A stretch of DNA of 64,000 nucleotides from Kibdelosporangium persicum (GTDB taxonomy: Bacteria; Actinomycetota; Actinomycetes; Mycobacteriales; Pseudonocardiaceae). Below, piece by piece: positions 1-64,000 of the stretch. Under the pieces are notes generated by a model. That model saw only the letters and a program-made list of their open reading frames with translations, was not told the DNA's origin and ran no database searches. Position numbers and translations under genes: made by a program. The stretch covers positions 62,001-126,000 of the forward strand of contig NZ_JAAATY010000020.1 of the NCBI RefSeq assembly GCF_013280595.1, in the 5' to 3' direction. How positions within the stretch are numbered: position 1 is the stretch's first letter; each line of letters starts with the position of its first letter.

Positions 1-38
1 TGAGTGTTTATCAGGGTTAGAACGCCGATAAACACTCA
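1..38. terminator. Perfect 12-bp inverted repeat at the window edge
   Basis: Bases 1-12 and 27-38 are exact reverse complements separated by 14 bases, giving a hairpin whose right arm includes the stop codon of the acetyltransferase gene that ends at 36. The arm may extend past the window edge. It is A/T-richer than its surroundings. A bidirectional terminator is the simplest reading; no T-run is visible. Confidence 0.45.
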
Positions 39-602
39 CGAGGGGTGAGCACGCCATTCGCTGGCGAGGAGGGCGTAGACGATCTCGTCGGTCCACTCGC
101 CCTTGACGAACTCGTTCTGGCGGAAGTGCGCCTCCTGGCGCATCCCCAGCTTGGCAAGCACACGCCCGGACGCGGCGTTGCGGCCGTCGAGCCTGCCGAT
201 CACACGGTGCGCCTTCAGTTCCTCGAACGCGATCCGCAGCAGCGGGCGGGCGGCCTCGGTGGCGAAGCCGTGGCCGTAGTGGTCCGGGTGCAGCACGTAC
301 CCGATCTCGGCCTGCCGGTGCTCGCCCGGCAGCCAGTTGAGCACCACGTCGCCGATCATCGCGCCGGTGTCCTTGCGCACCACCGCCAGCATCAGCGAGT
401 CGCCGGGCTGGTCCAGCCGGGACATCTTGGCGATCCGCTCGTCCAGTTTCGCCTGGACCTCAGCACGGCTCATCGCCTCGCTGTAGAGGTAACGGTTCAC
501 CTCCGGGCGGGACCGGATGTCGTACAGCTCGTCGAGGTCGGCGGGGGTGAAGACACGCAGCCAGAGCCGGTCGGTCTCGATCTTGTCAGGAGGGGCGAAC
601 AC
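36..602 (-). CDS. GNAT-family N-acetyltransferase (RimJ/RimL type)
   Basis: A 188-residue cytosolic protein of the size and layout of RimJ/RimL-like acetyltransferases, which move acetyl from acetyl-CoA to an amino group. The N-terminus carries the typical 'IETDRLWLRVFTPADLDEL' start. The acetyl-CoA loop is visible as HPDHYGHGFATEA near residues 106-118, followed by the helix with NAASGRVLAKLGM. The start is GTG at 602. It ends inside a hairpin at the window edge and lies 18 bp downstream of the Trk gene pair on the same strand, so it may be co-transcribed with them. The substrate cannot be read from sequence; it could be a ribosomal protein, antibiotic or small amine. Confidence 0.85.
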   Translation of the reverse strand: MFAPPDKIETDRLWLRVFTPADLDELYDIRSRPEVNRYLYSEAMSRAEVQAKLDERIAKMSRLDQPGDSLMLAVVRKDTGAMIGDVVLNWLPGEHRQAEIGYVLHPDHYGHGFATEAARPLLRIAFEELKAHRVIGRLDGRNAASGRVLAKLGMRQEAHFRQNEFVKGEWTDEIVYALLASEWRAHPS

Positions 603-620
603 CCGTCCGACACTATCCGA

Positions 621-1277
621 TCACGACCCCAGAGCGGTCCGGATCTGGTGCTCCACGCTCGCGGCCGCCACGAACAACAGCTCGTCACCGGGCTCGAACG
701 TGTCGTCCGGCTGCGGCACGATCACCCGGCCGCCGCGCAGGATGGTCACCAGCGCCGCGTCGCGCGGCAGGGACACCTCCTGCACGGGCCTGCCCGCCAA
801 CGGTGTGTCCTCCGGCAGCGTCATCTCGACGAGGTTGGCCTGGCCCTGGCGCAGGGTCAGCAACTGCACCACGTCGCCGACGCTGACCGCCTCCTCGACC
901 ATCGCGGCCAGGATGCGGGGTGTGGACACGGCCACGTCGACGCCCCAGGCCTCGGTGAACAGCCACTCGTTGGCCGGGGCGTTCACCCGCGCGACCACGC
1001 GGCGCACCGCGAACTCGGTCTTGGCCAGTAATGAGACCACCAGGTTGACCTTGTCGTCGCCGGTCGCCGCGATGACCACGTCGCACAGCTGCAGCCCGGC
1101 GTCCTCGAGCGAAGACAGCTCACACGCGTCGGCCAGCACCCATTCGGCCTGCTCGACGGTGTGCGGCTCGAACTGGGCGGCCTGCCGTTCGATCAGCATC
1201 ACCTGGTGCCCGCCGGCGACCAGCTCGGCGGCGATGGACCGGCCCACGGCACCGGCGCCCGCGATCGCGACCCGCAT
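621..1277 (-). CDS. TrkA-type potassium uptake regulatory protein (second of pair)
   Basis: A 218-residue RCK protein: N-terminal Rossmann NAD-binding half with GAGAVGRSIAAEL at residues 7-19 and an acidic residue after strand 2 (LIERQ), then a C-terminal TrkA_C half with 'EMTLPEDTPLAGRPVQEV'. Such peripheral proteins bind NAD(H) and gate Trk/Ktr K+ channels at the membrane. Its ATG overlaps the stop of the upstream paralogue by one base (TGATG), so the two are translationally coupled. The pair matches M. tuberculosis CeoB/CeoC (Rv2691-Rv2692, from memory). No TrkH/KtrB channel subunit is in the window. Confidence 0.9.
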   Translation of the reverse strand: MRVAIAGAGAVGRSIAAELVAGGHQVMLIERQAAQFEPHTVEQAEWVLADACELSSLEDAGLQLCDVVIAATGDDKVNLVVSLLAKTEFAVRRVVARVNAPANEWLFTEAWGVDVAVSTPRILAAMVEEAVSVGDVVQLLTLRQGQANLVEMTLPEDTPLAGRPVQEVSLPRDAALVTILRGGRVIVPQPDDTFEPGDELLFVAAASVEHQIRTALGS

Positions 1278-1942
1278 CAGTTCTCCTCTTCCGGTGGCTG
1301 CGCCGCCGCATTGGTGATGTCACTGACCGTGCCGGACAGCGCCGCCACGTAGATCACGTCGTCAGCCTGCACAACTGTCTTGGCGTTGGGAAGCACCCCG
1401 GTGCCGAACCGCATGATGAACGCCACACGCGCGCCGGTGGCTTCCTCCAGGGCGCTCACGCGCTTGCCCGCCCATGACTCGTGCACGGGCAGTTGCAGCA
1501 CGGCGACCTTGCCCGACGGCTCCCGCCACGCGGACGCCACGCCGTCCGGGAGCAACGTCCGGAGGAAACGGTCGGTGGTCCACGGCACGGTCGCGACGGT
1601 CGGGATGCCGAGCCGCTCGTAGACGGCCGCACGCTTCTCGTCGTAGATCCTGGCCACGACGTGCTCGACGCCGAACGTCTCCCTGGCCACCCTGGCGGAG
1701 ATGATGTTCGAGTTGTCGCCGCTGGACACCGCCGCGAACGCACCCGCCCGCTCGATCCCGGCCTTGATCAGCACGGTCCGGTCGAACCCGATGCCGACCA
1801 CCTGCGAGCCGCGGAAATCCTGGCTCAGCCTGCGGAACGCCTGGACGTCCTTGTCGATGACGGCGACCGTGTGACCGAGCCGCTCGAGCGCGGCGGCGAG
1901 CGACGACCCGACGCGGCCGCAGCCCATGATCACCACGTGCAC
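1277..1942 (-). CDS. TrkA-type potassium uptake regulatory protein (first of pair)
   Basis: A 221-residue RCK protein with GCGRVGSSLAAALERLGH at residues 7-24, the dinucleotide-binding glycine loop, and 'VAVIDKD' closing strand 2. The C-terminal TrkA_C domain starts near residue 135. The ATG at 1942 faces the APC transporter gene start at 2036 across 93 bp, which must hold both promoters. An APC transporter related to K+ importers next to a Trk regulator pair suggests a shared role in K+ homeostasis. This is context, not proof. Confidence 0.9.
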   Translation of the reverse strand: MHVVIMGCGRVGSSLAAALERLGHTVAVIDKDVQAFRRLSQDFRGSQVVGIGFDRTVLIKAGIERAGAFAAVSSGDNSNIISARVARETFGVEHVVARIYDEKRAAVYERLGIPTVATVPWTTDRFLRTLLPDGVASAWREPSGKVAVLQLPVHESWAGKRVSALEEATGARVAFIMRFGTGVLPNAKTVVQADDVIYVAALSGTVSDITNAAAQPPEEEN

Positions 1943-2035
1943 GACCAGCCTCCTAGAAGATCTCTCCAGCCGTCCGGCAAGAACCTACCGTCCGGTGCTC
2001 CACCTGGGTGACGGGAGGACATACTCTGTGATCCC

Positions 2036-4036
2036 GTGTCGAAGTTCTCAACCGCCGCGAAGCGCCTCCTGGTAGGCCGGCCCTTTCGCAGCGACAGCCT
2101 GGGCCACACGCTGCTGCCCAAACGGGTGGCTTTGCCCGTGTTCGCCTCGGATGCCCTGTCCAGCGTGGCGTACGCGCCGCAAGAGATCTTCCTGACCCTG
2201 AGCATCGCCGGCATCGCCTCGTTCGCTTTCGCGCCGTGGATCGGTCTGGTCGTCGTCATCGTGCTCCTGACGGTGGTCATGAGCTACCGCCAGAACGTGC
2301 ACGCGTACCCCAGCGGCGGCGGTGACTACGAGGTCGCCACCGTCAACCTGGGCCCGAAGGCGGGCGTCACCGTCGCGAGCGCGCTGCTGGTGGATTACGT
2401 CCTTACTGTCGCGGTGTCCATTTCGTCCGCCGCGGACAACCTCGGTGCGCTGGTGCCGTGGATCCACGAGAACAACGTGCTGTTCGCGGTCATCGCGATC
2501 GTGCTGCTGACCGCGGTCAACCTCAGAGGCATCCGGGAGTCGGGCACCGCCTTCGCGATCCCGACGTACGCGTTCATGATCGGCATCTTCGCGATGCTCG
2601 GCTGGGGCTTCGTCCGCACCCTGGTGCTCGGCGACGACGTCAAGGCCGCGAGTTCTGGGCTGGAACTGCACGCGGAGAACGACCACCTGGCCGGTTTCGC
2701 CCTCGTCTTCCTGGTGCTGCGGGCGTTCACCCAGGGCTGTGCGGCGCTGACCGGTGTGGAGGCGATCAGCAACGGCGTCCCGGCGTTCCGCAAGCCGAAG
2801 TCCCGCAACGCGGCGACCACGCTGTTGATGCTCGGCACCATCGCGGTCACCATGTTCATGGGCGTGATCTTCCTGGCCCAGCTCACCGGCGTCGTGCTCG
2901 CCGAACACCCGGAGACCCAGCTGGCCAACGCGCCGCAGGGCTACCAGCAGCAGACCGTGATCGCGCAGCTGTCGCAGGCGGTGTTCGCCGACTTCGTGCC
3001 CGGCTACTTCTTCGTCATCGTGTTCACCGCGCTCATCCTGGTGCTCGCGGCGAACACCGCGTTCAACGGTTTCCCGGTGCTCGGCTCGATCCTGGCGCAG
3101 GACCGGTACCTGCCGCGCCAGCTGCACACCCGCGGCGACCGGCTGGCCTTCTCCAACGGCATCCTTTTCCTGGCGGGCTTCGCCATCCTGCTGGTGATCG
3201 CGTTCGACGCCGACCCGACCAAACTGATCCCGCTGTACACCGTCGGCGTGTTCGTCTCGTTCACGCTGAGCCAGAGCGGGATGATCCGGCACTGGAACCG
3301 CTTGCTGCGCACCGAGACCGACCCGGCCGCCCGGCGCAGGATGCGCCGCTCCCAGGGCATCAACGGGTTCGGCCTGGCGATGACCGGCACCGTGCTGGTC
3401 ATCGTGCTGGTCACCAAGTTCCTGGTCGGCGCGTGGATCGCGATCGCCGCGATGACCGCGATCTTCGCGTTGATGACCGGCATCAAGAAGCACTACGACC
3501 GCGTCGCCGACGAACTGCGCGAGGCCCAGGACGACCGGCCGATGGTGATGCCGTCCCGCAACCACGCGATCGTCCTGGTGTCCAAACTGCACCTGCCGAC
3601 CCGGCGCGCGCTGGCGTACGCCAAGGCGACCCGGCCGGACGTGCTCGAGGCCGTGACGGTCAATGTGGACGACCGGGACACCCGGATGCTCGTGAAGGAA
3701 TGGGAGTCCAACGGGTTCAAGATCCCGCTGAAGGTCATCGAGTCGCCGTACCGCGAGATCACCAAGCCGGTGCTGGACTACGTCAAACGGATTCGCACGA
3801 ACAACCCGCGTGACGTGGTCACGGTGTTCATCCCGGAATATGTTGTCGGTAGGTGGTGGGAGCATCTGCTGCACAACCAAAGCGCGTTGCGGCTCAAGGG
3901 GCGGCTGTTGTTCCAGCCTGGCGTGATGGTCACCAGCGTGCCATGGCAGCTGGCGTCCTCCGAGAAGGTGCACGACCGGGCCGTGATCGCGCCCGGATCA
4001 GTGCGGCGTGGACTGCACGGCGAGGACGACAAGTGA
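2036..4036 (+). CDS. APC-superfamily permease, KimA/YdaO-like
   Basis: A 666-residue integral membrane protein with about twelve hydrophobic segments between residues 25 and 475 and a soluble C-terminal part of about 190 residues. The start carries the APC signature 'LPVFASDALSSVAYAPQE' followed by 'AYPSGGGDYEVA'. Family members include the B. subtilis K+ importer KimA and actinobacterial relatives such as Rv2690c. The start is GTG at 2036, preceded by GGGAGG about 18 bases upstream. The stop overlaps the following methyltransferase start (GTGA), so the two form an operon. Potassium is the best-supported cargo given the divergent Trk pair, but amino acids remain possible. Confidence 0.85.
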   Translation: MSKFSTAAKRLLVGRPFRSDSLGHTLLPKRVALPVFASDALSSVAYAPQEIFLTLSIAGIASFAFAPWIGLVVVIVLLTVVMSYRQNVHAYPSGGGDYEVATVNLGPKAGVTVASALLVDYVLTVAVSISSAADNLGALVPWIHENNVLFAVIAIVLLTAVNLRGIRESGTAFAIPTYAFMIGIFAMLGWGFVRTLVLGDDVKAASSGLELHAENDHLAGFALVFLVLRAFTQGCAALTGVEAISNGVPAFRKPKSRNAATTLLMLGTIAVTMFMGVIFLAQLTGVVLAEHPETQLANAPQGYQQQTVIAQLSQAVFADFVPGYFFVIVFTALILVLAANTAFNGFPVLGSILAQDRYLPRQLHTRGDRLAFSNGILFLAGFAILLVIAFDADPTKLIPLYTVGVFVSFTLSQSGMIRHWNRLLRTETDPAARRRMRRSQGINGFGLAMTGTVLVIVLVTKFLVGAWIAIAAMTAIFALMTGIKKHYDRVADELREAQDDRPMVMPSRNHAIVLVSKLHLPTRRALAYAKATRPDVLEAVTVNVDDRDTRMLVKEWESNGFKIPLKVIESPYREITKPVLDYVKRIRTNNPRDVVTVFIPEYVVGRWWEHLLHNQSALRLKGRLLFQPGVMVTSVPWQLASSEKVHDRAVIAPGSVRRGLHGEDDK

Positions 4037-5271
4037 CCACTGGGGAGAAACTGAACTGGAAGGGCCGCAGGCTCGACGTGCACGTCGGCCCGGTGGCCCA
4101 CGGCGGCCACTGTGTCGCGCGGCACGAGGGACGTGTTCTCTTCGTGCGCCACGCGTTGCCAGGGGAACACGTGACCGCCGAGGTGACCGAGGACAAGGGC
4201 GGCTCGTACTGCCGTGCGGACGCCGTGGAGATCCTGTCCGCGTCGCCCGATCGGGTACAACCGCCGTGCCCGCTGTCCGGGCCCGGTGCCTGTGGCGGCT
4301 GCGACTGGCAGCACGCTTCCGGTGAGGCACAACGGCGGCTGAAGGCCGCTGTGGTGTCCGAGCACCTGAGCAAGGCGACCAACCGGGACATCGACGTCAC
4401 GGTCGAGGAGCTCACCGGCGGGCTGCTCGGCTGGCGGACCCGCGTGCGGATGGCCGTCGGTTACGACCGGCTGCCCGGTTTCCACCCGCATCGCAGCCAC
4501 GGCGTGATCCCGGTCGGGCACTGCCCGATCACCGTGCCCGGGCTCGTCGAATCGGTGGCGGGCCAGGAGTTCGCCAAGGACAGCGAGATCGAACTGGTGC
4601 GGGACGGCAGCGGGCGCATCCACGCCCGCCAGGTCAGGCTGGTGCGCGGTTACCGCGGCCGGATGCGGTGGGAACGCACACCGATCGCCGGGGACGGCGG
4701 GGCGGTCGAGTTCGCCGCGGGCAGGCACTGGGAGATGGCGGCGTTCAACTTCTGGCAGGTCCACCCGGCGGCCGCGGACACCTTCGCCGCCGCGGTGGGG
4801 GAGTGGACCCAGGCGTCGCCCGGATCGTGCGCGTGGGACCTCTACAGCGGTGTCGGGCTGTTCGCGTCCGTACTGGCCGCCCAGGTCGGGCCGGCCGGGC
4901 GGGTGGTCGCGGTCGAGCAGGCCGGACAGTCCTCAGTGGACTCGGCACGGCTGCTGGCCGACCTGCCGCAGGTCACGTCGGTCGCCCGGAAGGTCGAGCT
5001 GGCGCTGCGGGACGGGTCGCTCGACGGCCCCGACCCCGAGGTGGTCGTGCTCGACCCGCCACGCAAGGGCGCCGGGCACGAGGTCGTGGACACCATCGCC
5101 GCCCGACGGCCCACGCGCGTGGTCTACGTGGCCTGCGACCCCGCGGCGTTGGGCCGGGACGTCGCCCGGTTCATGCTGCGCGGGTACCGGCTGGACCAGG
5201 TCCGCGCCTTCGACGCGTTCCCCATGACCCACCACGTCGAGGCGGTCGCCCTGCTCAGTCGGGGCGACTGA
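4033..5271 (+). CDS. TrmA/RumA-family class I SAM-dependent RNA m5U methyltransferase
   Basis: A 412-residue enzyme. An N-terminal TRAM-like domain (residues 1-60) is followed by a cysteine cluster CPLSGPGACGGC typical of the Fe-S site of RumA (RlmD/RlmC) enzymes. The SAM loop is LYSGVGLFASVLAAQ, the motif VVVLDPPRKG precedes the catalytic helix, and the nucleophilic cysteine is in YVACDPAAL. The GTG start at 4033 overlaps the transporter stop by four bases; a longer in-frame extension to 3853 lies inside the transporter gene and is not used. The 3' end overlaps the convergent aldehyde dehydrogenase gene by 17 bp. It matches Rv2689c in position and type. Confidence 0.9.
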   Translation: MTTGEKLNWKGRRLDVHVGPVAHGGHCVARHEGRVLFVRHALPGEHVTAEVTEDKGGSYCRADAVEILSASPDRVQPPCPLSGPGACGGCDWQHASGEAQRRLKAAVVSEHLSKATNRDIDVTVEELTGGLLGWRTRVRMAVGYDRLPGFHPHRSHGVIPVGHCPITVPGLVESVAGQEFAKDSEIELVRDGSGRIHARQVRLVRGYRGRMRWERTPIAGDGGAVEFAAGRHWEMAAFNFWQVHPAAADTFAAAVGEWTQASPGSCAWDLYSGVGLFASVLAAQVGPAGRVVAVEQAGQSSVDSARLLADLPQVTSVARKVELALRDGSLDGPDPEVVVLDPPRKGAGHEVVDTIAARRPTRVVYVACDPAALGRDVARFMLRGYRLDQVRAFDAFPMTHHVEAVALLSRGD

Positions 5272-6730
5272 ACCAGTACTGCGGCCCGGGCTTGAGGTTC
5301 TGGTAGATGTGCTTGGCCTCCTGGTACTCGGCCAGTCCGGCGCGGCCGAGTTCCCGGCCGACGCCGGAGCGCTTGAACCCGCCCCATTCGGCCTGCGGCA
5401 GGTACGGGTGGTAGTCGTTGATCCAGATCGTGCCGTGCCGAAGCCGCGCGGCCACGCGCTGGGCCTTGTCACCGTCCTTGGTGAACACGCCACCCGCCAG
5501 GCCGTAGTGCGTGTCGTTGGCGATACGGACGGCGTCGTCCTCGTCAGTGAACCGCTCCACGGTCAGCACAGGGCCGAACGCTTCCTCACGGACCGCATAG
5601 GTGCCCTGCTTGACGTCGGTGAGCACCGTCGGCAGGTAGTAGAAGCCGTCCTTGAGGCGCTCGTCCTGCGGCCGCCAACCACCCGTCCGCAGCGTCGCGC
5701 CCTCGGTCATCGCCGCGGCCACGTAGTGCTCGATCTTCTCCAGGTGCGCCGCGGAGATCAACGGGCCGGTCTCGGCGTCCGGGTCGAACGGGCCGCCCAG
5801 CCGGATCCGCTCGGTCCGCCGGACCACTTCGTCGACGAACTCGTCGTGCAGCTCGTTCTGCACGATCAGCCGCGCACCGGCCGAGCAGACCTGGCCGGAG
5901 TGCAGGAACACCGCGGTGATCGCGTAGTCGACCGCGGTCTCGAAGTCCGCGTCGGCGAACACGATGTTCGGGTTCTTCCCGCCGAGTTCGAGCGCGACCT
6001 TCTTGACCGTGGCCGCGGCGGCCGCGGCGATCCGCGTGCCGGTCGCCAGCCCGCCGGTGAACGACACCAGGTCGACGTCGGGATGCCCGGCCAGCGGCGC
6101 CCCCGCCTGCGCCCCGGCACCGAGCACGAGGTTCGCCACCCCGTCCGGCAGGCCTGCCTCCTGCAAGGTGCGCATCAGCATGATCGCCGTGCTGGGCGTG
6201 AGCTCGCTCGGCTTCAGCACGAACGTGTTCCCCGCGGCGAGCGCGGGGGCGACCTTCCAGATCGCCTGCAGCAGTGGGTAGTTCCACGGCGTGATCAACC
6301 CGCACACGCCGACGGGTTCGTACACGATCCGGCTGGAGACGTTCGGATTGCCCGCGTCGACGATGCGGCCGGGTTCGTTGGCCGCGAGCTTGCCGAAGTA
6401 GCGCAGGCACGCGACCACGTCGGCCATGTCGTACTCGCTCTCGACCAAGCGTTTGCCTGTGTCGAGGGATTCGGCCCTGGCGTAGGCGTCCTTGTCCCTG
6501 GTGATCAGATCGGCGGCGCGCAGCAGCAGGTCGCCGCGCTCGGCCGCCGGAGTGCCGGGCCACGGGCCGTTGTCGAAGGCTCTGCGGGCCGCGTCGATCG
6601 CCGCCTCGGTGTCGTCGCCGTCGGCCTCGTCGACCGTCGCGACCAACGATCCGTCGGCCGGGCACCGGATCTCCCGCGTCCCGCCGGCGAGCGCGGACAT
6701 CCACTCGCCCCCGATGAACAGCTCGGCCAT
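5255..6730 (-). CDS. NAD-dependent aldehyde dehydrogenase, betaine-aldehyde type
   Basis: A 491-residue ALDH-superfamily protein. The catalytic pair is visible as the ELGGKNPNIVF glutamate loop and the cysteine in GQVCSAGARL. The cofactor region reads VCGLITPWNYPLLQ. The C-terminal stretch 'FKRSGVGRELG' resembles glycine betaine aldehyde dehydrogenases, which make the osmoprotectant glycine betaine. I chose the ATG at 6730 (MAELFIGGEW), the usual family start; another in-frame start lies nine codons upstream. No choline oxidase or dehydrogenase is adjacent, so substrate identity rests only on similarity. Other amino-aldehydes are possible. Confidence 0.85.
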   Translation of the reverse strand: MAELFIGGEWMSALAGGTREIRCPADGSLVATVDEADGDDTEAAIDAARRAFDNGPWPGTPAAERGDLLLRAADLITRDKDAYARAESLDTGKRLVESEYDMADVVACLRYFGKLAANEPGRIVDAGNPNVSSRIVYEPVGVCGLITPWNYPLLQAIWKVAPALAAGNTFVLKPSELTPSTAIMLMRTLQEAGLPDGVANLVLGAGAQAGAPLAGHPDVDLVSFTGGLATGTRIAAAAAATVKKVALELGGKNPNIVFADADFETAVDYAITAVFLHSGQVCSAGARLIVQNELHDEFVDEVVRRTERIRLGGPFDPDAETGPLISAAHLEKIEHYVAAAMTEGATLRTGGWRPQDERLKDGFYYLPTVLTDVKQGTYAVREEAFGPVLTVERFTDEDDAVRIANDTHYGLAGGVFTKDGDKAQRVAARLRHGTIWINDYHPYLPQAEWGGFKRSGVGRELGRAGLAEYQEAKHIYQNLKPGPQYWFSRPD

Positions 6731-6816
6731 CAGCACTCCGATCTTGTCTCGCGGCAAGCCTCAACCCTACGGGCTTTTCCAGCGATTCCGGGGAAGTGCC
6801 ACCATGCGCAACAGGA

Positions 6817-7245
6817 TCAGGTGCGGTAGCCGAACTCCGCCTCATGGAAGACGTCACTGTCCTGCGTGGACTCATAGGCGACGCCGCATTCCTGGCTGAG
6901 CGCCGCGTGCCCGAGATTGGCGAGCGTGAGCCACGCCGTGATCAGTCCGCCGATCAGCAGGAAGACCCCGACAGTGCCCGCGCCCGCCCGGAACGCCCAC
7001 GCCACGAGCATGGCCACCGCCAACGTGATCGCGGCGGTGAGCACCGCCCGGACGAGGTAGGTCCGCCGCTCGCGCGCCACGTCTTTGCGGGACGCGGCGT
7101 AGATCGCCACAGTCGCGCCACACTGCCAGCACTTCACAGTCACGACAGCCGGTTCGGTCTCGTGCCGCTCGAGCGAGTAGACCTCACCGCCCGCCGCGTT
7201 CAGGTGCGTCACCCGCGCGGACACATGGTTCGCGATCCGTAACAA
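6817..7245 (-). CDS. Small two-helix membrane protein, unknown function
   Basis: A 142-residue protein that I do not recognise. An N-terminal soluble part of about 60 residues contains one CWQCG pair that could hold a metal with other ligands. Two hydrophobic helices follow (about residues 66-86 and 91-109), then a short polar tail. The start is TTG at 7245, supported by a GAAAGG ribosome-binding site eight bases upstream; a GTG seven codons further in is the alternative. It sits between the aldehyde dehydrogenase and the proline-rich YezG-like gene on the same strand. Confidence 0.6.
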   Translation of the reverse strand: MLRIANHVSARVTHLNAAGGEVYSLERHETEPAVVTVKCWQCGATVAIYAASRKDVARERRTYLVRAVLTAAITLAVAMLVAWAFRAGAGTVGVFLLIGGLITAWLTLANLGHAALSQECGVAYESTQDSDVFHEAEFGYRT

Positions 7246-7314
7246 GCCCCGCCTTTCTCCCCGGTCTCCATGATCCTCCGCCGGTCGGCGGTGCCGGGCA
7301 AGCGGCCGCCCGGG

Positions 7315-8697
7315 CTACTGCTGCCCCGGCTGAGGCGGCGGCAGCGTGCCCTCCGGCGGCATGCTGCTGACCAGCCCACCCGGTTCGGCCTGCGCGGACA
7401 ACCCGGACGGCGGGGCGTCCGCGGCGCCTTGCGGGCCGAATCCGGGGTCGTCCGGTGTTCCCGCTCGGGCAGGACCGGGCGGGGTGCTCGGTGGCGCACC
7501 CAGCACTGAGACACCGGTCGGACCCAGGGAGAACCGCATACCGAGGCCAGGTGGGGACAGCGGCGTGCCGCCAGGCGGAGTACCTGGTGGTGCACTGTGG
7601 GGCGGTTGAAGTGGTGTGGCTGGTGATCCTGCCGCCGGTCCGGTCTGGCCAGGTGGTGGAGTCGGTGTGCTGCCGGGCGGCGTGCTGGGTGGTCCGCCGT
7701 GCGCGGGCGGTTGAGGCGGTGTGCCTGTGGTGCCGGGTGTGAAGGGCGTGCCTGCTGGTTCGGCTTCGTTTGGTGGTGGATGTGGCGTGCCGCCTGGTGC
7801 CGCCGGTCCGGCGTGGCCGGGAGGTGGAGTCGGTGTGCCGCCGGGTGGGGTGCTGGGTGGTCCGCCGTGCGCGGGCGGCTGAAGCGGTGTGCCTGCGGCG
7901 CCGGGCGCGAAAGGCGTGCCTGTTGGACCGGCTTCGCCTGGCGGTGGAAGTGGTGTGCTGCCAGGTGGCGTGCCTGGTGGCGTCGGTGCGGCCTGGCCAG
8001 GTGGTGGAGTCGGTGTGCCGCCGGGTGGGGTGCTGGGTGGTCCGCCGTGGGCAGGCGGCTGAAGCGGCGTACCTGCGGCGCCAGGCGCGAAGGGCGCGCC
8101 TGGAGGCCCGGCGTGGCCTGGCGGTGGAAGTGGTGTGCCGCTGGGCGGCGTGTTCAGCGGCCCGCCCGGTCCGGCTGCGGCGTGGCTGTGCGGCGGCAGC
8201 GGAGTGCCACTGGGCGCCCCGGCCGGACCCATGGGCGGAGACATCGGTGGCCCACCCGCGGGGCCGGGCACGGGCGGCAGGCCCGCGCGGGCCCGCAGCC
8301 ACTCCGGAATGTGGGCATCCTCACGGGGGAACTGGCGCAGCTCGTCCTGGAAACCGATCGGCGGCGGCACCCGTCGCCACCGCGGCTCGGTGTCCGGCTC
8401 GAACTCCGCGCTGAACTTCGACGGGTGATCCAGCAGGTAGACGCCGGAAAGCCAGGTACCTCTGCCCGGCCGGTACATCGCCGTGCGCAACTCGCCGAAC
8501 AGTTCGACCACGTCCATCGGCGGCCGGATCGGGAACGGCTGGCCGTCATCCCCCGTGACCGCCACGTCCACCTCGATGTGCCGGCCCGCCGACCGGTACT
8601 CCGCGCGGATCTGCTTCCAGTTCGGCGGTGCCGCGCCGAGTAGCGCCCGGCCGATCCGCCTGATCAGCTGCTGCTGATCACCTTCTGGCACGCTCAT
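7315..8697 (-). CDS. YezG/DUF600-like domain with a long proline-rich repeat tail
   Basis: A 460-residue protein in two parts. Residues 1-138 form a globular domain resembling YezG (DUF600) immunity proteins: '[13 protein letters not shown]', then '[23 protein letters not shown]' split around W, and a closing '[14 protein letters not shown]'. The remaining about 320 residues are almost only Pro, Gly, Thr, Ala and Ser with long imperfect repeats around [18 protein letters not shown]. In related actinomycetes this N-domain occurs with polymorphic toxins such as the TNT NAD-glycohydrolase (recalled, not checked). Here no toxin domain follows; the frame simply ends in PQPGQQ. It lies divergent from dxs. 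Confidence 0.7.
7690..8060 (-). repeat. Tandem repeats of 168 and 180 bp inside the proline-rich gene
   Basis: The block starting tccgccgtg occurs at 7693, 7861 and 8041, giving successive units of 168 bp and 180 bp (56 and 60 codons). They encode near-identical blocks with [13 protein letters not shown] and TPTPPPG. Unit lengths stay multiples of three. The nucleotide similarity is high enough to permit copy-number change by recombination, so this part may vary between strains or be misassembled with short reads. Confidence 0.8.
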
Positions 8698-8883
8698 CTC
8701 CCCCGGTCCTCCCTGACCACAGCGTTCCTGCAGGGACCTTACAACTTACGGGCCGCCGGGAAGGCCAGGTTCGTGCCGCCCGGGCCGTATTCCCGCGCCG
8801 TCCGTAGACTGGCTGGAAGCCGGTTGGGGCGGGAAGCCGGGCGGACGAGTACGGAGTGGAGCGACTCAGACGAGGTGGAAGCA

Positions 8884-10800
8884 GTGACTCTGCTGGAGAA
8901 CCTGCACGGGCCGACCGACTTGAAGCGCCTCACCGACGAGGAGGTGGTCCGGCTCGCCGGCGAGATCCGCTCGTTCCTGGTCGAAAAGGTGGCCAGGACC
9001 GGTGGGCATCTCGGGCCCAACCTGGGAGTCGTCGAGCTGACCCTCGCGGTGCACCGGGTGTTCGACTCGCCGAGTGACGCGATCGTGTTCGACACCGGGC
9101 ACCAGAGCTACGTGCACAAGATCGTGACCGGGCGCGCCGCGGGGTTCGACACGCTGCGCCAGCGCGGCGGCATGTCCGGGTATCCGTCGCGTGCGGAGAG
9201 CGAGCACGACCTGGTGGAGAACAGCCACGCCTCCACCGCACTGTCCTATGCCGACGGTCTGGCGAAGGCGTTCCAGCTGCGCTCGCAGCGTCGGCACGTG
9301 GTCGCGATCGTCGGGGACGGTGCGCTGACGGGCGGCATGTGCTGGGAGGCGTTGAACAACATCGCCGCGGACCGCACGCGCCCCGTCGTGATCGTGGTCA
9401 ACGACAACGGGCGGTCGTACGCCCCCACCATCGGTGGGCTGGCCAATCACCTCGCCTCGCTGCGCCTGCAACCTGGCTACGAGAAGGTGCTCGAAGGCGG
9501 CCGCCGCGTGCTGCAGAACACCCCCGTCGTCGGTAAGCCGGTCTACGCGGCGCTGCACGCGGCCAAGCGCGGGATCAAGGACGCGCTGAGCCCGCAGATG
9601 ATGTTCGAGGACCTCGGCCTGAAGTACGTCGGCCCGGTCGACGGGCACGACGTGCACGCCATGGAAGCCGCGCTGCGCCGGGCCAAGGAGTACGGCGGGC
9701 CCGTCGTGGTGCACGCGGCGACCCGCAAGGGCAACGGCTACGCGCCCGCCGAGAACCACGTGGCCGACCAGATGCACGGCATCGACGTGATGGATCCGGT
9801 CACCGGCGAGCCGGTCAAGCCCAAGAAGGCGACCTGGTCGTCGGTGTTCTCCGAGGAGCTGCTGCGGCTGGGCGCCGACCGTGAGGACATCGTGGCCATC
9901 ACCGCCGCGATGCTCGGCCCGACCGGCCTGGACAAGTTCGCGGCCCGGTTCCCCGGGCGCTGCTTCGACGTGGGCATCGCCGAGCAGCACGCGCTGACGT
10001 CCGCCGCAGGCCTGGCCATGGGCGGCCTGCATCCGGTGGTCGCGGTGTACGCGACGTTCCTGAACCGGGCGTTCGACCAGTTGCTGATGGACGTCGCGCT
10101 GCACAAGCAGCCCGTCACCGTCGTGCTGGACCGCGCGGGCATCACCGGCCCGGACGGCGCCAGCCACCACGGCATGTGGGACATGTCGATCCTCGGCACG
10201 ATCCCGGGCATCCGGGTCTGCGCGCCGCGGGACGCCGCCACACTGTCCGAGCTGCTGCGCGAAGCGACCGACGTGGACGACGGCCCGACCGTGCTGCGGT
10301 TCCCGAAGGCCGCGGTCGGCCCGGACATCCCGGCGGTGGACCACGTCGACGGCGTGGACGTCCTGCGCCGCCCAGCCGAGGGGGAGGACATCCTCCTCGT
10401 GGCGGTCGGCGTGTTCGGCGAGCTCGGCCTGGCCGCCGCCGAACGACTCGCGGACCAAGGCATCGGCGTCACGGTCGTCGACCCGCGGTGGGTGACTCCC
10501 GTGCCCGCGGTGCTCGTCGAGATGGCCGCACGGCACCGGATGGTCGTGACCATCGAGGACGGCGGCAGGCACGGCGGTTTCGGCTGGGCGCTGGCCGCGG
10601 CGATGCGGGACGCCGAGGTGGACGTTCCGCTGCGCGACCTTGGTGTGCCGCAACAGTTCCACGAGCACGGCACCCGTGCGGAGGTGCTCGCCGACCTGGG
10701 CCTGACCGCGCAGAACGTGGCCAGGCGCGTGACCGAGTGGGCCGCGGGCAGGCTCGGTGAGCCGGCCGCCGCCGAAGTTCGAGCGTCCACGAAGGACTGA
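8884..10800 (+). CDS. dxs: 1-deoxy-D-xylulose-5-phosphate synthase
   Basis: A 638-residue enzyme, the normal length for DXS. It condenses pyruvate with glyceraldehyde 3-phosphate using thiamine diphosphate, the first step of the non-mevalonate isoprenoid pathway, in the cytosol. Visible marks are [11 protein letters not shown] near residue 70, the thiamine-diphosphate motif GDGALTGG at 144-151 ending in [14 protein letters not shown], and the C-terminal transketolase block with '[16 protein letters not shown]'. The GTG start at 8884 has GAGGTGG just upstream. Its stop is four bases before the response regulator gene. It corresponds to Rv2682c dxs1. Isoprenoids made here would feed quinones, cell-wall carriers and any terpenoids. 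Confidence 0.97.
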
Positions 10801-10804
10801 CCAC

Positions 10805-11482
10805 GTGCGAGTTCTGGTAGTCGAGGACGAAGAGGCGCTGGCCGAGGCGATCGCGCGCGGCCTGCGCCGGGAGGGCATGGCCGTCGACGTCGCGCTGGAC
10901 GGCGACGCGGGGCACGAGAAGTCCACGATCACGCGGTACGACGTGGTCGTGCTGGACCGTGACCTGCCCGGCATGTCCGGTGACGAGCTGTGCCGCGAGA
11001 TCGTCTCCTCCGGCGCGCTCACCCGTGTGTTAATGCTGACCGCGAGTGGCACGGTGGAGGACCGCGTCGAGGGCCTGTCTCTCGGCGCGGACGACTACCT
11101 GGCCAAGCCGTTCGCCTTCCCCGAACTGGTCGCCCGCGTGCGTGCCCTGGCCCGCCGCGCCACACCGGCCACCCCGCCGGTGCTGACCGTCGGCGACCTC
11201 GAGCTCGACCCGGCCAAGCGCACGGTGAGCCGGGCGGGCCGCGCCGTCGAGCTGACCCGCAAGGAGTTCGGCGTCCTGGAGGTCCTGCTGGCCGCGGGCG
11301 GGTCCGTGGTGAGCAGTGAGGAACTGCTCGAACGGGTCTGGGACGAGAACGCCGACCCGTTCACCACCACGGTCCGCGTGACCGTCATGACCTTGCGCAA
11401 GAAGCTGGGCGAACCCGGTCTGATCGACACCGTGGTCGGCTCCGGCTACCGGGTCCCGGTGGCCGGTACCGAAGCGGGGTGA
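10805..11482 (+). CDS. OmpR-family response regulator
   Basis: A 225-residue protein: receiver domain (residues 1-115) with acidic pocket VEDEE, phospho-acceptor Asp51 in VVVLDRDLPG, Thr/Ser switch in MLTASG and Lys in DDYLAKPF. A winged-helix DNA-binding domain follows (about 128-222) with ELTRKEFGVLEVLL and TTVRVTVMTLRKKLGEP. GTG at 10805 is four bases after dxs. It overlaps the kinase gene by four bases, forming a two-component operon. Codon 76 is TTA, the rare leucine codon that in Streptomyces depends on the bldA tRNA, so translation may be developmentally delayed. The target genes are unknown. Confidence 0.93.
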   Translation: MRVLVVEDEEALAEAIARGLRREGMAVDVALDGDAGHEKSTITRYDVVVLDRDLPGMSGDELCREIVSSGALTRVLMLTASGTVEDRVEGLSLGADDYLAKPFAFPELVARVRALARRATPATPPVLTVGDLELDPAKRTVSRAGRAVELTRKEFGVLEVLLAAGGSVVSSEELLERVWDENADPFTTTVRVTVMTLRKKLGEPGLIDTVVGSGYRVPVAGTEAG

Positions 11483-12606
11483 CCACCCGGCGCGGGCTCA
11501 GCCTGCGAGTCCGTATCACGTTGCTGGCCACCGGTTTGGCCGCTGCCGTCAGTGCGATGTTGTTGTGGCTCGGCTGGTTGCTCGCCGGGGACGCGGTCGG
11601 TTCCGTGCCGACCCTGTCCGGGGACACGCCCGTCGTGGTGAACGGCAGGCAGGTCGACGCGTCCCGACTCGCCAAGGTGCTCCAGGAAGACACCCGTGAA
11701 CGCATCCTGATCTTCGGCTCCCTCGCCTTCGCCGCTGTGGTGGCTGCCGCGGCCCTCCTTTCCTGGACTCTGACCGGACGGATCCTCCGGCCGTTGCGGG
11801 AGGTCACCTCGACCGCCCGCCGGCTGTCCGCCGAGTCCCTCGGTTCCCGCATCGCCTACGAAGGCCCACGCGACGAACTCGCCGAACTCGCCGACACCTT
11901 CGACGCCATGCTCGCCCGCCTGCAGGCGGCTTTCGAGTCACAGCGCCGCTTCGTGGCCAACGCGAGCCACGAACTGCGCACGCCGCTGTCGGTGATCCGC
12001 ACCGAACTGGACGTCACCCTCGCCGACCCGGACGCGGACGTCGCCGAACTGCGCCGGATGGCAGGCGTGGTGCGCGCCGCCACCCTGCGGTCCGGTCAGC
12101 TCGTGGACGCCCTGCTGCTGCTCGCCCGCACCGACGGCATGGGCCTGGGCGTCCGCGAACCCGTCGACCTGGCCAGCACGGTCGCCACCGCCTGGCACGG
12201 TGTCCGTGCCGAGGCGGAGCCGCGCGGCATCATCCCGACCTTCCATGCCGCTCCGGCGCCCGCGGTCGGCGACCCGGCACTACTGGAACGTGTCGCCGGT
12301 AACCTCCTGGAGAACGCGGTCCGTCACAACGTGGACGGCGGATGGATCGATGTTCGTACGTCAGCGACCCCGGAGTGGGCGACGCTGCGCGTGAGCTCCT
12401 CCGGCCCGCACATCGACGCCTCGCGCGTCGCTGAACTCTTCGAGCCCTTCCGCCGCGGCGGTGTCGACCGCACGGCCCAGTCCGGCACCGGCTTGGGCCT
12501 GTCGATCGTGCGAGCCGTCGTGATCGCCCACCACGGCCAGGTCAGCGCCTACCCCGTGCCCGAGGGCGGCCTGTCGGTCGAAGTGCACCTCCCTGCCAAA
12601 CTGTGA
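11479..12606 (+). CDS. Membrane sensor histidine kinase
   Basis: A 375-residue kinase, partner of the preceding regulator. Layout: transmembrane helix about 12-36, a very short external segment of about 40 residues (37-75), second helix about 76-99, HAMP 98-150, HisKA with the phospho-histidine His164 in ANASHELRTPL, and an ATPase domain with NLLENAVRHN (N box) and GTGLGLSIVRAVV (G2 box). The small external loop suggests sensing of envelope or membrane state rather than a bulky ligand. GTG at 11479 overlaps the regulator stop. A convergent hairpin region follows at 12661. Confidence 0.93.
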   Translation: MTTRRGLSLRVRITLLATGLAAAVSAMLLWLGWLLAGDAVGSVPTLSGDTPVVVNGRQVDASRLAKVLQEDTRERILIFGSLAFAAVVAAAALLSWTLTGRILRPLREVTSTARRLSAESLGSRIAYEGPRDELAELADTFDAMLARLQAAFESQRRFVANASHELRTPLSVIRTELDVTLADPDADVAELRRMAGVVRAATLRSGQLVDALLLLARTDGMGLGVREPVDLASTVATAWHGVRAEAEPRGIIPTFHAAPAPAVGDPALLERVAGNLLENAVRHNVDGGWIDVRTSATPEWATLRVSSSGPHIDASRVAELFEPFRRGGVDRTAQSGTGLGLSIVRAVVIAHHGQVSAYPVPEGGLSVEVHLPAKL

Positions 12607-12660
12607 TCGGTGTGGTCATGGTCGGCGAGTCGACAGGGGCGGCCGTCACTCGCGCTCGAA

Positions 12661-12686
12661 GTCCTATAAGGACACCTTCAGGTGTC
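12661..12686. terminator. Two overlapping hairpins between convergent genes
   Basis: GTCCT (12661-12665) pairs with AGGAC (12669-12673), and GACACCT (12671-12677) pairs with AGGTGTC (12680-12686). The two stems share bases and cannot form together. They lie between the kinase gene and the convergent I36-like gene and probably end transcription from both sides. Confidence 0.5.
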
Positions 12687-12715
12687 GCCACTTGCGGGTC
12701 GCGGCAGGCATGGGG

Positions 12716-13081
12716 CTACTCCCAGATCTGGATGGCCTTCACCACGAACGGTGCGTCGGGCACGAACGTCCCGGCTCGGGGATACGTGGTGAATTCCGCC
12801 TCGGTCGAGCAGGTTGTTCCTTGGTAGACAGTGACATCCTTGGTCAGGCGGTTGGCGAGTGACTTGGCGACCACACCACCCAGCGAGACACACTCGCCGG
12901 GATTGGCGGTCTCCAGGGTGAGTCTGACCGGGGTACCCGCGTAGTTCTCCTTGGGCCAGGCGCAGAATTCGCCCCGGTCGCACTTCGGTACGGCGTCGGC
13001 CGTCGCGGCGGGTGCCGCCGACAGCACAGTGCCCGCGGTGAGCAGGCTGGTGAAAAGGGCGCGCTGAACAAGCTTCGACAT
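12716..13081 (-). CDS. Secreted peptidase-inhibitor I36-like protein
   Basis: A 121-residue exported protein. Residues 1-28 are a classical signal peptide (MSKLVQRALF, hydrophobic core, cleavage after ATA). The mature part begins near 'VPKCDRGEFCAWPKENYAG', the calcium-binding-crystallin-like pattern of inhibitor family I36 (Streptomyces SMPI). It holds four cysteines, which can form two disulfides. The ATG at 13081 has AAGGGGA eight bases upstream; the frame stays open farther upstream but lacks a signal peptide there. Inhibition of a metalloprotease is known for the family type member; here it is inference. Confidence 0.75.
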   Translation of the reverse strand: MSKLVQRALFTSLLTAGTVLSAAPAATADAVPKCDRGEFCAWPKENYAGTPVRLTLETANPGECVSLGGVVAKSLANRLTKDVTVYQGTTCSTEAEFTTYPRAGTFVPDAPFVVKAIQIWE

Positions 13082-13173
13082 GTGAGATCCCCTTGGTGAC
13101 GGCGACCACCCGTTGGTCGCACCGCTCCAGGTTGCCGCGTCCGGGGCGCCGGTGTCCGCGAAATCCGGATCGA

Positions 13174-13986
13174 TCACTCTATCGTGTTGAGCGGGAGGCG
13201 TTTTCGTAACGCTATGGCGTCACCGGGGGCCTTCACTTTGATGTCGTTGTCGAAGTAGACGTACACGTCCGTGTTCCACCGCCGGATCTTGTCCGCCCAC
13301 ATGTCAAGCGCCTCGTCGGAGTACCCGCTGGCGTACAGCTCGACATCACCGTGCAGCCGGACGTAAGCGAAATCCGTTGTGACGTCTTCCAGATACGGGA
13401 ACTTCCCCGCCGTGTCCGCGACGACGAGCGCGATGTCCTTCCGGCGCAACAGGTCCACAAAGGCCGGATCGAGGAAGCTGGGATGACGGACCTCGATGGC
13501 GTGCCGGATCGGACGGTCCGCCGGCACTTCGGTCCAAGAGCGACCGTCCAGCCGCGAGTCGTGGTGTGCGGCCAGCGACGCGGCCTGCGTGGTCGACCGT
13601 GGCAGCAGGTCGAAGAAACCGGACAGCAGGCCGGCGTCGAACGGGAAGTTGCCGGGGAACTGCCACAGGACCGGCCCGAGCTTGTGCTCCAGCGCCAGCA
13701 TCCCGGAGGCGAAGAAGTTGGCCAGCGGCGTCTCGACGTCCCTGAGCCGCTTCATGTGCGTGATGAACCGGCCGCCCTTCACGGCGAACACGAAGTCGTC
13801 CGGCGTCTCGGCGGCCCAGCGCCGGTAGCTGGACGGCCGTTGCAGGGAGTAGAAGGAACCGTTGATCTCGACCGAGTCGACCTGGCGCGAGATGTACTCC
13901 AGTTCCCGCCGGTGCGGCAGGCCTTCTGGATAGAACACGCCTCGCCACGGCGGGTACAGCCAACCCGAGGTCCCGATCCGGATCAC
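13174..13986 (-). CDS. DUF72 (YecE-like) TIM-barrel protein
   Basis: A 270-residue protein of the DUF72 family. It shows the invariant start IRIGTSGWLYPPW, VEINGSFYSLQ near residue 40, FVFAVKGGRFITHMKRL near 66-82, and the C-terminal YVYFDNDIKVKAPGDA. DUF72 proteins adopt a TIM barrel; their biochemical role is unsettled, with nuclease activity reported for some relatives. It starts with GTG at 13986 and ends about 90 bases upstream of the I36 gene on the same strand. Distribution is broad, so this is probably a housekeeping gene. Confidence 0.9.
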   Translation of the reverse strand: MIRIGTSGWLYPPWRGVFYPEGLPHRRELEYISRQVDSVEINGSFYSLQRPSSYRRWAAETPDDFVFAVKGGRFITHMKRLRDVETPLANFFASGMLALEHKLGPVLWQFPGNFPFDAGLLSGFFDLLPRSTTQAASLAAHHDSRLDGRSWTEVPADRPIRHAIEVRHPSFLDPAFVDLLRRKDIALVVADTAGKFPYLEDVTTDFAYVRLHGDVELYASGYSDEALDMWADKIRRWNTDVYVYFDNDIKVKAPGDAIALRKRLPLNTIE

Positions 13987-14012
13987 AGGTCAGGTGTACC
14001 CGCCAGGAGCCG

Positions 14013-15551
14013 TCACCACACGTCGACGAACACCGGGTTGGTGTAGCACCACAGGTCCTGGAACGGATCGGAGTCGCCGATCACGTCCGGCGCGGGCTCG
14101 ATGCCGCCAGGGGCGTGGCGGTTACCGTCCGTGCCGCGCACACGTGCGTAGAAAGGCGCGCGGACGTCGCGGAAGGTGTGCTGGAACAAAACGGTGTGCC
14201 CGGGCCACCAGCGCGGCTGGAAAGATTGCGCTACTCTGGTCGCAGGGGCGGACACAGCATCCGGTGAAGCGGTTCCGGTGATGAGGCCTTGGATCAGGTC
14301 GAGACGGCGTAGTTGGGGAATGGAACCGCTTCCGTTGGGACGACAGGCCATTCGGGCCGCGATGACGACAGTGACGGACGAACCCCGGCGGACACGGATG
14401 CGGTCGCCGTACGTGGCGGACTGACCATCGCCATGAACGGCTACTTCGAGGTTGTCGACGAGACCGCCATGGGTGACCCAGATGCGGCCGGCGCGTAGGG
14501 CGGACGCGACGGCACTGTGGGTCCGTGCGGTGGCGCCGGCATAGGTGCGGCTGAACTCGCCGGGGTAGAAGTCGGCGTAGGGCGCGAGCAGGTGGGGCAC
14601 GCCGGAATCGACCGGGTCCGGATACTTCCCGGTCTTGTCGTAGTAATCACCGGGCACGGCCGGCCGGGCCAGCACGTCGCCCCTGTTGTAGTGGGAGTCG
14701 GAGTTGCTGGTGATCCAGAAGCCTTTGCCCTCAGCGAGAAGGGAGTCCCAGATGCCGCCCAGCTTCGCGGTCATCCAGTCGAACCCGCCGTAGGTGCGGT
14801 AGGCCTCGGCTGGATATCCGGGCCACGAGTCGGTACCGGGGTTGTTGACGTAGCCGCCGCGTGCGCCGCCATTCCCGTCAGGTTTCGGGAAACCGTCGGC
14901 CTGCGCGCCGGGGGCGCCTTCCATCCCGATGGCGAGGCCGGTGTCGCGTAAGGCCCGCAGCTCGTGCGGGGCGACGCGGCCGTTCCGGCTGGGGTGGTTC
15001 ACGACGACGATCGGGTCGCGCGTGTTCTGCCGTAGCCACCGCACCGCTGCGATCGCCTTGGCTTCGTTCTCGGCCGATCCCGAGCCGGAGTCAGTCAGGC
15101 GGGAGTCGTACGTGCGCTCGAACGTGCGCAGCAGCGTCGCTTCGTCCGCGCCGGGCGCGAAGAAGACGGTGGCGTGCTCGGCGCCGGGCACGTTCCACTC
15201 GATGCCCTGCCACAACAGGACATCGCGATGTTTCCGGCGTGCGGCGCGGACGTCCACATTGGTCGGCTCGACCGAGGACTTCTCGTGCGCGGGATAACCG
15301 TGGTCGGTGATCACCAGCCAGTCGGCACCATGCAGCCGGGCGCCCGACACGACATTGTCCACGGTGTACATCGCGTCATACGAGTACTGCGTGTGCGTGT
15401 GGTGATCGCCGACGAGCCAGCGGTACCGGGTGCGGCCGAGCAACCGGCCCAGCTCACTGGTGATGTCAGCCGAAACCGGCGGCGCGGCGGCCAGGGAAGT
15501 ACCGGCCACCGCCGCGCCCAGGATGAAGAATCGTCTCCGGGAGGACCTCAT
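14013..15551 (-). CDS. Tat-exported PHP-domain phosphoesterase-like protein
   Basis: A 512-residue protein. The N-terminus MRSSRRRFFILGAAVAGTSL is a twin-arginine signal, so a folded, probably metal-loaded protein is exported. A PHP metal-binding fold follows, visible as GDHHTHTQYSYD near residue 50 and WLVITDHGYPAH near 80, then VVNHPSRNGR and TSNSDSHYNRG, all histidine/aspartate ligands expected for a trinuclear metal site. The C-terminal about 120 residues look like a beta-sandwich ('VHGDGQSATYGDRIRVRRGSS' region). The ATG at 15551 is chosen because only it gives the signal peptide. The substrate is unknown; nucleotide or sugar phosphates are plausible. Confidence 0.8.
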   Translation of the reverse strand: MRSSRRRFFILGAAVAGTSLAAAPPVSADITSELGRLLGRTRYRWLVGDHHTHTQYSYDAMYTVDNVVSGARLHGADWLVITDHGYPAHEKSSVEPTNVDVRAARRKHRDVLLWQGIEWNVPGAEHATVFFAPGADEATLLRTFERTYDSRLTDSGSGSAENEAKAIAAVRWLRQNTRDPIVVVNHPSRNGRVAPHELRALRDTGLAIGMEGAPGAQADGFPKPDGNGGARGGYVNNPGTDSWPGYPAEAYRTYGGFDWMTAKLGGIWDSLLAEGKGFWITSNSDSHYNRGDVLARPAVPGDYYDKTGKYPDPVDSGVPHLLAPYADFYPGEFSRTYAGATARTHSAVASALRAGRIWVTHGGLVDNLEVAVHGDGQSATYGDRIRVRRGSSVTVVIAARMACRPNGSGSIPQLRRLDLIQGLITGTASPDAVSAPATRVAQSFQPRWWPGHTVLFQHTFRDVRAPFYARVRGTDGNRHAPGGIEPAPDVIGDSDPFQDLWCYTNPVFVDVW

Positions 15552-15755
15552 GAGCCGGACGTTATGTGTCCGACATGGCCACAAGATGGCCGCCGGATGG
15601 CGCACGACCTGACAGGGAACCAGTACGGGCATGGCCCGGTGGAGGGCAGATATGAGCGGTGCCTCGGGGCAGCGACGAACCGCGGAAAAGCCTGGCAGCC
15701 AACCGCGATCACACGGGGGCGCTCGGCAGGCGTCCACATGCGTGGCTCGGCCTCT

Positions 15756-15802
15756 GCCGACGCGCAGTCGGCAGGTGGCCCCTGACGGGGCAGGGGCCAC
15801 CT
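15756..15802. terminator. Tandem hairpins downstream of fadB
   Basis: Two stems follow the fadB stop. On the plus strand GCCGAC (15756-15761) pairs with GTCGGC (15767-15772), and a 12-bp perfect stem pairs 15773-15784 with 15791-15802 around a six-base loop. The strong stem lies eight bases past the fadB stop, fitting an actinobacterial terminator without a T-run. Confidence 0.65.
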
Positions 15803-15809
15803 GACAGGA

Positions 15810-17885
15810 CTAGCGGGGAACGCTCGCCACCCCGGGCTCAAGGAACCGCTTGCCCGTGACGCGCTCCGAAACGCCGCTGCGGTCGAGGTAAGGCGTGATC
15901 CCGCCGAGCCAGAACGGCCAGCCGGCGCCGAGGATCAGGCACAGGTCGATGTCCTGTGCCTCGGCGACGACGCCCTCGTCGAGCATGCGGCGGACCTCGT
16001 CGGCCAGTGCGGCCAGGGTGCGGTCGAGCAGCTGCTGCGAGGTGGACGGGGAGTCACCGGCCTGCCAGAGCGCCGCGACCTCCGGGTCGAGGGTCTGGTT
16101 GCCCTGCGCGTCCCATTGCCACACCGCGGTCTTGCCCGCTTCGACGAAGCGCTTCATGTTCTCGCTGACGCCGAAGCGGTCGGGGAACGCGTTGTGCATG
16201 ATCTCGGCGACGTGCAGGCCCACGGCCGGGCCGACCAGTTGCAGCAGGATCATCGGCGTCATCGGCAGGCCGAGTGGGTCGAGCGCGTGGTCGGCCACGT
16301 CGAACGGCGTGCCCTCGTCCAGTGCCGCGGTGATCTCGCCGAGGAAGCGGGTGAGCAGGCGGTTGACCACGAACGCGGGCGCGTCCTTGACCAGGACCGA
16401 CGACTTCTTCAGGTCCTTGCCGACCTTGAACGCCGTCGCCAGGGTGGCGTCGTCGGTCCGGTCGGCGCGGATGATCTCCAGCAGCGGCATGACCGCGACC
16501 GGGTTGAAGAAGTGGAAGCCCACCACGCGCTCCGGGTGCCGGAGCTTGGCCGCCATGTCCGTGATGGACAGTGAGGAGGTGTTGGTCGCCAGCACGCACT
16601 CGGCCGAGACGTGCTCCTCGACCTCGGCGAAGACCTGCCGCTTGACTTCCAGGTCCTCGAAGACGGCCTCGATGACGAAGTCGGCGTCGGCGAACGCCGC
16701 CTTGTCCAGCGAACCGGACACCAGGGCCTTCACCCGGTTCGCCTCGTCCGGCGAGATCCGCTTCTTGCCCTGCAGCTTGTCGACCTCGGTGTGCACGTAG
16801 CCGACGCCCTTGTCCACACGCGCCTGGTCGATGTCCGTGAGCACCACGGGAACGTGCAGGCGGCGGGCGAACAGCAGTGCCATCTGGGACGCCATCAGGC
16901 CCGCCCCGACGATGCCGACCTTGGTCACCGGACGGGCCAGCGACTTGTCCGGCGCGCCCGCCGGGCGCCGGGCGCGCTTCTGCACGAGGTTGAACGAGTA
17001 CAGGCCGGCGCGCAGTTCGTCGCTCATCACGACGTCCGCCAGCGCCTCGGTCTCGGCCGCGTAGCCACGGTCCAAGTCGTTGTGCCGGGCCAACTCCAGC
17101 AACTCGACGGCCTTGGCCGGACCGGGGGCGGCGCCGTGGGTCTTGCCTTCCACGATGGCGCGGGCGCGGGCGATGGCCGCGTCCCATGCCTCGCCGCGGT
17201 CGATCTCCGGGCGCTGCACGGTGGTCTTGCCGTTGACCACGTCGGCCAGCCACAGCAGCGACTGCTCGAAGTAGTCCGGCGAGTCCAGCAGCACGTCCGC
17301 GATGCCCAGCTCGAGCGCCTGCTTCGGCTTGAGCATCTTGTTCTGGTTCAACGCGTTCTCGATGATCACGGTCACCGCGCGGTCCGCGCCGATCAGGTTC
17401 GGCAGCAGCTGTGTGCCGCCCCAGCCCGGGAACAGACCGAGGAAGCACTCCGGCAGGGCGATCGCGGCCACGTTCGACGCGATGGTCCGGTAGTGGCAGG
17501 ACAGCGCGAGCTCCAGGCCGCCACCCATCACCGCGCCGTTGACGAACGCGAACGTCGGCACTTTGGAGTCGGTGAACTTGCGGAACACGTCGTGCCCCTG
17601 CTTGCCGATCTCCAGTGCCGTCTCGCGGTCGGTGACCTGGCCGACACCGGTCAGGTCCGCGCCGACGGCGAAGATGAACGGCTTGCCGGTGACCGCGATC
17701 GCGGCCGGGTCGGCCTGCACGGCCGCGTCGAACGCGGCGTCGAGGCTGGCGAGGCCTGCGCGGCCGAACGTGTTCGGCTTGGTGTGGTCGAAGCCGTTGT
17801 CCAAGGTGATCAACGCGACCGGCTTGGCCAGGCCGGGAACCCGGATGGTGCGGGTGTGGGCGTGGGTCACAACTTCGTCGGTCAC
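15810..17885 (-). CDS. fadB: Fatty-acid beta-oxidation multifunctional protein (enoyl-CoA hydratase / 3-hydroxyacyl-CoA dehydrogenase)
   Basis: A 691-residue two-domain enzyme. Residues 1-280 are a crotonase fold with 'KPFIFAVGADLTG' and FVNGAVMGGGLELALSC, including the oxyanion-hole glycines and the hydratase acidic residue region ALPECFLGLFPGWGG. Residues 310-500 are the NAD domain (KVGIVGAGLMASQMALL, VVGFHFFNPVAVMPLLEII), followed by two helical dimerisation repeats. It hydrates enoyl-CoA and oxidises the product during fatty-acid breakdown. GTG at 17885 overlaps the thiolase stop by four bases. It matches the Rv0859/Rv0860 pair in type and order, although that pair lies elsewhere on the M. 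tuberculosis chromosome. Confidence 0.93.
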   Translation of the reverse strand: MTDEVVTHAHTRTIRVPGLAKPVALITLDNGFDHTKPNTFGRAGLASLDAAFDAAVQADPAAIAVTGKPFIFAVGADLTGVGQVTDRETALEIGKQGHDVFRKFTDSKVPTFAFVNGAVMGGGLELALSCHYRTIASNVAAIALPECFLGLFPGWGGTQLLPNLIGADRAVTVIIENALNQNKMLKPKQALELGIADVLLDSPDYFEQSLLWLADVVNGKTTVQRPEIDRGEAWDAAIARARAIVEGKTHGAAPGPAKAVELLELARHNDLDRGYAAETEALADVVMSDELRAGLYSFNLVQKRARRPAGAPDKSLARPVTKVGIVGAGLMASQMALLFARRLHVPVVLTDIDQARVDKGVGYVHTEVDKLQGKKRISPDEANRVKALVSGSLDKAAFADADFVIEAVFEDLEVKRQVFAEVEEHVSAECVLATNTSSLSITDMAAKLRHPERVVGFHFFNPVAVMPLLEIIRADRTDDATLATAFKVGKDLKKSSVLVKDAPAFVVNRLLTRFLGEITAALDEGTPFDVADHALDPLGLPMTPMILLQLVGPAVGLHVAEIMHNAFPDRFGVSENMKRFVEAGKTAVWQWDAQGNQTLDPEVAALWQAGDSPSTSQQLLDRTLAALADEVRRMLDEGVVAEAQDIDLCLILGAGWPFWLGGITPYLDRSGVSERVTGKRFLEPGVASVPR

Positions 17886-19105
17886 TTGCCGCTCCAGTGG
17901 GGATTCTCCCAGATCACGGTGCCACCCATGCCGATACCGATGCACATGGTGGTGATGCCGTAGCGCACCTCGGGGTGCTCGGCGAACTGGCGGGAAAGCT
18001 GCGTCATCAGCCGCACGCCGGACGAGGCGAGCGGGTGGCCGGTGGCGATCGCGCCGCCCCACTTGTTCACCCGCGGGTCGTCGTCGGCGATGCCGAAGTG
18101 GTCGAGGAACGCCAGTACCTGCACGGCGAACGCCTCGTTGATCTCGAACAGGCCGATGTCCTCGATGCTCAGCCCGGCCTTCCTGAGCGCCTTCTCGGTC
18201 GCGGGGACCGGGCCGACGCCCATCACCTCGGGCTCGACGCCCGCGAAGGCGTAGCCGACGAGGCGCATGCCGATCGGCAGGCCGAGCTCGCGCGCGGTCT
18301 CCTCGTCAGCCAGCAGCGCGCCGGTGGCGCCGTCGTTCAGACCGGCCGCGTTGCCCGCGGTGACCCGGCCGTGCGGACGGAACGGCGTCTTGAGCTCCGC
18401 CAGCGCTTCGACGGTGGTGCCGGGGCGAGGCGGCTCGTCCTCGGTCGCCAGGCCCCAGCCCAGCTCGGCGGAGCGGGTCGCGACAGGCACGAACTCCGGG
18501 CCGATCTTGCCGGTCTTCACGGCCTCGGCGTACTTCTCCTGGGACGCGGCGGCGAACTTGTCCGCGCGCTCCTTGGTCAGGTGCGGGAAGCGGTCGTGCA
18601 GGTTCTCGGCGGTCTGGCCCATCACGAGCGCGGACGGGTCGACCAGCTTGTCGGCGAGGAACCGCGGGTTCGGGTCGACGCCCTCGCCCATCGGGTGGCG
18701 GCCCATGTGCTCGACGCCGCCGGCGATGGCGACGTCGTACGCACCGAAGGCGATACCGCTCGCGGTGGTGGTCACGGCGGTCATGGCGCCCGCGCACATC
18801 CGGTCGATCGCGAAGCCGGGCACCGACTTCGGCAGACCGGCCAGCAGCGCGGCGGTCCGGCCGATGGTCAGGCCCTGGTCGCCGATCTGGGTGGTCGCGG
18901 CGATCGCGACCTCGTCCACGCGCTCCGGCGGCAGCTGGGGGTGCCTGCGCAGCAGTTCGCGGATGACCTTGACGACCAGGTCGTCCGCGCGGGTCTCGGC
19001 GTAGATGCCCTTCTTGCCCGCCTTGCCGAACGGCGTGCGTACGCCGTCGACGAAGACGACGTTGCGAAGGGCTCGCGCAGCACTGGTAGGTGCTGGTGCG
19101 GCCAC
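17882..19105 (-). CDS. fadA: Acetyl-CoA C-acyltransferase (3-ketoacyl-CoA thiolase)
   Basis: A 407-residue thiolase, the usual length. The acylated cysteine lies in DRMCAGAMTAV near residue 97. The C-terminal catalytic pair is seen in GGAIATGHPLASSGVRL and the closing MCIGIGMGGTVIWENP. It cleaves 3-ketoacyl-CoA to acetyl-CoA and a shortened acyl-CoA. It is the first gene of the fadAB operon, starting at GTG 19105 with GGGAGGA eight bases upstream, and its stop overlaps the fadB start. The upstream 80 bases contain TTACCCGTCGGTAA-like inverted sequence around 19177-19190 and TTACCCGCCGGTA at 19132, which may be an operator. Confidence 0.94.
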   Translation of the reverse strand: MAAPAPTSAARALRNVVFVDGVRTPFGKAGKKGIYAETRADDLVVKVIRELLRRHPQLPPERVDEVAIAATTQIGDQGLTIGRTAALLAGLPKSVPGFAIDRMCAGAMTAVTTTASGIAFGAYDVAIAGGVEHMGRHPMGEGVDPNPRFLADKLVDPSALVMGQTAENLHDRFPHLTKERADKFAAASQEKYAEAVKTGKIGPEFVPVATRSAELGWGLATEDEPPRPGTTVEALAELKTPFRPHGRVTAGNAAGLNDGATGALLADEETARELGLPIGMRLVGYAFAGVEPEVMGVGPVPATEKALRKAGLSIEDIGLFEINEAFAVQVLAFLDHFGIADDDPRVNKWGGAIATGHPLASSGVRLMTQLSRQFAEHPEVRYGITTMCIGIGMGGTVIWENPHWSGK

Positions 19106-19129
19106 GGCAAGTCCTCCCTCGTGTCTCTG

Positions 19130-19191
19130 GGTTACCCGCCGGTAGGGGCGGCCGTGGCCTCAACTCTAGTCCTTGTTACCCGTCGGTAACT
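19130..19191. promoter_or_regulatory. Repeated TTACC(C)G-CGGTAA operator-like sites upstream of fadA
   Basis: Two similar near-palindromic sites, gttacccgccggtag (about 19131-19145) and gttacccgtcggtaac (about 19175-19190), lie 26 and 70 bases upstream of the thiolase start. The second is a perfect 16-base palindrome apart from its two central bases. Palindromes of TTAC-spacer-GTAA shape are typical of TetR-family repressors of fatty-acid degradation in mycobacteria and relatives; the binding protein is not in this window. Role inferred. Confidence 0.6.
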
Positions 19192-19762
19192 ACAGTGGTC
19201 CCCCTGTCGTGTGTGTCACGGTCTGGCCGCTGGGCGCGGCCTCCGGCCCCCGGAATCCACGCTACTGACGAGCCCCGACAAAAACGGCACGAGCGCGGTC
19301 GCCGACGCCCGAGTTGTCCACAGGCAGGAGTTGTCCACAGGTGCCATTCGGCCAGGCTTCCGTCCCCCGCCCGGATGCGAATAGCCTGAAATCAGGGGTC
19401 CCCCATGCGGGCGGGCAGAGGTCCGTGACGCGCTGGGAGCGGTTCCAGGGTCGGCGTGCCGGGGGAGGCCAGGGGGCGAGCACGGCCCGGAGGATGCACG
19501 CGAGGATCGTCGGTTCGAGCTGTTCCGGCTGGTCGCGTGAGGAGCTGAGCGCCGAGCTTGGGCTCGCGGCATGGGCTGAAGCCGCAGGCACCAATGCTGG
19601 TCGCGTGGGAGGGTGGGCCCGAGCTCGGGCCTGCGTGTGGGCTGAGCCGCGGGATCGGTTGCGGGGGCTGACCGTGTTGGACGGGCTGGGCGCCGCGTCT
19701 GTGCCCGCGGCATGGATTGAGCCGCGGGCACAGGGTGGCGTCGGAGGCTGATCGAAAGCCTG
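19192..19762. other. Gene-free structured region of about 570 bp
   Basis: No convincing coding region is found. It contains two TTGTCCACA nonamers 17 bases apart (19314-19322, 19331-19339) and a series of GC-rich palindromes to the right: GCGGC/GCCGC at 19566-19585, a 14-base palindrome at 19617-19630, and a 12-bp perfect stem at 19700-19732. The phrase gcggcatgg-(9-10 bases)-gccgc appears twice and a related half occurs near 19635-19655, suggesting decayed repeats. The last hairpin probably ends transcription of ribonuclease D. Confidence 0.6.
19700..19732. terminator. 12-bp perfect-stem hairpin
   Basis: TGTGCCCGCGGC (19700-19711) and GCCGCGGGCACA (19721-19732) are exact reverse complements around a nine-base loop. 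It lies 31 bases past the stop of the ribonuclease D gene on the minus strand, so termination is the likely role. Confidence 0.6.
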
Positions 19763-21010
19763 TTACTCGGCGGCTGGCGGAGTCGCGTGCAGGGCCTTGC
19801 TCAGCAGCTCCGCCACCAGCTCGACCTGCCATTCACGCGCTCCGCCCGCCCGCAAAGCCGCGGCCGTGCCGTCGACGTCGATGGCGGCCGGGGGAGTCCA
19901 GCAGATTCGGCGGACGAGGTCGGGCTGGACCATGTTCTCCACCGGCAGGCGCAGTGTCTCGGCCAAGGCCGAGAGGCCGGCGCGGGCCGCGGACAACCGG
20001 GCGGCGGCCGCCGGGTCCTTGTCCGCCCACCGGTTCGGCGGCGGAGGGCCGTCCTGCTGCGGGGACGGGTCGGGAAGCTCGTTGCGGGGCAACTGGGCGG
20101 CGGCCTTCAACGCACGCGCCCACGTGCCCGCCAGGCGCCGTTGCGACCGGCCACGGAAGACGGGGAGCTTCACCAACGCCGTTTCGTCCAGCGGGGCCGC
20201 GACGGCGGCGTCGACGATCGCGCTGTCCGGCAGGACGCGGCCTGGGGCGACGTCCCGCTCACGAGCGATGGTGTCGCGGACTTCCCACAAGGCCCGGACG
20301 AACGCGAGGGCACGGGCCCCACGAGCCCGGTGGATGCCGGAAGTGCGCCGCCATGGCTCCTTACGGGGCTCCGGCGTCGGAGCGTCCCTGAGGGCCTCGA
20401 ATTCCTGCAGCGCCCAGTCCAGCTTGCCCTGGGACGCGAGTTCGGCTTCGAGGGCGTCGCGCAGCGGCACGAGCAGTTCGACGTCCAGCGCCGCGTAGTT
20501 CAGCCACTCACGGGGGAGGGGACGACGCGACCAGTCGGCGGCGCCGTGGCCCTTCTCGAGCCGGTAGCCCAGCACCCGCTCGACCAGTGTGCCGAGCGCG
20601 ACCCGGTCGAACCCGGCCAGCCGTCCGGCCAGCTCGGTGTCGAACAGCTTGCCCGGTCGCAGGCCCAGCTCCGCCAGGCACGGCAGATCCTGCGATGCCG
20701 CGTGCAGCACCCACTCCGTGCCGTCGAGTGCCTCGATCAGCGGGTCGACCTCGTCGTTCAACGCGACCGGGTCGACCAGGTAGGTGCCTGCGCCCTCGCG
20801 GCGCAGCTGAACCAGGTACGCCCGTTGTGAGTACCGATATCCGGACGCGCGCTCGGTGTCGATCGCGACCGGCCCATCACCCGCCGCCAGAGCTGCGGCC
20901 GCGCGCCGCAGCTCTGCCGGCTGGGTCACCACAGGTGGCGTACCACCCGCTGGCTCGACCAGAGGAATTGGCTCCGGCTGGTCGCTGGGGGGATTTCCGG
21001 GTGTGCTCAC
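19763..21010 (-). CDS. rnd: Ribonuclease D-like 3'-5' exonuclease with HRDC domain
   Basis: A 415-residue protein. The DEDD exonuclease domain shows Exo I 'GPVAIDTERASGYRYSQRAYLVQL' (split around R), Exo II in 'WVLHAASQDLPCL' and Exo III in EWLNYAALDVELL, so the acidic metal ligands are kept. A central HRDC domain (about residues 205-290) and a second helical C-terminal segment follow. RNase D enzymes trim tRNA and other RNA 3' ends. GTG at 21010 is chosen; an ATG 13 codons upstream is possible. It corresponds to Rv2681 and keeps its place near dxs and hemE. Confidence 0.9.
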   Translation of the reverse strand: MSTPGNPPSDQPEPIPLVEPAGGTPPVVTQPAELRRAAAALAAGDGPVAIDTERASGYRYSQRAYLVQLRREGAGTYLVDPVALNDEVDPLIEALDGTEWVLHAASQDLPCLAELGLRPGKLFDTELAGRLAGFDRVALGTLVERVLGYRLEKGHGAADWSRRPLPREWLNYAALDVELLVPLRDALEAELASQGKLDWALQEFEALRDAPTPEPRKEPWRRTSGIHRARGARALAFVRALWEVRDTIARERDVAPGRVLPDSAIVDAAVAAPLDETALVKLPVFRGRSQRRLAGTWARALKAAAQLPRNELPDPSPQQDGPPPPNRWADKDPAAAARLSAARAGLSALAETLRLPVENMVQPDLVRRICWTPPAAIDVDGTAAALRAGGAREWQVELVAELLSKALHATPPAAE

Positions 21011-21069
21011 GGCGGGAAACCCTACGTCAGGGTCACCCGCCGATCGCACGTTTTCGGGCGAACAGCGTT

Positions 21070-21786
21070 TCAGCGGATCACGCCGGCACGCATGGCCAGC
21101 GCGACCATCTGGGCCCGGTCACCGGTCCCGAGCTTCCTGCCGATGCGCGACAGGTGGCTCTTGACGGTGAGTGCGGACAGGTTGAGCGCCTCGCCGATCT
21201 CCTTGTTGCTCTGGCCATCGGCGACCAATTGCAGCACCTCAACCTCGCGAGCGGACAGCTCACGCGGTGTGTTGTCGGTCCCCGGAACCCGCGTGCCCGT
21301 CGCGAGCACGGGAGCCACACTCGGGTCGGCGTAGACGCCGCCCTCGAGCACTCGCCGCACTCCGTCGGTCACCACCACCGGCGATGCGGACTTCAGCAGG
21401 TAGGCCTGGGCCCCTGCCTGGAAGGCCGAACGCACGGCGTACGGGTCGTCGGACGACGCCAGCACCACGATCCTGGGCCACCCGTGGCTACGGAGTTCCG
21501 TAACCAACTCGATGCCCGAGCCGTCGGGCAGCCCGAGGTCGAGGATCGCCAGGTCGCATGGCCCTGTGGCCAGCGCCCGTGCCCTCGCCTCGGCCACCGA
21601 AGCGGCCTCGTGCACCGTGCCCGCGCCCATCTGGGTCAACCGGGCAGCTATCGCCTCCCTCAAAAGCGGATGGTCATCGACCACCAACACCGAGAACAAC
21701 TCTTCCCGCGGGTGCGGGACCATGTTCGCCGGCAACGCGCCGGCTGGCGTGGTTCGAACGGCCTGACCTAAGCCGACGGCAGCCAC
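21070..21786 (-). CDS. NarL/LuxR-family response regulator (orphan)
   Basis: A 238-residue protein: receiver domain about residues 30-150 with VVDDHPLLREA, phospho-acceptor Asp in AILDLGLPDG and Lys in AYLLKSASP; then a LuxR-type helix-turn-helix with ELSAREVEVLQLVADGQS and ALTVKSHLSRIGRKLG. The GTG at 21786 is chosen because GGGAGG lies seven bases upstream. An extension of about 30 residues precedes the receiver. No histidine kinase is adjacent. It sits 59 bases upstream of rnd on the same strand and may be co-transcribed with it. Confidence 0.9.
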   Translation of the reverse strand: MAAVGLGQAVRTTPAGALPANMVPHPREELFSVLVVDDHPLLREAIAARLTQMGAGTVHEAASVAEARARALATGPCDLAILDLGLPDGSGIELVTELRSHGWPRIVVLASSDDPYAVRSAFQAGAQAYLLKSASPVVVTDGVRRVLEGGVYADPSVAPVLATGTRVPGTDNTPRELSAREVEVLQLVADGQSNKEIGEALNLSALTVKSHLSRIGRKLGTGDRAQMVALAMRAGVIR

Positions 21787-21944
21787 GTCACTACCTCCCT
21801 GGAGTCGGTCGTGCCCCCCGACCGGCACCGGGACTTTCCGCCAATCAGCCGCGCCGCTGATGGACCGAAAGTGGTGTCGACGAGGGCAGCCTAGCCGCCC
21901 AAGCGGGTCAACGGGACGATCAATCGGGTATGTATCCGATCGGG

Positions 21945-21971
21945 TTGTGACTTTCTGGACCTGTTGTCACA
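21945..21971. promoter_or_regulatory. TGTGAC-N14-GTCACA inverted repeat
   Basis: TGTGAC at 21946-21951 and GTCACA at 21966-21971 are exact reverse complements spaced by 14 bases, in the 256-bp divergent gap between the LuxR-type regulator and the dipeptidase. A dimeric regulator could bind; no partner is identified. Confidence 0.3.
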
Positions 21972-22042
21972 CGATCAGGTGACTCCGGTATTGGTGACGT
22001 AACGGAAGCAAGCCCCAACGCGATGGAACGAGGTCATGGGTA

Positions 22043-23185
22043 ATGAAGTCCGCAGGATTCGACCGTGCGGTGGCCCTTCTCCGAACGACCCAATTGGCTG
22101 ACGGTCACAACGACCTGCCGTGGGCGCTGCGCGCGATCGCCGGTCCGGACCCGGCCGCCGCGGTCGGCTCGACCGATCTGACAGTTGCGCAACCGGGGTT
22201 GCATACCGACCTGCCCCGGCTGCGCCGCGGTGGCGTCGGGTTGCAGTTCTGGTCGGTGTACGTGCCGTGTCAGTTCGAGGGCCATTCCGCGGTCACCGCC
22301 GTGCTCGAGCAGATCGAGATCGTGTACCGGCTGGCGGAACGTTACCCCGGCGACCTGACTATCGCCACGACCGCCGACGAAGCCGAAGAGGCCTTCCGAG
22401 CAGGCAGGATCGCCTCGATGCTGGGCGCGGAAGGCGGTCACTGCATCGCCGGGTCGCTGGGTGTCCTGGCGGCCTTGCGGCGGCTCGGAGTCCGGTACAT
22501 GACGCTCACGCACAACCTCAACACGCCGTGGGCGGACTCCGCGACGGACGACCCGGTGCACAACGGGCTGACGGATTTCGGCCGCGAGGTCGTCCGCGAG
22601 ATGAACCGGATCGGGATGATGGTGGACCTCTCCCACGTCGCCCCGGCGACCATGCGGGACGCGATCGAGACGTCACAGGCGCCCGTCGTGTTCACCCACT
22701 CCTCCTGCCGGGCGGTCAACGACCATCCGCGCAACGTCCCGGACGACGTCCTCGAGTCGCTGCCCGCCAACGGCGGTGTGTGCATGATCACGTTCGTGCC
22801 CCGATTTGTATCGCCTGCATTGGCCGAGTGGGATGAAGCGCTTCAGAACGCGATGGGCGCGGAAGGCCTGGACCACCGGGACTTGGAGGTGCGGGGCAAG
22901 TTCGCCGAGAGGTGGGACGGCCCGCCCGAGCCGGTGGCGACCCTGGACGAAGTCGTGGCGCACGTCGAGCACGCCCGCGAGGTCGCCGGAATCGATCACA
23001 TCGGCATCGGCGGCGACTACGACGGCGTCGGTTCGTTGCCCGTCGGGCTCGAGGACGTCTCCACCTACCCGGTCCTGTTCGGCGCGCTGCTCGACCGCGG
23101 CTGGAGCGAGGAGGACTGCGCGAAGCTGGCGGGCCGCAACGCCCTGCGCGTGCTGCGGGCGACGGAAGAGGCAGCGGAACGTTAG
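22043..23185 (+). CDS. Membrane dipeptidase (renal dipeptidase, family M19)
   Basis: A 380-residue zinc peptidase. Metal-ligand regions are visible: DGHNDLPWALR (His-x-Asp) near residue 20, GAEGGHCIAG (bridging Glu) near 130, DLSHVAPATM and VFTHSSCRAV (His ligands), and GIDHIGIGGDYDGV. The family hydrolyses dipeptides, including some D-amino-acid-containing ones. No signal peptide is present, so the enzyme is probably cytosolic. ATG 22043 is preceded by GAGGTC eight bases away. It converges on the DUF3000 gene with overlapping stop codons. Confidence 0.92.
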   Translation: MKSAGFDRAVALLRTTQLADGHNDLPWALRAIAGPDPAAAVGSTDLTVAQPGLHTDLPRLRRGGVGLQFWSVYVPCQFEGHSAVTAVLEQIEIVYRLAERYPGDLTIATTADEAEEAFRAGRIASMLGAEGGHCIAGSLGVLAALRRLGVRYMTLTHNLNTPWADSATDDPVHNGLTDFGREVVREMNRIGMMVDLSHVAPATMRDAIETSQAPVVFTHSSCRAVNDHPRNVPDDVLESLPANGGVCMITFVPRFVSPALAEWDEALQNAMGAEGLDHRDLEVRGKFAERWDGPPEPVATLDEVVAHVEHAREVAGIDHIGIGGDYDGVGSLPVGLEDVSTYPVLFGALLDRGWSEEDCAKLAGRNALRVLRATEEAAER

Positions 23186-23739
23186 CCCTTGAAGAGGGTC
23201 ACCCCGACCGGCGGCAGCCCCACCACGCTGGCCAGGAGGTCGCAGAAGGCCTCGCCGTGCGGCCGCAGCTCCGCCGTGCGGGGTGTCCACGAGGCACGCA
23301 GTTCCAGGTCGTCGGTCCGGGCGGGCCCGGCGATGTCGCCGAACCGGGCGGACGAGGTCTCGGTCACGGTCCCGCCCAGCGCGCCGAACCTGGCCCCGGA
23401 GGCCTCCAGCGCGTCGGTCAGCCAGGACCAGCCCACGGCAGGCAGCAACGGATCGGAGGCCAGCTCCGCGTCCAGTTCGGCCCGCACGTACGTGACCACT
23501 CTGAGCACGCCGTCCCAGGCTTCCTGGCCGTCGGGGTCGTGCAGCAGCACGAGTCGTCCGGTGGCCAGCACCTCGGCGGGACCGTTGACCTCGGCGGTGA
23601 TCGCGAAGGCCCACGGCGCCAGCCGTTGCGGCGGACGGACCTCCTCCAGCTGGACCTCGCGTCGCGGCCGGACCGACCGCAGCGCCGCGACGGCCTGGCG
23701 AAAGACCTCGGGAGCCTCGGGAGCCTTGGACGCAGTCAC
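23182..23739 (-). CDS. DUF3000 family protein
   Basis: A 185-residue actinobacteria-specific protein, matching the family by 'PEVFRQAVAALRSVRPR', the closing 'RTAELRPHGEAFCDLLAS' and its position between rnd and hemE (Rv2680 in M. tuberculosis). No catalytic motif or membrane segment is visible. GTG at 23739 is used. It is divergent from hemE, with 147 bases between them. Function unknown. Confidence 0.85.
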   Translation of the reverse strand: MTASKAPEAPEVFRQAVAALRSVRPRREVQLEEVRPPQRLAPWAFAITAEVNGPAEVLATGRLVLLHDPDGQEAWDGVLRVVTYVRAELDAELASDPLLPAVGWSWLTDALEASGARFGALGGTVTETSSARFGDIAGPARTDDLELRASWTPRTAELRPHGEAFCDLLASVVGLPPVGVTLFKG

Positions 23740-23886
23740 GACAGGTAACTGTAGGACCACCCGAGTCAGTGAGCCTGGATGGCGCGCCGAGGAACACCGC
23801 ATACGTTGGGTGGGCAAATCGATCATCCGTCGGCCTGGGGACGCGCGAACGAGTCGACCGGCGCCGGGGAATCGAGCCGTGGAAAC

Positions 23887-24972
23887 ATGGGACGGGTGAC
23901 AGCCGTATCGCCCGCGTCGCCCCTCAGGCGGGACCTGACCAACGCTCCTTTGCTCGCCGCCGCGCGCGGTCAGGCGCCCCAGCACACGCCTGTGTGGTTC
24001 ATGCGGCAGGCGGGACGTTCGTTGCCGGAGTACCGCAAGCTGCGTGAAGGCGTGCCGATGCTGACGGCGTGCTTCACACCGGACATGGTCGCCGAGGTCA
24101 CCCTGCAACCGGTCCGGCGGCACGGCGTCGACGGCGCGATTCTGTTCAGCGACATCGTCGTGCCGCTGAAGGCCGCCGGGATCGACCTGGACATCGTGCC
24201 GGGCACCGGGCCCGTGGTGGCTGATCCGGTGCGCGACGAGGACGGCGTCAACGCGCTGCCGGAGCTGGACCCGGCCAGCCTGGACCCGGTCGCCGAGGCG
24301 GTGGGCATCCTGGTCCGGGAACTCGGCGACGTGCCGCTGATCGGCTTCGCCGGTGCGCCCTTCACCCTCGCGTCCTACCTGATCGAGGGCGGCCCGAGCA
24401 GGCACCACGAGCGGACCAAGGCGCTGATGAAGGCCCGGCCGGACGTCTGGCACGCGCTGCTGGGCAGGATCGCCGACTACACCCTGACATTCCTCAGGAT
24501 CCAGCTCGACGCCGGCGTCGACGCCGTCCAGCTGTTCGACTCCTGGGCAGGCGCACTGTCCGAAAGGGACTATCGGGAGTTCGTGTTCCCGCACTCCCAG
24601 CGGGTGCTGACCGGGCTGGCGCCCGCCGGTGTGCCGCGGATCCACTTCGGTGTCGGCACGGCCGAGTTGCTGCCCGCGATGCGCGAGGCCGGCGCGGACG
24701 TCGTCGGCGTGGACTGGCGGTTGCCGCTGGACGAGGCCGTGCGCAGGCTCGAAGCCGCCGCGCCGGACGCGCCGAGACCCGTCGTGCAGGGAAACCTGGA
24801 CCCGGCGGTGCTGTTCGCGGGCTGGGACGTGGTCGAGCGTGAGGTCCGGCGGATCGTCGCGGAGGGCGAAGCCGCCGCGGGCCACGTGTTCAACCTCGGT
24901 CACGGCGTCATGCCGGAGACCGACCCGAACGTGCTGACCAGGGTCGTCGAGCTGGTCCACAGCATCCGCTGA
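23887..24972 (+). CDS. hemE: Uroporphyrinogen decarboxylase
   Basis: A 361-residue enzyme converting uroporphyrinogen III to coproporphyrinogen III. It shows [16 protein letters not shown] near residue 38, the family signature with the substrate-binding arginines, the catalytic Asp region [12 protein letters not shown] near 88, and [17 protein letters not shown] near 155. ATG 23887 is used; a GTG three codons later is also possible. The stop overlaps the next gene start in TGATG, so hemE and hemY are coupled. First gene of the haem operon. Confidence 0.97.
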
Positions 24973-26456
24973 TGGCCGGGCAAACGACTGCCGGGCAGAT
25001 GACCGCTGGGCGGAACCACCCGGAGAAGGTCGTGGTCGTCGGCGGCGGCATCGCCGGACTGGCCGCCGCCTACCGGCTGCGCACGCTGCGCCAGGACGTC
25101 GAGATCACGATCATCGAGTCCGCCGGGCGGCTCGGTGGCAAGCTGCGGACCCGGGACCTCGCGGGCGTCTCGATCGACGTCGGCGCCGAGGCGTTCGTCA
25201 CCCGCAATCCCGCGGCGGTCCGCCTGGTCGAGGACCTCGGCCTGGGCGGTGAACTGGTGCACCCGGTGTTGTCGGCCGCGACCGTGCACGCAGGCGGACG
25301 CACGGTCGCCCTGCCCAGGCGGACGTTCCTCGGCCTGCCCGCGAACGCCGACGAGGTACGGGACCTGCTGTCCCCGGCGGGCACGGCGAAGGTCGCGGGC
25401 GAAAGAAACCTGCCACCGCTGCATGTCGACGCCGACCCGACGGCTCCGGACGTCTCGGTGGGACAGGTGATCGGCGAACGCTTCGGTCGCGAGCTCGTCG
25501 ACCGGCTGGTCGAGCCGTTGCTCGGCGGTGTGTACGCGGGCCGCGCGGACATGCTCGGGCTGCGCGCCACGATGGCTCCGCTCGTGGCCAAGGAACAGAC
25601 GCTGACCGAGGCGGTCGACCGCGTCCTCGGACCGCCGCCGGACGGCCCACGGCCGCCGGTGTTCGGCGCGCTGCGCGGCGGGATGGCCCGTCTGGTGGAC
25701 GAACTGGCCCGGCGGTCGTTGGCGACAATTCGCCTCGGCCTGCCGGTCAGGGCGCTGAGCAGAACCCGGCGGGGCTGGCGGCTGGAGATCGGCAGCGCGG
25801 CGGCGCCGGAGTTCCTGGACGCCGACGCGGTGATCCTGGCCGTGCCCGCGCCGTCCGCCCGCAAGCTGCTGGAACCCGTGGTGCCCCGTGCTTCCGCGGC
25901 TTACGGGCGCGTGGAGGTGGCGTCCATGGCGGTGGTGAGCCTGGCGTTGCCGCCGGATGCCGTCCTGCCCGAGGCGACGGGTGTGCTGCTGGCCGTGGGG
26001 GAGCGGCATGCGGACGGAACTCCGTTCACAGCCAAGGCTTTCACTTTCACCAGCCGGAAATGGGGACGTCCGGACGGTGCGCCGGTGCAGCTGCGGGCCT
26101 CGGTCGGCCGGTACGGTGAGACGGAGACCCTGCACCGGGACGACGACGAACTGGTCGCCGCGGTGCTGTCCGACCTGAGGGAACTCACCGGAGTCGATGT
26201 TCCGCCGGTCGAGCGAATCGTGACCCGTTGGGGTGGCGGGCTGCCGCAGTACGGGGTCGAGCACACCGCCGCCGTCGCCGCGATCACCGACGCGGTCGGG
26301 AGAATGCCTGGTCTCGCGGTCGCCGGCGCCACTTTGCGCGGCGTGGGTATCCCCGCGACCATCGACTCCGCCGATGCCGCGGCATCGGCGATTGGCGCTT
26401 ACCTGGCGTCGCGATCGGGCGAAATTAGTCCGCCGAGTGGCCTAGTGGGTGAGTAA
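24972..26456 (+). CDS. hemY: Protoporphyrinogen/coproporphyrinogen oxidase
   Basis: A 494-residue FAD enzyme with the dinucleotide motif VVVGGGIAGLAAAYRLR near residue 20 and the C-terminal FAD-contact region PGLAVAGATLRGVGIPATID. In actinobacteria such proteins (CgoX/HemY) oxidise coproporphyrinogen III to coproporphyrin III, feeding the HemQ route; here hemQ lies four genes downstream, which supports that reading. The first 15 residues form a polar lead ([15 protein letters not shown]) before the fold. ferrochelatase is not in the window. ATG at 24972 overlaps the hemE stop by one base. Confidence 0.94.
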   Translation: MAGQTTAGQMTAGRNHPEKVVVVGGGIAGLAAAYRLRTLRQDVEITIIESAGRLGGKLRTRDLAGVSIDVGAEAFVTRNPAAVRLVEDLGLGGELVHPVLSAATVHAGGRTVALPRRTFLGLPANADEVRDLLSPAGTAKVAGERNLPPLHVDADPTAPDVSVGQVIGERFGRELVDRLVEPLLGGVYAGRADMLGLRATMAPLVAKEQTLTEAVDRVLGPPPDGPRPPVFGALRGGMARLVDELARRSLATIRLGLPVRALSRTRRGWRLEIGSAAAPEFLDADAVILAVPAPSARKLLEPVVPRASAAYGRVEVASMAVVSLALPPDAVLPEATGVLLAVGERHADGTPFTAKAFTFTSRKWGRPDGAPVQLRASVGRYGETETLHRDDDELVAAVLSDLRELTGVDVPPVERIVTRWGGGLPQYGVEHTAAVAAITDAVGRMPGLAVAGATLRGVGIPATIDSADAAASAIGAYLASRSGEISPPSGLVGE

Positions 26457-26518
26457 CCGCCTGTGCTACAGTGCGGCTCCGTTGCGGTCGTTTCTCGGGT
26501 GACTCACTAAAAGGGGTC

Positions 26519-26569
26519 GGTGTCGATCTCTTACGGGTGTCCCGCTTTATTCGAAAAGTATTCGACACC
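26519..26569. promoter_or_regulatory. Inverted repeat in the hemY-cvnA gap
   Basis: GGTGTCGA (26519-26526) and TCGACACC (26562-26569) are exact reverse complements separated by 35 bases. The centre is A/T-rich and contains attcgaaaagtattcga. It lies just upstream of the GTG start of cvnA and overlaps the expected promoter position, so a regulator binding here could uncouple cvnA-hemQ from hemEY. Confidence 0.45.
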
Positions 26570-26580
26570 GGTGGAGTATC

Positions 26581-29022
26581 GTGAGATTTCTGGGTGACCG
26601 GCACCAGGGCCACGGCTCTATCCGGACGCGACTCACCGCCGTGGTGGTGTTTTCGGCGGTCGCGCTCGTCGTGATGTGGGTGGCCGTCAGCCTGCCCCGG
26701 CTCTACGACGCGATCTACTTACGCGCGGTCAGCGAAGCCATGCAGGAGACCATGCCCAAGGCGGTCCGCGCGCTCGCCGCCGTGCAGGCGGAACGCGCGC
26801 AGAGCCTCTCGACGGCGGGGTCCGGGGCCGAACTTGCCGACCGGCGCAACCAGACCGACCAGTCCGTGCGCGAGGTCCGGGAACTGGTCGAGCCGCTGCT
26901 GGCGGACTCGCCGCAGGAGGTGCGGGACCGCTACCGCGACTTCACCGGGGCGCTGGACGAACTGGTCGACATCCGACGGCAGGCCGACACCAAGGCGATC
27001 ACGCGGCCGGAATTGTACGGTTTTTACAACAAAGTCGCCGACGTCAGCATGACAGTTTTCGAGACGATGGCGCGCGCGGTGCCGGATCAGCAGACCGCGT
27101 TCAGCGGTGTCCAGGTGACTCAGCTGTTCCGCGGCGCGGACCTGATGTCGCGGGCGGGCACGGTCGCCGGCGGCGCTATTGCGACCGGCGTACTGAATCA
27201 AGCCGACCACGCCGAATTCGCCCGGCTGACCGGTGCTTATCGGCAGCAGCTCGAATTGTCCACACAAAACAGTTCGGACCAGGTGCGGTCCGCCTACCAG
27301 GCAATACGTGCGAGCGACGAGTGGAAAAGGCTGATCGCCGCCGAGGACCTGTTGATCGATCAAGGTCCGTGGACCGTCGTGACCGGCCGCACCCGGGCGG
27401 ACGGGCAGCTCGCGGCGCCCCCGGTGAGTGACCAGGAATGGCGGGACGTCACCGGGAAGGTCTACGCCGGACTGGAACAGCTGGGCGTCATCCAGTTCGC
27501 CGACTCGGCCAGGCTGGCCGACGAGAAGTCCGGCACCAGCCTGACCCAGGCGATCGTCGGCAGCGTGATCGCGTTGCTCGTCGCCCTGGTCACGATCATC
27601 GCCGCGATGCGGATCATGCGGTCCACCGCGCGCAGGCTGACCAAGCTGCGGTACGAGACGCTGGACCTGGCCGTGGAGAAGCTGCCGCCGATCGTGGAGC
27701 GGCTGCGCGGCGGCGGGCAGGTGGACGTGACCACCGAGCTGCCCGCGCTGGACTTCGGCAAGGACGAGATCGGCCAGGTCGCCAGGGCCTTCAACGCCGC
27801 GCACGCCACCGCGGTCGAAGCCGCGGTGCAGGAGTCGCAGGCCCGTGCCGGTGTGCGCAACGTGTTCCTCGGCATCGCGCACCGCAGCCAGGCGCTGGTG
27901 CACCGGCAGCTGAAGATCCTGGACAAGCTCGAACGGGAGCAGGAGGACCCGCAGCAGCTGGAGGCGCTGTTCACGCTGGACCACCTGGCCACCCGTGCCC
28001 GGCGCAACGCCGAGAACCTGATCATCCTCGGCGGGCAGCAGCCGGGCCGCGCGTGGCGCAAACCGGTGCTGCTGGCCGACATCCTGCGCGGCGCGGTCGC
28101 CGAGACCACCCAGTACAAGCGAATCCGCCTGCAAGGCGTGCCCCGGGTGTCACTGGTCGGCTCCGCCGTCGCGGACACCATGCACCTGCTCGCCGAGCTG
28201 CTGGACAACGCGACGTCGTTCTCGCCGCCACAGGCCCAGGTGCGGCTGTCCGGGGAACCGGCGGCCAAGGGCATCGTGGTGGAGGTCGAGGACAACGGCC
28301 TCGGCATGAGCGACGAGGAACGCCAGCGGCACAACATCGTGCTGGCAGACCCGCCGGACTTCGAGTCGATGGCGCTGAAGGGCGACCCGCGGCTCGGCCT
28401 GTTCGTGGTCGCGCGGCTCGCGGCCCGGCACGGCATCAAGGTCGAGCTGCGCTCGTCCTCCTACGGCGGCACCAGGGCGATCGTGCTGATCCCGGCGACG
28501 TTGCTGGTCGACGCCGACCAGGACGACACCACGGTGTTCGAACCGGTGCCCTCGGCACGGTCCGCGTCGCCCGATCAGGACTACGTCGATGACGTGCTGC
28601 CGTTCCGGGTATCACTGTTCCAGCCGGCCTCCGAGAGCACCGCGACGGCCGGGACGCAGGTGCGGGAACGGGAGGAGCCGGAGCCGGTGTGGCCACAAGA
28701 AGACATCGCGGAGCCGCTGGGTGGTGAACCACACCAGGCAGGGCCGAGTGTTGATCCCGTGCAGAATCCGTTCGGGCAGCAGACCGCGCCGGGGATCCCG
28801 CCCATGCCGATGGACCCGGTCGCGTACGACACCGGCACGCCGGAGAAACCGGCGTTGCCGCGCCGCCGCAGGCAGGCCAGCCTGGCGCCACAGCTCAGAG
28901 AGACCTCACCGATGCGGCTGGACGACGAGGATCCCGGTGGTGGCCGGTCGCCGGAGGAGGTCCGCTCCATCATGTCGGCCTTCCAGCAGCAGACCAGGCG
29001 CGCACGTGACGAGGATCAGTAG
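26581..29022 (+). CDS. cvnA: Conservon sensor kinase with nitrate/sulfonate-sensing (NIT) domain
   Basis: An 813-residue membrane protein. Transmembrane helix about 20-38, an external NIT domain of about 270 residues ('RYRDFTGALDELVDIRRQAD'-like helices), second helix about 322-342, HAMP, then the conservon-type phosphotransfer region (IAHRSQALVHRQLKILDKLE) and an ATPase domain with 'ELLDNATSFSPP' and VEDNGLGMSDEE. The tail (about 650-813) is acidic, proline-rich and disordered. It is the typical CvnA layout: sensor upstream of CvnB, CvnC and CvnD. GTG at 26581 follows GGTGGAG. Codon 47 is TTA. Placement in a haem operon is unusual. Confidence 0.93.
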   Translation: MRFLGDRHQGHGSIRTRLTAVVVFSAVALVVMWVAVSLPRLYDAIYLRAVSEAMQETMPKAVRALAAVQAERAQSLSTAGSGAELADRRNQTDQSVREVRELVEPLLADSPQEVRDRYRDFTGALDELVDIRRQADTKAITRPELYGFYNKVADVSMTVFETMARAVPDQQTAFSGVQVTQLFRGADLMSRAGTVAGGAIATGVLNQADHAEFARLTGAYRQQLELSTQNSSDQVRSAYQAIRASDEWKRLIAAEDLLIDQGPWTVVTGRTRADGQLAAPPVSDQEWRDVTGKVYAGLEQLGVIQFADSARLADEKSGTSLTQAIVGSVIALLVALVTIIAAMRIMRSTARRLTKLRYETLDLAVEKLPPIVERLRGGGQVDVTTELPALDFGKDEIGQVARAFNAAHATAVEAAVQESQARAGVRNVFLGIAHRSQALVHRQLKILDKLEREQEDPQQLEALFTLDHLATRARRNAENLIILGGQQPGRAWRKPVLLADILRGAVAETTQYKRIRLQGVPRVSLVGSAVADTMHLLAELLDNATSFSPPQAQVRLSGEPAAKGIVVEVEDNGLGMSDEERQRHNIVLADPPDFESMALKGDPRLGLFVVARLAARHGIKVELRSSSYGGTRAIVLIPATLLVDADQDDTTVFEPVPSARSASPDQDYVDDVLPFRVSLFQPASESTATAGTQVREREEPEPVWPQEDIAEPLGGEPHQAGPSVDPVQNPFGQQTAPGIPPMPMDPVAYDTGTPEKPALPRRRRQASLAPQLRETSPMRLDDEDPGGGRSPEEVRSIMSAFQQQTRRARDEDQ

Positions 29023-29033
29023 GGGAGAACTGA

Positions 29034-29453
29034 ATGATGAAGGCGAACTCCGGGGCAGATCTCGACTGGCTGCTCGAGGATCTGATCGGCCGGGTCGTCG
29101 GCGCCCGGCACGCGGTGGTGCTGTCGGCGGACGGCCTGCTCGTCGGCCGGTCGGCCGCTTTGTCCAAAGAGGACGGGGAGCACCTCTCCGCGGTGGCCTC
29201 GGCCTTCCAGAGCCTGGCGCGGGGCACTGGACGGCAGTTCGGCGGCGGCAAGGTGCGGCAGACCATCGTGGAGATGGAGCACGCGTTCCTGTTCGTCACC
29301 GCGGCGGGCCAGGGCACGTGCCTTGCCGTCCTCGGCGAGGAGGACGCGGACGTCGGCCTGATCGCGTACGAGATGAACCTGCTGGTCAAACAGGTCGGTT
29401 CGGTGCTCAACGCCCAGCCCCGCGTGGAACACCTCGGCGTGCCGACGTCATGA
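29034..29453 (+). CDS. cvnB: Roadblock/LC7 domain protein
   Basis: A 139-residue single-domain protein. The roadblock fold is recognised by 'HAVVLSADGLLVGRSAAL' near residues 25-42 and by FLFVTAAGQGTCLAVL near 83-98. Roadblock proteins act as scaffolds or GTPase-activating partners of the small GTPase (CvnD). ATG 29034 follows GGGGAGA; a second ATG is the next codon but one. The stop overlaps the cvnC start (ATGA), so the genes are coupled. Confidence 0.94.
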   Translation: MMKANSGADLDWLLEDLIGRVVGARHAVVLSADGLLVGRSAALSKEDGEHLSAVASAFQSLARGTGRQFGGGKVRQTIVEMEHAFLFVTAAGQGTCLAVLGEEDADVGLIAYEMNLLVKQVGSVLNAQPRVEHLGVPTS

Positions 29454-29821
29454 CGGCCGGCCGCGACAACTGGGTGGACGACGAGGCCGGTCCGCTGGTC
29501 CGTCCCTACGCGATGACGCGCGGGCGGACCCGGCCGGCGAACAGTGATCTGAACATGATCACGCTTGTGGTCGCGGCGAAGGACGAAATCGACACGGTGA
29601 CCCTGGACGCCGACTACGTGGCGATCCTGGAACTGTGCCATCAGCCGCTGTCGATCGCCGAGCTCGCCGCCCGCCTCGACGTGCCCATCGTGGTGGTCAA
29701 GATCCTCGTGTCCGACTTGATCGACCTGCGGGAAGTAATAGCCCGCAACCCCACACGCGATGTCAGGGTTCCCGACATGAAACTACTGCAGGCGGTGCTC
29801 GATGGTGTCCGACGGCTCTGA
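29450..29821 (+). CDS. cvnC: DUF742 protein
   Basis: A 123-residue DUF742 protein: PLVRPYAMTRGRTRP near residue 14, then a winged-helix-like segment with 'SIAELAARLDVPIVVVKILV' and the C-terminal [15 protein letters not shown]742 partners appear only in conservons and may bind DNA or the GTPase. ATG 29450 overlaps cvnB; the 3' end overlaps cvnD by 20 bases. Confidence 0.93.
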   Translation: MTAGRDNWVDDEAGPLVRPYAMTRGRTRPANSDLNMITLVVAAKDEIDTVTLDADYVAILELCHQPLSIAELAARLDVPIVVVKILVSDLIDLREVIARNPTRDVRVPDMKLLQAVLDGVRRL

Positions 29822-30386
29822 TGAGATGCCGCGCGCGGTCAAGATCCTGATCGCGGGCGGGTTCGGCGCCGGCAAGACCACGATGGTCGGTGCCGTCAGC
29901 GAGATCGCGCCGATGTCGACCGAGGAACTGCTCACCGAGGCCGGCGTCGGCGTCGACGACCTCGCGGGCATCGAGAACAAGCGGACCACCACGGTCGCGC
30001 TGGACTTCGGCCGGATCACGCTCAACCAGCAGGTGATCCTGTACCTGTTCGGCACGCCGGGGCAGGGCCGGTTCTGGTTCATGTGGGACGAGCTGGCGTT
30101 CGGCGCGCTCGGCGCGGTCGTGCTGGCCGACACCCGGCGGCTGGAGACGTGCTTCCCGTCGATCGACTTCTTCGAGAAGCGCGGGGTGCCGTTCGTGATC
30201 GCGGTGAACTGCTTCGACGGCGCCACCCGCTACGACCTCAAGGAGGTGCGCGAGGCACTGGACGTCGGGCCGGACGTGCCGCTGGCCATGTGCGACGCGC
30301 GCGACCGGGAGTCGGCCAAGGAGGTCCTGGTCACATTGGTGGAGTACGTCCTGAGCAAGCAGCCGTTGGCCCGTGCCACGATGTAG
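29802..30386 (+). CDS. cvnD: Conservon small GTPase
   Basis: A 194-residue Ras-like GTP-binding protein. Walker A is [13 protein letters not shown] near residues 16-28, the switch region has [13 protein letters not shown] with [15 protein letters not shown] as the G3 loop, and the guanine-specificity loop reads VNCFDG where classical GTPases have NKxD, a usual conservon variation. ATG 29802 lies inside the end of cvnC. It is followed after only two bases by hemQ, so expression of the two is linked. Confidence 0.94.
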
Positions 30387-30388
30387 GC

Positions 30389-31081
30389 ATGGCTCGCCTC
30401 AACTACTCCGAACTCAACGACACGATCCGGTACACGATGTGGTCGGTGTTCCGGGTCGAACCGGGCAAACTGCCCGACGACCGCGGGCCCGCCGCCACTG
30501 AGGCGGAGTCTTACCTCGATGCGCTCGAAGGCAAGGGCGTCATCGTGCGCGGCGTGTACGACGTGGCGGGCTTGCGCGCGGACGCCGACTACATGATCTG
30601 GTGGCATGCCGCCGAGATCGAGCAGGTGCAGGCGGCGTACACCGGGCTGCGGCGCACCACGCTGGGCCGCGCGTCCACGCCGGTCTGGAGCCAGGTCGCC
30701 CTGCACCGGCCCGCGGAGTTCAACAAGAGCCACATCCCGGCGTTCCTGGCCGGGGAGGAGGCACGCAAGTACATCTGCGTGTACCCGTTCGTCCGGTCCT
30801 ACGAGTGGTACCTGCTGCCGGACGACGAGCGCCGCAAGATGCTGGCCGAGCACGGCCAGATGGCCCGTGACTACCCGGACGTGCGCGCCAACACCGTCGC
30901 GTCGTTCGCGTTGGGCGACTACGAGTGGATGCTCGCGTTCGAGGCGGACGAGCTGCACCGGATCGTCGACCTGATGCGGCACCTGCGTGGCAGCACCGCC
31001 CGCCGGCACGTGCGTGAGGAGATCCCGTTCTACACCGGCACGCGGCTGCCCGCGGCCGAGCTCGTGACCAACCTCCCTTGA
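30389..31081 (+). CDS. hemQ: HemQ coproheme decarboxylase (chlorite-dismutase family)
   Basis: A 230-residue protein of the Cld superfamily, the actinobacterial HemQ branch (Rv2676c type). It shows TMWSVFRV near residue 14, [16 protein letters not shown] near 71-86, [18 protein letters not shown] near 131-148, [19 protein letters not shown] near 170-188 and the closing PFYTGTR. HemQ removes two propionates of coproheme to yield haem b, the last step of the coproporphyrin route. ATG 30389 is two bases after cvnD, so hemQ is the last gene of the conservon operon rather than being fused to hemEY. Confidence 0.93.
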
Positions 31082-31091
31082 TCGACGCCCC

Positions 31092-31187
31092 CGGGTGGTC
31101 ACGCACGTCTCGCACATCCTGAACAAGCTGGGCGTCAACTCGCGGACCGACATGGCCCGCGAGGCCGCCAGCCGCGCCTCGGGGTGA
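31092..31187 (+). pseudogene. 3' remnant of a LuxR-family regulator
   Basis: Thirty-one codons followed by TGA read RVVTHVSHILNKLGVNSRTD and then MAREAASRASG. This is the recognition helix and C-terminus of a LuxR/NarL helix-turn-helix (compare VKSHLSRIGRKLG in the regulator at 21070). Nothing upstream continues the domain because hemQ ends 10 bases before. It is a truncation scar left by recombination at this boundary. Confidence 0.75.
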
Positions 31188-31259
31188 ATGGCCGGAAACT
31201 TGCGGATCTCGGCCCACGCCCTACTCGCTCACCGGTTCAGCGCGCATGAGGATGCACGC

Positions 31260-31787
31260 GTGATAGTCGAACTCAGGCAGTACACGCTCAAACCAGGCCG
31301 CCGCGACACGCTCGTCGAGATCTTCGAGAAGCACTTCGTCGACACCCAGGAGGCCGTCGGCATCACGCTGATCGGGCTGTTCCACGACCTCGACAACCCC
31401 GACAGGTTCGTCTGGCTCAGGGGTTTCCAGGACATGCGGAGCCGCAAGGCCGCCCTGATCGCGTTCTACGAGCAGGGTGAGGCGTGGAAGACGCACGGGC
31501 CCGCGGCGAACGCCACCATGATCGACTCGGACGACGTGTTGTTGTTGCGGCCTCTCGGAGACGTCGTCGTCGACCGGGAGTACGGCCAGTACACGGCGGT
31601 GATCTCGGCCCGTCCCGCTGAAGTCGCGGAGCCGGTCATGCGTTTCGAACCTCTTGTCGCCGAGAACACCTACCCGCGTTTGCCGGTACGCGAGGAACAG
31701 ATGTTCGTCACGGTGTACGCCGGCGGCGACAGTTCGGGAAGCGAGGGGCTGAGGTTGAAACCCACGGCCGGATCCGCGATGCGGTAA
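31260..31787 (+). CDS. NIPSNAP-family protein
   Basis: A 175-residue protein with the ferredoxin-like dimeric alpha/beta barrel of the NIPSNAP family: VELRQYTLKPGRRDTLVEIFE at the start, then LIGLFHDLDNPDRFVWLRGF near residue 43. Enzymatic roles in the family are poorly known. The start is GTG 31260 preceded by GAGGA; a frame-continuous ATG at 31188 lies directly on the LuxR scar and adds 24 unlikely residues. A 16-bp stem terminator follows. Confidence 0.85.
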   Translation: MIVELRQYTLKPGRRDTLVEIFEKHFVDTQEAVGITLIGLFHDLDNPDRFVWLRGFQDMRSRKAALIAFYEQGEAWKTHGPAANATMIDSDDVLLLRPLGDVVVDREYGQYTAVISARPAEVAEPVMRFEPLVAENTYPRLPVREEQMFVTVYAGGDSSGSEGLRLKPTAGSAMR

Positions 31788-31885
31788 GCGTTCAGCAGCA
31801 ACAGGCGCGGAAGGACCGTCTGACCTGCGGCGCGGTTGGGCAGGGAAAGGAAGGTATCCGCGTCGCGGTAAGTCGACGCCGGGGT

Positions 31886-31927
31886 GCGGAGCGGCCCCGA
31901 GGTGGGGGCGGCTCGGGGCCGCTCCGC
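31886..31927. terminator. Bidirectional terminator, 16-bp perfect stem
   Basis: Bases 31886-31901 pair exactly with 31912-31927 around a ten-base loop, all G/C except few positions. It is placed between the NIPSNAP gene and the convergent subtilase gene, so it can serve both. Confidence 0.75.
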
Positions 31928-31950
31928 TGTGAATCAGGACAGGGAATACG

Positions 31951-34900
31951 TCAGTTCAGCTTGTACGCGTTGATGATCGTCTGCTCGACGGTGTTGCCCG
32001 CCCGGTCGGTCGCCTTCGCCCGCAGGGACACCGAGGCGCCGTCGTTGGGGTGCTGGACGATGGCGAACACGTTCGCCACGACGGTCGCCGCGGTCCACGT
32101 CTGGCCGCCGTCGAAGGACGCCTCCACGGTCAGCGACTTGGGCAGCGTGCCCTGGCCGCTGTTCTGGGCCTGCACGGTCACCGGCACGATGAACGACTCA
32201 CCGGCCGGGGCCGAGTTCGTGGCGTCCAGCGCCGGCGTGTACCGGACGGTCGACAGCGGCAGCCGGACCGGGTCGGCGCCCGCCTCGGCCGACCGGAACG
32301 TCCACGAGCCGCGGACCGTGGTCGAGACGTCCGAGACACCGCTGCGGACCGCCTCGGTGGTCAGCACGTAGCCGCCCGCCTCGGCGGGAACGTCGAACGA
32401 GCCGTAGCCCGCGTCGGCCGACTCGCCGATCTTCTTGCCGTCGCGGTACAACACGGTCGACGCCTTGTCCACAACGGACGAACCGGCGTTGCCGGCGGCG
32501 TCACCGAACAGCGGGATGTTCACCGAGATCTTGTTCTCCACCCGGGTGACGTACTGGGCGGGGATGCGAGTCTGCGGCATGACCGGGGCGAACACGCCAC
32601 GGTTGTAGGACTCCTCGTACGTCGTGCCCGCCTGCAACACCTTCACCGGGCTGGACAGCTGGAGTTCGATGGTGCTGCCGTCGCCGGAGGTCTGCCACAG
32701 GCCTGGGCTCCAGGCTGTGTCCTCGGTGGTGTAGTACTCGTCGCGCTCGCCCGGCAGCTTCGCCGGCAGCAGAGCCGCCCACGCGCCCGGGCCTTGGCCG
32801 AACTTCGGGTACGGGAACGCGTACCGCAGGCCTGCCTTGCCCGGCACGGTGGCATGGAACGTGCCGTGTACGTGCGCCAGGCTCTCCTTCTTCACCGCCT
32901 TGGTGAAGCCGGTCGGCATCGACCCGTTCTGGTAGAAGGCCAGACCGTAGTACTCGCCCGCCGGCGTGTTCCACTGGGTGTTGATCTGGGTGATCAGTTC
33001 CCGCGGGGACACCTCGGGCCCGGCGTGTGCTGTCCACAGTGTACCGATGTCGCCGCCGAGCAGGACCCAGCCGTAACCGAAGGTGTCACGGCCCACGGTG
33101 CGCTGGTAGGTGATCTCCGCCAGCCGCAGCTCTGCCGCCGGATCGGGCGTGGTCACGCTGGTCTGCTTGGCACGGCGGAAGTCCAGGTCGATCGTGGTGT
33201 CCCCGGTCAGCGTGAACGCGGGGTACGCCAGCCAGGTGATCCGCTGGCCGACCACCGAGCTGTCGATCACGTAGTCGCCCTTGGGCAGCCGCACCGACGG
33301 GCTGCCGTCCGGATCGAACGCCGAGGTGAACTTCCGGCTCTGCAGGCCGTACATCGAAGTCCGGTAGTTCGTCGCGGGCGCGCCGTCCAGTCCGATGTGG
33401 TTGATCGTCAGCGTGTAGCTCTCCGGCTCCCGGTTGATCGCCACCGGGGTGGTGACCACCGTCTCGCCGGCGGTCGCGGTCAGCGTTCCGGAGTAGACGC
33501 CGTCCAGGCCTTCCACCTTGGTGTTCCCGGTGACCGTCACCTTCGCCTCACCACCGGCGGGCACGGTGACCTTCGACGGCGACGCGGTCAGCAGACCGGC
33601 GGGCGCGGGCTTGCCGTCCGGGCCGAGCGCGTTGACCGTGACGTCGAACGTGACATCAGTCTTGCCGGTGTTGCGGTAGGTCACGGCCTTGTCCACCGGC
33701 TGGTCGTCGTCGTGCGGCCAGAGCTGCGTGCCGAGGCTGACGTTGGTCGGTGTGGTGGTGACGGCCTGCGTGATCGCCTTGGCCACGTCGACCCGGCCGG
33801 AACCCTGCTGGAACGCGGTGAGTTTGGCGTTCGGCTTGGCGGACGCGGTCAGGGTCGCCTTGATCTGATCGCCGCTCCAGTCCGGGTGAACCTGCGCGAG
33901 CAGGGCGGCGGCACCGGCGACGTGCGGCGTGGCCATGGAGGTGCCGGACTCGGAGACGTAACCGTCGGCGACGGGCGTGCCCATCCGGCCGTGGGCGGCC
34001 TTGGCCGCGGCGATGTTGACACCGGGTGCGGTGACGTCCGGCTTGATGGCCGCGTCCCCGATCCTGGGGCCACGGCTGGAGAACGGCGCCAGGCTGTCGT
34101 CACGGTCGACGGCGCCGACCGTCAACGCGGCATCCGCGCTGCCCGGCGAACTGACGCTCTCGTCACGGGGTCCGCTGTTGCCCGCGGCGATGACGAACAG
34201 CGTGCCGTGCTTGGCGGACAACGTGTTCACGGCTTCTTCGAGCGGGTCGATCTCCGGTGTGTCGGAGCCGCCCAGGCTCAGGTTGACGATCTTGGCGCCC
34301 TGGTCGACCGCCCACTGCATGCCGCCGATGATCCACGATTCCTGGCCGTAACCGTTGTCGTCGAGCACCTTGCCGTCGACGATGTTCGCGCCGTGCGCGA
34401 CACCCTTGTACTTGCCGTCGGCCTTGGCGCCGGTCCCGGCGATGGTGGACGCGACGTGCGTGCCGTGGCCGAAGCGGTCGACGGCGTCGGCGGCGTCGCT
34501 GAAGTTCTTCTCGGCGATCTCGCGGCTGGCGAGGTCGGGATGCGTCTGGTCGACGCCGGTGTCCAGCACGGCGACCTTGACGCCCTCGCCGGTGACGCCC
34601 GCCTGCCACGCGGCGGGCGCGCCGATCTGCGCGGTGCTGCGGTCCAGCGAGGCCTTGCGCTTGCCGTCGAGCCAGACCTTCTTGACGTTGCCCGCCGTCA
34701 GCGACTGCCATGCGGCGCCGGTCTTGTCCGCGGTGACCGCGGATGCGTTGACAGTGGCCAGGTTCGCGGTCGTGGTGACGCCCGCGACGCTCGCGCCGGG
34801 CGCGTGGCTCACGATCAGCGGCAGGGTGTTGCGTTCACCGTCGGCGTAGCCGAATTCGGTCAGTGCGGTCAAGTCGAACAGGCGCTCGTCCAGGCGTCCT

Positions 34901-35184
34901 TGCGCGACAAGGGAAACCGCGTCCTGCGGGACGACGTAGTGGTGGCCATCGCGTCGGTATGTCGAGAACGCGAGTTTCTCGCGGCCCTTGCCGGGAACGA
35001 TGGCGTGCACCTTGTACGCGTCATCGACCATGACGACCCGGTCACCCGTGATGAGCGTGACCGACTTGCCGTTGGGTTGAGCGACTGGCGCCGCGACGGC
35101 TACCTGTGCCGTGCTGAGCACGACCCCCAGGACGAGAGCCCCGGCGCCGAAGCGTCTGGCGGCTCGTTTCTTGGCTGAATGCAC
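31951..35184 (-). CDS. Secreted subtilisin-like serine protease (S8), large multidomain
   Basis: A 1077-residue exported protease. Residues 1-32 are a signal peptide, about 33-185 a propeptide, and the S8 domain carries the full triad: Asp208 in AVLDTGVDQTHPDL, His240 in FGHGTHVAS, oxyanion Asn336 in AAGNSG and Ser416 in SGTSMATPHVAG. A long beta-rich C-terminal half (about 500-1077) probably contains Ig-like or adhesion modules. GTG 35184 is chosen because it starts the signal peptide and follows GGGAGG. Secreted proteases of this size are common in soil actinomycetes for nutrient release. Confidence 0.94.
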   Translation of the reverse strand: MHSAKKRAARRFGAGALVLGVVLSTAQVAVAAPVAQPNGKSVTLITGDRVVMVDDAYKVHAIVPGKGREKLAFSTYRRDGHHYVVPQDAVSLVAQGRLDERLFDLTALTEFGYADGERNTLPLIVSHAPGASVAGVTTTANLATVNASAVTADKTGAAWQSLTAGNVKKVWLDGKRKASLDRSTAQIGAPAAWQAGVTGEGVKVAVLDTGVDQTHPDLASREIAEKNFSDAADAVDRFGHGTHVASTIAGTGAKADGKYKGVAHGANIVDGKVLDDNGYGQESWIIGGMQWAVDQGAKIVNLSLGGSDTPEIDPLEEAVNTLSAKHGTLFVIAAGNSGPRDESVSSPGSADAALTVGAVDRDDSLAPFSSRGPRIGDAAIKPDVTAPGVNIAAAKAAHGRMGTPVADGYVSESGTSMATPHVAGAAALLAQVHPDWSGDQIKATLTASAKPNAKLTAFQQGSGRVDVAKAITQAVTTTPTNVSLGTQLWPHDDDQPVDKAVTYRNTGKTDVTFDVTVNALGPDGKPAPAGLLTASPSKVTVPAGGEAKVTVTGNTKVEGLDGVYSGTLTATAGETVVTTPVAINREPESYTLTINHIGLDGAPATNYRTSMYGLQSRKFTSAFDPDGSPSVRLPKGDYVIDSSVVGQRITWLAYPAFTLTGDTTIDLDFRRAKQTSVTTPDPAAELRLAEITYQRTVGRDTFGYGWVLLGGDIGTLWTAHAGPEVSPRELITQINTQWNTPAGEYYGLAFYQNGSMPTGFTKAVKKESLAHVHGTFHATVPGKAGLRYAFPYPKFGQGPGAWAALLPAKLPGERDEYYTTEDTAWSPGLWQTSGDGSTIELQLSSPVKVLQAGTTYEESYNRGVFAPVMPQTRIPAQYVTRVENKISVNIPLFGDAAGNAGSSVVDKASTVLYRDGKKIGESADAGYGSFDVPAEAGGYVLTTEAVRSGVSDVSTTVRGSWTFRSAEAGADPVRLPLSTVRYTPALDATNSAPAGESFIVPVTVQAQNSGQGTLPKSLTVEASFDGGQTWTAATVVANVFAIVQHPNDGASVSLRAKATDRAGNTVEQTIINAYKLN

Positions 35185-35353
35185 CTGAAAAACCTCCCGA
35201 TCGGTTTTCTGCGCACGCCCCAGACATCGACGGTGAGAAGTCGATGAACCACACTCCGTGGTCAACGCAAGCTATCGGGACCACCAAGGGGTGACAAGTC
35301 CTCAACGGGACTATCTCGAAAGTAAATTTCCCCAGCAGTTGATCACTGGATGT

Positions 35354-35851
35354 TCACTGACGTTCGCTTACCGTCCCATCGGGGGACACGAATAGGCCGC
35401 CTTGCGGTGTGCCGCCTCCGCACTCCGGACCAGCCGGGTACCGGACTTTCGGAGTGACCACCACCTGGTGCGCGCCGAGCCCGGCACCGGCCGGATCGAT
35501 CAGCGTCAGCGTCACCTCGACCGGCCCGGCCGGGAGTTCCCGCAGGTCGGCGAACGAGTGCAGGCCGCCGGTCGGTGCCATCCGCGCGGCGCACGCGGTG
35601 TCCGGGCCGCCTGACGGACATGATGACGACTTGCCAGCCGTGGAGGGGTAAAACTCGAGTGCGGAGTGCTGACAGGACCCGTTCCAGCATGCGCTCAGGC
35701 GCGCGGAACCGACCTTGGGCGCGTAGGCCGGGTCGACGTCGACGGAGATGCCCTGGCGGATCGCCGCGCCGCTACAGTCGCCGATCTCCGTACCGCACGC
35801 GGTCAGCGCGGCGGTGGCCAGTGCGATCACGGCCGTCAGCTTCCAGTTCAC
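35354..35851 (-). CDS. Small lipoprotein, last gene of the DUF692 operon
   Basis: A 165-residue protein that I do not recognise. Its N-terminus VNWKLTAVIALATAALTAC is a lipoprotein signal with the lipidated cysteine at residue 19. Six further cysteines follow in the mature part, with two small clusters (SACWNGSCQ and SSCPSGGPDTAC), suggesting disulfides outside the cell. GTG 35851 lies 16 bases after the upstream gene's stop, with GTGAGGAC in between; another GTG at 35887 would overlap that gene and hide the signal. Same-strand spacing puts it in the operon with DUF692, but its role there is open. Confidence 0.65.
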   Translation of the reverse strand: MNWKLTAVIALATAALTACGTEIGDCSGAAIRQGISVDVDPAYAPKVGSARLSACWNGSCQHSALEFYPSTAGKSSSCPSGGPDTACAARMAPTGGLHSFADLRELPAGPVEVTLTLIDPAGAGLGAHQVVVTPKVRYPAGPECGGGTPQGGLFVSPDGTVSERQ

Positions 35852-35867
35852 GACTGTGGGACGGTCC

Positions 35868-36218
35868 TCACCGGTTTTTCGTTGCACGCCTGCGTTGCCA
35901 CCAGCTCAGTTTCGGCAGGTGGCCGCGTTCACGCAACCATTCGACGAACGCGCGGGCGTCATCCCTGGCCCGCGAACCCTCGATCCGCGGATAGGCCTTG
36001 GCGTACTCGGTGAACAGCGGGACGAACCTGTCCGCCAGGTCGGCGCAGACGTCCGGCTCGATCATCGCCACGACGCGCCGCCGTTTCGCCCGCAGCGCCT
36101 TGGCCTCCACCTCCAGCCGCCCCGGGTCGAAACCTTTCGGAGCAGGACCATCCGTCAGCAGCGCGCGCAGCAGTTCCGCCTGCTGCCGGGCGAGCCGGTC
36201 CCGTTGCGGCTGGGTCAT
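35868..36218 (-). CDS. Small basic partner protein of the DUF692 enzyme
   Basis: A 116-residue protein with no known domain that I can name. It is rich in Arg and Lys (LEVEAKALRAKRRRVVAMI; closing WWQRRRATKNR) and mostly helical. The ATG at 36218 overlaps the DUF692 stop (ATGA), so the two are translationally coupled. Characterised DUF692 enzymes (MbnB, TglH, BufB) need a small partner protein (MbnC, TglI, BufC) that recognises the substrate peptide. Size, order and coupling fit such a role; sequence similarity to those partners is not evident by eye. Confidence 0.75.
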   Translation of the reverse strand: MTQPQRDRLARQQAELLRALLTDGPAPKGFDPGRLEVEAKALRAKRRRVVAMIEPDVCADLADRFVPLFTEYAKAYPRIEGSRARDDARAFVEWLRERGHLPKLSWWQRRRATKNR

Positions 36219-37018
36219 ATCCGTTCCCGGATCGCTCGCAGCTCGGCCGCCAGGTCGGTGTCGGTGGGGTAGTCGCCGTCGCGTTCCAACAGGACACCGG
36301 GCGGCTTGGTGCGTTTCACCAACTCCGCCAACAGGTCCAGTACTTCCGGCAACACCGGGTGGGTGTGCGTGTCGTGGTACACGCCGTCGTGTTCCTCGCC
36401 GCCCGCGACGTGCACGTAGGCCACACGCTCCAGCGGCAGGTCGTCCAGGAGCTTGAGCGGATCGTGGTTCAGGTTGCGGGCGTTGGCGTACATGTTCGCG
36501 ACGTCCACAAGCAACAGGCAGCCGGTCCGCTCGGTCAGCTCGCCCAGGAACTGCGCTTCGGTGAGCTCGGCGTCCGGCCATTCCAGCAGTGCGGCGATGT
36601 TCTCCAGCGCGAACGGCACGTTCAGGATCTCTTGCACGGTCCGCACGTTCGCGACGAGCACGTCCAACGCCTCACGGGTGCGGGGCACCGGCATGAGGTG
36701 CCCCGAATCCAGCCCGCCCGCCCGCACGAAGCAGACATGGTCGCTCGCCAGCGGCGCATCGAGGACATCGGCCAGTCTGGCCAGGTGCTCGACTCGTTTC
36801 CTGTCAACGGGTTCGGCACCGCCCACGGACAGCGACACCGCGTGCGGAAGCACAGGCAGACCACGTTCCCGCAGCAGCACAACGGATTCCGGGAGGTGGT
36901 CCGGGTTCAGGTTCTCCGCCACCACCTCGACGAAGTCCACCCCCGGCAGCCGCTCGACGGTGATGTCGATCTCCGGGCGCCAGCCGATGCCGACCCCCAG
37001 CTCCCGTGACTCAAGCAC
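36215..37018 (-). CDS. DUF692 family multinuclear iron oxidase-like enzyme
   Basis: A 267-residue TIM-barrel protein, the normal DUF692 length. Likely metal ligands are conserved: His59 in LPHAVSLSVGG, His94 in LASDHVCF, Glu139/Asn140 in FALENIAAL, Asp172 in LLVDVANMYANARN, His203 in YVHVAGG, and His215/Asp216/His218/His220 in YHDTHTHPV, plus Glu245. The usual second His of HLAGH reads Gly here (HVAGGEEH), with His210 available nearby. Known family members oxidise cysteines of ribosomal peptides. GTG 37018 follows GGGGAG eight bases upstream and lies 25 bases after the Cys-tailed membrane protein gene. Confidence 0.9.
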   Translation of the reverse strand: MLESRELGVGIGWRPEIDITVERLPGVDFVEVVAENLNPDHLPESVVLLRERGLPVLPHAVSLSVGGAEPVDRKRVEHLARLADVLDAPLASDHVCFVRAGGLDSGHLMPVPRTREALDVLVANVRTVQEILNVPFALENIAALLEWPDAELTEAQFLGELTERTGCLLLVDVANMYANARNLNHDPLKLLDDLPLERVAYVHVAGGEEHDGVYHDTHTHPVLPEVLDLLAELVKRTKPPGVLLERDGDYPTDTDLAAELRAIRERI

Positions 37019-37043
37019 TACCGCGACTCCCCGCGCATCATGG

Positions 37044-37940
37044 CTACGATCCTCCTCCGCCGCATCCACCGCCGCCACCACCGCAGCTGCTGCTGCTCCC
37101 GCTGCTGCTGCCACTGGAACAGCTGCTGCCGCCACTCCAGCCGATCCCCGCGGCGGCACCTGTCGAGACCGTGGATCCGTTGTCGTACGACCTCAGCCCG
37201 ACGCGTGACTCGCGGAACGACGCCGAGATCGTCACATCCGGGTACGCCCGCAGCCCGTGCCTGGCCACCGCGTCGACCGCGCGCTCGGACCGTTCGCCCC
37301 GGGACGGGTCACGCAGGGCTCGCATGCCCGCACCGGTCGGCCCGGCCTTGATCGGCCGCAACGCGAAGACGATCGTCACGAGCGTCAGGATGAGCAGCAT
37401 GCTCAGGTACCCGACCGGGAACCCGAGGTTGACCCCGTTGATCCAGCGGGCGATGCCGATCACCGCCAGCACGAACAGCGGAAGTGCGGCGAGAGCGGCC
37501 CTGCCACGGGTGCCGCCGTCGAAAAGCAGGCCACGGCGCACAAGGTCGTCGCGGACCTGGTCGTAGTCGGGCAGCTTGTTCAGCGTGGCGAGGTGGTAAT
37601 GCAGGGGACGGCCCGGCCGGCCGGCGACCCGCGAGACGAGCCGGTCCTCCAGCGTGGACTCCGGCACGAACCCGCTGTCCGCGACCGGGTACAGCAGTCC
37701 GTTGCGCTGCACGCGGATCACGTTGCGCTCCACCAGATCCGCCAATGTCGACTCGACCATCCGCGGCCAGCCGCCCGCCAGATACGCCGTCTCGTCGGCG
37801 GTCAGCGGCTCGTGCTGCGCGGCCAGCGGTGCCGACCGGGCCCGCTTGCGCAGCACCAGCGTCGCGACGCACGCGATCACGAAGCCGATGGCGTACAACA
37901 CGATGAAGTCCGGACCCGAAAGGCCCCAAGGGTTCTGCAT
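37044..37940 (-). CDS. TIGR04222-type membrane protein with a Gly/Ser/Cys tail
   Basis: A 298-residue protein. It opens with NPWGLSGPDF and one transmembrane helix (11-30), followed by a cytosolic part of about 120 residues with ADETAYLAGGWPRMVESTL, then two helices (about 149-168 and 176-194). After a segment ending SYDNGST the last about 35 residues are almost only Gly and Ser with Cys274, Cys286 and Cys293. Such low-complexity Cys tails are a hallmark of this family as I recall it, often near DUF692 genes. The tail is the obvious candidate substrate of the DUF692 enzyme encoded next. ATG 37940 follows AGAGGGGAC. Confidence 0.85.
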   Translation of the reverse strand: MQNPWGLSGPDFIVLYAIGFVIACVATLVLRKRARSAPLAAQHEPLTADETAYLAGGWPRMVESTLADLVERNVIRVQRNGLLYPVADSGFVPESTLEDRLVSRVAGRPGRPLHYHLATLNKLPDYDQVRDDLVRRGLLFDGGTRGRAALAALPLFVLAVIGIARWINGVNLGFPVGYLSMLLILTLVTIVFALRPIKAGPTGAGMRALRDPSRGERSERAVDAVARHGLRAYPDVTISASFRESRVGLRSYDNGSTVSTGAAAGIGWSGGSSCSSGSSSGSSSSCGGGGGGCGGGGS

Positions 37941-38009
37941 GACTTTGTCCCCTCTGTGTACGGATCGGCCCGGGGACGCGCGGTTCCCGGGCCGATCCAC
38001 CTCCCCCTG

Positions 38010-38798
38010 CTACCCCCTGCGGCTGCCCTCCGTGGCACAGCCGCTGTCACCCCCCGGTGACGCACCCCTCCGGCCCGACAACGACTCCCGGATCATCTCG
38101 TCCGGGTGGCTGGTGAACCCACCGGCCGCCACCAGCTCGGCCGGTGCGCTCACCCTCGCCCTCCCCACGGCATTGGCCCCCTCGAACGTCCTCGCGCAGA
38201 CCCCCTGCCGGTACAGCGCGTAGGCGATCAGCCCGGTCGCGGCCAGCGCCGCGGTCAACCCGCCGGCCGGCTGGCCGGAGGCGATCGCGTCCAGCCACCG
38301 GACCACACCGATGGTGAACACCGCGACCACCGGAACCATCCCGATGGCCTTGCGGCGCCTGGCCAGCTCGCCGTCCACCAGATACCCCGCGCCGACCAGG
38401 CGCGCGGCCACCTCGCCGACCGCGTCGCTCGCGGCCAGCCGGTGCGTGAGCATCACGATCGACCGGCGCCCGTGCCGTGCCACGTCGGCCATCACGGTGC
38501 GCTCGACCGGGTTCGTCCCTCCCGACGACCTGTCCGCGACCTCGAGATATCCGTCGCGGGACGCGCGCAGCCGGCCGGCGTCGACCAGCTGCGCGACCGC
38601 GGCCTCAACCACTCGCCGCGGACCCCCGGTCAGGCACGCCAGCTCCTGGGCCGACAGTGCCTGGACGGGCGCGGTTGTGGCGGCCGCACCCGAACGAGTG
38701 AGAATGCGAACTGCGAACACGAACAGCAAAGCCATCGAAAACCCGAGCAGATAAATACCGACGAACGTCGGCCCGGGTATTCCCCACGTGTCTTCCAT
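38010..38798 (-). CDS. TIGR04222-type membrane protein without a Cys tail
   Basis: A 262-residue paralogue of the next gene: same opening (DTWGIPGPTF versus NPWGLSGPDF), same helix at 12-31, a matching ACLTGGPRRVVEAAVAQLV cytosolic segment, and two helices near 152-171 and 178-197. It ends GGDSGCATEGSRRG, with only one cysteine and no low-complexity extension. First gene of the operon, ATG 38798 with a purine-rich GGGGGAAG leader. Tail-less and tailed versions side by side suggest a complex in which only one member carries the modified segment. Confidence 0.83.
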   Translation of the reverse strand: MEDTWGIPGPTFVGIYLLGFSMALLFVFAVRILTRSGAAATTAPVQALSAQELACLTGGPRRVVEAAVAQLVDAGRLRASRDGYLEVADRSSGGTNPVERTVMADVARHGRRSIVMLTHRLAASDAVGEVAARLVGAGYLVDGELARRRKAIGMVPVVAVFTIGVVRWLDAIASGQPAGGLTAALAATGLIAYALYRQGVCARTFEGANAVGRARVSAPAELVAAGGFTSHPDEMIRESLSGRRGASPGGDSGCATEGSRRG

Positions 38799-38832
38799 GA
38801 TCTTCCCCCTCTCCCCTTCGAGAGCCGGAAAT

Positions 38833-38874
38833 CAAGTGGAGACACCACTTTCTTCCTGCCGGGGGCACCCGGCA
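38833..38874. terminator. Two hairpins between msrB and the DUF692 operon
   Basis: TGCCGGG (38857-38863) pairs with CCCGGCA (38868-38874) around four bases, and AAGTGG pairs with CCACTT around 38834-38850. They lie after the msrB stop and before the first gene of the operon on the same strand. Either they end msrB transcription or they form a structured 5' leader. Confidence 0.5.
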
Positions 38875-38914
38875 AGACACCTTGATAAAGATTTAGGGTT
38901 GTGTTGGGGGTAAC

Positions 38915-39355
38915 TTAGGATTGCTCGTCCGCGCCGTCGTCCGGGCGCAGCGTCAGCGAGATGCTGTTGATGCAGTACCGCTGGTCAGTCGGGGTGGGGA
39001 AGCCCTCGCCCTCGAACACGTGGCCCAGGTGGCTGTGGCACGTCGCACACAGCACTTCGGTCCGGCTCATGCCGAGACTGCGGTCCTCGCGGAGGATGAC
39101 GCTGTCACCGGCGAGCGGTGAGAAGAACGACGGCCATCCGCAATGCGATTCGAATTTCGTCGAACTGCGGAAAAGCTCCGCGCCGCACGCACGGCACGCG
39201 TACACGCCGACAGTCTTCGTGTCGGTGTATTCACCGGTGAAGGCACGCTCGGTCCCTGCCTCGCGGAGCACGTGGTACTCCTCGGCGGTCAGCTGCTCGC
39301 GCCACTCCTGGTCGGACTTGACCACACGTGGCGTGACACCGGTAACGGGCTTCAT
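38915..39355 (-). CDS. msrB: Peptide-methionine (R)-S-oxide reductase
   Basis: A 146-residue MsrB. Zinc-binding cysteine pairs are CRACG and CATC, the substrate region is HCGWPSFFSP, and the catalytic cysteine lies in RYCINSISL near residue 130. It repairs methionine-R-sulfoxide in proteins with thioredoxin as reductant. ATG 39355 is used; a GTG two codons earlier is equally possible given the GGAGG position. It is preceded by a small membrane protein gene with two bases... spacing of six to the ATG. It keeps its place near hemQ seen in M. tuberculosis (Rv2674), here separated by accessory genes. Confidence 0.95.
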   Translation of the reverse strand: MKPVTGVTPRVVKSDQEWREQLTAEEYHVLREAGTERAFTGEYTDTKTVGVYACRACGAELFRSSTKFESHCGWPSFFSPLAGDSVILREDRSLGMSRTEVLCATCHSHLGHVFEGEGFPTPTDQRYCINSISLTLRPDDGADEQS

Positions 39356-39361
39356 GGACAC

Positions 39362-39667
39362 CTAGCCTCCGAAGGTGGACAGGATGAACACCAAGGCGTC
39401 CCACACCGCGACGACCACCCCGATCAGGATCAGTCCGATCAGGATCAGCGCGGTCATCCGGTGGTGGCCGCCGAGGCGGTTCGCCGAGTCCGCGAAGTCC
39501 GAGATCCCGCCGATGTATCCCTCCACGGTGTATCCCGACCGGCTGGTCTCGATCCGCTCGAGATGGGCCGCGAACTCCCGGACCTCGGGATCATGCGGGT
39601 CAAGGCCTTCAAGGTCCTCGCGAAACCGCTGTGACGCGGGCTCATCAGGGGACGCGTTCACTGCCAT
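39362..39667 (-). CDS. Small single-helix membrane protein
   Basis: A 101-residue protein with a charged N-terminal half (DPHDPEVREFAAHLERIE) and one strong transmembrane segment near residues 71-95 (MTALILIGLILIGVVVAVW). No known catalytic motif. ATG 39667. Its stop (TAG at 39362-39364) abuts the msrB gene, so the two are co-transcribed. Function unknown. Confidence 0.7.
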   Translation of the reverse strand: MAVNASPDEPASQRFREDLEGLDPHDPEVREFAAHLERIETSRSGYTVEGYIGGISDFADSANRLGGHHRMTALILIGLILIGVVVAVWDALVFILSTFGG

Positions 39668-39684
39668 GTCAACACCGTAACCGG

Positions 39685-40953
39685 TCAGCCTGATTCCCGG
39701 CTCCCCAAAACCCGCTCATCAGCCACCGTGTCCGCCTTCACGTGGACGAAGGACGTGTAGCCCCACTCCTCCAGCCTGCCCAGCTGCGCGCCGAACTTGC
39801 CGCGCCGCTTGATCGCCGTGACCTGCCGTCCTTCCGCGCGCAGCTGCCGGGCGACGGCCAGCACCTGCGCCGGGGCGACGTCGGCCTCGTGCAGCACGGC
39901 GACAGCGTCCGTGCGCGGAGCGTCGTCGAGCAGGTTCACGATCCGCTCGAAACCGATGGAGAACCCACAGGCGGGCACGTCCTTGCCCAGCGAACGGCCG
40001 ATCAGCTTGTCGTACCTGCCGCCGCCGGCCACCGACGAACTCGTGCCGGGGTGGCTGATCTCGAAGATCTGCCCGGTGTAGTAGCCCATGCCGCGCACCA
40101 GCGTCGGATCGAACTCCCAGCCCAGTTCCCGGCTCGTGGCCAGCTCCGCCAGTGCCGTCGTGGTCGCCGCCAGGTCCTGGGCGACGTCCTCGGGCAGGGT
40201 GGGCACCGCGTCGGTCAGCTGGTCGGCCAGCTTGGCCGGATCCAGGCCCTGCAACGCCGTGATCGCCGTCTGCACACCGTCGGCCTGTGCCTCGCTGAAC
40301 CCGGCGCGCTCGGTGAGCTCCTTGCGCACGCCGTCCCAGCCGATCTTGTCCAGCTTGTCCAGCGTGATGAAGAACGAGCCCTGCGCCTCGGGCGCGACGC
40401 CCGCGCCCTCGGCCAGCGCCGACAGGAACCGGCGGTCCGACAGGCGCACCGTGGTGCCGGGCAGGCCCGCGGCCGCCAGCGCCTCGGTCGTCGCCTCGAT
40501 CAGCTCGGCCTCCGCGAGCACCGACTCCTCACCGATCAGGTCGATGTCGCACTGGTTGAACTGGCGGTACCGGTCCTTCTGCGGCCGCTCGGCGCGCCAC
40601 ACCGGCCCGAACTGGAACGACCGGAACGGAGTCGGCAGCGTGGCGTGGTTGTTGCCGTAGAACCGCGTCAGCGGGACCGTCAGGTCGAACCGCAGGCCGA
40701 GGTCGGCCAGTTCGTCGACGCTCTCCGGCAGCTCGGTCAGGCCGCGGCGGAGGATCTTGAAGATCAGCTTCTCGTTCTCGCCGCCCTGGCCGCCGGTCAG
40801 CCGCGCGATGTCCTCGATCGCCGGGGTCTCGATGCGCTGGTAGCCGTACCGGTGGTAGACCTCGGTGATCCGGGCCAGGACGTGGTCGCGCACGGCGACA
40901 GTCGCGGGCAGCAGGTCACGAGTGCCCCTGGCGGGGCTGTTGTCCATCTTCAC
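39685..40953 (-). CDS. hisS: Histidine-tRNA ligase, second type
   Basis: A 422-residue class II aminoacyl-tRNA synthetase. Motif 2 is visible as FGPVWRAERPQKDRYRQFNQ, the histidine-specific motif as RGMGYYTGQIFEI, and motif 3 as GFSIGFERI. Where standard bacterial HisRS has LRPEGT this one reads LRFDLTVPLTRF, the form typical of eukaryotic and a minority of bacterial enzymes. Actinobacteria normally carry the other type near relA, so this may be a second copy; the rest of the genome is needed to tell. GTG 40953 follows GAGGA; ATG two codons later is possible. Confidence 0.88.
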   Translation of the reverse strand: MKMDNSPARGTRDLLPATVAVRDHVLARITEVYHRYGYQRIETPAIEDIARLTGGQGGENEKLIFKILRRGLTELPESVDELADLGLRFDLTVPLTRFYGNNHATLPTPFRSFQFGPVWRAERPQKDRYRQFNQCDIDLIGEESVLAEAELIEATTEALAAAGLPGTTVRLSDRRFLSALAEGAGVAPEAQGSFFITLDKLDKIGWDGVRKELTERAGFSEAQADGVQTAITALQGLDPAKLADQLTDAVPTLPEDVAQDLAATTTALAELATSRELGWEFDPTLVRGMGYYTGQIFEISHPGTSSSVAGGGRYDKLIGRSLGKDVPACGFSIGFERIVNLLDDAPRTDAVAVLHEADVAPAQVLAVARQLRAEGRQVTAIKRRGKFGAQLGRLEEWGYTSFVHVKADTVADERVLGSRESG

Positions 40954-41032
40954 CGGGCGTCCTCGGGCGTGTCGGATAGGTGCTCCCAAACTACCCGCCA
41001 CGTGCGAACGCTTTTACCCCTAGGGTTGCCGT

Positions 41033-42040
41033 ATGGCTTCGAAGGCGATCGAGCTGACGGTCGGTGAGCGCACCGTGCGCGTGTCCAATCCGGACAAGGT
41101 GTACTTCCCGGAGCGCGGGATCACCAAGCGCCAGGTGGTCGAGTACTACGTCTCGGTGGCCGAGCCGTTGCTGAAAGTGTTGCGGGACAGGCCGACGACC
41201 TTGAAACGCTACGTCGACGGGGTCACCGGCGAGGCGTTCTACCAGAAGCGCGTGCCCAAGGGCGCGCCGGACTGGGTCGAGACCGCCACCATCAAGTTCC
41301 CGTCCGGCCGTACCGCGGACGAGGTGTGCCCCACTGAGATCGCGGTCATCCCGTGGGCGTCCAACCTCGGCACCTTCGACTTCCACCCGTGGCCCGTGCG
41401 CCGGCCCGGCGTGGACCACCCGGACGAGCTGCGCGTCGACCTGGACCCGCAACCGGGCACGGATTTCTCCGACGCCGTCCGGGTCGCCGGCGTGTTGCGG
41501 GAAGTGCTGGCGGACAACGGGTTGACCGGCTACCCGAAGACGTCCGGCGGCCGTGGCATCCACGTGCTGGTCCGGATCCGGCCGGAGTGGGACTTCATCG
41601 ACGTGCGGCACGCGGTGATCGGGCTGGCCCGTGAGGTCGAGCGGCGGATCCCCTCGCTGGCGACCACCGCCTGGTGGAAGGAGGAACGCGGCGAGCGCGT
41701 GTTCCTGGACTTCAACCAGGCCGCACGGGACCGGACGATCGCGTCGGCCTGGTCGGTGCGCGGCACGCCGCGCGCGACCGTGTCGATGCCGTTGACGTGG
41801 GACCAGCTGTCCGATGTGGATCCCGACGACTTCGACATCTTCACCGTGCCGGAGCTGCTGGCGTCCCAAGGCGACGCGCACGCCGACATCGACTCGCGGG
41901 CGTTCGGGATCGAGTCGCTGCTCGAGCTCTACGCCGGCGACGACCGCGGCGAAATGCCGTACCCGCCGGACTACCCGAAAATGCCGGGCGAACCGAAGCG
42001 TGTGCAGCCTTCCCGAGCCCGGCCGGACGTCGAGTCGTAG
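41033..42040 (+). CDS. LigD-type DNA polymerase/primase (NHEJ polymerase domain)
   Basis: A 335-residue stand-alone polymerase domain of the bacterial end-joining LigD family. The metal-binding aspartates lie in LRVDLDPQPGTDF near residues 135-147, and KTSGGRGIHVLVRI near 167-180 is the nucleotide-binding histidine segment. It adds ribonucleotides or fills gaps at broken ends. Ligase and nuclease domains are absent; an ATP-dependent ligase is encoded at 54667 on the other strand. No Ku gene is in the window. ATG 41033, divergent from hisS. Confidence 0.9.
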   Translation: MASKAIELTVGERTVRVSNPDKVYFPERGITKRQVVEYYVSVAEPLLKVLRDRPTTLKRYVDGVTGEAFYQKRVPKGAPDWVETATIKFPSGRTADEVCPTEIAVIPWASNLGTFDFHPWPVRRPGVDHPDELRVDLDPQPGTDFSDAVRVAGVLREVLADNGLTGYPKTSGGRGIHVLVRIRPEWDFIDVRHAVIGLAREVERRIPSLATTAWWKEERGERVFLDFNQAARDRTIASAWSVRGTPRATVSMPLTWDQLSDVDPDDFDIFTVPELLASQGDAHADIDSRAFGIESLLELYAGDDRGEMPYPPDYPKMPGEPKRVQPSRARPDVES

Positions 42041-42059
42041 CGCCTGACACGCGGTCGTG

Positions 42060-42320
42060 CTAGCCAGGTAGGGCGCCGACCGTGTCCCTGATCTGAGTAC
42101 CCAGGCTGCTGGATCCCTGCCGTGCGCAGTGCGCGCAGCAGAAGAACCGGCCCTCGACTTCGACACCGTGGCCGAGAATCCGGCATTCGCAGTGCTCACA
42201 CCGGGGTGCCAGCTTCTGGATCGCGCACTCGAAACTGTCGAACGTGTGGACGTCGCCGGTGACGGTCCGGACTTCGAACGTCATCCAGTACTCGTTGCCG
42301 CACACGTCGCACTTCGCCAT
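42060..42320 (-). CDS. Prokaryotic metallothionein-like cysteine-rich protein
   Basis: An 86-residue protein with nine cysteines. An N-terminal CDVCGNEY pair is followed after 30 residues by CEHCECRILGHGVEVEGRFFCC split around positions 43-64 and AHCAR. The middle CxxCxC and the closing yCxxxC pattern resemble the prokaryotic metallothionein family that binds Zn, Cd or Cu. ATG 42320 is preferred over one three codons upstream because relatives start MAKCDVCG. A zinc-ribbon role in nucleic-acid or protein binding is an alternative. Confidence 0.7.
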   Translation of the reverse strand: MAKCDVCGNEYWMTFEVRTVTGDVHTFDSFECAIQKLAPRCEHCECRILGHGVEVEGRFFCCAHCARQGSSSLGTQIRDTVGALPG

Positions 42321-42394
42321 CTCATGCATGGTCCGAGCGTGCGCGCCGCCGCTGTGGTCGGCAACTCGAGACCGGTCGAACGATTCCGCGGCAC

Positions 42395-42455
42395 AACAAT
42401 TGTTTGATCAACCACATAGGAAATGTTATATACCGTCGGACTTTATATCATTTCC
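42395..42455. promoter_or_regulatory. A/T-rich operator-like palindromes upstream of a solute-binding gene
   Basis: AACAATTGTT at 42395-42404 is a perfect palindrome. GGAAATG (42419-42425) and CATTTCC (42449-42455) are exact reverse complements, and the inner arms gttatata and tttatatc are nearly complementary. The block is by far the most A/T-rich stretch nearby and lies 140-200 bases upstream of the lipoprotein start. It is likely a promoter with a regulator site; the regulator is unknown. Confidence 0.5.
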
Positions 42456-42595
42456 GTTGTGTGGGCGGCCCACTCTCGGTGGCGAGGTCTACTGCATTTG
42501 GCGGCTTTCACTGCAAACGTGTGCCGCTACTCTTCGGCGCTACTTGAACGGTGCGGTGCTGCGCTGATGAATTCACTTGAGAGGACACACTCCAC

Positions 42596-43585
42596 ATGCG
42601 TCGGAGAAAACTTGCGGTCGCCGGTCTCGTCATGGTGATGACGGCGGCGGCCGGGGGTTGCGGTGCGTTCGGTCAATCCGCTGAATCGTCGCAGGGTGCG
42701 GGTGGTGGCGGACTGGAGAAGACCACCATCAAGGTGGCCGAACTCAAGATCATCGACGCCGCGCCGATCCACCTGGCGATCGACAACGGCCATTTCAAGG
42801 CCGAAGGGCTGAACGTCGAGCTGTCGATGGGCGGCAAGGGCTCGGTGAACATCGACAACGTCGTCGGCGGATCGGTCGACATCGGCCTGAGCAGCTATCC
42901 GCCCGCGATCATGCCGGTAGCCAAGAAGGTGGCCGAGCTGAAAGTGGTCGCCGACGCGGTCAGCACCACCGAGAACCTCTTCATGCTGGTGGTCAAGAAG
43001 GACGGCGCCATCAGGACCGTGAAGGACCTGGTCGGCCGGAAGATCGCGGTCAGCTCCCAGGGCGGCATCGGTGAACTGGCGCTGCGCACCCAGCTGAAGA
43101 TCAACGGCGTCGAGATCACCAAGGAGCAGTACATCTCGATGCCGTTCCCCGACATGCCCGGCGCGCTGGAGCGCGACGACGTGCAGGCCGCGATCATGAA
43201 CGAGCCGTTCCTGACGCAGACCCTGCAGAACTCGGGCGTGGCCAAGCTGTTGTCGCCCTTCAGCGGTTCCACCGCCGACTTCCCGACGTCCGGCTGGATC
43301 GCGACGAAGAAGTTCGTCGAGGCCAACCCGAAGACGGTGGCGGCGTTCCAGCGCGCCATGGCCAAGGCGGTGGCCGACGCCCAGCAACGCGGCGTCGTGG
43401 AGGCCGCGGTGACGAAGTACGTTGGTGTGCCGCCGAACGTGGCTTCGCTGATGACGATGCCGACGTTCCCGTCGAGCACGGACGCGAACCGGTTCCAGCG
43501 GGTCGTCGACCTGATGATCGAGACCGGCGAGCTCAAGGCGGAGCAGCGGGTCGACATGCGCACGATGGTGATCGACTCGAAGTGA
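42596..43585 (+). CDS. Solute-binding lipoprotein, NMT1/SsuA type, orphan
   Basis: A 329-residue periplasm-side binding protein. Residues 1-22 form a lipoprotein signal ending AAAGGC (lipidated Cys22). The NMT1/THI5-like fold is recognised by APIHLAIDNGHFKAEGLNVE, 'GSVDIGLSSYPPAIMP' and MNEPFLTQTL. Family members bind sulfonates, nitrate, taurine or thiamine precursors for ABC uptake. No ATPase or permease gene is adjacent, so it is a stand-alone receptor or uses a transporter elsewhere. It is clearly related to the second orphan at 57921 (shared TADFPxSG and NPxTVxAFQxA). A good terminator follows. Confidence 0.9.
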   Translation: MRRRKLAVAGLVMVMTAAAGGCGAFGQSAESSQGAGGGGLEKTTIKVAELKIIDAAPIHLAIDNGHFKAEGLNVELSMGGKGSVNIDNVVGGSVDIGLSSYPPAIMPVAKKVAELKVVADAVSTTENLFMLVVKKDGAIRTVKDLVGRKIAVSSQGGIGELALRTQLKINGVEITKEQYISMPFPDMPGALERDDVQAAIMNEPFLTQTLQNSGVAKLLSPFSGSTADFPTSGWIATKKFVEANPKTVAAFQRAMAKAVADAQQRGVVEAAVTKYVGVPPNVASLMTMPTFPSSTDANRFQRVVDLMIETGELKAEQRVDMRTMVIDSK

Positions 43586-43594
43586 CGCCGCCTG

Positions 43595-43619
43595 GCCGGG
43601 GAGCGGATCGCTCCCCGGC
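43595..43619 (+). terminator. Rho-independent-like terminator
   Basis: GCCGGGGAGCG (43595-43605) pairs exactly with CGCTCCCCGGC (43609-43619) around a three-base loop, followed by TTT. It ends the solute-binding gene and also faces the convergent methyltransferase. Confidence 0.8.
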
Positions 43620-43628
43620 TTTCCCGCG

Positions 43629-44366
43629 TCAGCCCAGGCGATGCGTGCGGTACATGGTGGCGACGAACGGCACACCGAGCGTCGGCGTGCCGCGTTGCTC
43701 AGCCTGTTCGGCCAAGTGGTCGTGCAGCTTGCCGAGCAGCGGTTCGCGCTCCGCGTCGGACAGGGAGATGATGGCGCTGTAAGTGCTGTGCATGGCGCAG
43801 ATCTCCTGCGGAGTCATCTCCCGCTCGTAGCCGACGACGTGTTTCTCGACCGGCGTGAAAGGCAAATCCGGCGGCAGTTCCAGTTGGTGCACCGGACGCG
43901 CCGGGTTGTGCGCGGACAGAATCACTTCCTGCACTTCGTCGAGCCACAGGCCGCTGGGACCGCGATCGTGCCAGGAAACGCCGAGAACGCCGCCGGGTTT
44001 CAGGCACCGGGCGGCTTCGGCGCCCGCTTTCCCGGGATCGAACCAATGCCACGCGTTGCTCGTCAGCACGGCGTCGGCGTAAGCCGTCGGAACCGGCAGA
44101 TCCTCGGAGCTGCCGACCCGCACGGAGGCGTCGGGAAACCTTTCCCGCAGCCACGCGCACATGTGCTCATCAGGGTCGATCGCGATCACCTCGGGAACCC
44201 GGCCGAGCAATATCCGCGTCAGATGCCCGGTACCCGCGCCGACGTCGACCACGACGCCGCAATCCGCGGGCAGCAACCAATTCGCGGCCAGTTCGGGGAC
44301 AGCGGGGCGATGCTGGTCGTAGTGCGCGGGATCGACACCGAAAACCAATCCGGGCTGAGCCGTCAT
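43629..44366 (-). CDS. Class I SAM-dependent methyltransferase
   Basis: A 245-residue Rossmann-type methyltransferase. The SAM loop is VVVDVGAGTGHLTRIL near residues 38-53, followed by the acidic strand AIDPDEHM, then SNAWHWFDP, the motif of Methyltransf_11-type small-molecule methylases. The substrate is unknown. ATG 44366; 80 bases upstream lies the PHP gene on the same strand. Confidence 0.88.
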   Translation of the reverse strand: MTAQPGLVFGVDPAHYDQHRPAVPELAANWLLPADCGVVVDVGAGTGHLTRILLGRVPEVIAIDPDEHMCAWLRERFPDASVRVGSSEDLPVPTAYADAVLTSNAWHWFDPGKAGAEAARCLKPGGVLGVSWHDRGPSGLWLDEVQEVILSAHNPARPVHQLELPPDLPFTPVEKHVVGYEREMTPQEICAMHSTYSAIISLSDAEREPLLGKLHDHLAEQAEQRGTPTLGVPFVATMYRTHRLG

Positions 44367-44446
44367 CTCGGTAATCCTCCAGTCGGTGCGAAAAGCACAC
44401 CGAGGCTATCGGTGACGTTTCACCGCGGATACGGCCGATTGCCGTA

Positions 44447-45436
44447 TTAACCGACCGGATTGGACCTCGCGTTGATGACCCGGTCGACGGGAACATCGCA
44501 CGCCTCGGCCCGTTCACAGCCGTGCGGCAGCCAGTCGAGCTGGCCGGGCGCGTGCGCGTCGCTGTCGATCGCGAAGTCACAGCCGATCTCGACGGCGAGC
44601 CGCAGCAGCCGCAACGGTGGATCGAGGCGTTCCGGCCGTGAGTTGATCTCCACCGCGACACCGTTGTCCCGGCAGGCCTCGAACACGGCCTTGGCGTCGA
44701 ACGTGGATTCCGGCCGGTCCCGTTTCGCGGTGCGCATCCGGCCGGTGCAGTGACCGAGGATGGTGACGTGCGGGTTGCTGACCGCCTTGATCATGCGCCG
44801 GGTCATCTCGAAGGACGGCATGCGCAGTTTGGAGTGCACGCTGGCCACGACGATGTCCAGCTGTGCCAGCAGCTCCTCGTCCTGGTCGAGGCTGCCGTCG
44901 AGCAGGATGTCGACCTCGATGCCGGTCAGGATGCGGAACGGCTTGAGCTCCTCGTTCAGCTCGGCGACCACGTCGAGCTGCCTGCGCAGGCGTTCGGCGG
45001 AGAGGCCGTTGGCGACAGTCAGGCGAGGGGAGTGGTCGGTCAGCGCCATCCACTCGTGGCCGAGATCCCGTGCGGCCTCGGCCATCTCCCGGATGGTGCT
45101 GCCGCCGTCGGACCACTCGGAATGCGTGTGGCAGTCGCCCTTCAGCGCGGCACGCATGGCGTGCCCGCCGGCGACCGGCAGCTTGGCCTCTTCGATGAGC
45201 TTGCTCAGGTACTCGGGTTCGCGGCCCGTGACGGCGTCGCTGATGACACCGGCGGTCGCCTTGCCGATGCCCGGCAGTTGCGTGAGCGTGCCTCGTTTGG
45301 CGCGGACCTGGACTTCCTCCGCCGGCAGGCCGTCCACGATGGCGGCGGCCTTGCGGAAAGCCTGCACCTTGAACGTGGCCTCGCCCCGGCGCTCGAGGTA
45401 GAAGCCGATCAGACGAAGTGCCTTCGCGGGATCCAT
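44447..45436 (-). CDS. PolX-type PHP-domain protein (helix-hairpin-helix plus PHP)
   Basis: A 329-residue protein. Residues 1-80 form the polymerase-beta-like 8-kDa helical part with the helix-hairpin-helix QLPGIGKATAGVI. Residues 95-329 form a PHP metal-dependent phosphoesterase with GDCHTHSEWSDG, MALTDHSPR, GIEVDIL, ASVHSKL, GHCTGR and DSDAHAP, together all ligand sets of the C-terminal domain of bacterial DNA polymerase X. The nucleotidyl-transfer core is missing, so it would cleave (3'-5' exonuclease or phosphatase) but not polymerise. ATG 45436. Confidence 0.85.
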   Translation of the reverse strand: MDPAKALRLIGFYLERRGEATFKVQAFRKAAAIVDGLPAEEVQVRAKRGTLTQLPGIGKATAGVISDAVTGREPEYLSKLIEEAKLPVAGGHAMRAALKGDCHTHSEWSDGGSTIREMAEAARDLGHEWMALTDHSPRLTVANGLSAERLRRQLDVVAELNEELKPFRILTGIEVDILLDGSLDQDEELLAQLDIVVASVHSKLRMPSFEMTRRMIKAVSNPHVTILGHCTGRMRTAKRDRPESTFDAKAVFEACRDNGVAVEINSRPERLDPPLRLLRLAVEIGCDFAIDSDAHAPGQLDWLPHGCERAEACDVPVDRVINARSNPVG

Positions 45437-45493
45437 GCGTTCATCATCGTCCTTAGTACGATGGATCGAGTGCACATGGTGGAGGGAGAGCCG

Positions 45494-45694
45494 ATGTCGC
45501 AGGATTATCTCGTGCGGTACGTCGGCGGACCGCTGGACGGGCGCGTGGACACGTTGTCGGAGTTGCCCGCGACCCTGAAGGAGACGGTCACGCACGTCCA
45601 CCTGCACGGCGGCCCGAAGATCGTGCACCACTACGACCTGCACTACGCGGTCGAGTACGGCTGCGAGTACCGGTTGCGCGGTGGTGCAGAGTAA
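45494..45694 (+). CDS. Small hypothetical protein
   Basis: A 66-residue protein, 'YLVRYVGGPLDGRVDTLSEL' at the start, with a histidine-rich centre (HVHLHGGPKIVHHYDLHY). ATG 45494 is preceded by GGAGGGAGAG, a very strong ribosome-binding site. It ends five bases before the DUF6319 gene, so they form an operon. I do not recognise a function; the VGGPLDG opening is common in small phage and actinobacterial hypothetical proteins. Confidence 0.7.
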   Translation: MSQDYLVRYVGGPLDGRVDTLSELPATLKETVTHVHLHGGPKIVHHYDLHYAVEYGCEYRLRGGAE

Positions 45695-45699
45695 GGAGC

Positions 45700-46314
45700 A
45701 TGCTCTCCGACAACGACATCACCCAGCTGCGTGACGCACTGAAGGCAGGCAAGGCCCCGACAGTGTGGTTCACCGGCCGCGCGGTAGGCGTGGACGCGGG
45801 AAAATCAGGCAAAGTGGTGTCGTTCGCCTCGCCGGAGGAGGGCGACTTCATCGAAGTGAAGCCGACGGGCTCGCAGGACACCTTGTCCTTCGCCAAAGCG
45901 GAACTGACGCTCAACCGCCCGAAACAGCGCCCGGCCGCGAAGAAACCCCCCGCCGCTGCCGCCGAGCCAGCCCCGGTGGTCGAGGAGATCTACCAGCCCG
46001 CTCCCGCCGTGACGGAGAAGAAGAAGGCGGCGCCGCGACGCAGGACGGTGCCGCCCGCCGAAGTGACGGTCACCCTGCACTCGACGCCGCGCGGTGACTG
46101 GACCGTGGACGTGGTGGTGGGGAAGAAGCGGAGCGTTCGTTCGATGCCCATCCCGGCTGCGGCGATCGCGAGGATCTCGAAGGAACTGCCGGACCAGGTG
46201 GAAACCGCCATCAGCGCGGTCATGGCCGCGGCCCGTCAGCAGCACGAGGAACGTATAGCGCTGCTTCAGGCGGAGTTGGACGCGGCGCGTCGCGCCCTGA
46301 ACGAATTGGCCTAG
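45700..46314 (+). CDS. DUF6319-like protein with a Pro/Ala/Lys linker
   Basis: A 204-residue protein in three parts: an N-terminal beta-rich domain (1-74, 'VWFTGRAVGVDAGKSGKVV'), a low-complexity Ala/Pro/Lys linker (75-118), and a C-terminal domain ending in a helix 'QQHEERIALLQAELDAARRAL'. The family is actinobacterial and uncharacterised; the name is recalled. Its last 75 bases are duplicated at 46560-46637 as a scar. The stop overlaps the stop of the convergent DUF397 gene. Confidence 0.75.
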   Translation: MLSDNDITQLRDALKAGKAPTVWFTGRAVGVDAGKSGKVVSFASPEEGDFIEVKPTGSQDTLSFAKAELTLNRPKQRPAAKKPPAAAAEPAPVVEEIYQPAPAVTEKKKAAPRRRTVPPAEVTVTLHSTPRGDWTVDVVVGKKRSVRSMPIPAAAIARISKELPDQVETAISAVMAAARQQHEERIALLQAELDAARRALNELA

Positions 46315-46469
46315 ACAGACCGGATGTGCGCGAGTAAGGAACGGACGTCCACGGTCAGTACCTCGGATGGGTTCTTGCTGTCGCGCACGTGCCGGAGATC
46401 CTGATTGACCTCGACACAGTCACCTTCCTGATGGCTCTGGCTGCTCTTGCGCCACGTTGACTCGGTCAT
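46311..46469 (-). CDS. DUF397 protein, copy 1
   Basis: A 52-residue DUF397 protein: MTESTWRKSSQSHQEGDCVE at the start, then DLRHVRDSKNPSEVLTVDVR. DUF397 proteins (BldB/WhiJ-system partners) bind or antagonise adjacent XRE-type regulators in actinobacteria and may act in development or as toxin-antitoxin-like pairs. Codon 45 is TTA. The ATG overlaps the stop of a truncated XRE gene. Too short for most ORF callers; the reading was made directly from the bases. Confidence 0.85.
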   Translation of the reverse strand: MTESTWRKSSQSHQEGDCVEVNQDLRHVRDSKNPSEVLTVDVRSLLAHIRSV

Positions 46470-46558
46470 GCTTTCTCCATTGCCGTGAGGACGTCTGCGA
46501 TGTGCTCGGCGGATTGCTCAGGGCTCATCGCTACTCGGCGGATCTCGTCCGCCGCCTG
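46466..46558 (-). pseudogene. C-terminal remnant of an XRE/DUF5753 regulator, copy 1
   Basis: About 30 codons end ADEIRRVAMSPEQSAEHIAD then VLTAMEKA and TGA. This matches the last helix of DUF5753 regulators (compare MSPDESAKRIAEILNALEAS in copy 2). Everything upstream is missing because the duplicated DUF6319 end was joined at 46560. The stop overlaps the DUF397 start as in intact modules. Confidence 0.75.
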
Positions 46559-46633
46559 CCAGCAGCACGAGGAACGTATAGCGCTGCTTCAGGCGGAGTT
46601 GGACGCGGCTCGCCGTGCCCTGAACGAATTGGC

Positions 46634-46792
46634 CTAGACAGACCGGATGTGCGCGAGTAAGGAACGGACGTCCACGGTCAGTACCTCGGATGGGTTCTTG
46701 CTGTCGCGCACGTGCCGGAGATCCTGGTTGACCTCGACACAGTCACTTTCCTGGTGGCTGTAACTACTCTTGCGCCACGCCTGCTCCGTCAT
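46634..46792 (-). CDS. DUF397 protein, copy 2
   Basis: A 52-residue DUF397 protein with the start MTEQAWRKSSYSHQESDCVE and a second half identical to copy 1, including the TTA codon at position 45. ATG 46792 has GGAGG about nine bases upstream and overlaps the stop of the second XRE remnant. N-terminal differences against identical C-termini support a conversion event. Whether either copy still works without an intact XRE partner is doubtful. Confidence 0.85.
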   Translation of the reverse strand: MTEQAWRKSSYSHQESDCVEVNQDLRHVRDSKNPSEVLTVDVRSLLAHIRSV

Positions 46793-47030
46793 GAGGATGC
46801 CTCCAGTGCGTTGAGAATCTCGGCAATCCGCTTCGCGGACTCATCGGGGCTCATCGCCTCTTGGCGAATCATGTCAGCCGCAGACTCGTAGGCGGTCACA
46901 TCCGCCTCGTCCACCAGGAACACGCCGCTCCGATAGTGCTCCAGGTGGACGATGGCGGGTTGGATACCGAACCTGTAGAGAACGAACGGCCCGGCGAGAC
47001 CTGGGTGCCATTTGCCCGTCAGACTCACCA
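46789..47030 (-). pseudogene. C-terminal remnant of an XRE/DUF5753 regulator, copy 2
   Basis: About 75 codons read GKWHPGLAGPFVLYRFGIQP, AIVHLEHYRSGVFLVDEADV, then a final helix MSPDESAKRIAEILNALEAS. This is the ligand-like DUF5753 half of an XRE regulator. The helix-turn-helix half is absent: upstream of about 47030 the sequence changes to a plus-strand lipoprotein gene. The frame can be extended to 47193 but only by antisense of that gene. Confidence 0.75.
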
Positions 47031-47036
47031 ATCTGC

Positions 47037-48240
47037 GTGCTCCTCGCCGTGGCGACGGCCGGCTGCGGCAGCGTGAAGGGAACGCCCGTGCCGCCTCCTG
47101 ACAAGAACTCCTGGGCACTGACGCACAACGACATGCCCGCCTGGTACAACCTCGTGCACACGTGGACTCACCAGAACGCCCTGATCGTGGCAACCGACGG
47201 ACAGGTCGCGAGCTATGACCGTGGCACCGGTGCGCGACAGTGGATCACCGAACCGCCCGGCGACGCGCCGGACGCGCCCTTGTTCTGCGGTGCGAGTCCC
47301 ACCATCAGCGGCAAGAAGATCGCACTGGCCTACGGTTCGGCACGGAAAACCGATACGTCGACTGCACGCACGCGGCTGTGCTCGATGCAGGCACCGGCAA
47401 GCTGACGTGGCACACCAGGATCGGCGATCCGCGGGAAGGCATCAACGGGGCGCCCGGTGAGGCCTACCTGGACATCCATGGCGACCTGCTGCATGTCGGC
47501 TGGGACGCGTACCTGGCCGTTCATCGCATGTCCGATGGTGCGCAGCTGTCGAAGAACAAACTCAAGCATGACGGCTACAGCTGCGCCATCGTGTCCATGA
47601 CCGGACGCCATCTCGCCGCGCAATGCCTTGGCCCGGACCTGCCCGACCTCAGCGTCGCGGCGGTCAGCCCGGAAGGCCGGCTTGTCAACGTCAAGGATCA
47701 CAGCAAGGCGACCGCCGGCCTGTCGATTCTGTCCGGCCGTTTCGTCTCGACGTCTCCGCCCGTGCTTTGGGTGACGGACAACGAGGCGAAACCGGCGAGC
47801 GCCGAGTACCTGGTGCTCGACGCGGACTTCGCCGTCAAGCATCGAATCCCCGGCACCGCGGCCGATCTGGCGATGGATGCTCTCGGACCGGCGAACTCGG
47901 TCGGCGGTATCCGTCAGCACCGAGTACTGGTCGTCGGTCAGACGCTGGTGACGGTGACCGTTCCGTACTTCGGCAGAGTGAACAAGGTCGTCGCCTATGA
48001 CCTGGTCACGGGTCAGCGTCGTTGGGAGTCTCAGCCGAGAACGCTCGCTTGGTAATTCCGCTGGTCGCGGATCGCGGCACTGTGGTGGTTGCGGCCGATG
48101 GCGGTGTTGTCCGCTTCAGCCTCGCCGATGGGACCGTCGCCTCGATCACCCGGTTGCCGGCCAACGGCGGTACCAGTGTGTTGCACAGTCGCTGTCCACA
48201 ACGGCTTCAGCAAGGTCGTGCCGCTCATCTTTACTGTCGG
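47037..48240 (+). pseudogene. Broken PQQ-like beta-propeller lipoprotein gene
   Basis: Three successive frames encode one protein. Frame 1 (47037-about 47340) begins with a clipped signal VLLAVATAGC and contains ALIVATDGQVASYDRGTGAR. Frame 2 (about 47335-48040) has VLDAGTGKLTWHTRIGDP and VVAYDLVTGQRRWES. Frame 3 (about 48025-48180) has LVIPLVADRGTVVVAADGGV. The repeated 'V-x-DxxTGxxxW' strands are PQQ-type propeller blades. Two frameshifts plus loss of the signal start make it a pseudogene, unless sequencing errors caused the shifts. Confidence 0.75.
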
Positions 48241-48366
48241 CTGACCGCCTGTCCAGGTGATCTGGCAGGTCGCCGGAACCATCCCCGCTCCAATTCCGTC
48301 ACAGCCAAGACGGGCCACGTCACCCCTTGATACCGTGGCTCGGGGAGGCTGGAACGAGGGGACGAC

Positions 48367-48798
48367 ATGTACGACGACCTTGGTGGTGGCGTCCGGTCGG
48401 GCATCGGCTCGGCTGACATCGGCAAGAGCATCGCCAGCATCGGCGCGAGCATGGGCGCGTTCGCCGGTATGGCGGCCAGTGGTGGCTTCGAGGTCAACGA
48501 GTCCGGCGGCCAGGCATTGCTCAATGCCATCAAGCGCATGCGCGAGTGGGCAACTGATCAGGAGTTGACGCTGGCAGACCTGGCGCAGCCGATGCCCTTG
48601 GGGTCCACCAGCACGGCCAAGATCATGGTGCCGTATCTGCAACAGGTGGCAGCGGACAACCAGGGTTTCCTGACACAGTTGGCCCAATTCCAGGAGTCCT
48701 TGCACAAGGCAGAAGAGGGCATCAACACCGCGATGGCGAACTATCGGGCCACCGAAGAGGCGAAAGCCGCTGCAATGCGCAAAATCGATCCTGTATGA
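48367..48798 (+). CDS. WXG100-like helical protein of a type VII secretion locus
   Basis: A 143-residue all-helical protein with a Gly/Ser/Ala-rich N-terminus (GSADIGKSIASIGASMGAFA), a single MREWATDQE tryptophan and a C-terminal coiled coil (about 75-138). Size and position first in a trio with DUF3558 and a PPE-like protein resemble the ESX-associated helical partners of Pseudonocardiaceae. ATG 48367 follows GAGGGGAC. Its stop overlaps the DUF3558 start. Confidence 0.7.
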   Translation: MYDDLGGGVRSGIGSADIGKSIASIGASMGAFAGMAASGGFEVNESGGQALLNAIKRMREWATDQELTLADLAQPMPLGSTSTAKIMVPYLQQVAADNQGFLTQLAQFQESLHKAEEGINTAMANYRATEEAKAAAMRKIDPV

Positions 48799-49436
48799 AG
48801 TCCGATGTCGAGACCAGAAAGAGTTCTGGACCTGTGAAGCCTTCTTTCGTTCCTGTCGTCACAGCCATCTTGGCGGTCACTGTGAGTGCGGTTGGCTGCA
48901 CCGCCGAAACGGGTGGATCACCAACGCCTGGCAACACGCAATCGACATCGGAGACGGCTCGCCCGACACTTCCGGGCGGAGGCGGCTCTTCCAGTTCGTT
49001 GCCTCCGACTAGCGGCGGAGGCGCTGGCAGGACCAGTCCGATCGAAAACACCGATCCCTGTGCGTTGCTTTCGGCAGCCGACAGGTCGACACTTTCGCTG
49101 AAAGATGGGGCGGTCACTGACGGATCGACCGATGTTGACAAAGGTTGTCGTTGGCACTCCTCGCAGCAGGGTGATCATTCCGTGCAGATCGATATCTACG
49201 CCGAGCTGGGTACAAAAGATGTTCAAGCGACCGGCGGAGTCAAGTCAATCGCGGACGTGGGTAAGCACAAAGCGGTTCAGTACAACTTCGGCACAACGTG
49301 CACGATAAGTCTGGCGATCACAGACTCGTCGCGGGTCGATGTTCGCGTTGGTGCAGCCGGTGACAACCAGAAGGCATGTGCGATGGTTCAGCAAGTGGCT
49401 CAATTGGTTGAGCCCAAATTGCCGGCCGGGAGTTGA
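48795..49436 (+). CDS. DUF3558 lipoprotein
   Basis: A 213-residue lipoprotein. After a short cytosolic lead the signal segment ends VSAVGC; the mature part starts with a Ser/Thr/Gly/Pro linker and then the DUF3558 domain beginning 'NTDPCALLSAADRSTLSL' with KGCRWHS and CTISLAITD; the cysteines can form disulfides. DUF3558 proteins are actinobacterial and often sit in secretion-associated loci. ATG 48795 overlaps the previous stop; GTG 48834 is an alternative giving a more compact signal. Confidence 0.85.
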   Translation: MKSDVETRKSSGPVKPSFVPVVTAILAVTVSAVGCTAETGGSPTPGNTQSTSETARPTLPGGGGSSSSLPPTSGGGAGRTSPIENTDPCALLSAADRSTLSLKDGAVTDGSTDVDKGCRWHSSQQGDHSVQIDIYAELGTKDVQATGGVKSIADVGKHKAVQYNFGTTCTISLAITDSSRVDVRVGAAGDNQKACAMVQQVAQLVEPKLPAGS

Positions 49437-49442
49437 GTGATC

Positions 49443-51065
49443 ATGGCACCGAGGCATTCGCAGCCAGAGCAGAACCCCGCGATCCAGACGGCGTATCACC
49501 CGCCGAACTATCGGGGCGACACGCACGGCGTGGACATGCGGGGGCAGTCCGACTCCCGTGGCCAGGTGCAGGGGCAGGTCGAGCAGGACGTAGACCAGGA
49601 GATCGACCAGCAGAACTGGTGGAACAGGATTTTCTCCTCCCTCTCGCGCGAGAGCGAGGTGCAGGAGCGCACGAACCAGCAGATGGCGGACCAGGCGAAG
49701 GCGCTGACGCAGGGCGTGGAGACGCGGCCTGCGCCGCCGTTGCAGTGTGCCAACTACCAGCAGTACGACCACCAGGTCCTTGAATCCATGGTCAAGGAAG
49801 GTGTGAGTCCCAGCCGGGTCGGCGAGGTCGGAGCCAAATGGCTGGACGCCGGTAACCAGATGGTCCAGTTCCAGACGGACGTGGTGAACGCGATCACCAG
49901 CAGCGAGGCTGACTGGCGCGGTACGGCCGCCAACAACGCTCGCCAGTTCATGGTCGACGTCGGGAACTGGGTGGGCAAAGCGGGACAGAGCGCGCAGCTC
50001 GCGGGAACCCAGACGCAGCAGTACTCGGCGGCCTTGGAGACGGCGAAGAACTCCATGCCGCCGCCGGTCGACTTCGACGTCAACGCGGCGAACGCGGACC
50101 TGCAGCGGACGACGGACCCGTTCCAGTACATGTACAAGTACGTCGCCTACGAGGCCCAATACAACCAGCAGCAAGAAGCCAAGCAGCAAGCTGTTCAGGT
50201 CGTTGGCACGTACGACAGCACCTTGGGCGGCGCCAGCACCATGCCGGCCTTCGCGCCGCCGCCGACGATGACGGGCAGTAGCACGCCTCCGCCCACGCCG
50301 CCTCCGACACCGCCGCCCACCCCGCCGATTCCGCCGGGCTCGATTGATCCGCCGGGTCCTGGTGGTGGGCCGGGTGGTGGTCCTGGCGGGATCGGCGGTG
50401 GGCCGGGTGGCGGTCCCGGCGGCACCGGCGGTGGGTTCGGTGGTGGCACCGGTGGCGGTACTGGCGGCGGCGCGGGTGGCGGCGCCGGTATCGGTACGGG
50501 CACCGGCAGCGGGGTCGGCACGGGCAGGGGCCCTGGCAGTGGCACGTCCGGCCAAGGCTTCATCCCCAACCCCGGCGGCCGGGGCAACAACTTCGGCAAC
50601 AACCAGACCGGATACGACTCCACGACCAGTGTGCCGCCTGGCCTCATGCCGGGCATGGGCCCCGGGTTCGGGCCGGGCGGTGGTAACCCCAACTACGGCG
50701 GTGGCAGTAACCGCGGGTTCGGGCCGGGCTCAGGCGGTGGCGGTGGTGGCTACGGCGGCACGGGCGCAGGCGCCGGTGGGACGGGCGCCGGCGCTGGGCG
50801 TGGTGGTTTCGGGCCCGGCGGCGGGTCGGCTGCTGGTGTCGGTGGTTACGCGGCCGAGCAGGCGGCCGCCGGCCGTGGTGGTGCTGCCGGCATGGCCGGT
50901 GCACGTGGTGGCGCCGGTATGGGCGGTATGCCGATGGGCGCCGCTGGACGCGGCCAAGGCGGGGAGGACGAGGAGCACCAGCGGCCCTCGTACCTCGTCG
51001 AGCCGGACCCGGACAGCATGTTCGGCACCGACGAGATGACCGCCCCGCCTGTCATCGGCGGTTAG
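49443..51065 (+). CDS. PPE/WXG-like protein with a Pro-rich linker and Gly-rich tail
   Basis: A 540-residue protein. Residues 1-110 are polar with a WW pair in QQNWWNRIFSSL. Residues 110-250 form a WXG100-like four-helix part with EADWRGTAANNARQFM as the W-x-G turn. Then a PPP(T)P stretch (about 275-300) and about 210 residues dominated by Gly, ending in an acidic segment EPDPDSMFGTDEMTAPPVIG. The design recalls PPE proteins of ESX secretion, with a repetitive tail that could face the outside. It is the last of the three-gene operon. ATG 49443; GTG 49437 is possible. Confidence 0.75.
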   Translation: MAPRHSQPEQNPAIQTAYHPPNYRGDTHGVDMRGQSDSRGQVQGQVEQDVDQEIDQQNWWNRIFSSLSRESEVQERTNQQMADQAKALTQGVETRPAPPLQCANYQQYDHQVLESMVKEGVSPSRVGEVGAKWLDAGNQMVQFQTDVVNAITSSEADWRGTAANNARQFMVDVGNWVGKAGQSAQLAGTQTQQYSAALETAKNSMPPPVDFDVNAANADLQRTTDPFQYMYKYVAYEAQYNQQQEAKQQAVQVVGTYDSTLGGASTMPAFAPPPTMTGSSTPPPTPPPTPPPTPPIPPGSIDPPGPGGGPGGGPGGIGGGPGGGPGGTGGGFGGGTGGGTGGGAGGGAGIGTGTGSGVGTGRGPGSGTSGQGFIPNPGGRGNNFGNNQTGYDSTTSVPPGLMPGMGPGFGPGGGNPNYGGGSNRGFGPGSGGGGGGYGGTGAGAGGTGAGAGRGGFGPGGGSAAGVGGYAAEQAAAGRGGAAGMAGARGGAGMGGMPMGAAGRGQGGEDEEHQRPSYLVEPDPDSMFGTDEMTAPPVIGG

Positions 51066-51976
51066 ACCTCGGGGCGGGCGCTGCCGCGTGTGGCGCCCGC
51101 CGAGGCCGCCACGACCGCGAACACCGCGACCCACTGCAGCATGTGCAGCGACTCCTGGAGCACGACGAGGCCGACGATGGCGGCCACCGCGGGCTCCAGG
51201 CTCATCAGGATTCCGAACACGCGCGGCGGGATCTTGCGCAGCGCTTCCAGTTCCAGCGAATACGGGATCACCGAGGACAACAGGGCCACGCCGATCCCGA
51301 CGATGAGCACCCAGGGCTGGAACAGCGCGGTGCCGCTTTCCGCCGCACCGAAGGGCACAGCCACCAGAGCGGCGAACGCCATGCCGATGGCGAGACCGCT
51401 GCCTTCCGAGGTGTGACGGCCGAGCGCCGCGCTCAGCAGGATGTACGTGCCCCAGCACGCGGCCGCGGCGAGAGCGAACAGGAAACCGACGAGGTCGAGG
51501 TCGCCGCGGCCTTCCATCAGCAGCACGACTCCGCCCGCCGCCAGCAGCGCCCAGAACGCGTCGAGCCACCGCCGGGACCCTGCCAGTGCCACCGCGAGAG
51601 GGCCGAGGAATTCGACGGTCACCGCGATGCCCAGCGGGATGCGTTCCAACGCCAGGTAGAAGCACAGGTTCATGGTGCCGAGCACCACGCCGTAGCTCAC
51701 CACGACCGTCCACGCGCGACGGTTCAACCGCAGTGACGGCCGCCACAACAGAACCAGGATCAGTGCGGCGAAGAACAGTCGCAGTGCGACAGTCCCGGTG
51801 CTGCCCACCACGCTGAAGAGGTTCTTGGCCAGTGCCGCGCCGATCTGCACGCTCACGATGCCGAGCAACACCTGCGCCGTGGGCGGGATCGCGCCCAGCG
51901 TCCGTCCTGCCAGCGTCATCAGGGTGAACCGGGGGAAGGAACCGCCTCCGGTGCGGTCGACGTGCATGGTGGCCAT
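51062..51976 (-). CDS. EamA-family exporter, RhtA-like
   Basis: A 304-residue protein with ten hydrophobic segments in two EamA halves (about 33-165 and 170-298). Phrases such as 'YLALERIPLGIAVTVEFLGPL' and LSSVIPYSLELEALRKI match RhtA-type threonine/homoserine exporters. It would export small amino acids or related metabolites. ATG 51976; three codons later is a second ATG. It ends on the stop of the PPE-like gene. Confidence 0.88.
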   Translation of the reverse strand: MATMHVDRTGGGSFPRFTLMTLAGRTLGAIPPTAQVLLGIVSVQIGAALAKNLFSVVGSTGTVALRLFFAALILVLLWRPSLRLNRRAWTVVVSYGVVLGTMNLCFYLALERIPLGIAVTVEFLGPLAVALAGSRRWLDAFWALLAAGGVVLLMEGRGDLDLVGFLFALAAAACWGTYILLSAALGRHTSEGSGLAIGMAFAALVAVPFGAAESGTALFQPWVLIVGIGVALLSSVIPYSLELEALRKIPPRVFGILMSLEPAVAAIVGLVVLQESLHMLQWVAVFAVVAASAGATRGSARPEV

Positions 51977-52094
51977 GCCCTGGATAGTGGGCGATCGGCC
52001 CTCGTCAAGTCATATCGTTTCCAGATTCTGGAACGACGGTACCAGTTGCCCACCCTCACGGGGTTCTCACGAACATCGTGCGACGCTGACGACC

Positions 52095-53648
52095 ATGGGC
52101 ACCTTGGCGCGTCGGGGAATTGTGCTGTTCGCGGCGGTTGCCTCCCTCACCACGGCGTGCACGGCCGCGCCGTCGCAACGGCCGGCGATCGTGGTCAACG
52201 ACGGTCCGCTCGAGCAGATCGCGCCGCCGTCGCAAAGTCCGGCGCAGGCGCCCGTGCCGCCGTTGGAGGAACCGACACGCGCCAACGTCACCTGGACCGA
52301 CTGCGACGAGGTCGTCAAGACCAGGATGACGATCTACAACGTGCCCGCACAGCCCGTGCAGTGCGCACGGGTGCAGACCATTCTGGACTCGCCCAGCCTG
52401 CCGGGCCGCAGCCCGCTGCGGCTGGCGATGCTCAAGGCAGGCACGGGCAAGGCACCCATCGTGGTGGTCAGCGACATCCAGGGCGAACCGGGCACGATCA
52501 AGGCCGCCCGGCTGGCCGCGACCCTGCCGCCGGAGTTCCTCACCAAGTTCTCGCTGATCGGCGTGGACCGCCGCGGCTCCGGCAGTTCCGAGCCGGTCCG
52601 CTGCATCCAGGACGACATCCGGCTGGACATCGTGAACTCCGACCCGGCCGCCGAGGACCTCGAGGATCTGCTCGACGTCGTCCGCCAGGCCGGTCAGCAG
52701 TGCATCATCGCGCTGGAGAACCGGCTGTACGCGATGGACACCTGGCGCACGGCCGCCGACCTGGAGAAGGTCCGTGAGGCTCTGGGCCTGCAACGGCTCA
52801 GCGCGATCGGGATCGGCGAGGGTTCACGGGTGCTGGGTGTGTACGGCGACCGGTTCCCCGACCGGGTCGGCCGGATGGTGTTCGACGGCCTGCCGGACCC
52901 GAGCGGCGATTCGCTCGTCACGATGGAAGGGGTGGCCACCGGCGCCGAAGCCGCCTTCGCGGAGTTCGCCAAGGACTGTGTCGCCCGCGGCTGCGCACTC
53001 GGCCCGGATCCCAGGCAGACGTTCCTCGATGTGATCCGCAAGCTGCGCGCCAGCCCGATCCCGTCGCCGGACGCCGGGCTCACGGCGGGCAGCGCGACCC
53101 GGGCGGTGCTGATCGGCCTGGCCAACCGGGCGGGCTGGCCCGCGTTGTCCGACGCGATCGCCAAAGCCAGGGACAACGACGGCACCGACCTGGTCAGGTA
53201 CGTCAAGCCGCTCATCGACGACAGCCGCGAACAGCCGACCGCGCTCGACGTCGGGCTGGTGACCGGATGCAACGACACCAAGACGCGGCTCGCGCTCGAG
53301 CGGCTGAACTCGACCGGCCGGGAGTGGCAGGCCCGGTATCCCTTGTTCGGCGGCGTGATGGCGCAGAACCTGGTGCTGTGCAGCGCTTGGTCGGTCGCCG
53401 CGCAGCCGCCGCTCGCGCTCAACGGCCGCGGTCTGCCGCCGATCGTGGTGATCAGCACGGCAGGCGATCCGGTGACGCCGCAGGCCGGAACCGAGCGTGC
53501 GGCGCAGCAGTTGCCGAGCGCGGTGATGATCTCGTGGCAAGGCGCCGGGCATGGTGCCGTCGGACCGTCGTCTTGTGCCACGGACGCGGTGCGAGCGTTC
53601 CTCGGCGACGGCAAGGTTCCCGCCGCCGGGACAGCCTGCCCGCCGTAG
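52095..53648 (+). CDS. Alpha/beta-hydrolase-like lipoprotein without the nucleophile serine
   Basis: A 517-residue secreted lipoprotein (signal ending SLTTAC, Cys22) of the tripeptidyl-aminopeptidase/TAP-like family. The fold is clear: LIGVDRRGSGSSEP near residue 155, the C-terminal acid VVISTAGDPVTP and the His in WQGAGHGAVG followed by a CATDAV segment. But the nucleophile elbow, normally GxSxG, reads GIGEGS: the serine is glycine at the aligned position, while the flanking residues align without gaps to family members. It is probably a binding or structural pseudoenzyme. ATG 52095. Confidence 0.85.
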   Translation: MGTLARRGIVLFAAVASLTTACTAAPSQRPAIVVNDGPLEQIAPPSQSPAQAPVPPLEEPTRANVTWTDCDEVVKTRMTIYNVPAQPVQCARVQTILDSPSLPGRSPLRLAMLKAGTGKAPIVVVSDIQGEPGTIKAARLAATLPPEFLTKFSLIGVDRRGSGSSEPVRCIQDDIRLDIVNSDPAAEDLEDLLDVVRQAGQQCIIALENRLYAMDTWRTAADLEKVREALGLQRLSAIGIGEGSRVLGVYGDRFPDRVGRMVFDGLPDPSGDSLVTMEGVATGAEAAFAEFAKDCVARGCALGPDPRQTFLDVIRKLRASPIPSPDAGLTAGSATRAVLIGLANRAGWPALSDAIAKARDNDGTDLVRYVKPLIDDSREQPTALDVGLVTGCNDTKTRLALERLNSTGREWQARYPLFGGVMAQNLVLCSAWSVAAQPPLALNGRGLPPIVVISTAGDPVTPQAGTERAAQQLPSAVMISWQGAGHGAVGPSSCATDAVRAFLGDGKVPAAGTACPP

Positions 53649-53656
53649 GACCTGAC

Positions 53657-54637
53657 TCAGCGCAGGTTCGCGACGAGCTCGTACGAGCGCAACCGGTCCG
53701 CGGGGGAGTGCACCATCGTGGTGATCATCAGCTCGTCGGCCTCGGTTTCGGCGAGCAGCTTCTCGATGCCGCGCTCGACCGTGGCCGGGCCGCCGATGAT
53801 CTGGGTGGACAGGCGTTCCTCCATGAACAGGCGCTCCACGTCCGTGTACGGGTACGCGGCCGCTTCCTCGGGCGTGGCGATCAGCCCGGGTCGTCCGGAC
53901 CGCAGCTTGAGGAACGACAGGGCGCCGGGACCGGCCAGGTACTGGGCCTGTTCGTCGGTTTCGGCGCAGATCACCGACGCGGCGACCATCGCGTACGGCT
54001 TGTCCAGGAACGCCGAAGGCCGGAAGTTCTGACGGTACAAGGCAAGCGCGGGCAACGTGTTCTGGGCGCTGAAGTGGTGGGCGAACGCGAACGGCATCCC
54101 CAGCATGCCGGAAAGCTGTGCGCTGTAACCACTCGAGCCCAGCAGCCAGACCGGCGGGCGGTTGCCCGCGGCCGGCACCGCGGTGATCCCCTCGGCCTCA
54201 CCGGAGAAGTACGAGATCAGCTCGCCCAGTTGCTCGGGGAAGTCGTCGGCGGACAGCGGCGCGGGGGAGCGGCGCAGGGCATGGGCGGTCCGGGGATCGG
54301 TGCCGGGCGCGCGGCCGAGCCCGAGGTCGATCCGGCCGGGATGCAGGGCTTCGAGCATGCCGAACTGTTCGGCCACCACGAGCGGCGCGTGGTTGGGCAG
54401 CATCACGCCGCCGGAGCCGACCCGCATCCGGGACGTGGCCGAGGCCACGTGGGCGATCAGCACCGGCGGCGCCGAGCTGGCGACGCCGGGCATGTTGTGG
54501 TGCTCGGCCACCCAGAACCGGTGGTAACCCAGTTCTTCGGTCCGGCGGGCGAGCTCGATCGACGCCTGCAGGGCTTGGGCGGACGTGTATCCCTCGCCGA
54601 CCGTGGCGAGGTCCAGAACCGAGTAAGGGATGGCCAT
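53657..54637 (-). CDS. LLM-class flavin-dependent oxidoreductase
   Basis: A 326-residue bacterial-luciferase-like monooxygenase: [17 protein letters not shown] at the start, [16 protein letters not shown] near residue 39, [20 protein letters not shown] near 72-91, [13 protein letters not shown], and GSSGYSAQ. These enzymes use reduced FMN or F420; the MsnO8-type AEHHN motif fits the FMN group. The substrate is unknown. ATG 54637 starts the family-typical IPYSVLDLA. It is convergent with the hydrolase gene and follows the DNA ligase gene on the same strand. Confidence 0.9.
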
Positions 54638-54666
54638 GCCGGGATTAACCGGCGGCAGGCTCCGCT

Positions 54667-55743
54667 TTATTCCCGGCTGCGGACCTCGCCACGCAACACC
54701 GCGTCGAGGTCGTAGCGGGCGGGTTCCTCCAGCTGGGTGTAGTCGCACGACGAGGGCTCGCGGTCCGGCCGCCACCGCTTGAACTGCGCGGTGTGCCGGA
54801 ACCGGCCGGGATAGCCGCCCTCGGTGTGCTCGTAACCGACCTCGACCACGCGCTCCAGCCGCAACGGGACCCACTCCGCCTGTGCGCTGCGCCACCGGTT
54901 GATCTCGCCAGGAACCCTGGTGCCCTCGGCGATCTCGCCGAGCCACGGGTGTCCTTCGGCACCGCCGGGGATGAGGTACGCCAGCTCCGCGGCCAGTTCA
55001 CGGCGGCGTTCGGCCGGGAACGACCCGACCACGCCGACGCTGTGCAGCGTGCCCTTGTCGTCGTAGAGGCCCAGCAGCAGCGATCCGACGGACGTGCCGG
55101 GCTCCGTGTCCTTGTACCAGCGCAGACCGGCCACGACGCAGTCCGCCGTGCGGGAGTGCTTGAACTTCAGCATGGTCCGCTTGTCCGGTGTGTACGGACC
55201 CTGCGCCGGTTTGCCGATCACGCCGTCCAGCCCGGCGCCTTCGAACAGCGTGAACCACTCCCTGGCCAGGTCCGCGTCCTGGGTCGCCGGGGTGAGGCTG
55301 ACCGCGTCGGTGCCCGACACGAGGTCGGTGAGGATGTCGCGGCGCTTGACGCCCGGCTCCTCGATCACCTCGCCCGTCGGCACCTGCAGCACGTCGAACG
55401 CCACGAACGTCGCCGGTGTGGTCTCGGCCAGCATGGTCACCCGGCTGGCCGCGGGATGGATGCGTTCGGACAGCGCGTCGAAGTCCAGCCGCCCGTCGCG
55501 GCCGACGACCAGTTCGCCGTCCAGCACGACACCGGACGGCAGCCCCGCCGTCAACCGGGCGACCATCTCGGGGAAGTACCTGTTCAGCGGCTTTGTGGAC
55601 CGGGACTGCAGCACGACGTCGTCGCCGTCGCGGAACACCAGGCAACGAAACCCGTCCCACTTCGGTTCGAAGATCAGGCCGGCGTTGTCCGGGATGCTGC
55701 CCGCGGCCTTCGCGAGCATGGGTTTGACCGGTGGAGTCAGCAC
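54667..55743 (-). CDS. ATP-dependent DNA ligase (LigC/LigD ligase type)
   Basis: A 358-residue ligase. The AMP-accepting lysine is in [13 protein letters not shown] near residue 28, with motif III in TFVAFDVLQ, motif IV in [11 protein letters not shown] and motif V in [14 protein letters not shown]; an OB-fold follows. Such ligases seal nicks and act in end joining. Together with the separate polymerase at 41033 it makes a split LigD-like pair. GTG 55743 immediately follows the stop of the RibD-like gene (TGAGTG), so they are coupled. Confidence 0.92.
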
Positions 55744-56496
55744 TCAGCGACGATAGGCCAGCATCAGGAAGTCGTCATCCCGCAACGCCGCCGCGAGCTT
55801 CATGCCGGTGGGTTCGGTGAGCACCGGCCCGCTGGCGATCCGGCCGGAGTCGCCCGCGGCCAGCAGCGGGGACAGGGTCAGGTTCAGCTGGTCGACCAGG
55901 CCTGCGGCGATCATGCCGCCGAACAGCCGCGGCCCGCCCTCGCAGTTGACCCGGTACATCCCGCGACGGCCGAGTTCGGCGAGCGCGAGAGTGAGGTCGA
56001 CGTGTTCGTCGCCGACCACGACGACGTCGGCGCCCGCGTCGACGAGCGCGTTCCGGCCTGGTGCGGACTCGGTGGTCAGCACGATCGGCGGCACACGGGT
56101 GTCGGTGATCAACAGCGATTCGGGCGTGATCGAGCACTTCCCGGTGACGACCGCGATCGGCGGCAGCGGCGCGAGTCCGAGCCGGTCCCGGCGTTCCGCG
56201 CGCACCTCGTTGGCCTTCAGGCCGCGGTAGCCCTCGACCAGCGCGGTCGTCGCGCCGACCAGGATCACGTCGGCGAGGTCACGCTGCAGGTGGAAGACCT
56301 TCTGGTCGCCCGGCCCGGACAGCCCGGCCGACCGGCCCGCCACGGTGACCGCCCCGTCCAGACTGGACACGAAGTTCACCTGGACGAACGGCCGGTCCAG
56401 TCCTGACGGATAGTCGTAGAGCTCCTCGAGGGCCGTGTCGTCCAGTTGCGGGTGGCCCGGCTCACCGGTGCCGGGGTCCGGCCAGAGGGTCTGCAC
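55744..56496 (-). CDS. RibD C-terminal / dihydrofolate-reductase-like pyrimidine reductase
   Basis: A 250-residue reductase with the RibD_C fold: VNFVSSLDGAVTVAGRSAGL near residues 40-59, DVILVGATTALVEGYRG near 77-93 and the cofactor loop YRVNCEGGPRLFGGMI near 185-200. It resembles Rv2671, a RibD-like enzyme that can substitute for dihydrofolate reductase. It is divergent from zapE across 15 bases, as in M. tuberculosis. GTG 56496. Confidence 0.9.
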   Translation of the reverse strand: MQTLWPDPGTGEPGHPQLDDTALEELYDYPSGLDRPFVQVNFVSSLDGAVTVAGRSAGLSGPGDQKVFHLQRDLADVILVGATTALVEGYRGLKANEVRAERRDRLGLAPLPPIAVVTGKCSITPESLLITDTRVPPIVLTTESAPGRNALVDAGADVVVVGDEHVDLTLALAELGRRGMYRVNCEGGPRLFGGMIAAGLVDQLNLTLSPLLAAGDSGRIASGPVLTEPTGMKLAAALRDDDFLMLAYRR

Positions 56497-56511
56497 GGGT
56501 GCAATGAGACC

Positions 56512-57561
56512 ATGCCGGGCATGCCCGCTCCACGCCTGGTAGACCGCAATCCGGAGATCGCGGCGGAGGAGTTGGTCGCCGCACTGGTCCCGCCGCCCCG
56601 GTTCGCCGGAGTCCGGTTCGGCACCTACATCCCGAACCCCGCGGAGCCGACGCAGGCGGCAGCGGTGACGTCCGCCGAGCAGTTCGCGCGGAGTGTCGGT
56701 GTCGTGCGCAGGCAGGGCCTGTTCAACCGGGTCTTCAGCAGACGGGTGCCCGAACCCGCGCCCGGCCTGTACCTGGACGGCGGTTTCGGCGTCGGCAAGA
56801 CGCACCTGCTCGCGTCCATCTGGCATGCCGTGCCGTCCGAGGCGAAGTCGTACGGCACGTTTGTGGAGATCACGCACCTGGTCGGCGCGCTGGGCTTCGC
56901 GGAGGCGGTCCGCAGGCTGTCCACGCACCGGCTGCTGGCGATCGACGAGTTCGAACTGGACGATCCAGGCGACACCACACTGGTCACCCGGCTGCTGACC
57001 GAGCTGACCGACGCGGGCGTGCACGTGGCCGCCACCTCGAACACCCTGCCGGACAAGCTGGGCGAGGGCCGGTTCGCCGCCGACGACTTCGTCAGGGAGA
57101 TCCGCGCGCTGTCCGCCCGGTTCACCGTGGTGCGTGTGGACGGTCCGGACTACCGGCACCGTGGCCTGCCGGACGCGCCGGATCCGTTGACCGACGAGCA
57201 GATCGACGCGCGGGCCGAAGCGATCCCGGGGTCCACTGTGGACGACTTCGGCGCGCTGTGCGCGCACTTGGCGAAGCTGCACCCGTCGCGGTACGGGAAG
57301 CTCGTCGCGGACGTGCCCGCCGTGCACATCAAGGGACTGCACGCGGTGCCGGACCAGGACGTGGCGCTGCGGATGGTCGCGTTGGCCGACCGGTTGTACG
57401 ACCGGGCCATCCCGGTCGCGGTGTCCGGAGAGTCACTGTCCGCGTTGTACACCGACGAGATGCTGCGCGGCGGCTACCGCAAGAAGTATCTGCGTTCGAT
57501 CAGCAGGCTGACCGCACTGGCCAGGGATGCGGGCGTGACCGGTTTTGACCGGCGCGGGTAG
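56512..57561 (+). CDS. zapE: AFG1/ZapE-family ATPase
   Basis: A 349-residue AAA-type ATPase. Walker A is GGFGVGKTHLLASI near residue 90, Walker B RLLAIDEFELDD near 132, sensor 1 VAATSNTLPDKLGEGRF near 165. The family includes E. coli ZapE, which acts at the division ring, and mitochondrial AFG1. It equals Rv2670c and keeps its divergent partner. ATG 56512 is chosen; another ATG lies three codons downstream. The start is 15 bases from the divergent RibD-like start, so the promoters must overlap the coding ends. Confidence 0.92.
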   Translation: MPGMPAPRLVDRNPEIAAEELVAALVPPPRFAGVRFGTYIPNPAEPTQAAAVTSAEQFARSVGVVRRQGLFNRVFSRRVPEPAPGLYLDGGFGVGKTHLLASIWHAVPSEAKSYGTFVEITHLVGALGFAEAVRRLSTHRLLAIDEFELDDPGDTTLVTRLLTELTDAGVHVAATSNTLPDKLGEGRFAADDFVREIRALSARFTVVRVDGPDYRHRGLPDAPDPLTDEQIDARAEAIPGSTVDDFGALCAHLAKLHPSRYGKLVADVPAVHIKGLHAVPDQDVALRMVALADRLYDRAIPVAVSGESLSALYTDEMLRGGYRKKYLRSISRLTALARDAGVTGFDRRG

Positions 57562-57920
57562 TTCTGCCCACAATTACTCGGCTGTCGGATTGTGTGTTTC
57601 TCGCACGGCAGGAATTGATCACGAATTGGACCGCAGTGTGTGTCCGATTGGTTACCCGATCGACCGTGCCAGTTGATTTGTTGCGGTCTGCCGGCTTGCG
57701 GGCGTGAGTTTCCCACGTAGATCAAGTCGCGTCGCTGACATGCGCGAACGGGATTCTGTTGCGCCACCTGATGTTGGTGTGTTAGTACTCACGGGCCACC
57801 ATGAGTGGGCCGCATGGCTCCGTCCGATAGTGGGTTACCGACGGTTATCCTGTCGTTTAAGGTCCGGGCACGCCCGTTGGCAGGCGGTATTCGAGGGGGC
57901 AGTAGGAAATTGAGGAACGT
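57562..57920. other. 359-bp leader upstream of the second orphan solute-binding gene
   Basis: No coding region is seen. It is richer in A/T than the flanks. Related phrases gtcggattgtgtgtttc (57577-57600) and gtgtgtccgattgg (57637-57651) face each other in inverted sense. This long regulatory gap resembles that before the first orphan binding protein, which also stands alone. Confidence 0.5.
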
Positions 57921-58925
57921 GTGTTGAGACGGTCCATGAAAACCGTGCGCCAAACGAACACCCTGAGCCGCCGGACGCTGCTCGCGGGTATGGGCGCGTT
58001 CGCGGTGAGTGCTTGCACCGACTCGTCGCCGACCTCCGGGAACGCGACGCCGGAGGTCCGGGACATCCGGCTGGGTGTGCTGAAGGTGACCGACACCGCT
58101 CCGCTGTTCGTGGCTCAGCGTGAGGGCATCTTCGCCAAGTACGGCCTCGAGCCGAAGTTCGTCGAGATGGAGCTCACCGGTGACCAACGGCCCAACCTGG
58201 AGACCGGTGGCCAGGCCGACGTGACCTTCGACAGCTGGGTCACCATCTTCCTCAACATCGCTGATGGCGCCGACTGGGTCGTGCTCGGGGAGGCCTACCA
58301 GGCCGCGCCGCGGACCACCGGCCTCGTCACCGCACAGCGTTCCCGGCTGCGTTCGGTGACCGAACTGGTCAACCAGCCGATCGGCGTGAACAACAAGGCC
58401 GGCCTTGGCGTGTTGATGACCAACAGTTTGTTACGTACCAACGGGATGCAGCCCGCGCAGGTCAGGTACGTCGAGAAGTCCTTCGACAGCCTCGCTGACG
58501 CCGTGGCCGGCGGCGAGGTCTCCGCGGCGTGGATGGTCGAGCCGTACCTCACCCGCTCGCAGCTGGACAAGGGGTGTGTGCTGTTCGCGGACACGGCCGT
58601 CGGCCCGACCGCGGACTTCCCGCAGTCCGGCTACGCCTGTGCGCGCAGCTTCGCTCGCAAGAATCCGAACACGGTGCGCGCGTTCCAGCAGGCCCTCGCC
58701 GAGGCGCAGTTGCGTGCGCTGGACCGGTCGCTGGTCGAAAGCGTGCTGCCGGAGTACATCTCGGTGAGCAAGAACGTGGCCCAGTTGATGAACATGGGCT
58801 CGTACCCCAGCACCACGTTGCCGATCCGTCCGCAGCGCGTCGCCGACCTGATGCTCGAGCAGCAGTTCATGAGCTCGAGGATCGACGTGAACTCCCGCAT
58901 GGCGTCGGTGAACCCGCCGTCCTGA
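57921..58925 (+). CDS. Solute-binding lipoprotein, NMT1/SsuA type, Tat signal, orphan
   Basis: A 334-residue exported binding protein. The N-terminus holds a twin-arginine signal (LSRRTLLAGMGAF) ending in a lipobox VSAC. The NMT1-like fold shows TAPLFVAQREGIFAKYGLEP, 'TGGQADVTFDSWVT' and AWMVEPYLTRSQL. It is a paralogue of the protein at 42596. As there, no ABC transporter genes are near. Codon 171 is TTA. GTG 57921 follows GAGGA closely; ATG 57936 would still keep the signal. Confidence 0.88.
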   Translation: MLRRSMKTVRQTNTLSRRTLLAGMGAFAVSACTDSSPTSGNATPEVRDIRLGVLKVTDTAPLFVAQREGIFAKYGLEPKFVEMELTGDQRPNLETGGQADVTFDSWVTIFLNIADGADWVVLGEAYQAAPRTTGLVTAQRSRLRSVTELVNQPIGVNNKAGLGVLMTNSLLRTNGMQPAQVRYVEKSFDSLADAVAGGEVSAAWMVEPYLTRSQLDKGCVLFADTAVGPTADFPQSGYACARSFARKNPNTVRAFQQALAEAQLRALDRSLVESVLPEYISVSKNVAQLMNMGSYPSTTLPIRPQRVADLMLEQQFMSSRIDVNSRMASVNPPS

Positions 58926-58939
58926 TCAGGCGCTCAAGA

Positions 58940-59140
58940 TCACTTCTTGCGGTTGGCGTTGACGAGGGTCCACACCGAGACCGGTTGCCTCGTGTCGTCC
59001 GAAGCGGGCGCGGCCGGTGCCGGCCTGACGGCCGGCTGGGCCCGTTCGGACCGTGCCCGGGGTTGGGGCGGCGTGTCAGCCACGGCTCGTCGTGAGCTCA
59101 GTTCGAGGCGGAGTTGGTCGTAGATCGGTGTATCGGTCAC
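58940..59140 (-). CDS. Small proline/alanine-rich hypothetical protein
   Basis: A 66-residue protein starting VTDTPIYDQLRLELSSRR, with a Pro/Ala/Arg linker and a conserved-looking end VSVWTLVNANRKK. GTG 59140 has GGAAGGAC eight bases upstream, and codon use fits the genome. No function can be assigned. It lies convergent to the binding protein and before the PAP2 gene on the same strand. Confidence 0.6.
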   Translation of the reverse strand: MTDTPIYDQLRLELSSRRAVADTPPQPRARSERAQPAVRPAPAAPASDDTRQPVSVWTLVNANRKK

Positions 59141-59199
59141 CGCCGTCCTTCCGTCGCCGTGGTCGATGCCACAACATTACGCCCAGTGTGCAAGTCCCT

Positions 59200-59892
59200 T
59201 CACAGTGCCACCCCGGTTGTTACAGGATCTTGGCGTGCGGCGGTCAACCGCTTACGCCGGTCGGCGATGCGGTCGATCACGAGCGCGACGACGAGCACCG
59301 TCGCGATGGCCACACACGCGCCGCCGAAAGTATCGGTGATGTAGTGGAACTTCATGCCCACAAGGGCGATCGCGCCGATGGCGGCGACCACGAGGGCACC
59401 CACGATCGCCAACGTCGACACTGATTTGTGCCACGGCGACCGCGTCGTCATCACGGCGAGCACCAGCACGGTGAGCACCGAGACCATTCCGGTGGTGTGC
59501 CCGCTGGGGAACGCCAGCGAGCCGTTGTTGATGGTCCGGCCGAACACCGGCTTGAGCACGGCACTGCTCAGCATCACCGCGATCAGCGGCCCGGCGACCG
59601 CGAGGACGGCCAGCCGGGGCCGGTGCCGGGCGACCGCGACCATCACGATCAGGCCGACCACGATGACCAGCAGGACAGGCTCGGTGGGCACCAGCATGGT
59701 CTGCAGCAGGCCCCGCTGGCCGACGAACTGCTTGTACACCGACCAGTACACGTTCTCGTCGAAGGCGCTACCGGTGTGCTGACGCCAGAACAGCACGCCA
59801 AGCGTGCCCACGACCAGGCCGCACAACGAAGCTAAAACCACGACCACCTGGACGAACCCTGGTGGGACGAGACGGGTGATCGTTGGCTGCAC
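59200..59892 (-). CDS. PAP2-family membrane phosphatase
   Basis: A 230-residue protein with about six membrane helices. Catalytic motifs: KPVFGRTINNG (first motif), FPSGHTTG (second) and GMKFHYITDTFGG (third, His and Asp kept). Such enzymes remove phosphate from lipid substrates, for instance undecaprenyl or phosphatidate, at the outer membrane face. GTG 59892 starts the compact form; longer frames are antisense to the ABC-F gene. Divergent from that gene with about 100 bases between. Confidence 0.9.
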   Translation of the reverse strand: MQPTITRLVPPGFVQVVVVLASLCGLVVGTLGVLFWRQHTGSAFDENVYWSVYKQFVGQRGLLQTMLVPTEPVLLVIVVGLIVMVAVARHRPRLAVLAVAGPLIAVMLSSAVLKPVFGRTINNGSLAFPSGHTTGMVSVLTVLVLAVMTTRSPWHKSVSTLAIVGALVVAAIGAIALVGMKFHYITDTFGGACVAIATVLVVALVIDRIADRRKRLTAARQDPVTTGVAL

Positions 59893-59994
59893 CGTTCCAC
59901 TATGCCGAATGCCGGCCGGGCCGGCCGCCGGTGGGGCCGGACGCGGGCGGGCCGGACGAAAACGGCTCGCGATCACGCCGTCGCTGTGGGCACC

Positions 59995-61623
59995 ATGCGC
60001 CGGGTGGGATTCCTTGACGCGAGCGCGCTCGCATACCGGCTGCCTGACGGGCGGGAACTGTTCCGCGACGTGACGTTTCGCGTCAGCGCGGGCTCCGTGG
60101 TGGCGGTCGTCGGCGCCAACGGTGCCGGGAAGACCACACTGCTGAGAATTCTCGGCGGCGAACTCCCGCCCGCGCAAGGCGGGACGCGCGTCGAAGGCGG
60201 CCTGGCCGTGATGCCGCAGTTCGTCGGCTCGGTCCGGGACGACCGCACGGTCCGCGACCTTCTCCTCGCGGCCGCGCCCAGCGCGCTGCGGAAGGCCGCG
60301 GCCGAGCTGGACGACGTCGAGCTCGCGTTGATGGACGACGACAGCGAGCCGGTGCAGATGCGCTACGCCGAAGCACTCGCCGCGTGGGGCGAAGCGGGCG
60401 GCTACACCACGGAAGTCCTGTGGGACACGGTCACCGTCGCCGCGCTCGGCGTGCCGTACGACCGCGCCAAGTACCGGGGCGTGAAGACGTTGTCCGGCGG
60501 CGAGCAGAAGAGGCTCGTGCTCGAAGCACTGCTGCGTGGCCCGGAGCAGGTGTTGTTGCTCGACGAGCCGGACAACTACCTCGACGTGCCGGGCAAGCGC
60601 TGGCTGGAGGAACGCCTCACCGAGACGCCCAAGGCCGTGCTGCTCGTCAGCCACGACCGGGAGCTGCTGGCCGTCGCGGCGACGCACGTCGTCACGGTCG
60701 AAGGCGGCAGCGCGTGGGTGCACAGCGGTGGTTTCGGCACGTGGCACGAGGCCAGGGAGGCCCGCTGGGAGCGGATCGCCGAACAGCGCACCCGGTGGGA
60801 CGAGAAGCACGCGCAGCTGCGTCAGCTCGTGATCACCTTGCGCCAGCAGGCGAGTTACAACGACGGCATGGCTTCCCGGTACCAGGCCGCGCAGACCCGG
60901 CTGCGCAAGTTCGAGGAGACCGGGCCGCCGCCGCTGCCGCCGAAACAGGAACGGCTCAAACCCCGGCTGCGTGGCGGCCGGACCGGAATCCGGGCGATCA
61001 CCTGCGAGAACCTGGAGCTGACCGGCCTGATGAGGCCGTTCGGCCTCGAGGTCTTCTTCGCCGACCGGGTGTGCGTGCTGGGCTCCAACGGCTCGGGCAA
61101 GAGCCACTTCCTCCGGCTGCTCGCCGGCGATGACGTGGCCCACACCGGGGTGGCCAGGCTCGGGGCCCGCGTCGTGCCAGGGCTGTTCGCCCAGACGCAC
61201 GAGCACCCGGAATGGGTCGGCCGCACGCTCGTGGACATCCTGTGGCACGGCGACGACTCCCGCCCCGGCATCGACCGGGACCAGGCGATCGCCGCGCTGT
61301 CGCGATACGGCCTGGCGGCGCAGAACGACCAACGGTTCGAGACGCTGTCCGGCGGGCAGCAGGCACGCCTGCAGGTGTTGCTGCTGGAGCTGTCCGGCGC
61401 GACGTTGCTGCTGCTCGACGAGCCGACCGACAACCTCGACCTGCACTCGGCCGAGGCGTTGCAGGCCGCGCTGGCCGAATTCACGGGTACCGTCGTCGCG
61501 GTGACGCACGACCGGTGGTTCGCGCGGTCCTTCGACCGGTTCGTGCTCTTCCGCTCGGACGGCGAAGTGTCCGAAGTGGATGAACCGGTCTGGGACGAGG
61601 AGAGGGTGCGGCGAGCGAGATGA
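59995..61623 (+). CDS. ABC-F-type ATP-binding protein
   Basis: A 542-residue soluble protein with two ABC cassettes: first Walker A GANGAGKTTLLR near residue 43, signature LSGGEQKRLVLEALL, Walker B VLLLDEPDNYLD; second Walker A GSNGSGKSHFLR near 363, signature LSGGQQARLQVLLLEL, Walker B LLLLDEPTDNLD. A charged linker of about 80 residues joins them and no membrane helices exist, so it is ABC-F: a ribosome-acting translation factor or antibiotic-protection protein. ATG 59995. The stop overlaps the FAD enzyme start (ATGA). Confidence 0.92.
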   Translation: MRRVGFLDASALAYRLPDGRELFRDVTFRVSAGSVVAVVGANGAGKTTLLRILGGELPPAQGGTRVEGGLAVMPQFVGSVRDDRTVRDLLLAAAPSALRKAAAELDDVELALMDDDSEPVQMRYAEALAAWGEAGGYTTEVLWDTVTVAALGVPYDRAKYRGVKTLSGGEQKRLVLEALLRGPEQVLLLDEPDNYLDVPGKRWLEERLTETPKAVLLVSHDRELLAVAATHVVTVEGGSAWVHSGGFGTWHEAREARWERIAEQRTRWDEKHAQLRQLVITLRQQASYNDGMASRYQAAQTRLRKFEETGPPPLPPKQERLKPRLRGGRTGIRAITCENLELTGLMRPFGLEVFFADRVCVLGSNGSGKSHFLRLLAGDDVAHTGVARLGARVVPGLFAQTHEHPEWVGRTLVDILWHGDDSRPGIDRDQAIAALSRYGLAAQNDQRFETLSGGQQARLQVLLLELSGATLLLLDEPTDNLDLHSAEALQAALAEFTGTVVAVTHDRWFARSFDRFVLFRSDGEVSEVDEPVWDEERVRRAR

Positions 61624-63101
61624 CCGAGGACGTTGTCATTGTCGGTGGCGGGCACAACGGGCTTGTCGCGGCGGCCTATCTGGCTCGCGCCGGGTTGTCC
61701 GTGCTGGTGCTGGAACGCAGGGCCGAGGCGGGTGGCGCGGCCGTGTCGTTCCGTGCCTTCGACTCGGTCGACGTGCGGTTGTCGCGGTACTCGTACCTGG
61801 TCAGCCTGCTGCCCAGGAAGATCATCGACGACCTGGGCCTTCGGATCGACCTGCGGCGCAGACGGATCTCCTCGTACACGCCGGTCGGCGACGGCGGCCT
61901 GCTCGCCGGCACCGGCAACCCGGCGTCGGTGGGGCGGGATGCCGAGGCGTGGCAACGGTTCTACGCGATGACCGGATCGGTCGCGCGAAGCGTCTTCCCG
62001 ACGTTGACCGAACCGCTGCCCAGCAAGGAGGAACTGCGCAAGCGGATCGGCGACGACCATGCCTGGAGCGTCCTGTTCGAACAGCCGTTGAGCGAGGTGA
62101 TCGAGTCGACGTTCACCGACGACACCGTCCGGGGTGTTGTGCTGACCGACGCGCTCATCGGCACGTTCGCGCCCGCCGACGACCCGTTGCTGCGGCAGAA
62201 CAGGTGCTTCCTGTACCACGTGATCGGCAACGGTACGGGCGACTGGGACGTGCCCGTCGGCGGAATGGGCGCGGTCACCGGGGAACTGGCCAGAGTCGCG
62301 CAGGCCGCCGGCACACGGATTCTCACCGGCGCCGAGGTGACGTCGATCGACCCGGACGGCGAGGTGACCTACCGGATCGGCGACGAGGAACGCACTGTCG
62401 CGGGTGGACACATCCTCGCCAACGTCTCGCCGAGCAGCCTCGCGGCACTACTTGGTGAAGAGCCCGGCGCGCAACCCGAAGGCGCCCAACTCAAGGTGAA
62501 CATGGTGTTGCGCAGGCTGCCGCGGCTCAGGGACGGCGACGTCGACCCGAGGGACGCCTTCGCCGGGACGTTCCACGTCAACGAGAGCTACCAGCAACTG
62601 GCGACGGCGTACGAGGAGGCGGCGAGCGGCCGGATTCCGAGCCTGCCGCCGTGCGAGATCTACTGCCACTCGCTGACCGACCCGTCGATCCTGGGGCCTG
62701 CCGAACAGGCCGCGGGCGCGCACACGCTGACCCTTTTCGGCCTGCACATGCCCGCCCGGCTTTTCCGGCACGACAACGAAGGAGCCAGGCAGGAGGCGTT
62801 GCGGGCGACGCTGAGGTCGTTGGACAGCGTGCTGGCCGAGTCCATTGAGGACTGCCTGATGCCCGGGTGCGTCGAGGCCAAGACACCGATCGACCTGGAG
62901 AACGAGCTGGGCCTGCCCGCCGGGCACATCTTCCACCGTGACCTGTCGTGGCCGTACGCCGAAGACGGCCAGGAAGGCACCTGGGGCGTGGAAACCGGCC
63001 ATGACCGGGTGCTGCTCTGTGGCGCCGGTGCTCGGCGAGGAGGCGGTGTCAGCGGTATTCCTGGGCACAATGCGGCGATGAAAGTACTGAGAAGTCGCTG
63101 A
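61620..63101 (+). CDS. FAD-dependent oxidoreductase, phytoene-desaturase-like
   Basis: A 493-residue flavoprotein. The FAD motif VVIVGGGHNGLVAAAYLARAG opens the protein (split here at residue 4-24), followed by VLERRAEAGGAAVSF. The C-terminus has LCGAGARRGGGVSGIPGHNA, the FAD-contact end of the CrtI/PYROXD2 family. Substrate unknown: the PYROXD2-like group is not carotenogenic. It is translationally coupled to the ABC-F gene. No phytoene synthase is nearby. Confidence 0.88.
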   Translation: MTEDVVIVGGGHNGLVAAAYLARAGLSVLVLERRAEAGGAAVSFRAFDSVDVRLSRYSYLVSLLPRKIIDDLGLRIDLRRRRISSYTPVGDGGLLAGTGNPASVGRDAEAWQRFYAMTGSVARSVFPTLTEPLPSKEELRKRIGDDHAWSVLFEQPLSEVIESTFTDDTVRGVVLTDALIGTFAPADDPLLRQNRCFLYHVIGNGTGDWDVPVGGMGAVTGELARVAQAAGTRILTGAEVTSIDPDGEVTYRIGDEERTVAGGHILANVSPSSLAALLGEEPGAQPEGAQLKVNMVLRRLPRLRDGDVDPRDAFAGTFHVNESYQQLATAYEEAASGRIPSLPPCEIYCHSLTDPSILGPAEQAAGAHTLTLFGLHMPARLFRHDNEGARQEALRATLRSLDSVLAESIEDCLMPGCVEAKTPIDLENELGLPAGHIFHRDLSWPYAEDGQEGTWGVETGHDRVLLCGAGARRGGGVSGIPGHNAAMKVLRSR

Positions 63102-63130
63102 GACCGTGGGTGACGTGGTAGTCGTGACGC

Positions 63131-63823
63131 ATGCAGCGGGACTACGTGGACAACTACTGCGAGCGGACCGACGGTTCGTTCTGGAGTGAACCGCTCAACG
63201 CCGTCAGCAACCTGTCCTTCCTGATCGCTTCGATCGCCGCGTGGCTCTTCATCCGCCGTACCGCCCGTGCTGCGGGCAAACCGGCGGTGGAGCTGTACGC
63301 GCTGCCCGTGCTGATCTTCGTGATCTTCTTCGGCAGCAGTGCCTTCCACACCACCGCGACCCGCTGGGGCCTGGCCCTGGACAGCGGGTCGATCGGTGTG
63401 TTCATGCTGTACTTCATCGTGCTGTGGGCCCGGCTGTACTGGGACCTGCCGTGGTCGCGGGCCTGGATCGCGGCGCCGGCGTTCCTGGCGTGGACCGTCC
63501 TGATCAGCGTGCTGCCCCTCCGCATGCCCGGCACGTACCTCGCGGCCGTGCTCGGCCTGCTGGTGCTGGCAGGCATGCTGTTCTGGTCGCGCCAGCCCGA
63601 ACGCCGGCAGCATTGGCGCTGGTACGCCGTCACCGCGCTGGTGTTCGCCGTCTCGCTGACATCACGCACGCTCGACCAACCGCTGTGCGCCGAGCTTCCG
63701 ATCGGCACGCACTACGTCTGGCACACGCTCAACGGTGTCGTGCTCTACCTCGTCACGCACGCGGCGGTCGTCCGGTGGCGTCAGGTGCAGGGAGTCAGCC
63801 CAGAACCTCTTGCATCGCGTTGA
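63131..63823 (+). CDS. Ceramidase-like seven-helix membrane protein
   Basis: A 230-residue membrane protein with seven hydrophobic segments. The start YVDNYCERTDGSFWSEPLNA followed by VSNLSFLIASI is the alkaline-ceramidase/CREST family opening, with the metal-ligand regions SSAFHTTAT near residue 75 and THYVWHTLNG near 196. Bacterial members are hydrolases of unknown substrate. ATG 63131; it ends 29 bases inside the convergent aminotransferase gene. Confidence 0.82.
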   Translation: MQRDYVDNYCERTDGSFWSEPLNAVSNLSFLIASIAAWLFIRRTARAAGKPAVELYALPVLIFVIFFGSSAFHTTATRWGLALDSGSIGVFMLYFIVLWARLYWDLPWSRAWIAAPAFLAWTVLISVLPLRMPGTYLAAVLGLLVLAGMLFWSRQPERRQHWRWYAVTALVFAVSLTSRTLDQPLCAELPIGTHYVWHTLNGVVLYLVTHAAVVRWRQVQGVSPEPLASR

Positions 63824-64000
63824 CGCCGAAGTCGATCTCCTCGCGGGTGATCACCAACGGCGGCGCCACGCGCAGCGTCATCTCCTGGGTTTCCTTGCAC
63901 AGCACGCCACGCTGGGCGAGCGCCTCGGACGCCTGCCGTCCGGTGGGGCCGCCGTCGGCGATCTGGACACCGGCCCACAGGCCGCGGCCACGGACCTCGG
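63795..64000 (-). CDS. rocD: Ornithine aminotransferase-like class III aminotransferase, 3' end only
   Basis: The last 67 codons are present, the rest lies beyond the window. They read EVRGRGLWAGVQIADGGPTG, then RGVLCKETQEMTLRVAPPLV and an ending that stops with VLG. The VRGRGLWAG and RVAPPLVI phrases are typical of RocD, which converts ornithine to glutamate semialdehyde with pyridoxal phosphate. The catalytic lysine is not in the window. The overlap with the ceramidase-like gene is 29 bases. Confidence 0.82.
   Translation of the reverse strand, partial: EVRGRGLWAGVQIADGGPTGRQASEALAQRGVLCKETQEMTLRVAPPLVITREEIDFGVNAMQEVLG

Follow-up and report, generated by a model that had tools for sequence, protein, structure and literature searches.

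A DUF692/MNIO operon in Kibdelosporangium persicum with a cysteine-tailed membrane protein as candidate substrate

The modification of a TIGR04222 tail by an MNIO enzyme has already been proposed by Antoine et al. 2025 (PMC12452194). In the available parts of that paper, about 40% of the Cys proteins that lack a signal and are encoded ahead of an MNIO gene are TIGR04222 proteins, and 490 of 1372 TIGR04222 genomes are without an MNIO, which is a looser link than the one found here. Furthermore, according to the accessible portion of another report, a putative bacteriocin cluster of Pseudonocardia includes a TIGR04222 peptide (PMC5183585). While the idea of tail modification itself is thus published, the genome comparison of tail cysteines with MNIO presence is new here, and the accessible text of PMC12452194 yielded no test of tail-Cys co-loss.

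The present study concerns five genes, designated A to E, at positions 35,354 to 38,798 of a window of 64,000 nucleotides from Kibdelosporangium persicum, the window being the whole stretch of DNA that was analyzed. Judged from sequence, and with a probability of roughly 0.57 for the explanation as a whole, the MNIO and its partner would act on the tail cysteines of the anchored membrane protein B at the cytoplasmic side. The original prediction could name no described product of this kind; a literature search at the level of listings likewise found none, but the proposal itself was in print, as far as PMC12452194 is accessible.

Layout and families of the five genes

The operon, whose host is a soil bacterium, comprises five genes in a tight array, all present on the minus strand as originally described. 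The stop codon of gene A and the start of gene B are 69 bp apart, the stop of gene B and the start of gene C 25 bp; an ATGA overlap joins genes C and D, and the 3' end of gene D is overlapped by the frame of gene E. Such an arrangement is well beyond chance.

The genes A (38010..38798, minus strand, 262 aa) and B (37044..37940, minus strand, 298 aa) code for TIGR04222 membrane proteins, with 113.5 and 108.7 bits, respectively, against the curated NCBIfam cut-off of 43. Protein A had been called tail-less, which is only partly correct, because its translation ends GCATEGSRRG and includes one Cys. Since the first TIGR04222 gene has CGG-type tail ends in the same-genus loci L107 and L111, the tail of A looks like an eroded remnant. 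Protein B, the proposed substrate, carries a Gly/Ser/Cys tail of about 41 aa with three Cys (37047..37169, minus strand), which ends CGGGGGGCGGGGS and is modeled with low confidence and no regular structure. This C-terminal Ser/Gly region with Cys, in a gene adjoining the MNIO, places B in the MNIO-substrate subset of TIGR04222. The AlphaFold2 model of B (mean pLDDT 80) gave no Foldseek match in the PDB below E 1.9; a Pfam match to GPP34 (E 0.011) lies under the cut-off and is a hint only. The DUF2282 signature of the Buf1 precursor is absent in A and B (Pfam, E 0.1), and the TIGR04222 domain is homologous to DUF2207_C (hhalign probability 86; Pfam match in 2 of 27 members, best E 2.5e-5).

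Gene C (36215..37018, minus strand) starts with an in-frame GTG at 37018, which corrects the first reading. Its assignment to DUF692 was confirmed by PF05114 (283.2 bits against a cut-off of 25, covering profile positions 1-260 of 263). The residues H60, H95, E140, D173, N176, H204, H216, D217, H219 and E246 (P0003 numbering) are invariant in 17 aligned MNIOs, and we take these His, Glu, Asp and Asn residues to be metal ligands. P0003 can also be aligned with PDB chains of DUF692 proteins, MbnB among them. By sequence, gene C is an intact DUF692/MNIO enzyme; it stays below the cut-offs of the BufB equivalog NF050167 (205.3 bits versus 310) and of the HvfB model (167.7 bits versus 360).

The predicted small basic protein overlapping the MNIO gene by ATGA is gene D (35868..36218, minus strand, 116 aa), which resembles the short PME-type 2 MNIO partners in being encoded right after the MNIO and being free of the DUF2063 signature. 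Searches against Pfam gave nothing up to E 0.1 and only PqqD (E 0.2) up to E 1, and a PDB-sequence profile search gave only a ribosomal protein (E 0.53); among 16 homologues of D, five match DUF2063 weakly (best E 0.014). A homologue of 115 aa occurs in L288 of Saccharothrix sp. NRRL B-16314 (phmmer 4.6e-36) and could, by strain and length, correspond to WP_033442786 as given in the accessible text of PMC12452194. The model of D is all-helical, and its best PDB match is 7dz9_C of the MbnABC complex, albeit a weak one (probability 0.51, E 1.3, TM 0.45). Gene E (35354..35887, minus strand, start uncertain) encodes a Cys-containing putative lipoprotein that has no Pfam match at E 0.1 and is, by sequence comparison, accessory and outside the conserved core. 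It was set aside as substrate, because a similar ORF exists in only 19 of 101 regions, the window included.

Topology of the tailed membrane protein

The model of B contains three hydrophobic helices, TM1 at residues 9-35 (37836..37916), TM2 at 153-172 (37425..37484) and TM3 at 177-193 (37362..37412), all on the minus strand, which were oriented by charge. Among up to 125 proteins, K+R per 10 aa amounts to 0.19 before and 2.40 after TM1, so that the N-terminus would be outside, and to 2.40 before TM2, 0.64 between TM2 and TM3, and 2.19 after TM3. As the flank following TM3 is K/R-rich across the family, the C-side of TM3 is predicted to be inside. Hence, the charge patterns favor a cytoplasmic tail (N-out, C-in), contrary to the published periplasmic prediction (PMC12452194, accessible text).

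It might alternatively be that the same system operates on a tail that ends outside the membrane, with modification taking place prior to or in the course of insertion. This agrees with the published prediction, and a fourth hydrophobic segment after TM3, exceeding KD 1.6 in 34% of 125 proteins, would as a true transmembrane helix put the tail outside, as foreseen in the available text of PMC12452194. However, in B this segment contains Arg, His and Asp and forms a short helix of modest confidence, the helix 236-252 is polar with low confidence, and the flanks of TM1 to TM3 fit N-out, C-in. Moreover, as the C-terminus is the last part to be synthesized, an enzyme in the cytoplasm would probably have little time to act on the tail ahead of insertion. 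We regard an outside tail as unlikely, but deserving attention.

Tail cysteines and the enzyme across genomes

The original prediction would have fallen had the tailed protein shown no conserved linkage with DUF692; this linkage proved strong. Of the 390 genomes in the family, 251 have both TIGR04222 (E<=0.001) and an MNIO, 36 have TIGR04222 without MNIO, 4 an MNIO without TIGR04222, and 99 neither (Fisher p 5e-56, kinship not corrected for); the overlap comes from comparing two genome lists, and three genomes with only a broken MNIO (G050, G658, G662) count as MNIO-bearing. In a phylum sample of 346 genomes, with TIGR04222 over the cut-off, 13 had both, 5 only the MNIO and one only TIGR04222, the latter with matches at a contig start.

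The 80 named loci represent the best 80 among 558 confirmed stretches, and all are close to the MNIO of the window. A partner ORF begins directly at the stop of the MNIO gene in 80/80, with an ATGA-type overlap in 57. TIGR04222 is found in 79, the locus without it, L307, starting at the edge of a contig, and 79/79 loci with TIGR04222 have one or more tails with two or more Cys. The whole-genome set, overlapping these loci, has the partner at 103 of 113 TIGR04222-linked MNIO loci; partner ORFs were called from start codons in both sets. Just downstream, no partner was found in 21 of 22 MNIO-less rows (exception G050). Synteny alone is weak evidence, because MsrB and other neighbors also stay in place; MsrB lies upstream on the same strand in 70/80 named loci and is read as inherited synteny, since 14 loci of other families gave no MsrB.

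At least two Cys lie within the C-terminal 50 aa of the nearest TIGR04222 protein in 101 of the 112 genomes that have an intact MNIO, a figure that rises to 106 when all paralogues of the fetched loci are considered. Where the MNIO is lacking or broken, the nearest protein has such a tail in 3 of 22 (Fisher 1e-12 for 101/112 vs 3/22, kinship not corrected for). Genomes in which the gene runs off the contig (G700, G704) were left out, as were five with intact MNIO whose fetched region gave no match to TIGR04222 (G172, G031, G474, G342, G145); G474 holds a Cys-tailed ORF missed by the profile. Trees were built on the TIGR04222 domain minus the tail, using supported branches only. A 45-row tree, mostly of genus g5, gave 5 contrasts (mean 4.0 the same way, 0.0 opposite, 1.0 without difference; median p 0.125), and a 65-row tree, hand-picked from the 134 rows plus G731 after the pattern was known, gave 6 (means 5.1, 0.0 and 0.9; median p 0.0625). 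The 134-row tree gave 4 contrasts with a few opposite pairings (median p 0.25), and in none of the three trees did the median p fall below 0.05.

The exceptions have several forms. MNIO remnants lie downstream in 6 of 22 MNIO-less rows, and G104 and G662, two of the three rows that go against the pattern, are among them; G096 (480 contigs) kept Cys tails and no MNIO was found there, and some MNIO-less rows represent other paralogues instead of Cys-losing tails (G718, G726; cf. L361). Conversely, an intact MNIO without Cys tail in the fetched loci occurs in six genomes, five of them of genus g53, where the adjacent TIGR04222 protein is tail-less and the partner was not found; L194 of g53 has a Cys tail, and the partner was not found either. 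Of the second TIGR04222 loci of g53 that were inspected, L208, L222 and L223 show a single Cys apiece and L224 has no match to the profile, so that modification of a tail in trans is weakly backed by these sequences. In G630 an MNIO is accompanied by a TIGR04222 frame that is only partial and has a single Cys.

It is quite unlikely, in our estimation, that the tail is an unmodified thiol-rich tail for metal binding or redox and that the MNIO has its target elsewhere. Cysteines are also present in TIGR04222 tails distant from an MNIO, and the five g53 genomes have an MNIO beside a TIGR04222 protein without Cys tail; against this, tail Cys are mostly gone where the MNIO is absent while the TIGR04222 domain is kept, and the operon offers little room for another Cys-rich precursor, with gene E-like ORFs in 19/101 regions. 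Less probable still is a co-inherited block of MNIO, partner and tail without functional dependence, in which tail loss follows locus decay: MsrB and other neighbors are likewise kept across the family and repetitive tail DNA could erode fast, but most MNIO-less g5 genomes have a strong TIGR04222 score with Cys lost and Gly often remaining, and the link holds in the phylum sample (13 both, 1 TIGR04222 only, 5 MNIO only).

As the TIGR04222 domain persists after MNIO loss, the tie to the enzyme lies in the Cys tail. Gene order, families, linkage and the tendency of MNIO, partner and tail Cys to be absent as a set can be read directly from the genomes; and because tail Cys are usually missing where the MNIO is missing, the published tail-enzyme link gains support, as does the earlier designation of the tail as target of MNIO and partner.

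Proposed mechanism and comparison with known systems

Collectively, we favor modification of an anchored, cytoplasmic tail. Proteins C and D would form an MNIO enzyme with partner working in the cytoplasm, and we infer that its target is the Cys of the Gly/Ser tail of B, the tail of A being modified less or no longer. Protein B would cross the membrane three times, with its folded domain and C-terminal tail facing the cytoplasm, and would remain anchored, so that the product would be a modified membrane protein and not a released peptide. For chemistry, metal and function we can offer guesses by analogy: as with BufB and HvfB, tail Cys may be converted to thiooxazole-type (or oxazolone/thioamide) groups, which might serve as ligands for copper or a related metal on the inner face of the membrane. 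The fuller version, in which several tail Cys at the cytoplasmic face of a DUF2207-related protein are oxidized into a membrane-tethered multi-site metal-binding tail, a kind for which no described product is known, is more tentative and falls somewhat short of even odds. MNIO chemistry would extend to ordinary membrane proteins if modification takes place on the anchored tail. Natural MNIO losses provide sister genomes with and without the enzyme, making the question directly testable.

The clusters of Antoine et al., as far as the text of PMC12452194 is accessible, have the same families, Ser/Gly/Cys tails, PME-type 2 partners and tail-modification proposal. They differ in that PME-type 2 genes are given for at least 10% of TIGR04222 clusters, many seemingly partnerless, whereas here a partner ORF exists at 80/80 close loci (best 80 of 558) and 103/113 whole-genome loci, and in that the tail is assigned to the periplasm, while charges favor the cytoplasm here. 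With the bufferins (Buf1/Buf2) and BufB the locus shares the broad MNIO group of gene C, the proposed action on Cys and possible metal binding; however, the candidate substrate spans the membrane several times and has no DUF2282 match, the partner itself shows no match to DUF2063, and gene C is below the BufB cut-off of 310. For bufferins, an absorbance near 305 nm is reported in PMC12452194. The oxazolin system HvfA/HvfB/HvfC is similar in its repeated Cys-Gly near the C-terminus and its enzyme with required partner, but according to the available part of PMC13419390 its precursor is a peptide with secretion signal, and gene C is under the HvfB cut-off. PMC13419390 also describes a four-electron oxidation, which would correspond to a mass loss of about 4 Da per Cys. 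Finally, DUF2207 (YciQ-like) proteins have a colinear domain with two helices, and L163 and L219 end Gly-rich, but these proteins are larger and the ends of L163 and L219 contain no Cys.

The DUF692 operon and its neighbours

In the 10.35 Mb genome carrying the window, the operon genes A to E lie on the minus strand from 38798 down to 35354, and the original prediction of five same-strand genes was borne out. In profile searches, genes A and B matched the membrane protein family TIGR04222 and gene C the iron enzyme family DUF692 (MNIO), with the best named match of this MNIO (93%) in Kibdelosporangium aridum. The small basic partner, gene D, and the putative lipoprotein, gene E, matched no Pfam family at E 0.1. 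Gene D is predicted to be all-helical (mean pLDDT 86); the best PDB match of its model was MbnC of the MbnABC complex, a match too weak to stand alone. The proposed pair of a tail-less and a tailed TIGR04222 protein held for gene B, whose C-terminus is a Gly/Ser tail carrying three cysteines, but gene A retains a tail remnant with one cysteine.

Upstream on the same strand lies a gene for MsrB with a SelR domain (38915-39361), an arrangement seen in 70 of 80 named loci (the best 80 of 558); MsrB was not found in 14 loci from other families. Other genes encode a Cys-rich protein of 89 aa at 42060-42329 (nine cysteines counted by eye, no Pfam match at E 0.001) and, near the operon, a chlorite dismutase family protein at 30545-31081.

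Linkage and joint absence across genomes

The tailed protein and the enzyme were expected to co-occur in related genomes, and the family sample of 390 genomes agrees: TIGR04222 was found in 287, MNIO in 255 and both, by comparison of the two genome lists, in 251. Among 346 genomes of the phylum sample, 14 had TIGR04222, counted only over the cut-off, 18 had MNIO and 13 had both; the sole TIGR04222-only genome, G177, has its matches at a contig start. The partner was present in 80/80 and TIGR04222 in 79/80 of the closest named loci (best 80 of 558), all 79 with at least two tail cysteines. Cys-tailed TIGR04222 genes with no MNIO in the fetched region also occur (L153-L156, L159-L162; MNIO lies elsewhere in the same genomes), as do, within the same taxonomic family, other MNIO genes with higher PF05114 scores and no TIGR04222 nearby (L063-L069).

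For natural losses, one protein per genome was compared, namely the TIGR04222 nearest to MNIO or, if the fetched regions held no intact MNIO, the best-scoring one. Intact MNIO was present in 117 fetched genomes, 112 of which had a TIGR04222 match; 101 of these 112 had at least two cysteines in the last 50 residues, compared with 3 of 22 genomes in which MNIO is absent (19) or broken (G050, G658, G662). Two of these three, G104 and G662, carry MNIO remnants downstream; the third, G096, is an assembly in 480 contigs. Eleven of the 112 MNIO-bearing genomes fell short of two cysteines. In five of the 11, a Cys-tailed paralogue lies within the fetched region; the remaining six are G162, whose tail has one cysteine, and five genomes of genus g53. 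Six of seven later-examined MNIO-bearing genomes agree with the pattern. G719 carries its Cys tail on a stop-split frame, and G630 has a partial TIGR04222 frame with one cysteine.

Searching from start codons, the partner was detected at 103 of 113 MNIO loci linked to TIGR04222 and at 4 of the 15 MNIO loci whose fetched region contained no TIGR04222. The ten TIGR04222-linked loci where it was missed comprise L138, three loci of genus g5 with less than 1.7 kb of downstream sequence covered, and six g53 loci. Downstream of the 22 MNIO-less rows (at most 1.7 kb searched, less than 950 bases in four) it was detected in G050 alone, where the pieces of MNIO are spread over three frames.

In g53, MNIO adjoins a tail-less TIGR04222 gene, for example at L195-L197, L199 and L201, where the partner was not found. 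Four second TIGR04222 loci were compared from genomes of this sort: L208, L222 and L223 end with one cysteine each, and L224 gave no profile match. Our guess is that these genomes are Streptomyces-like.

Since the Fisher value is inflated by kinship, trees were inferred from the domain sequence with the tail excluded. A quick protein tree of all 134 rows gave 4 supported contrasts (median p 0.25; on average 3.4 the same way, 0.0 opposite and 0.6 without difference, with one opposite contrast in a few of 200 pairings). A codon tree of 45 rows, mostly g5, gave 5 contrasts (median p 0.125; 4.0, 0.0 and 1.0), and a careful protein tree of 65 chosen rows gave 6 (median p 0.0625; 5.1, 0.0 and 0.9). 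The direction is consistent and the independent events are few. The contrast in genus g26 may be one between paralogues, because the proteins of the MNIO-less G718 and G726 resemble in length the Cys-less second protein of the MNIO-bearing G719.

Tail topology and relation to described systems

Among 125 well-covered TIGR04222 proteins from 174 ORFs found, the flanks of the three helices fit an outside N-terminus, an inside domain, a short outside loop and an inside C-terminus. One third of them have a hydrophobic segment further along; in gene B (37044-37940) this segment is not hydrophobic, and the model places a short helix of modest confidence there. The alignment of TIGR04222 with DUF2207_C spans two helices and a portion of the domain, and TIGR04222 proteins appear to be distantly related to the C-terminal region of DUF2207 (YciQ). 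Because of the helix flanks, the non-hydrophobic segment of gene B and the DUF2207_C alignment, we favour a cytoplasmic tail.

The operon belongs to a recently described and still uncharacterised type. The original prediction knew of no described product; none for TIGR04222 was recognised among the titles listed for TIGR04222, DUF692, MNIO and thiooxazole, in which few subscription papers were covered, although the TIGR04222-MNIO link itself is in print. Antoine et al. 2025 (PMC12452194) describe MNIO-adjacent TIGR04222 proteins, suggest their C-terminal Cys segment as MNIO substrate, name the short partners PME-type 2 and report that 490 of the 1372 genomes with TIGR04222 lack MNIO. In a 2016 paper (PMC5183585), a TIGR04222 peptide is mentioned as part of a putative Pseudonocardia bacteriocin cluster. 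To the published link and substrate proposal our data add joint absence, sequence-based evidence that Cys tail, partner and enzyme belong together. With regard to tail placement, PMC12452194 takes the opposite view to the cytoplasmic tail favoured here.
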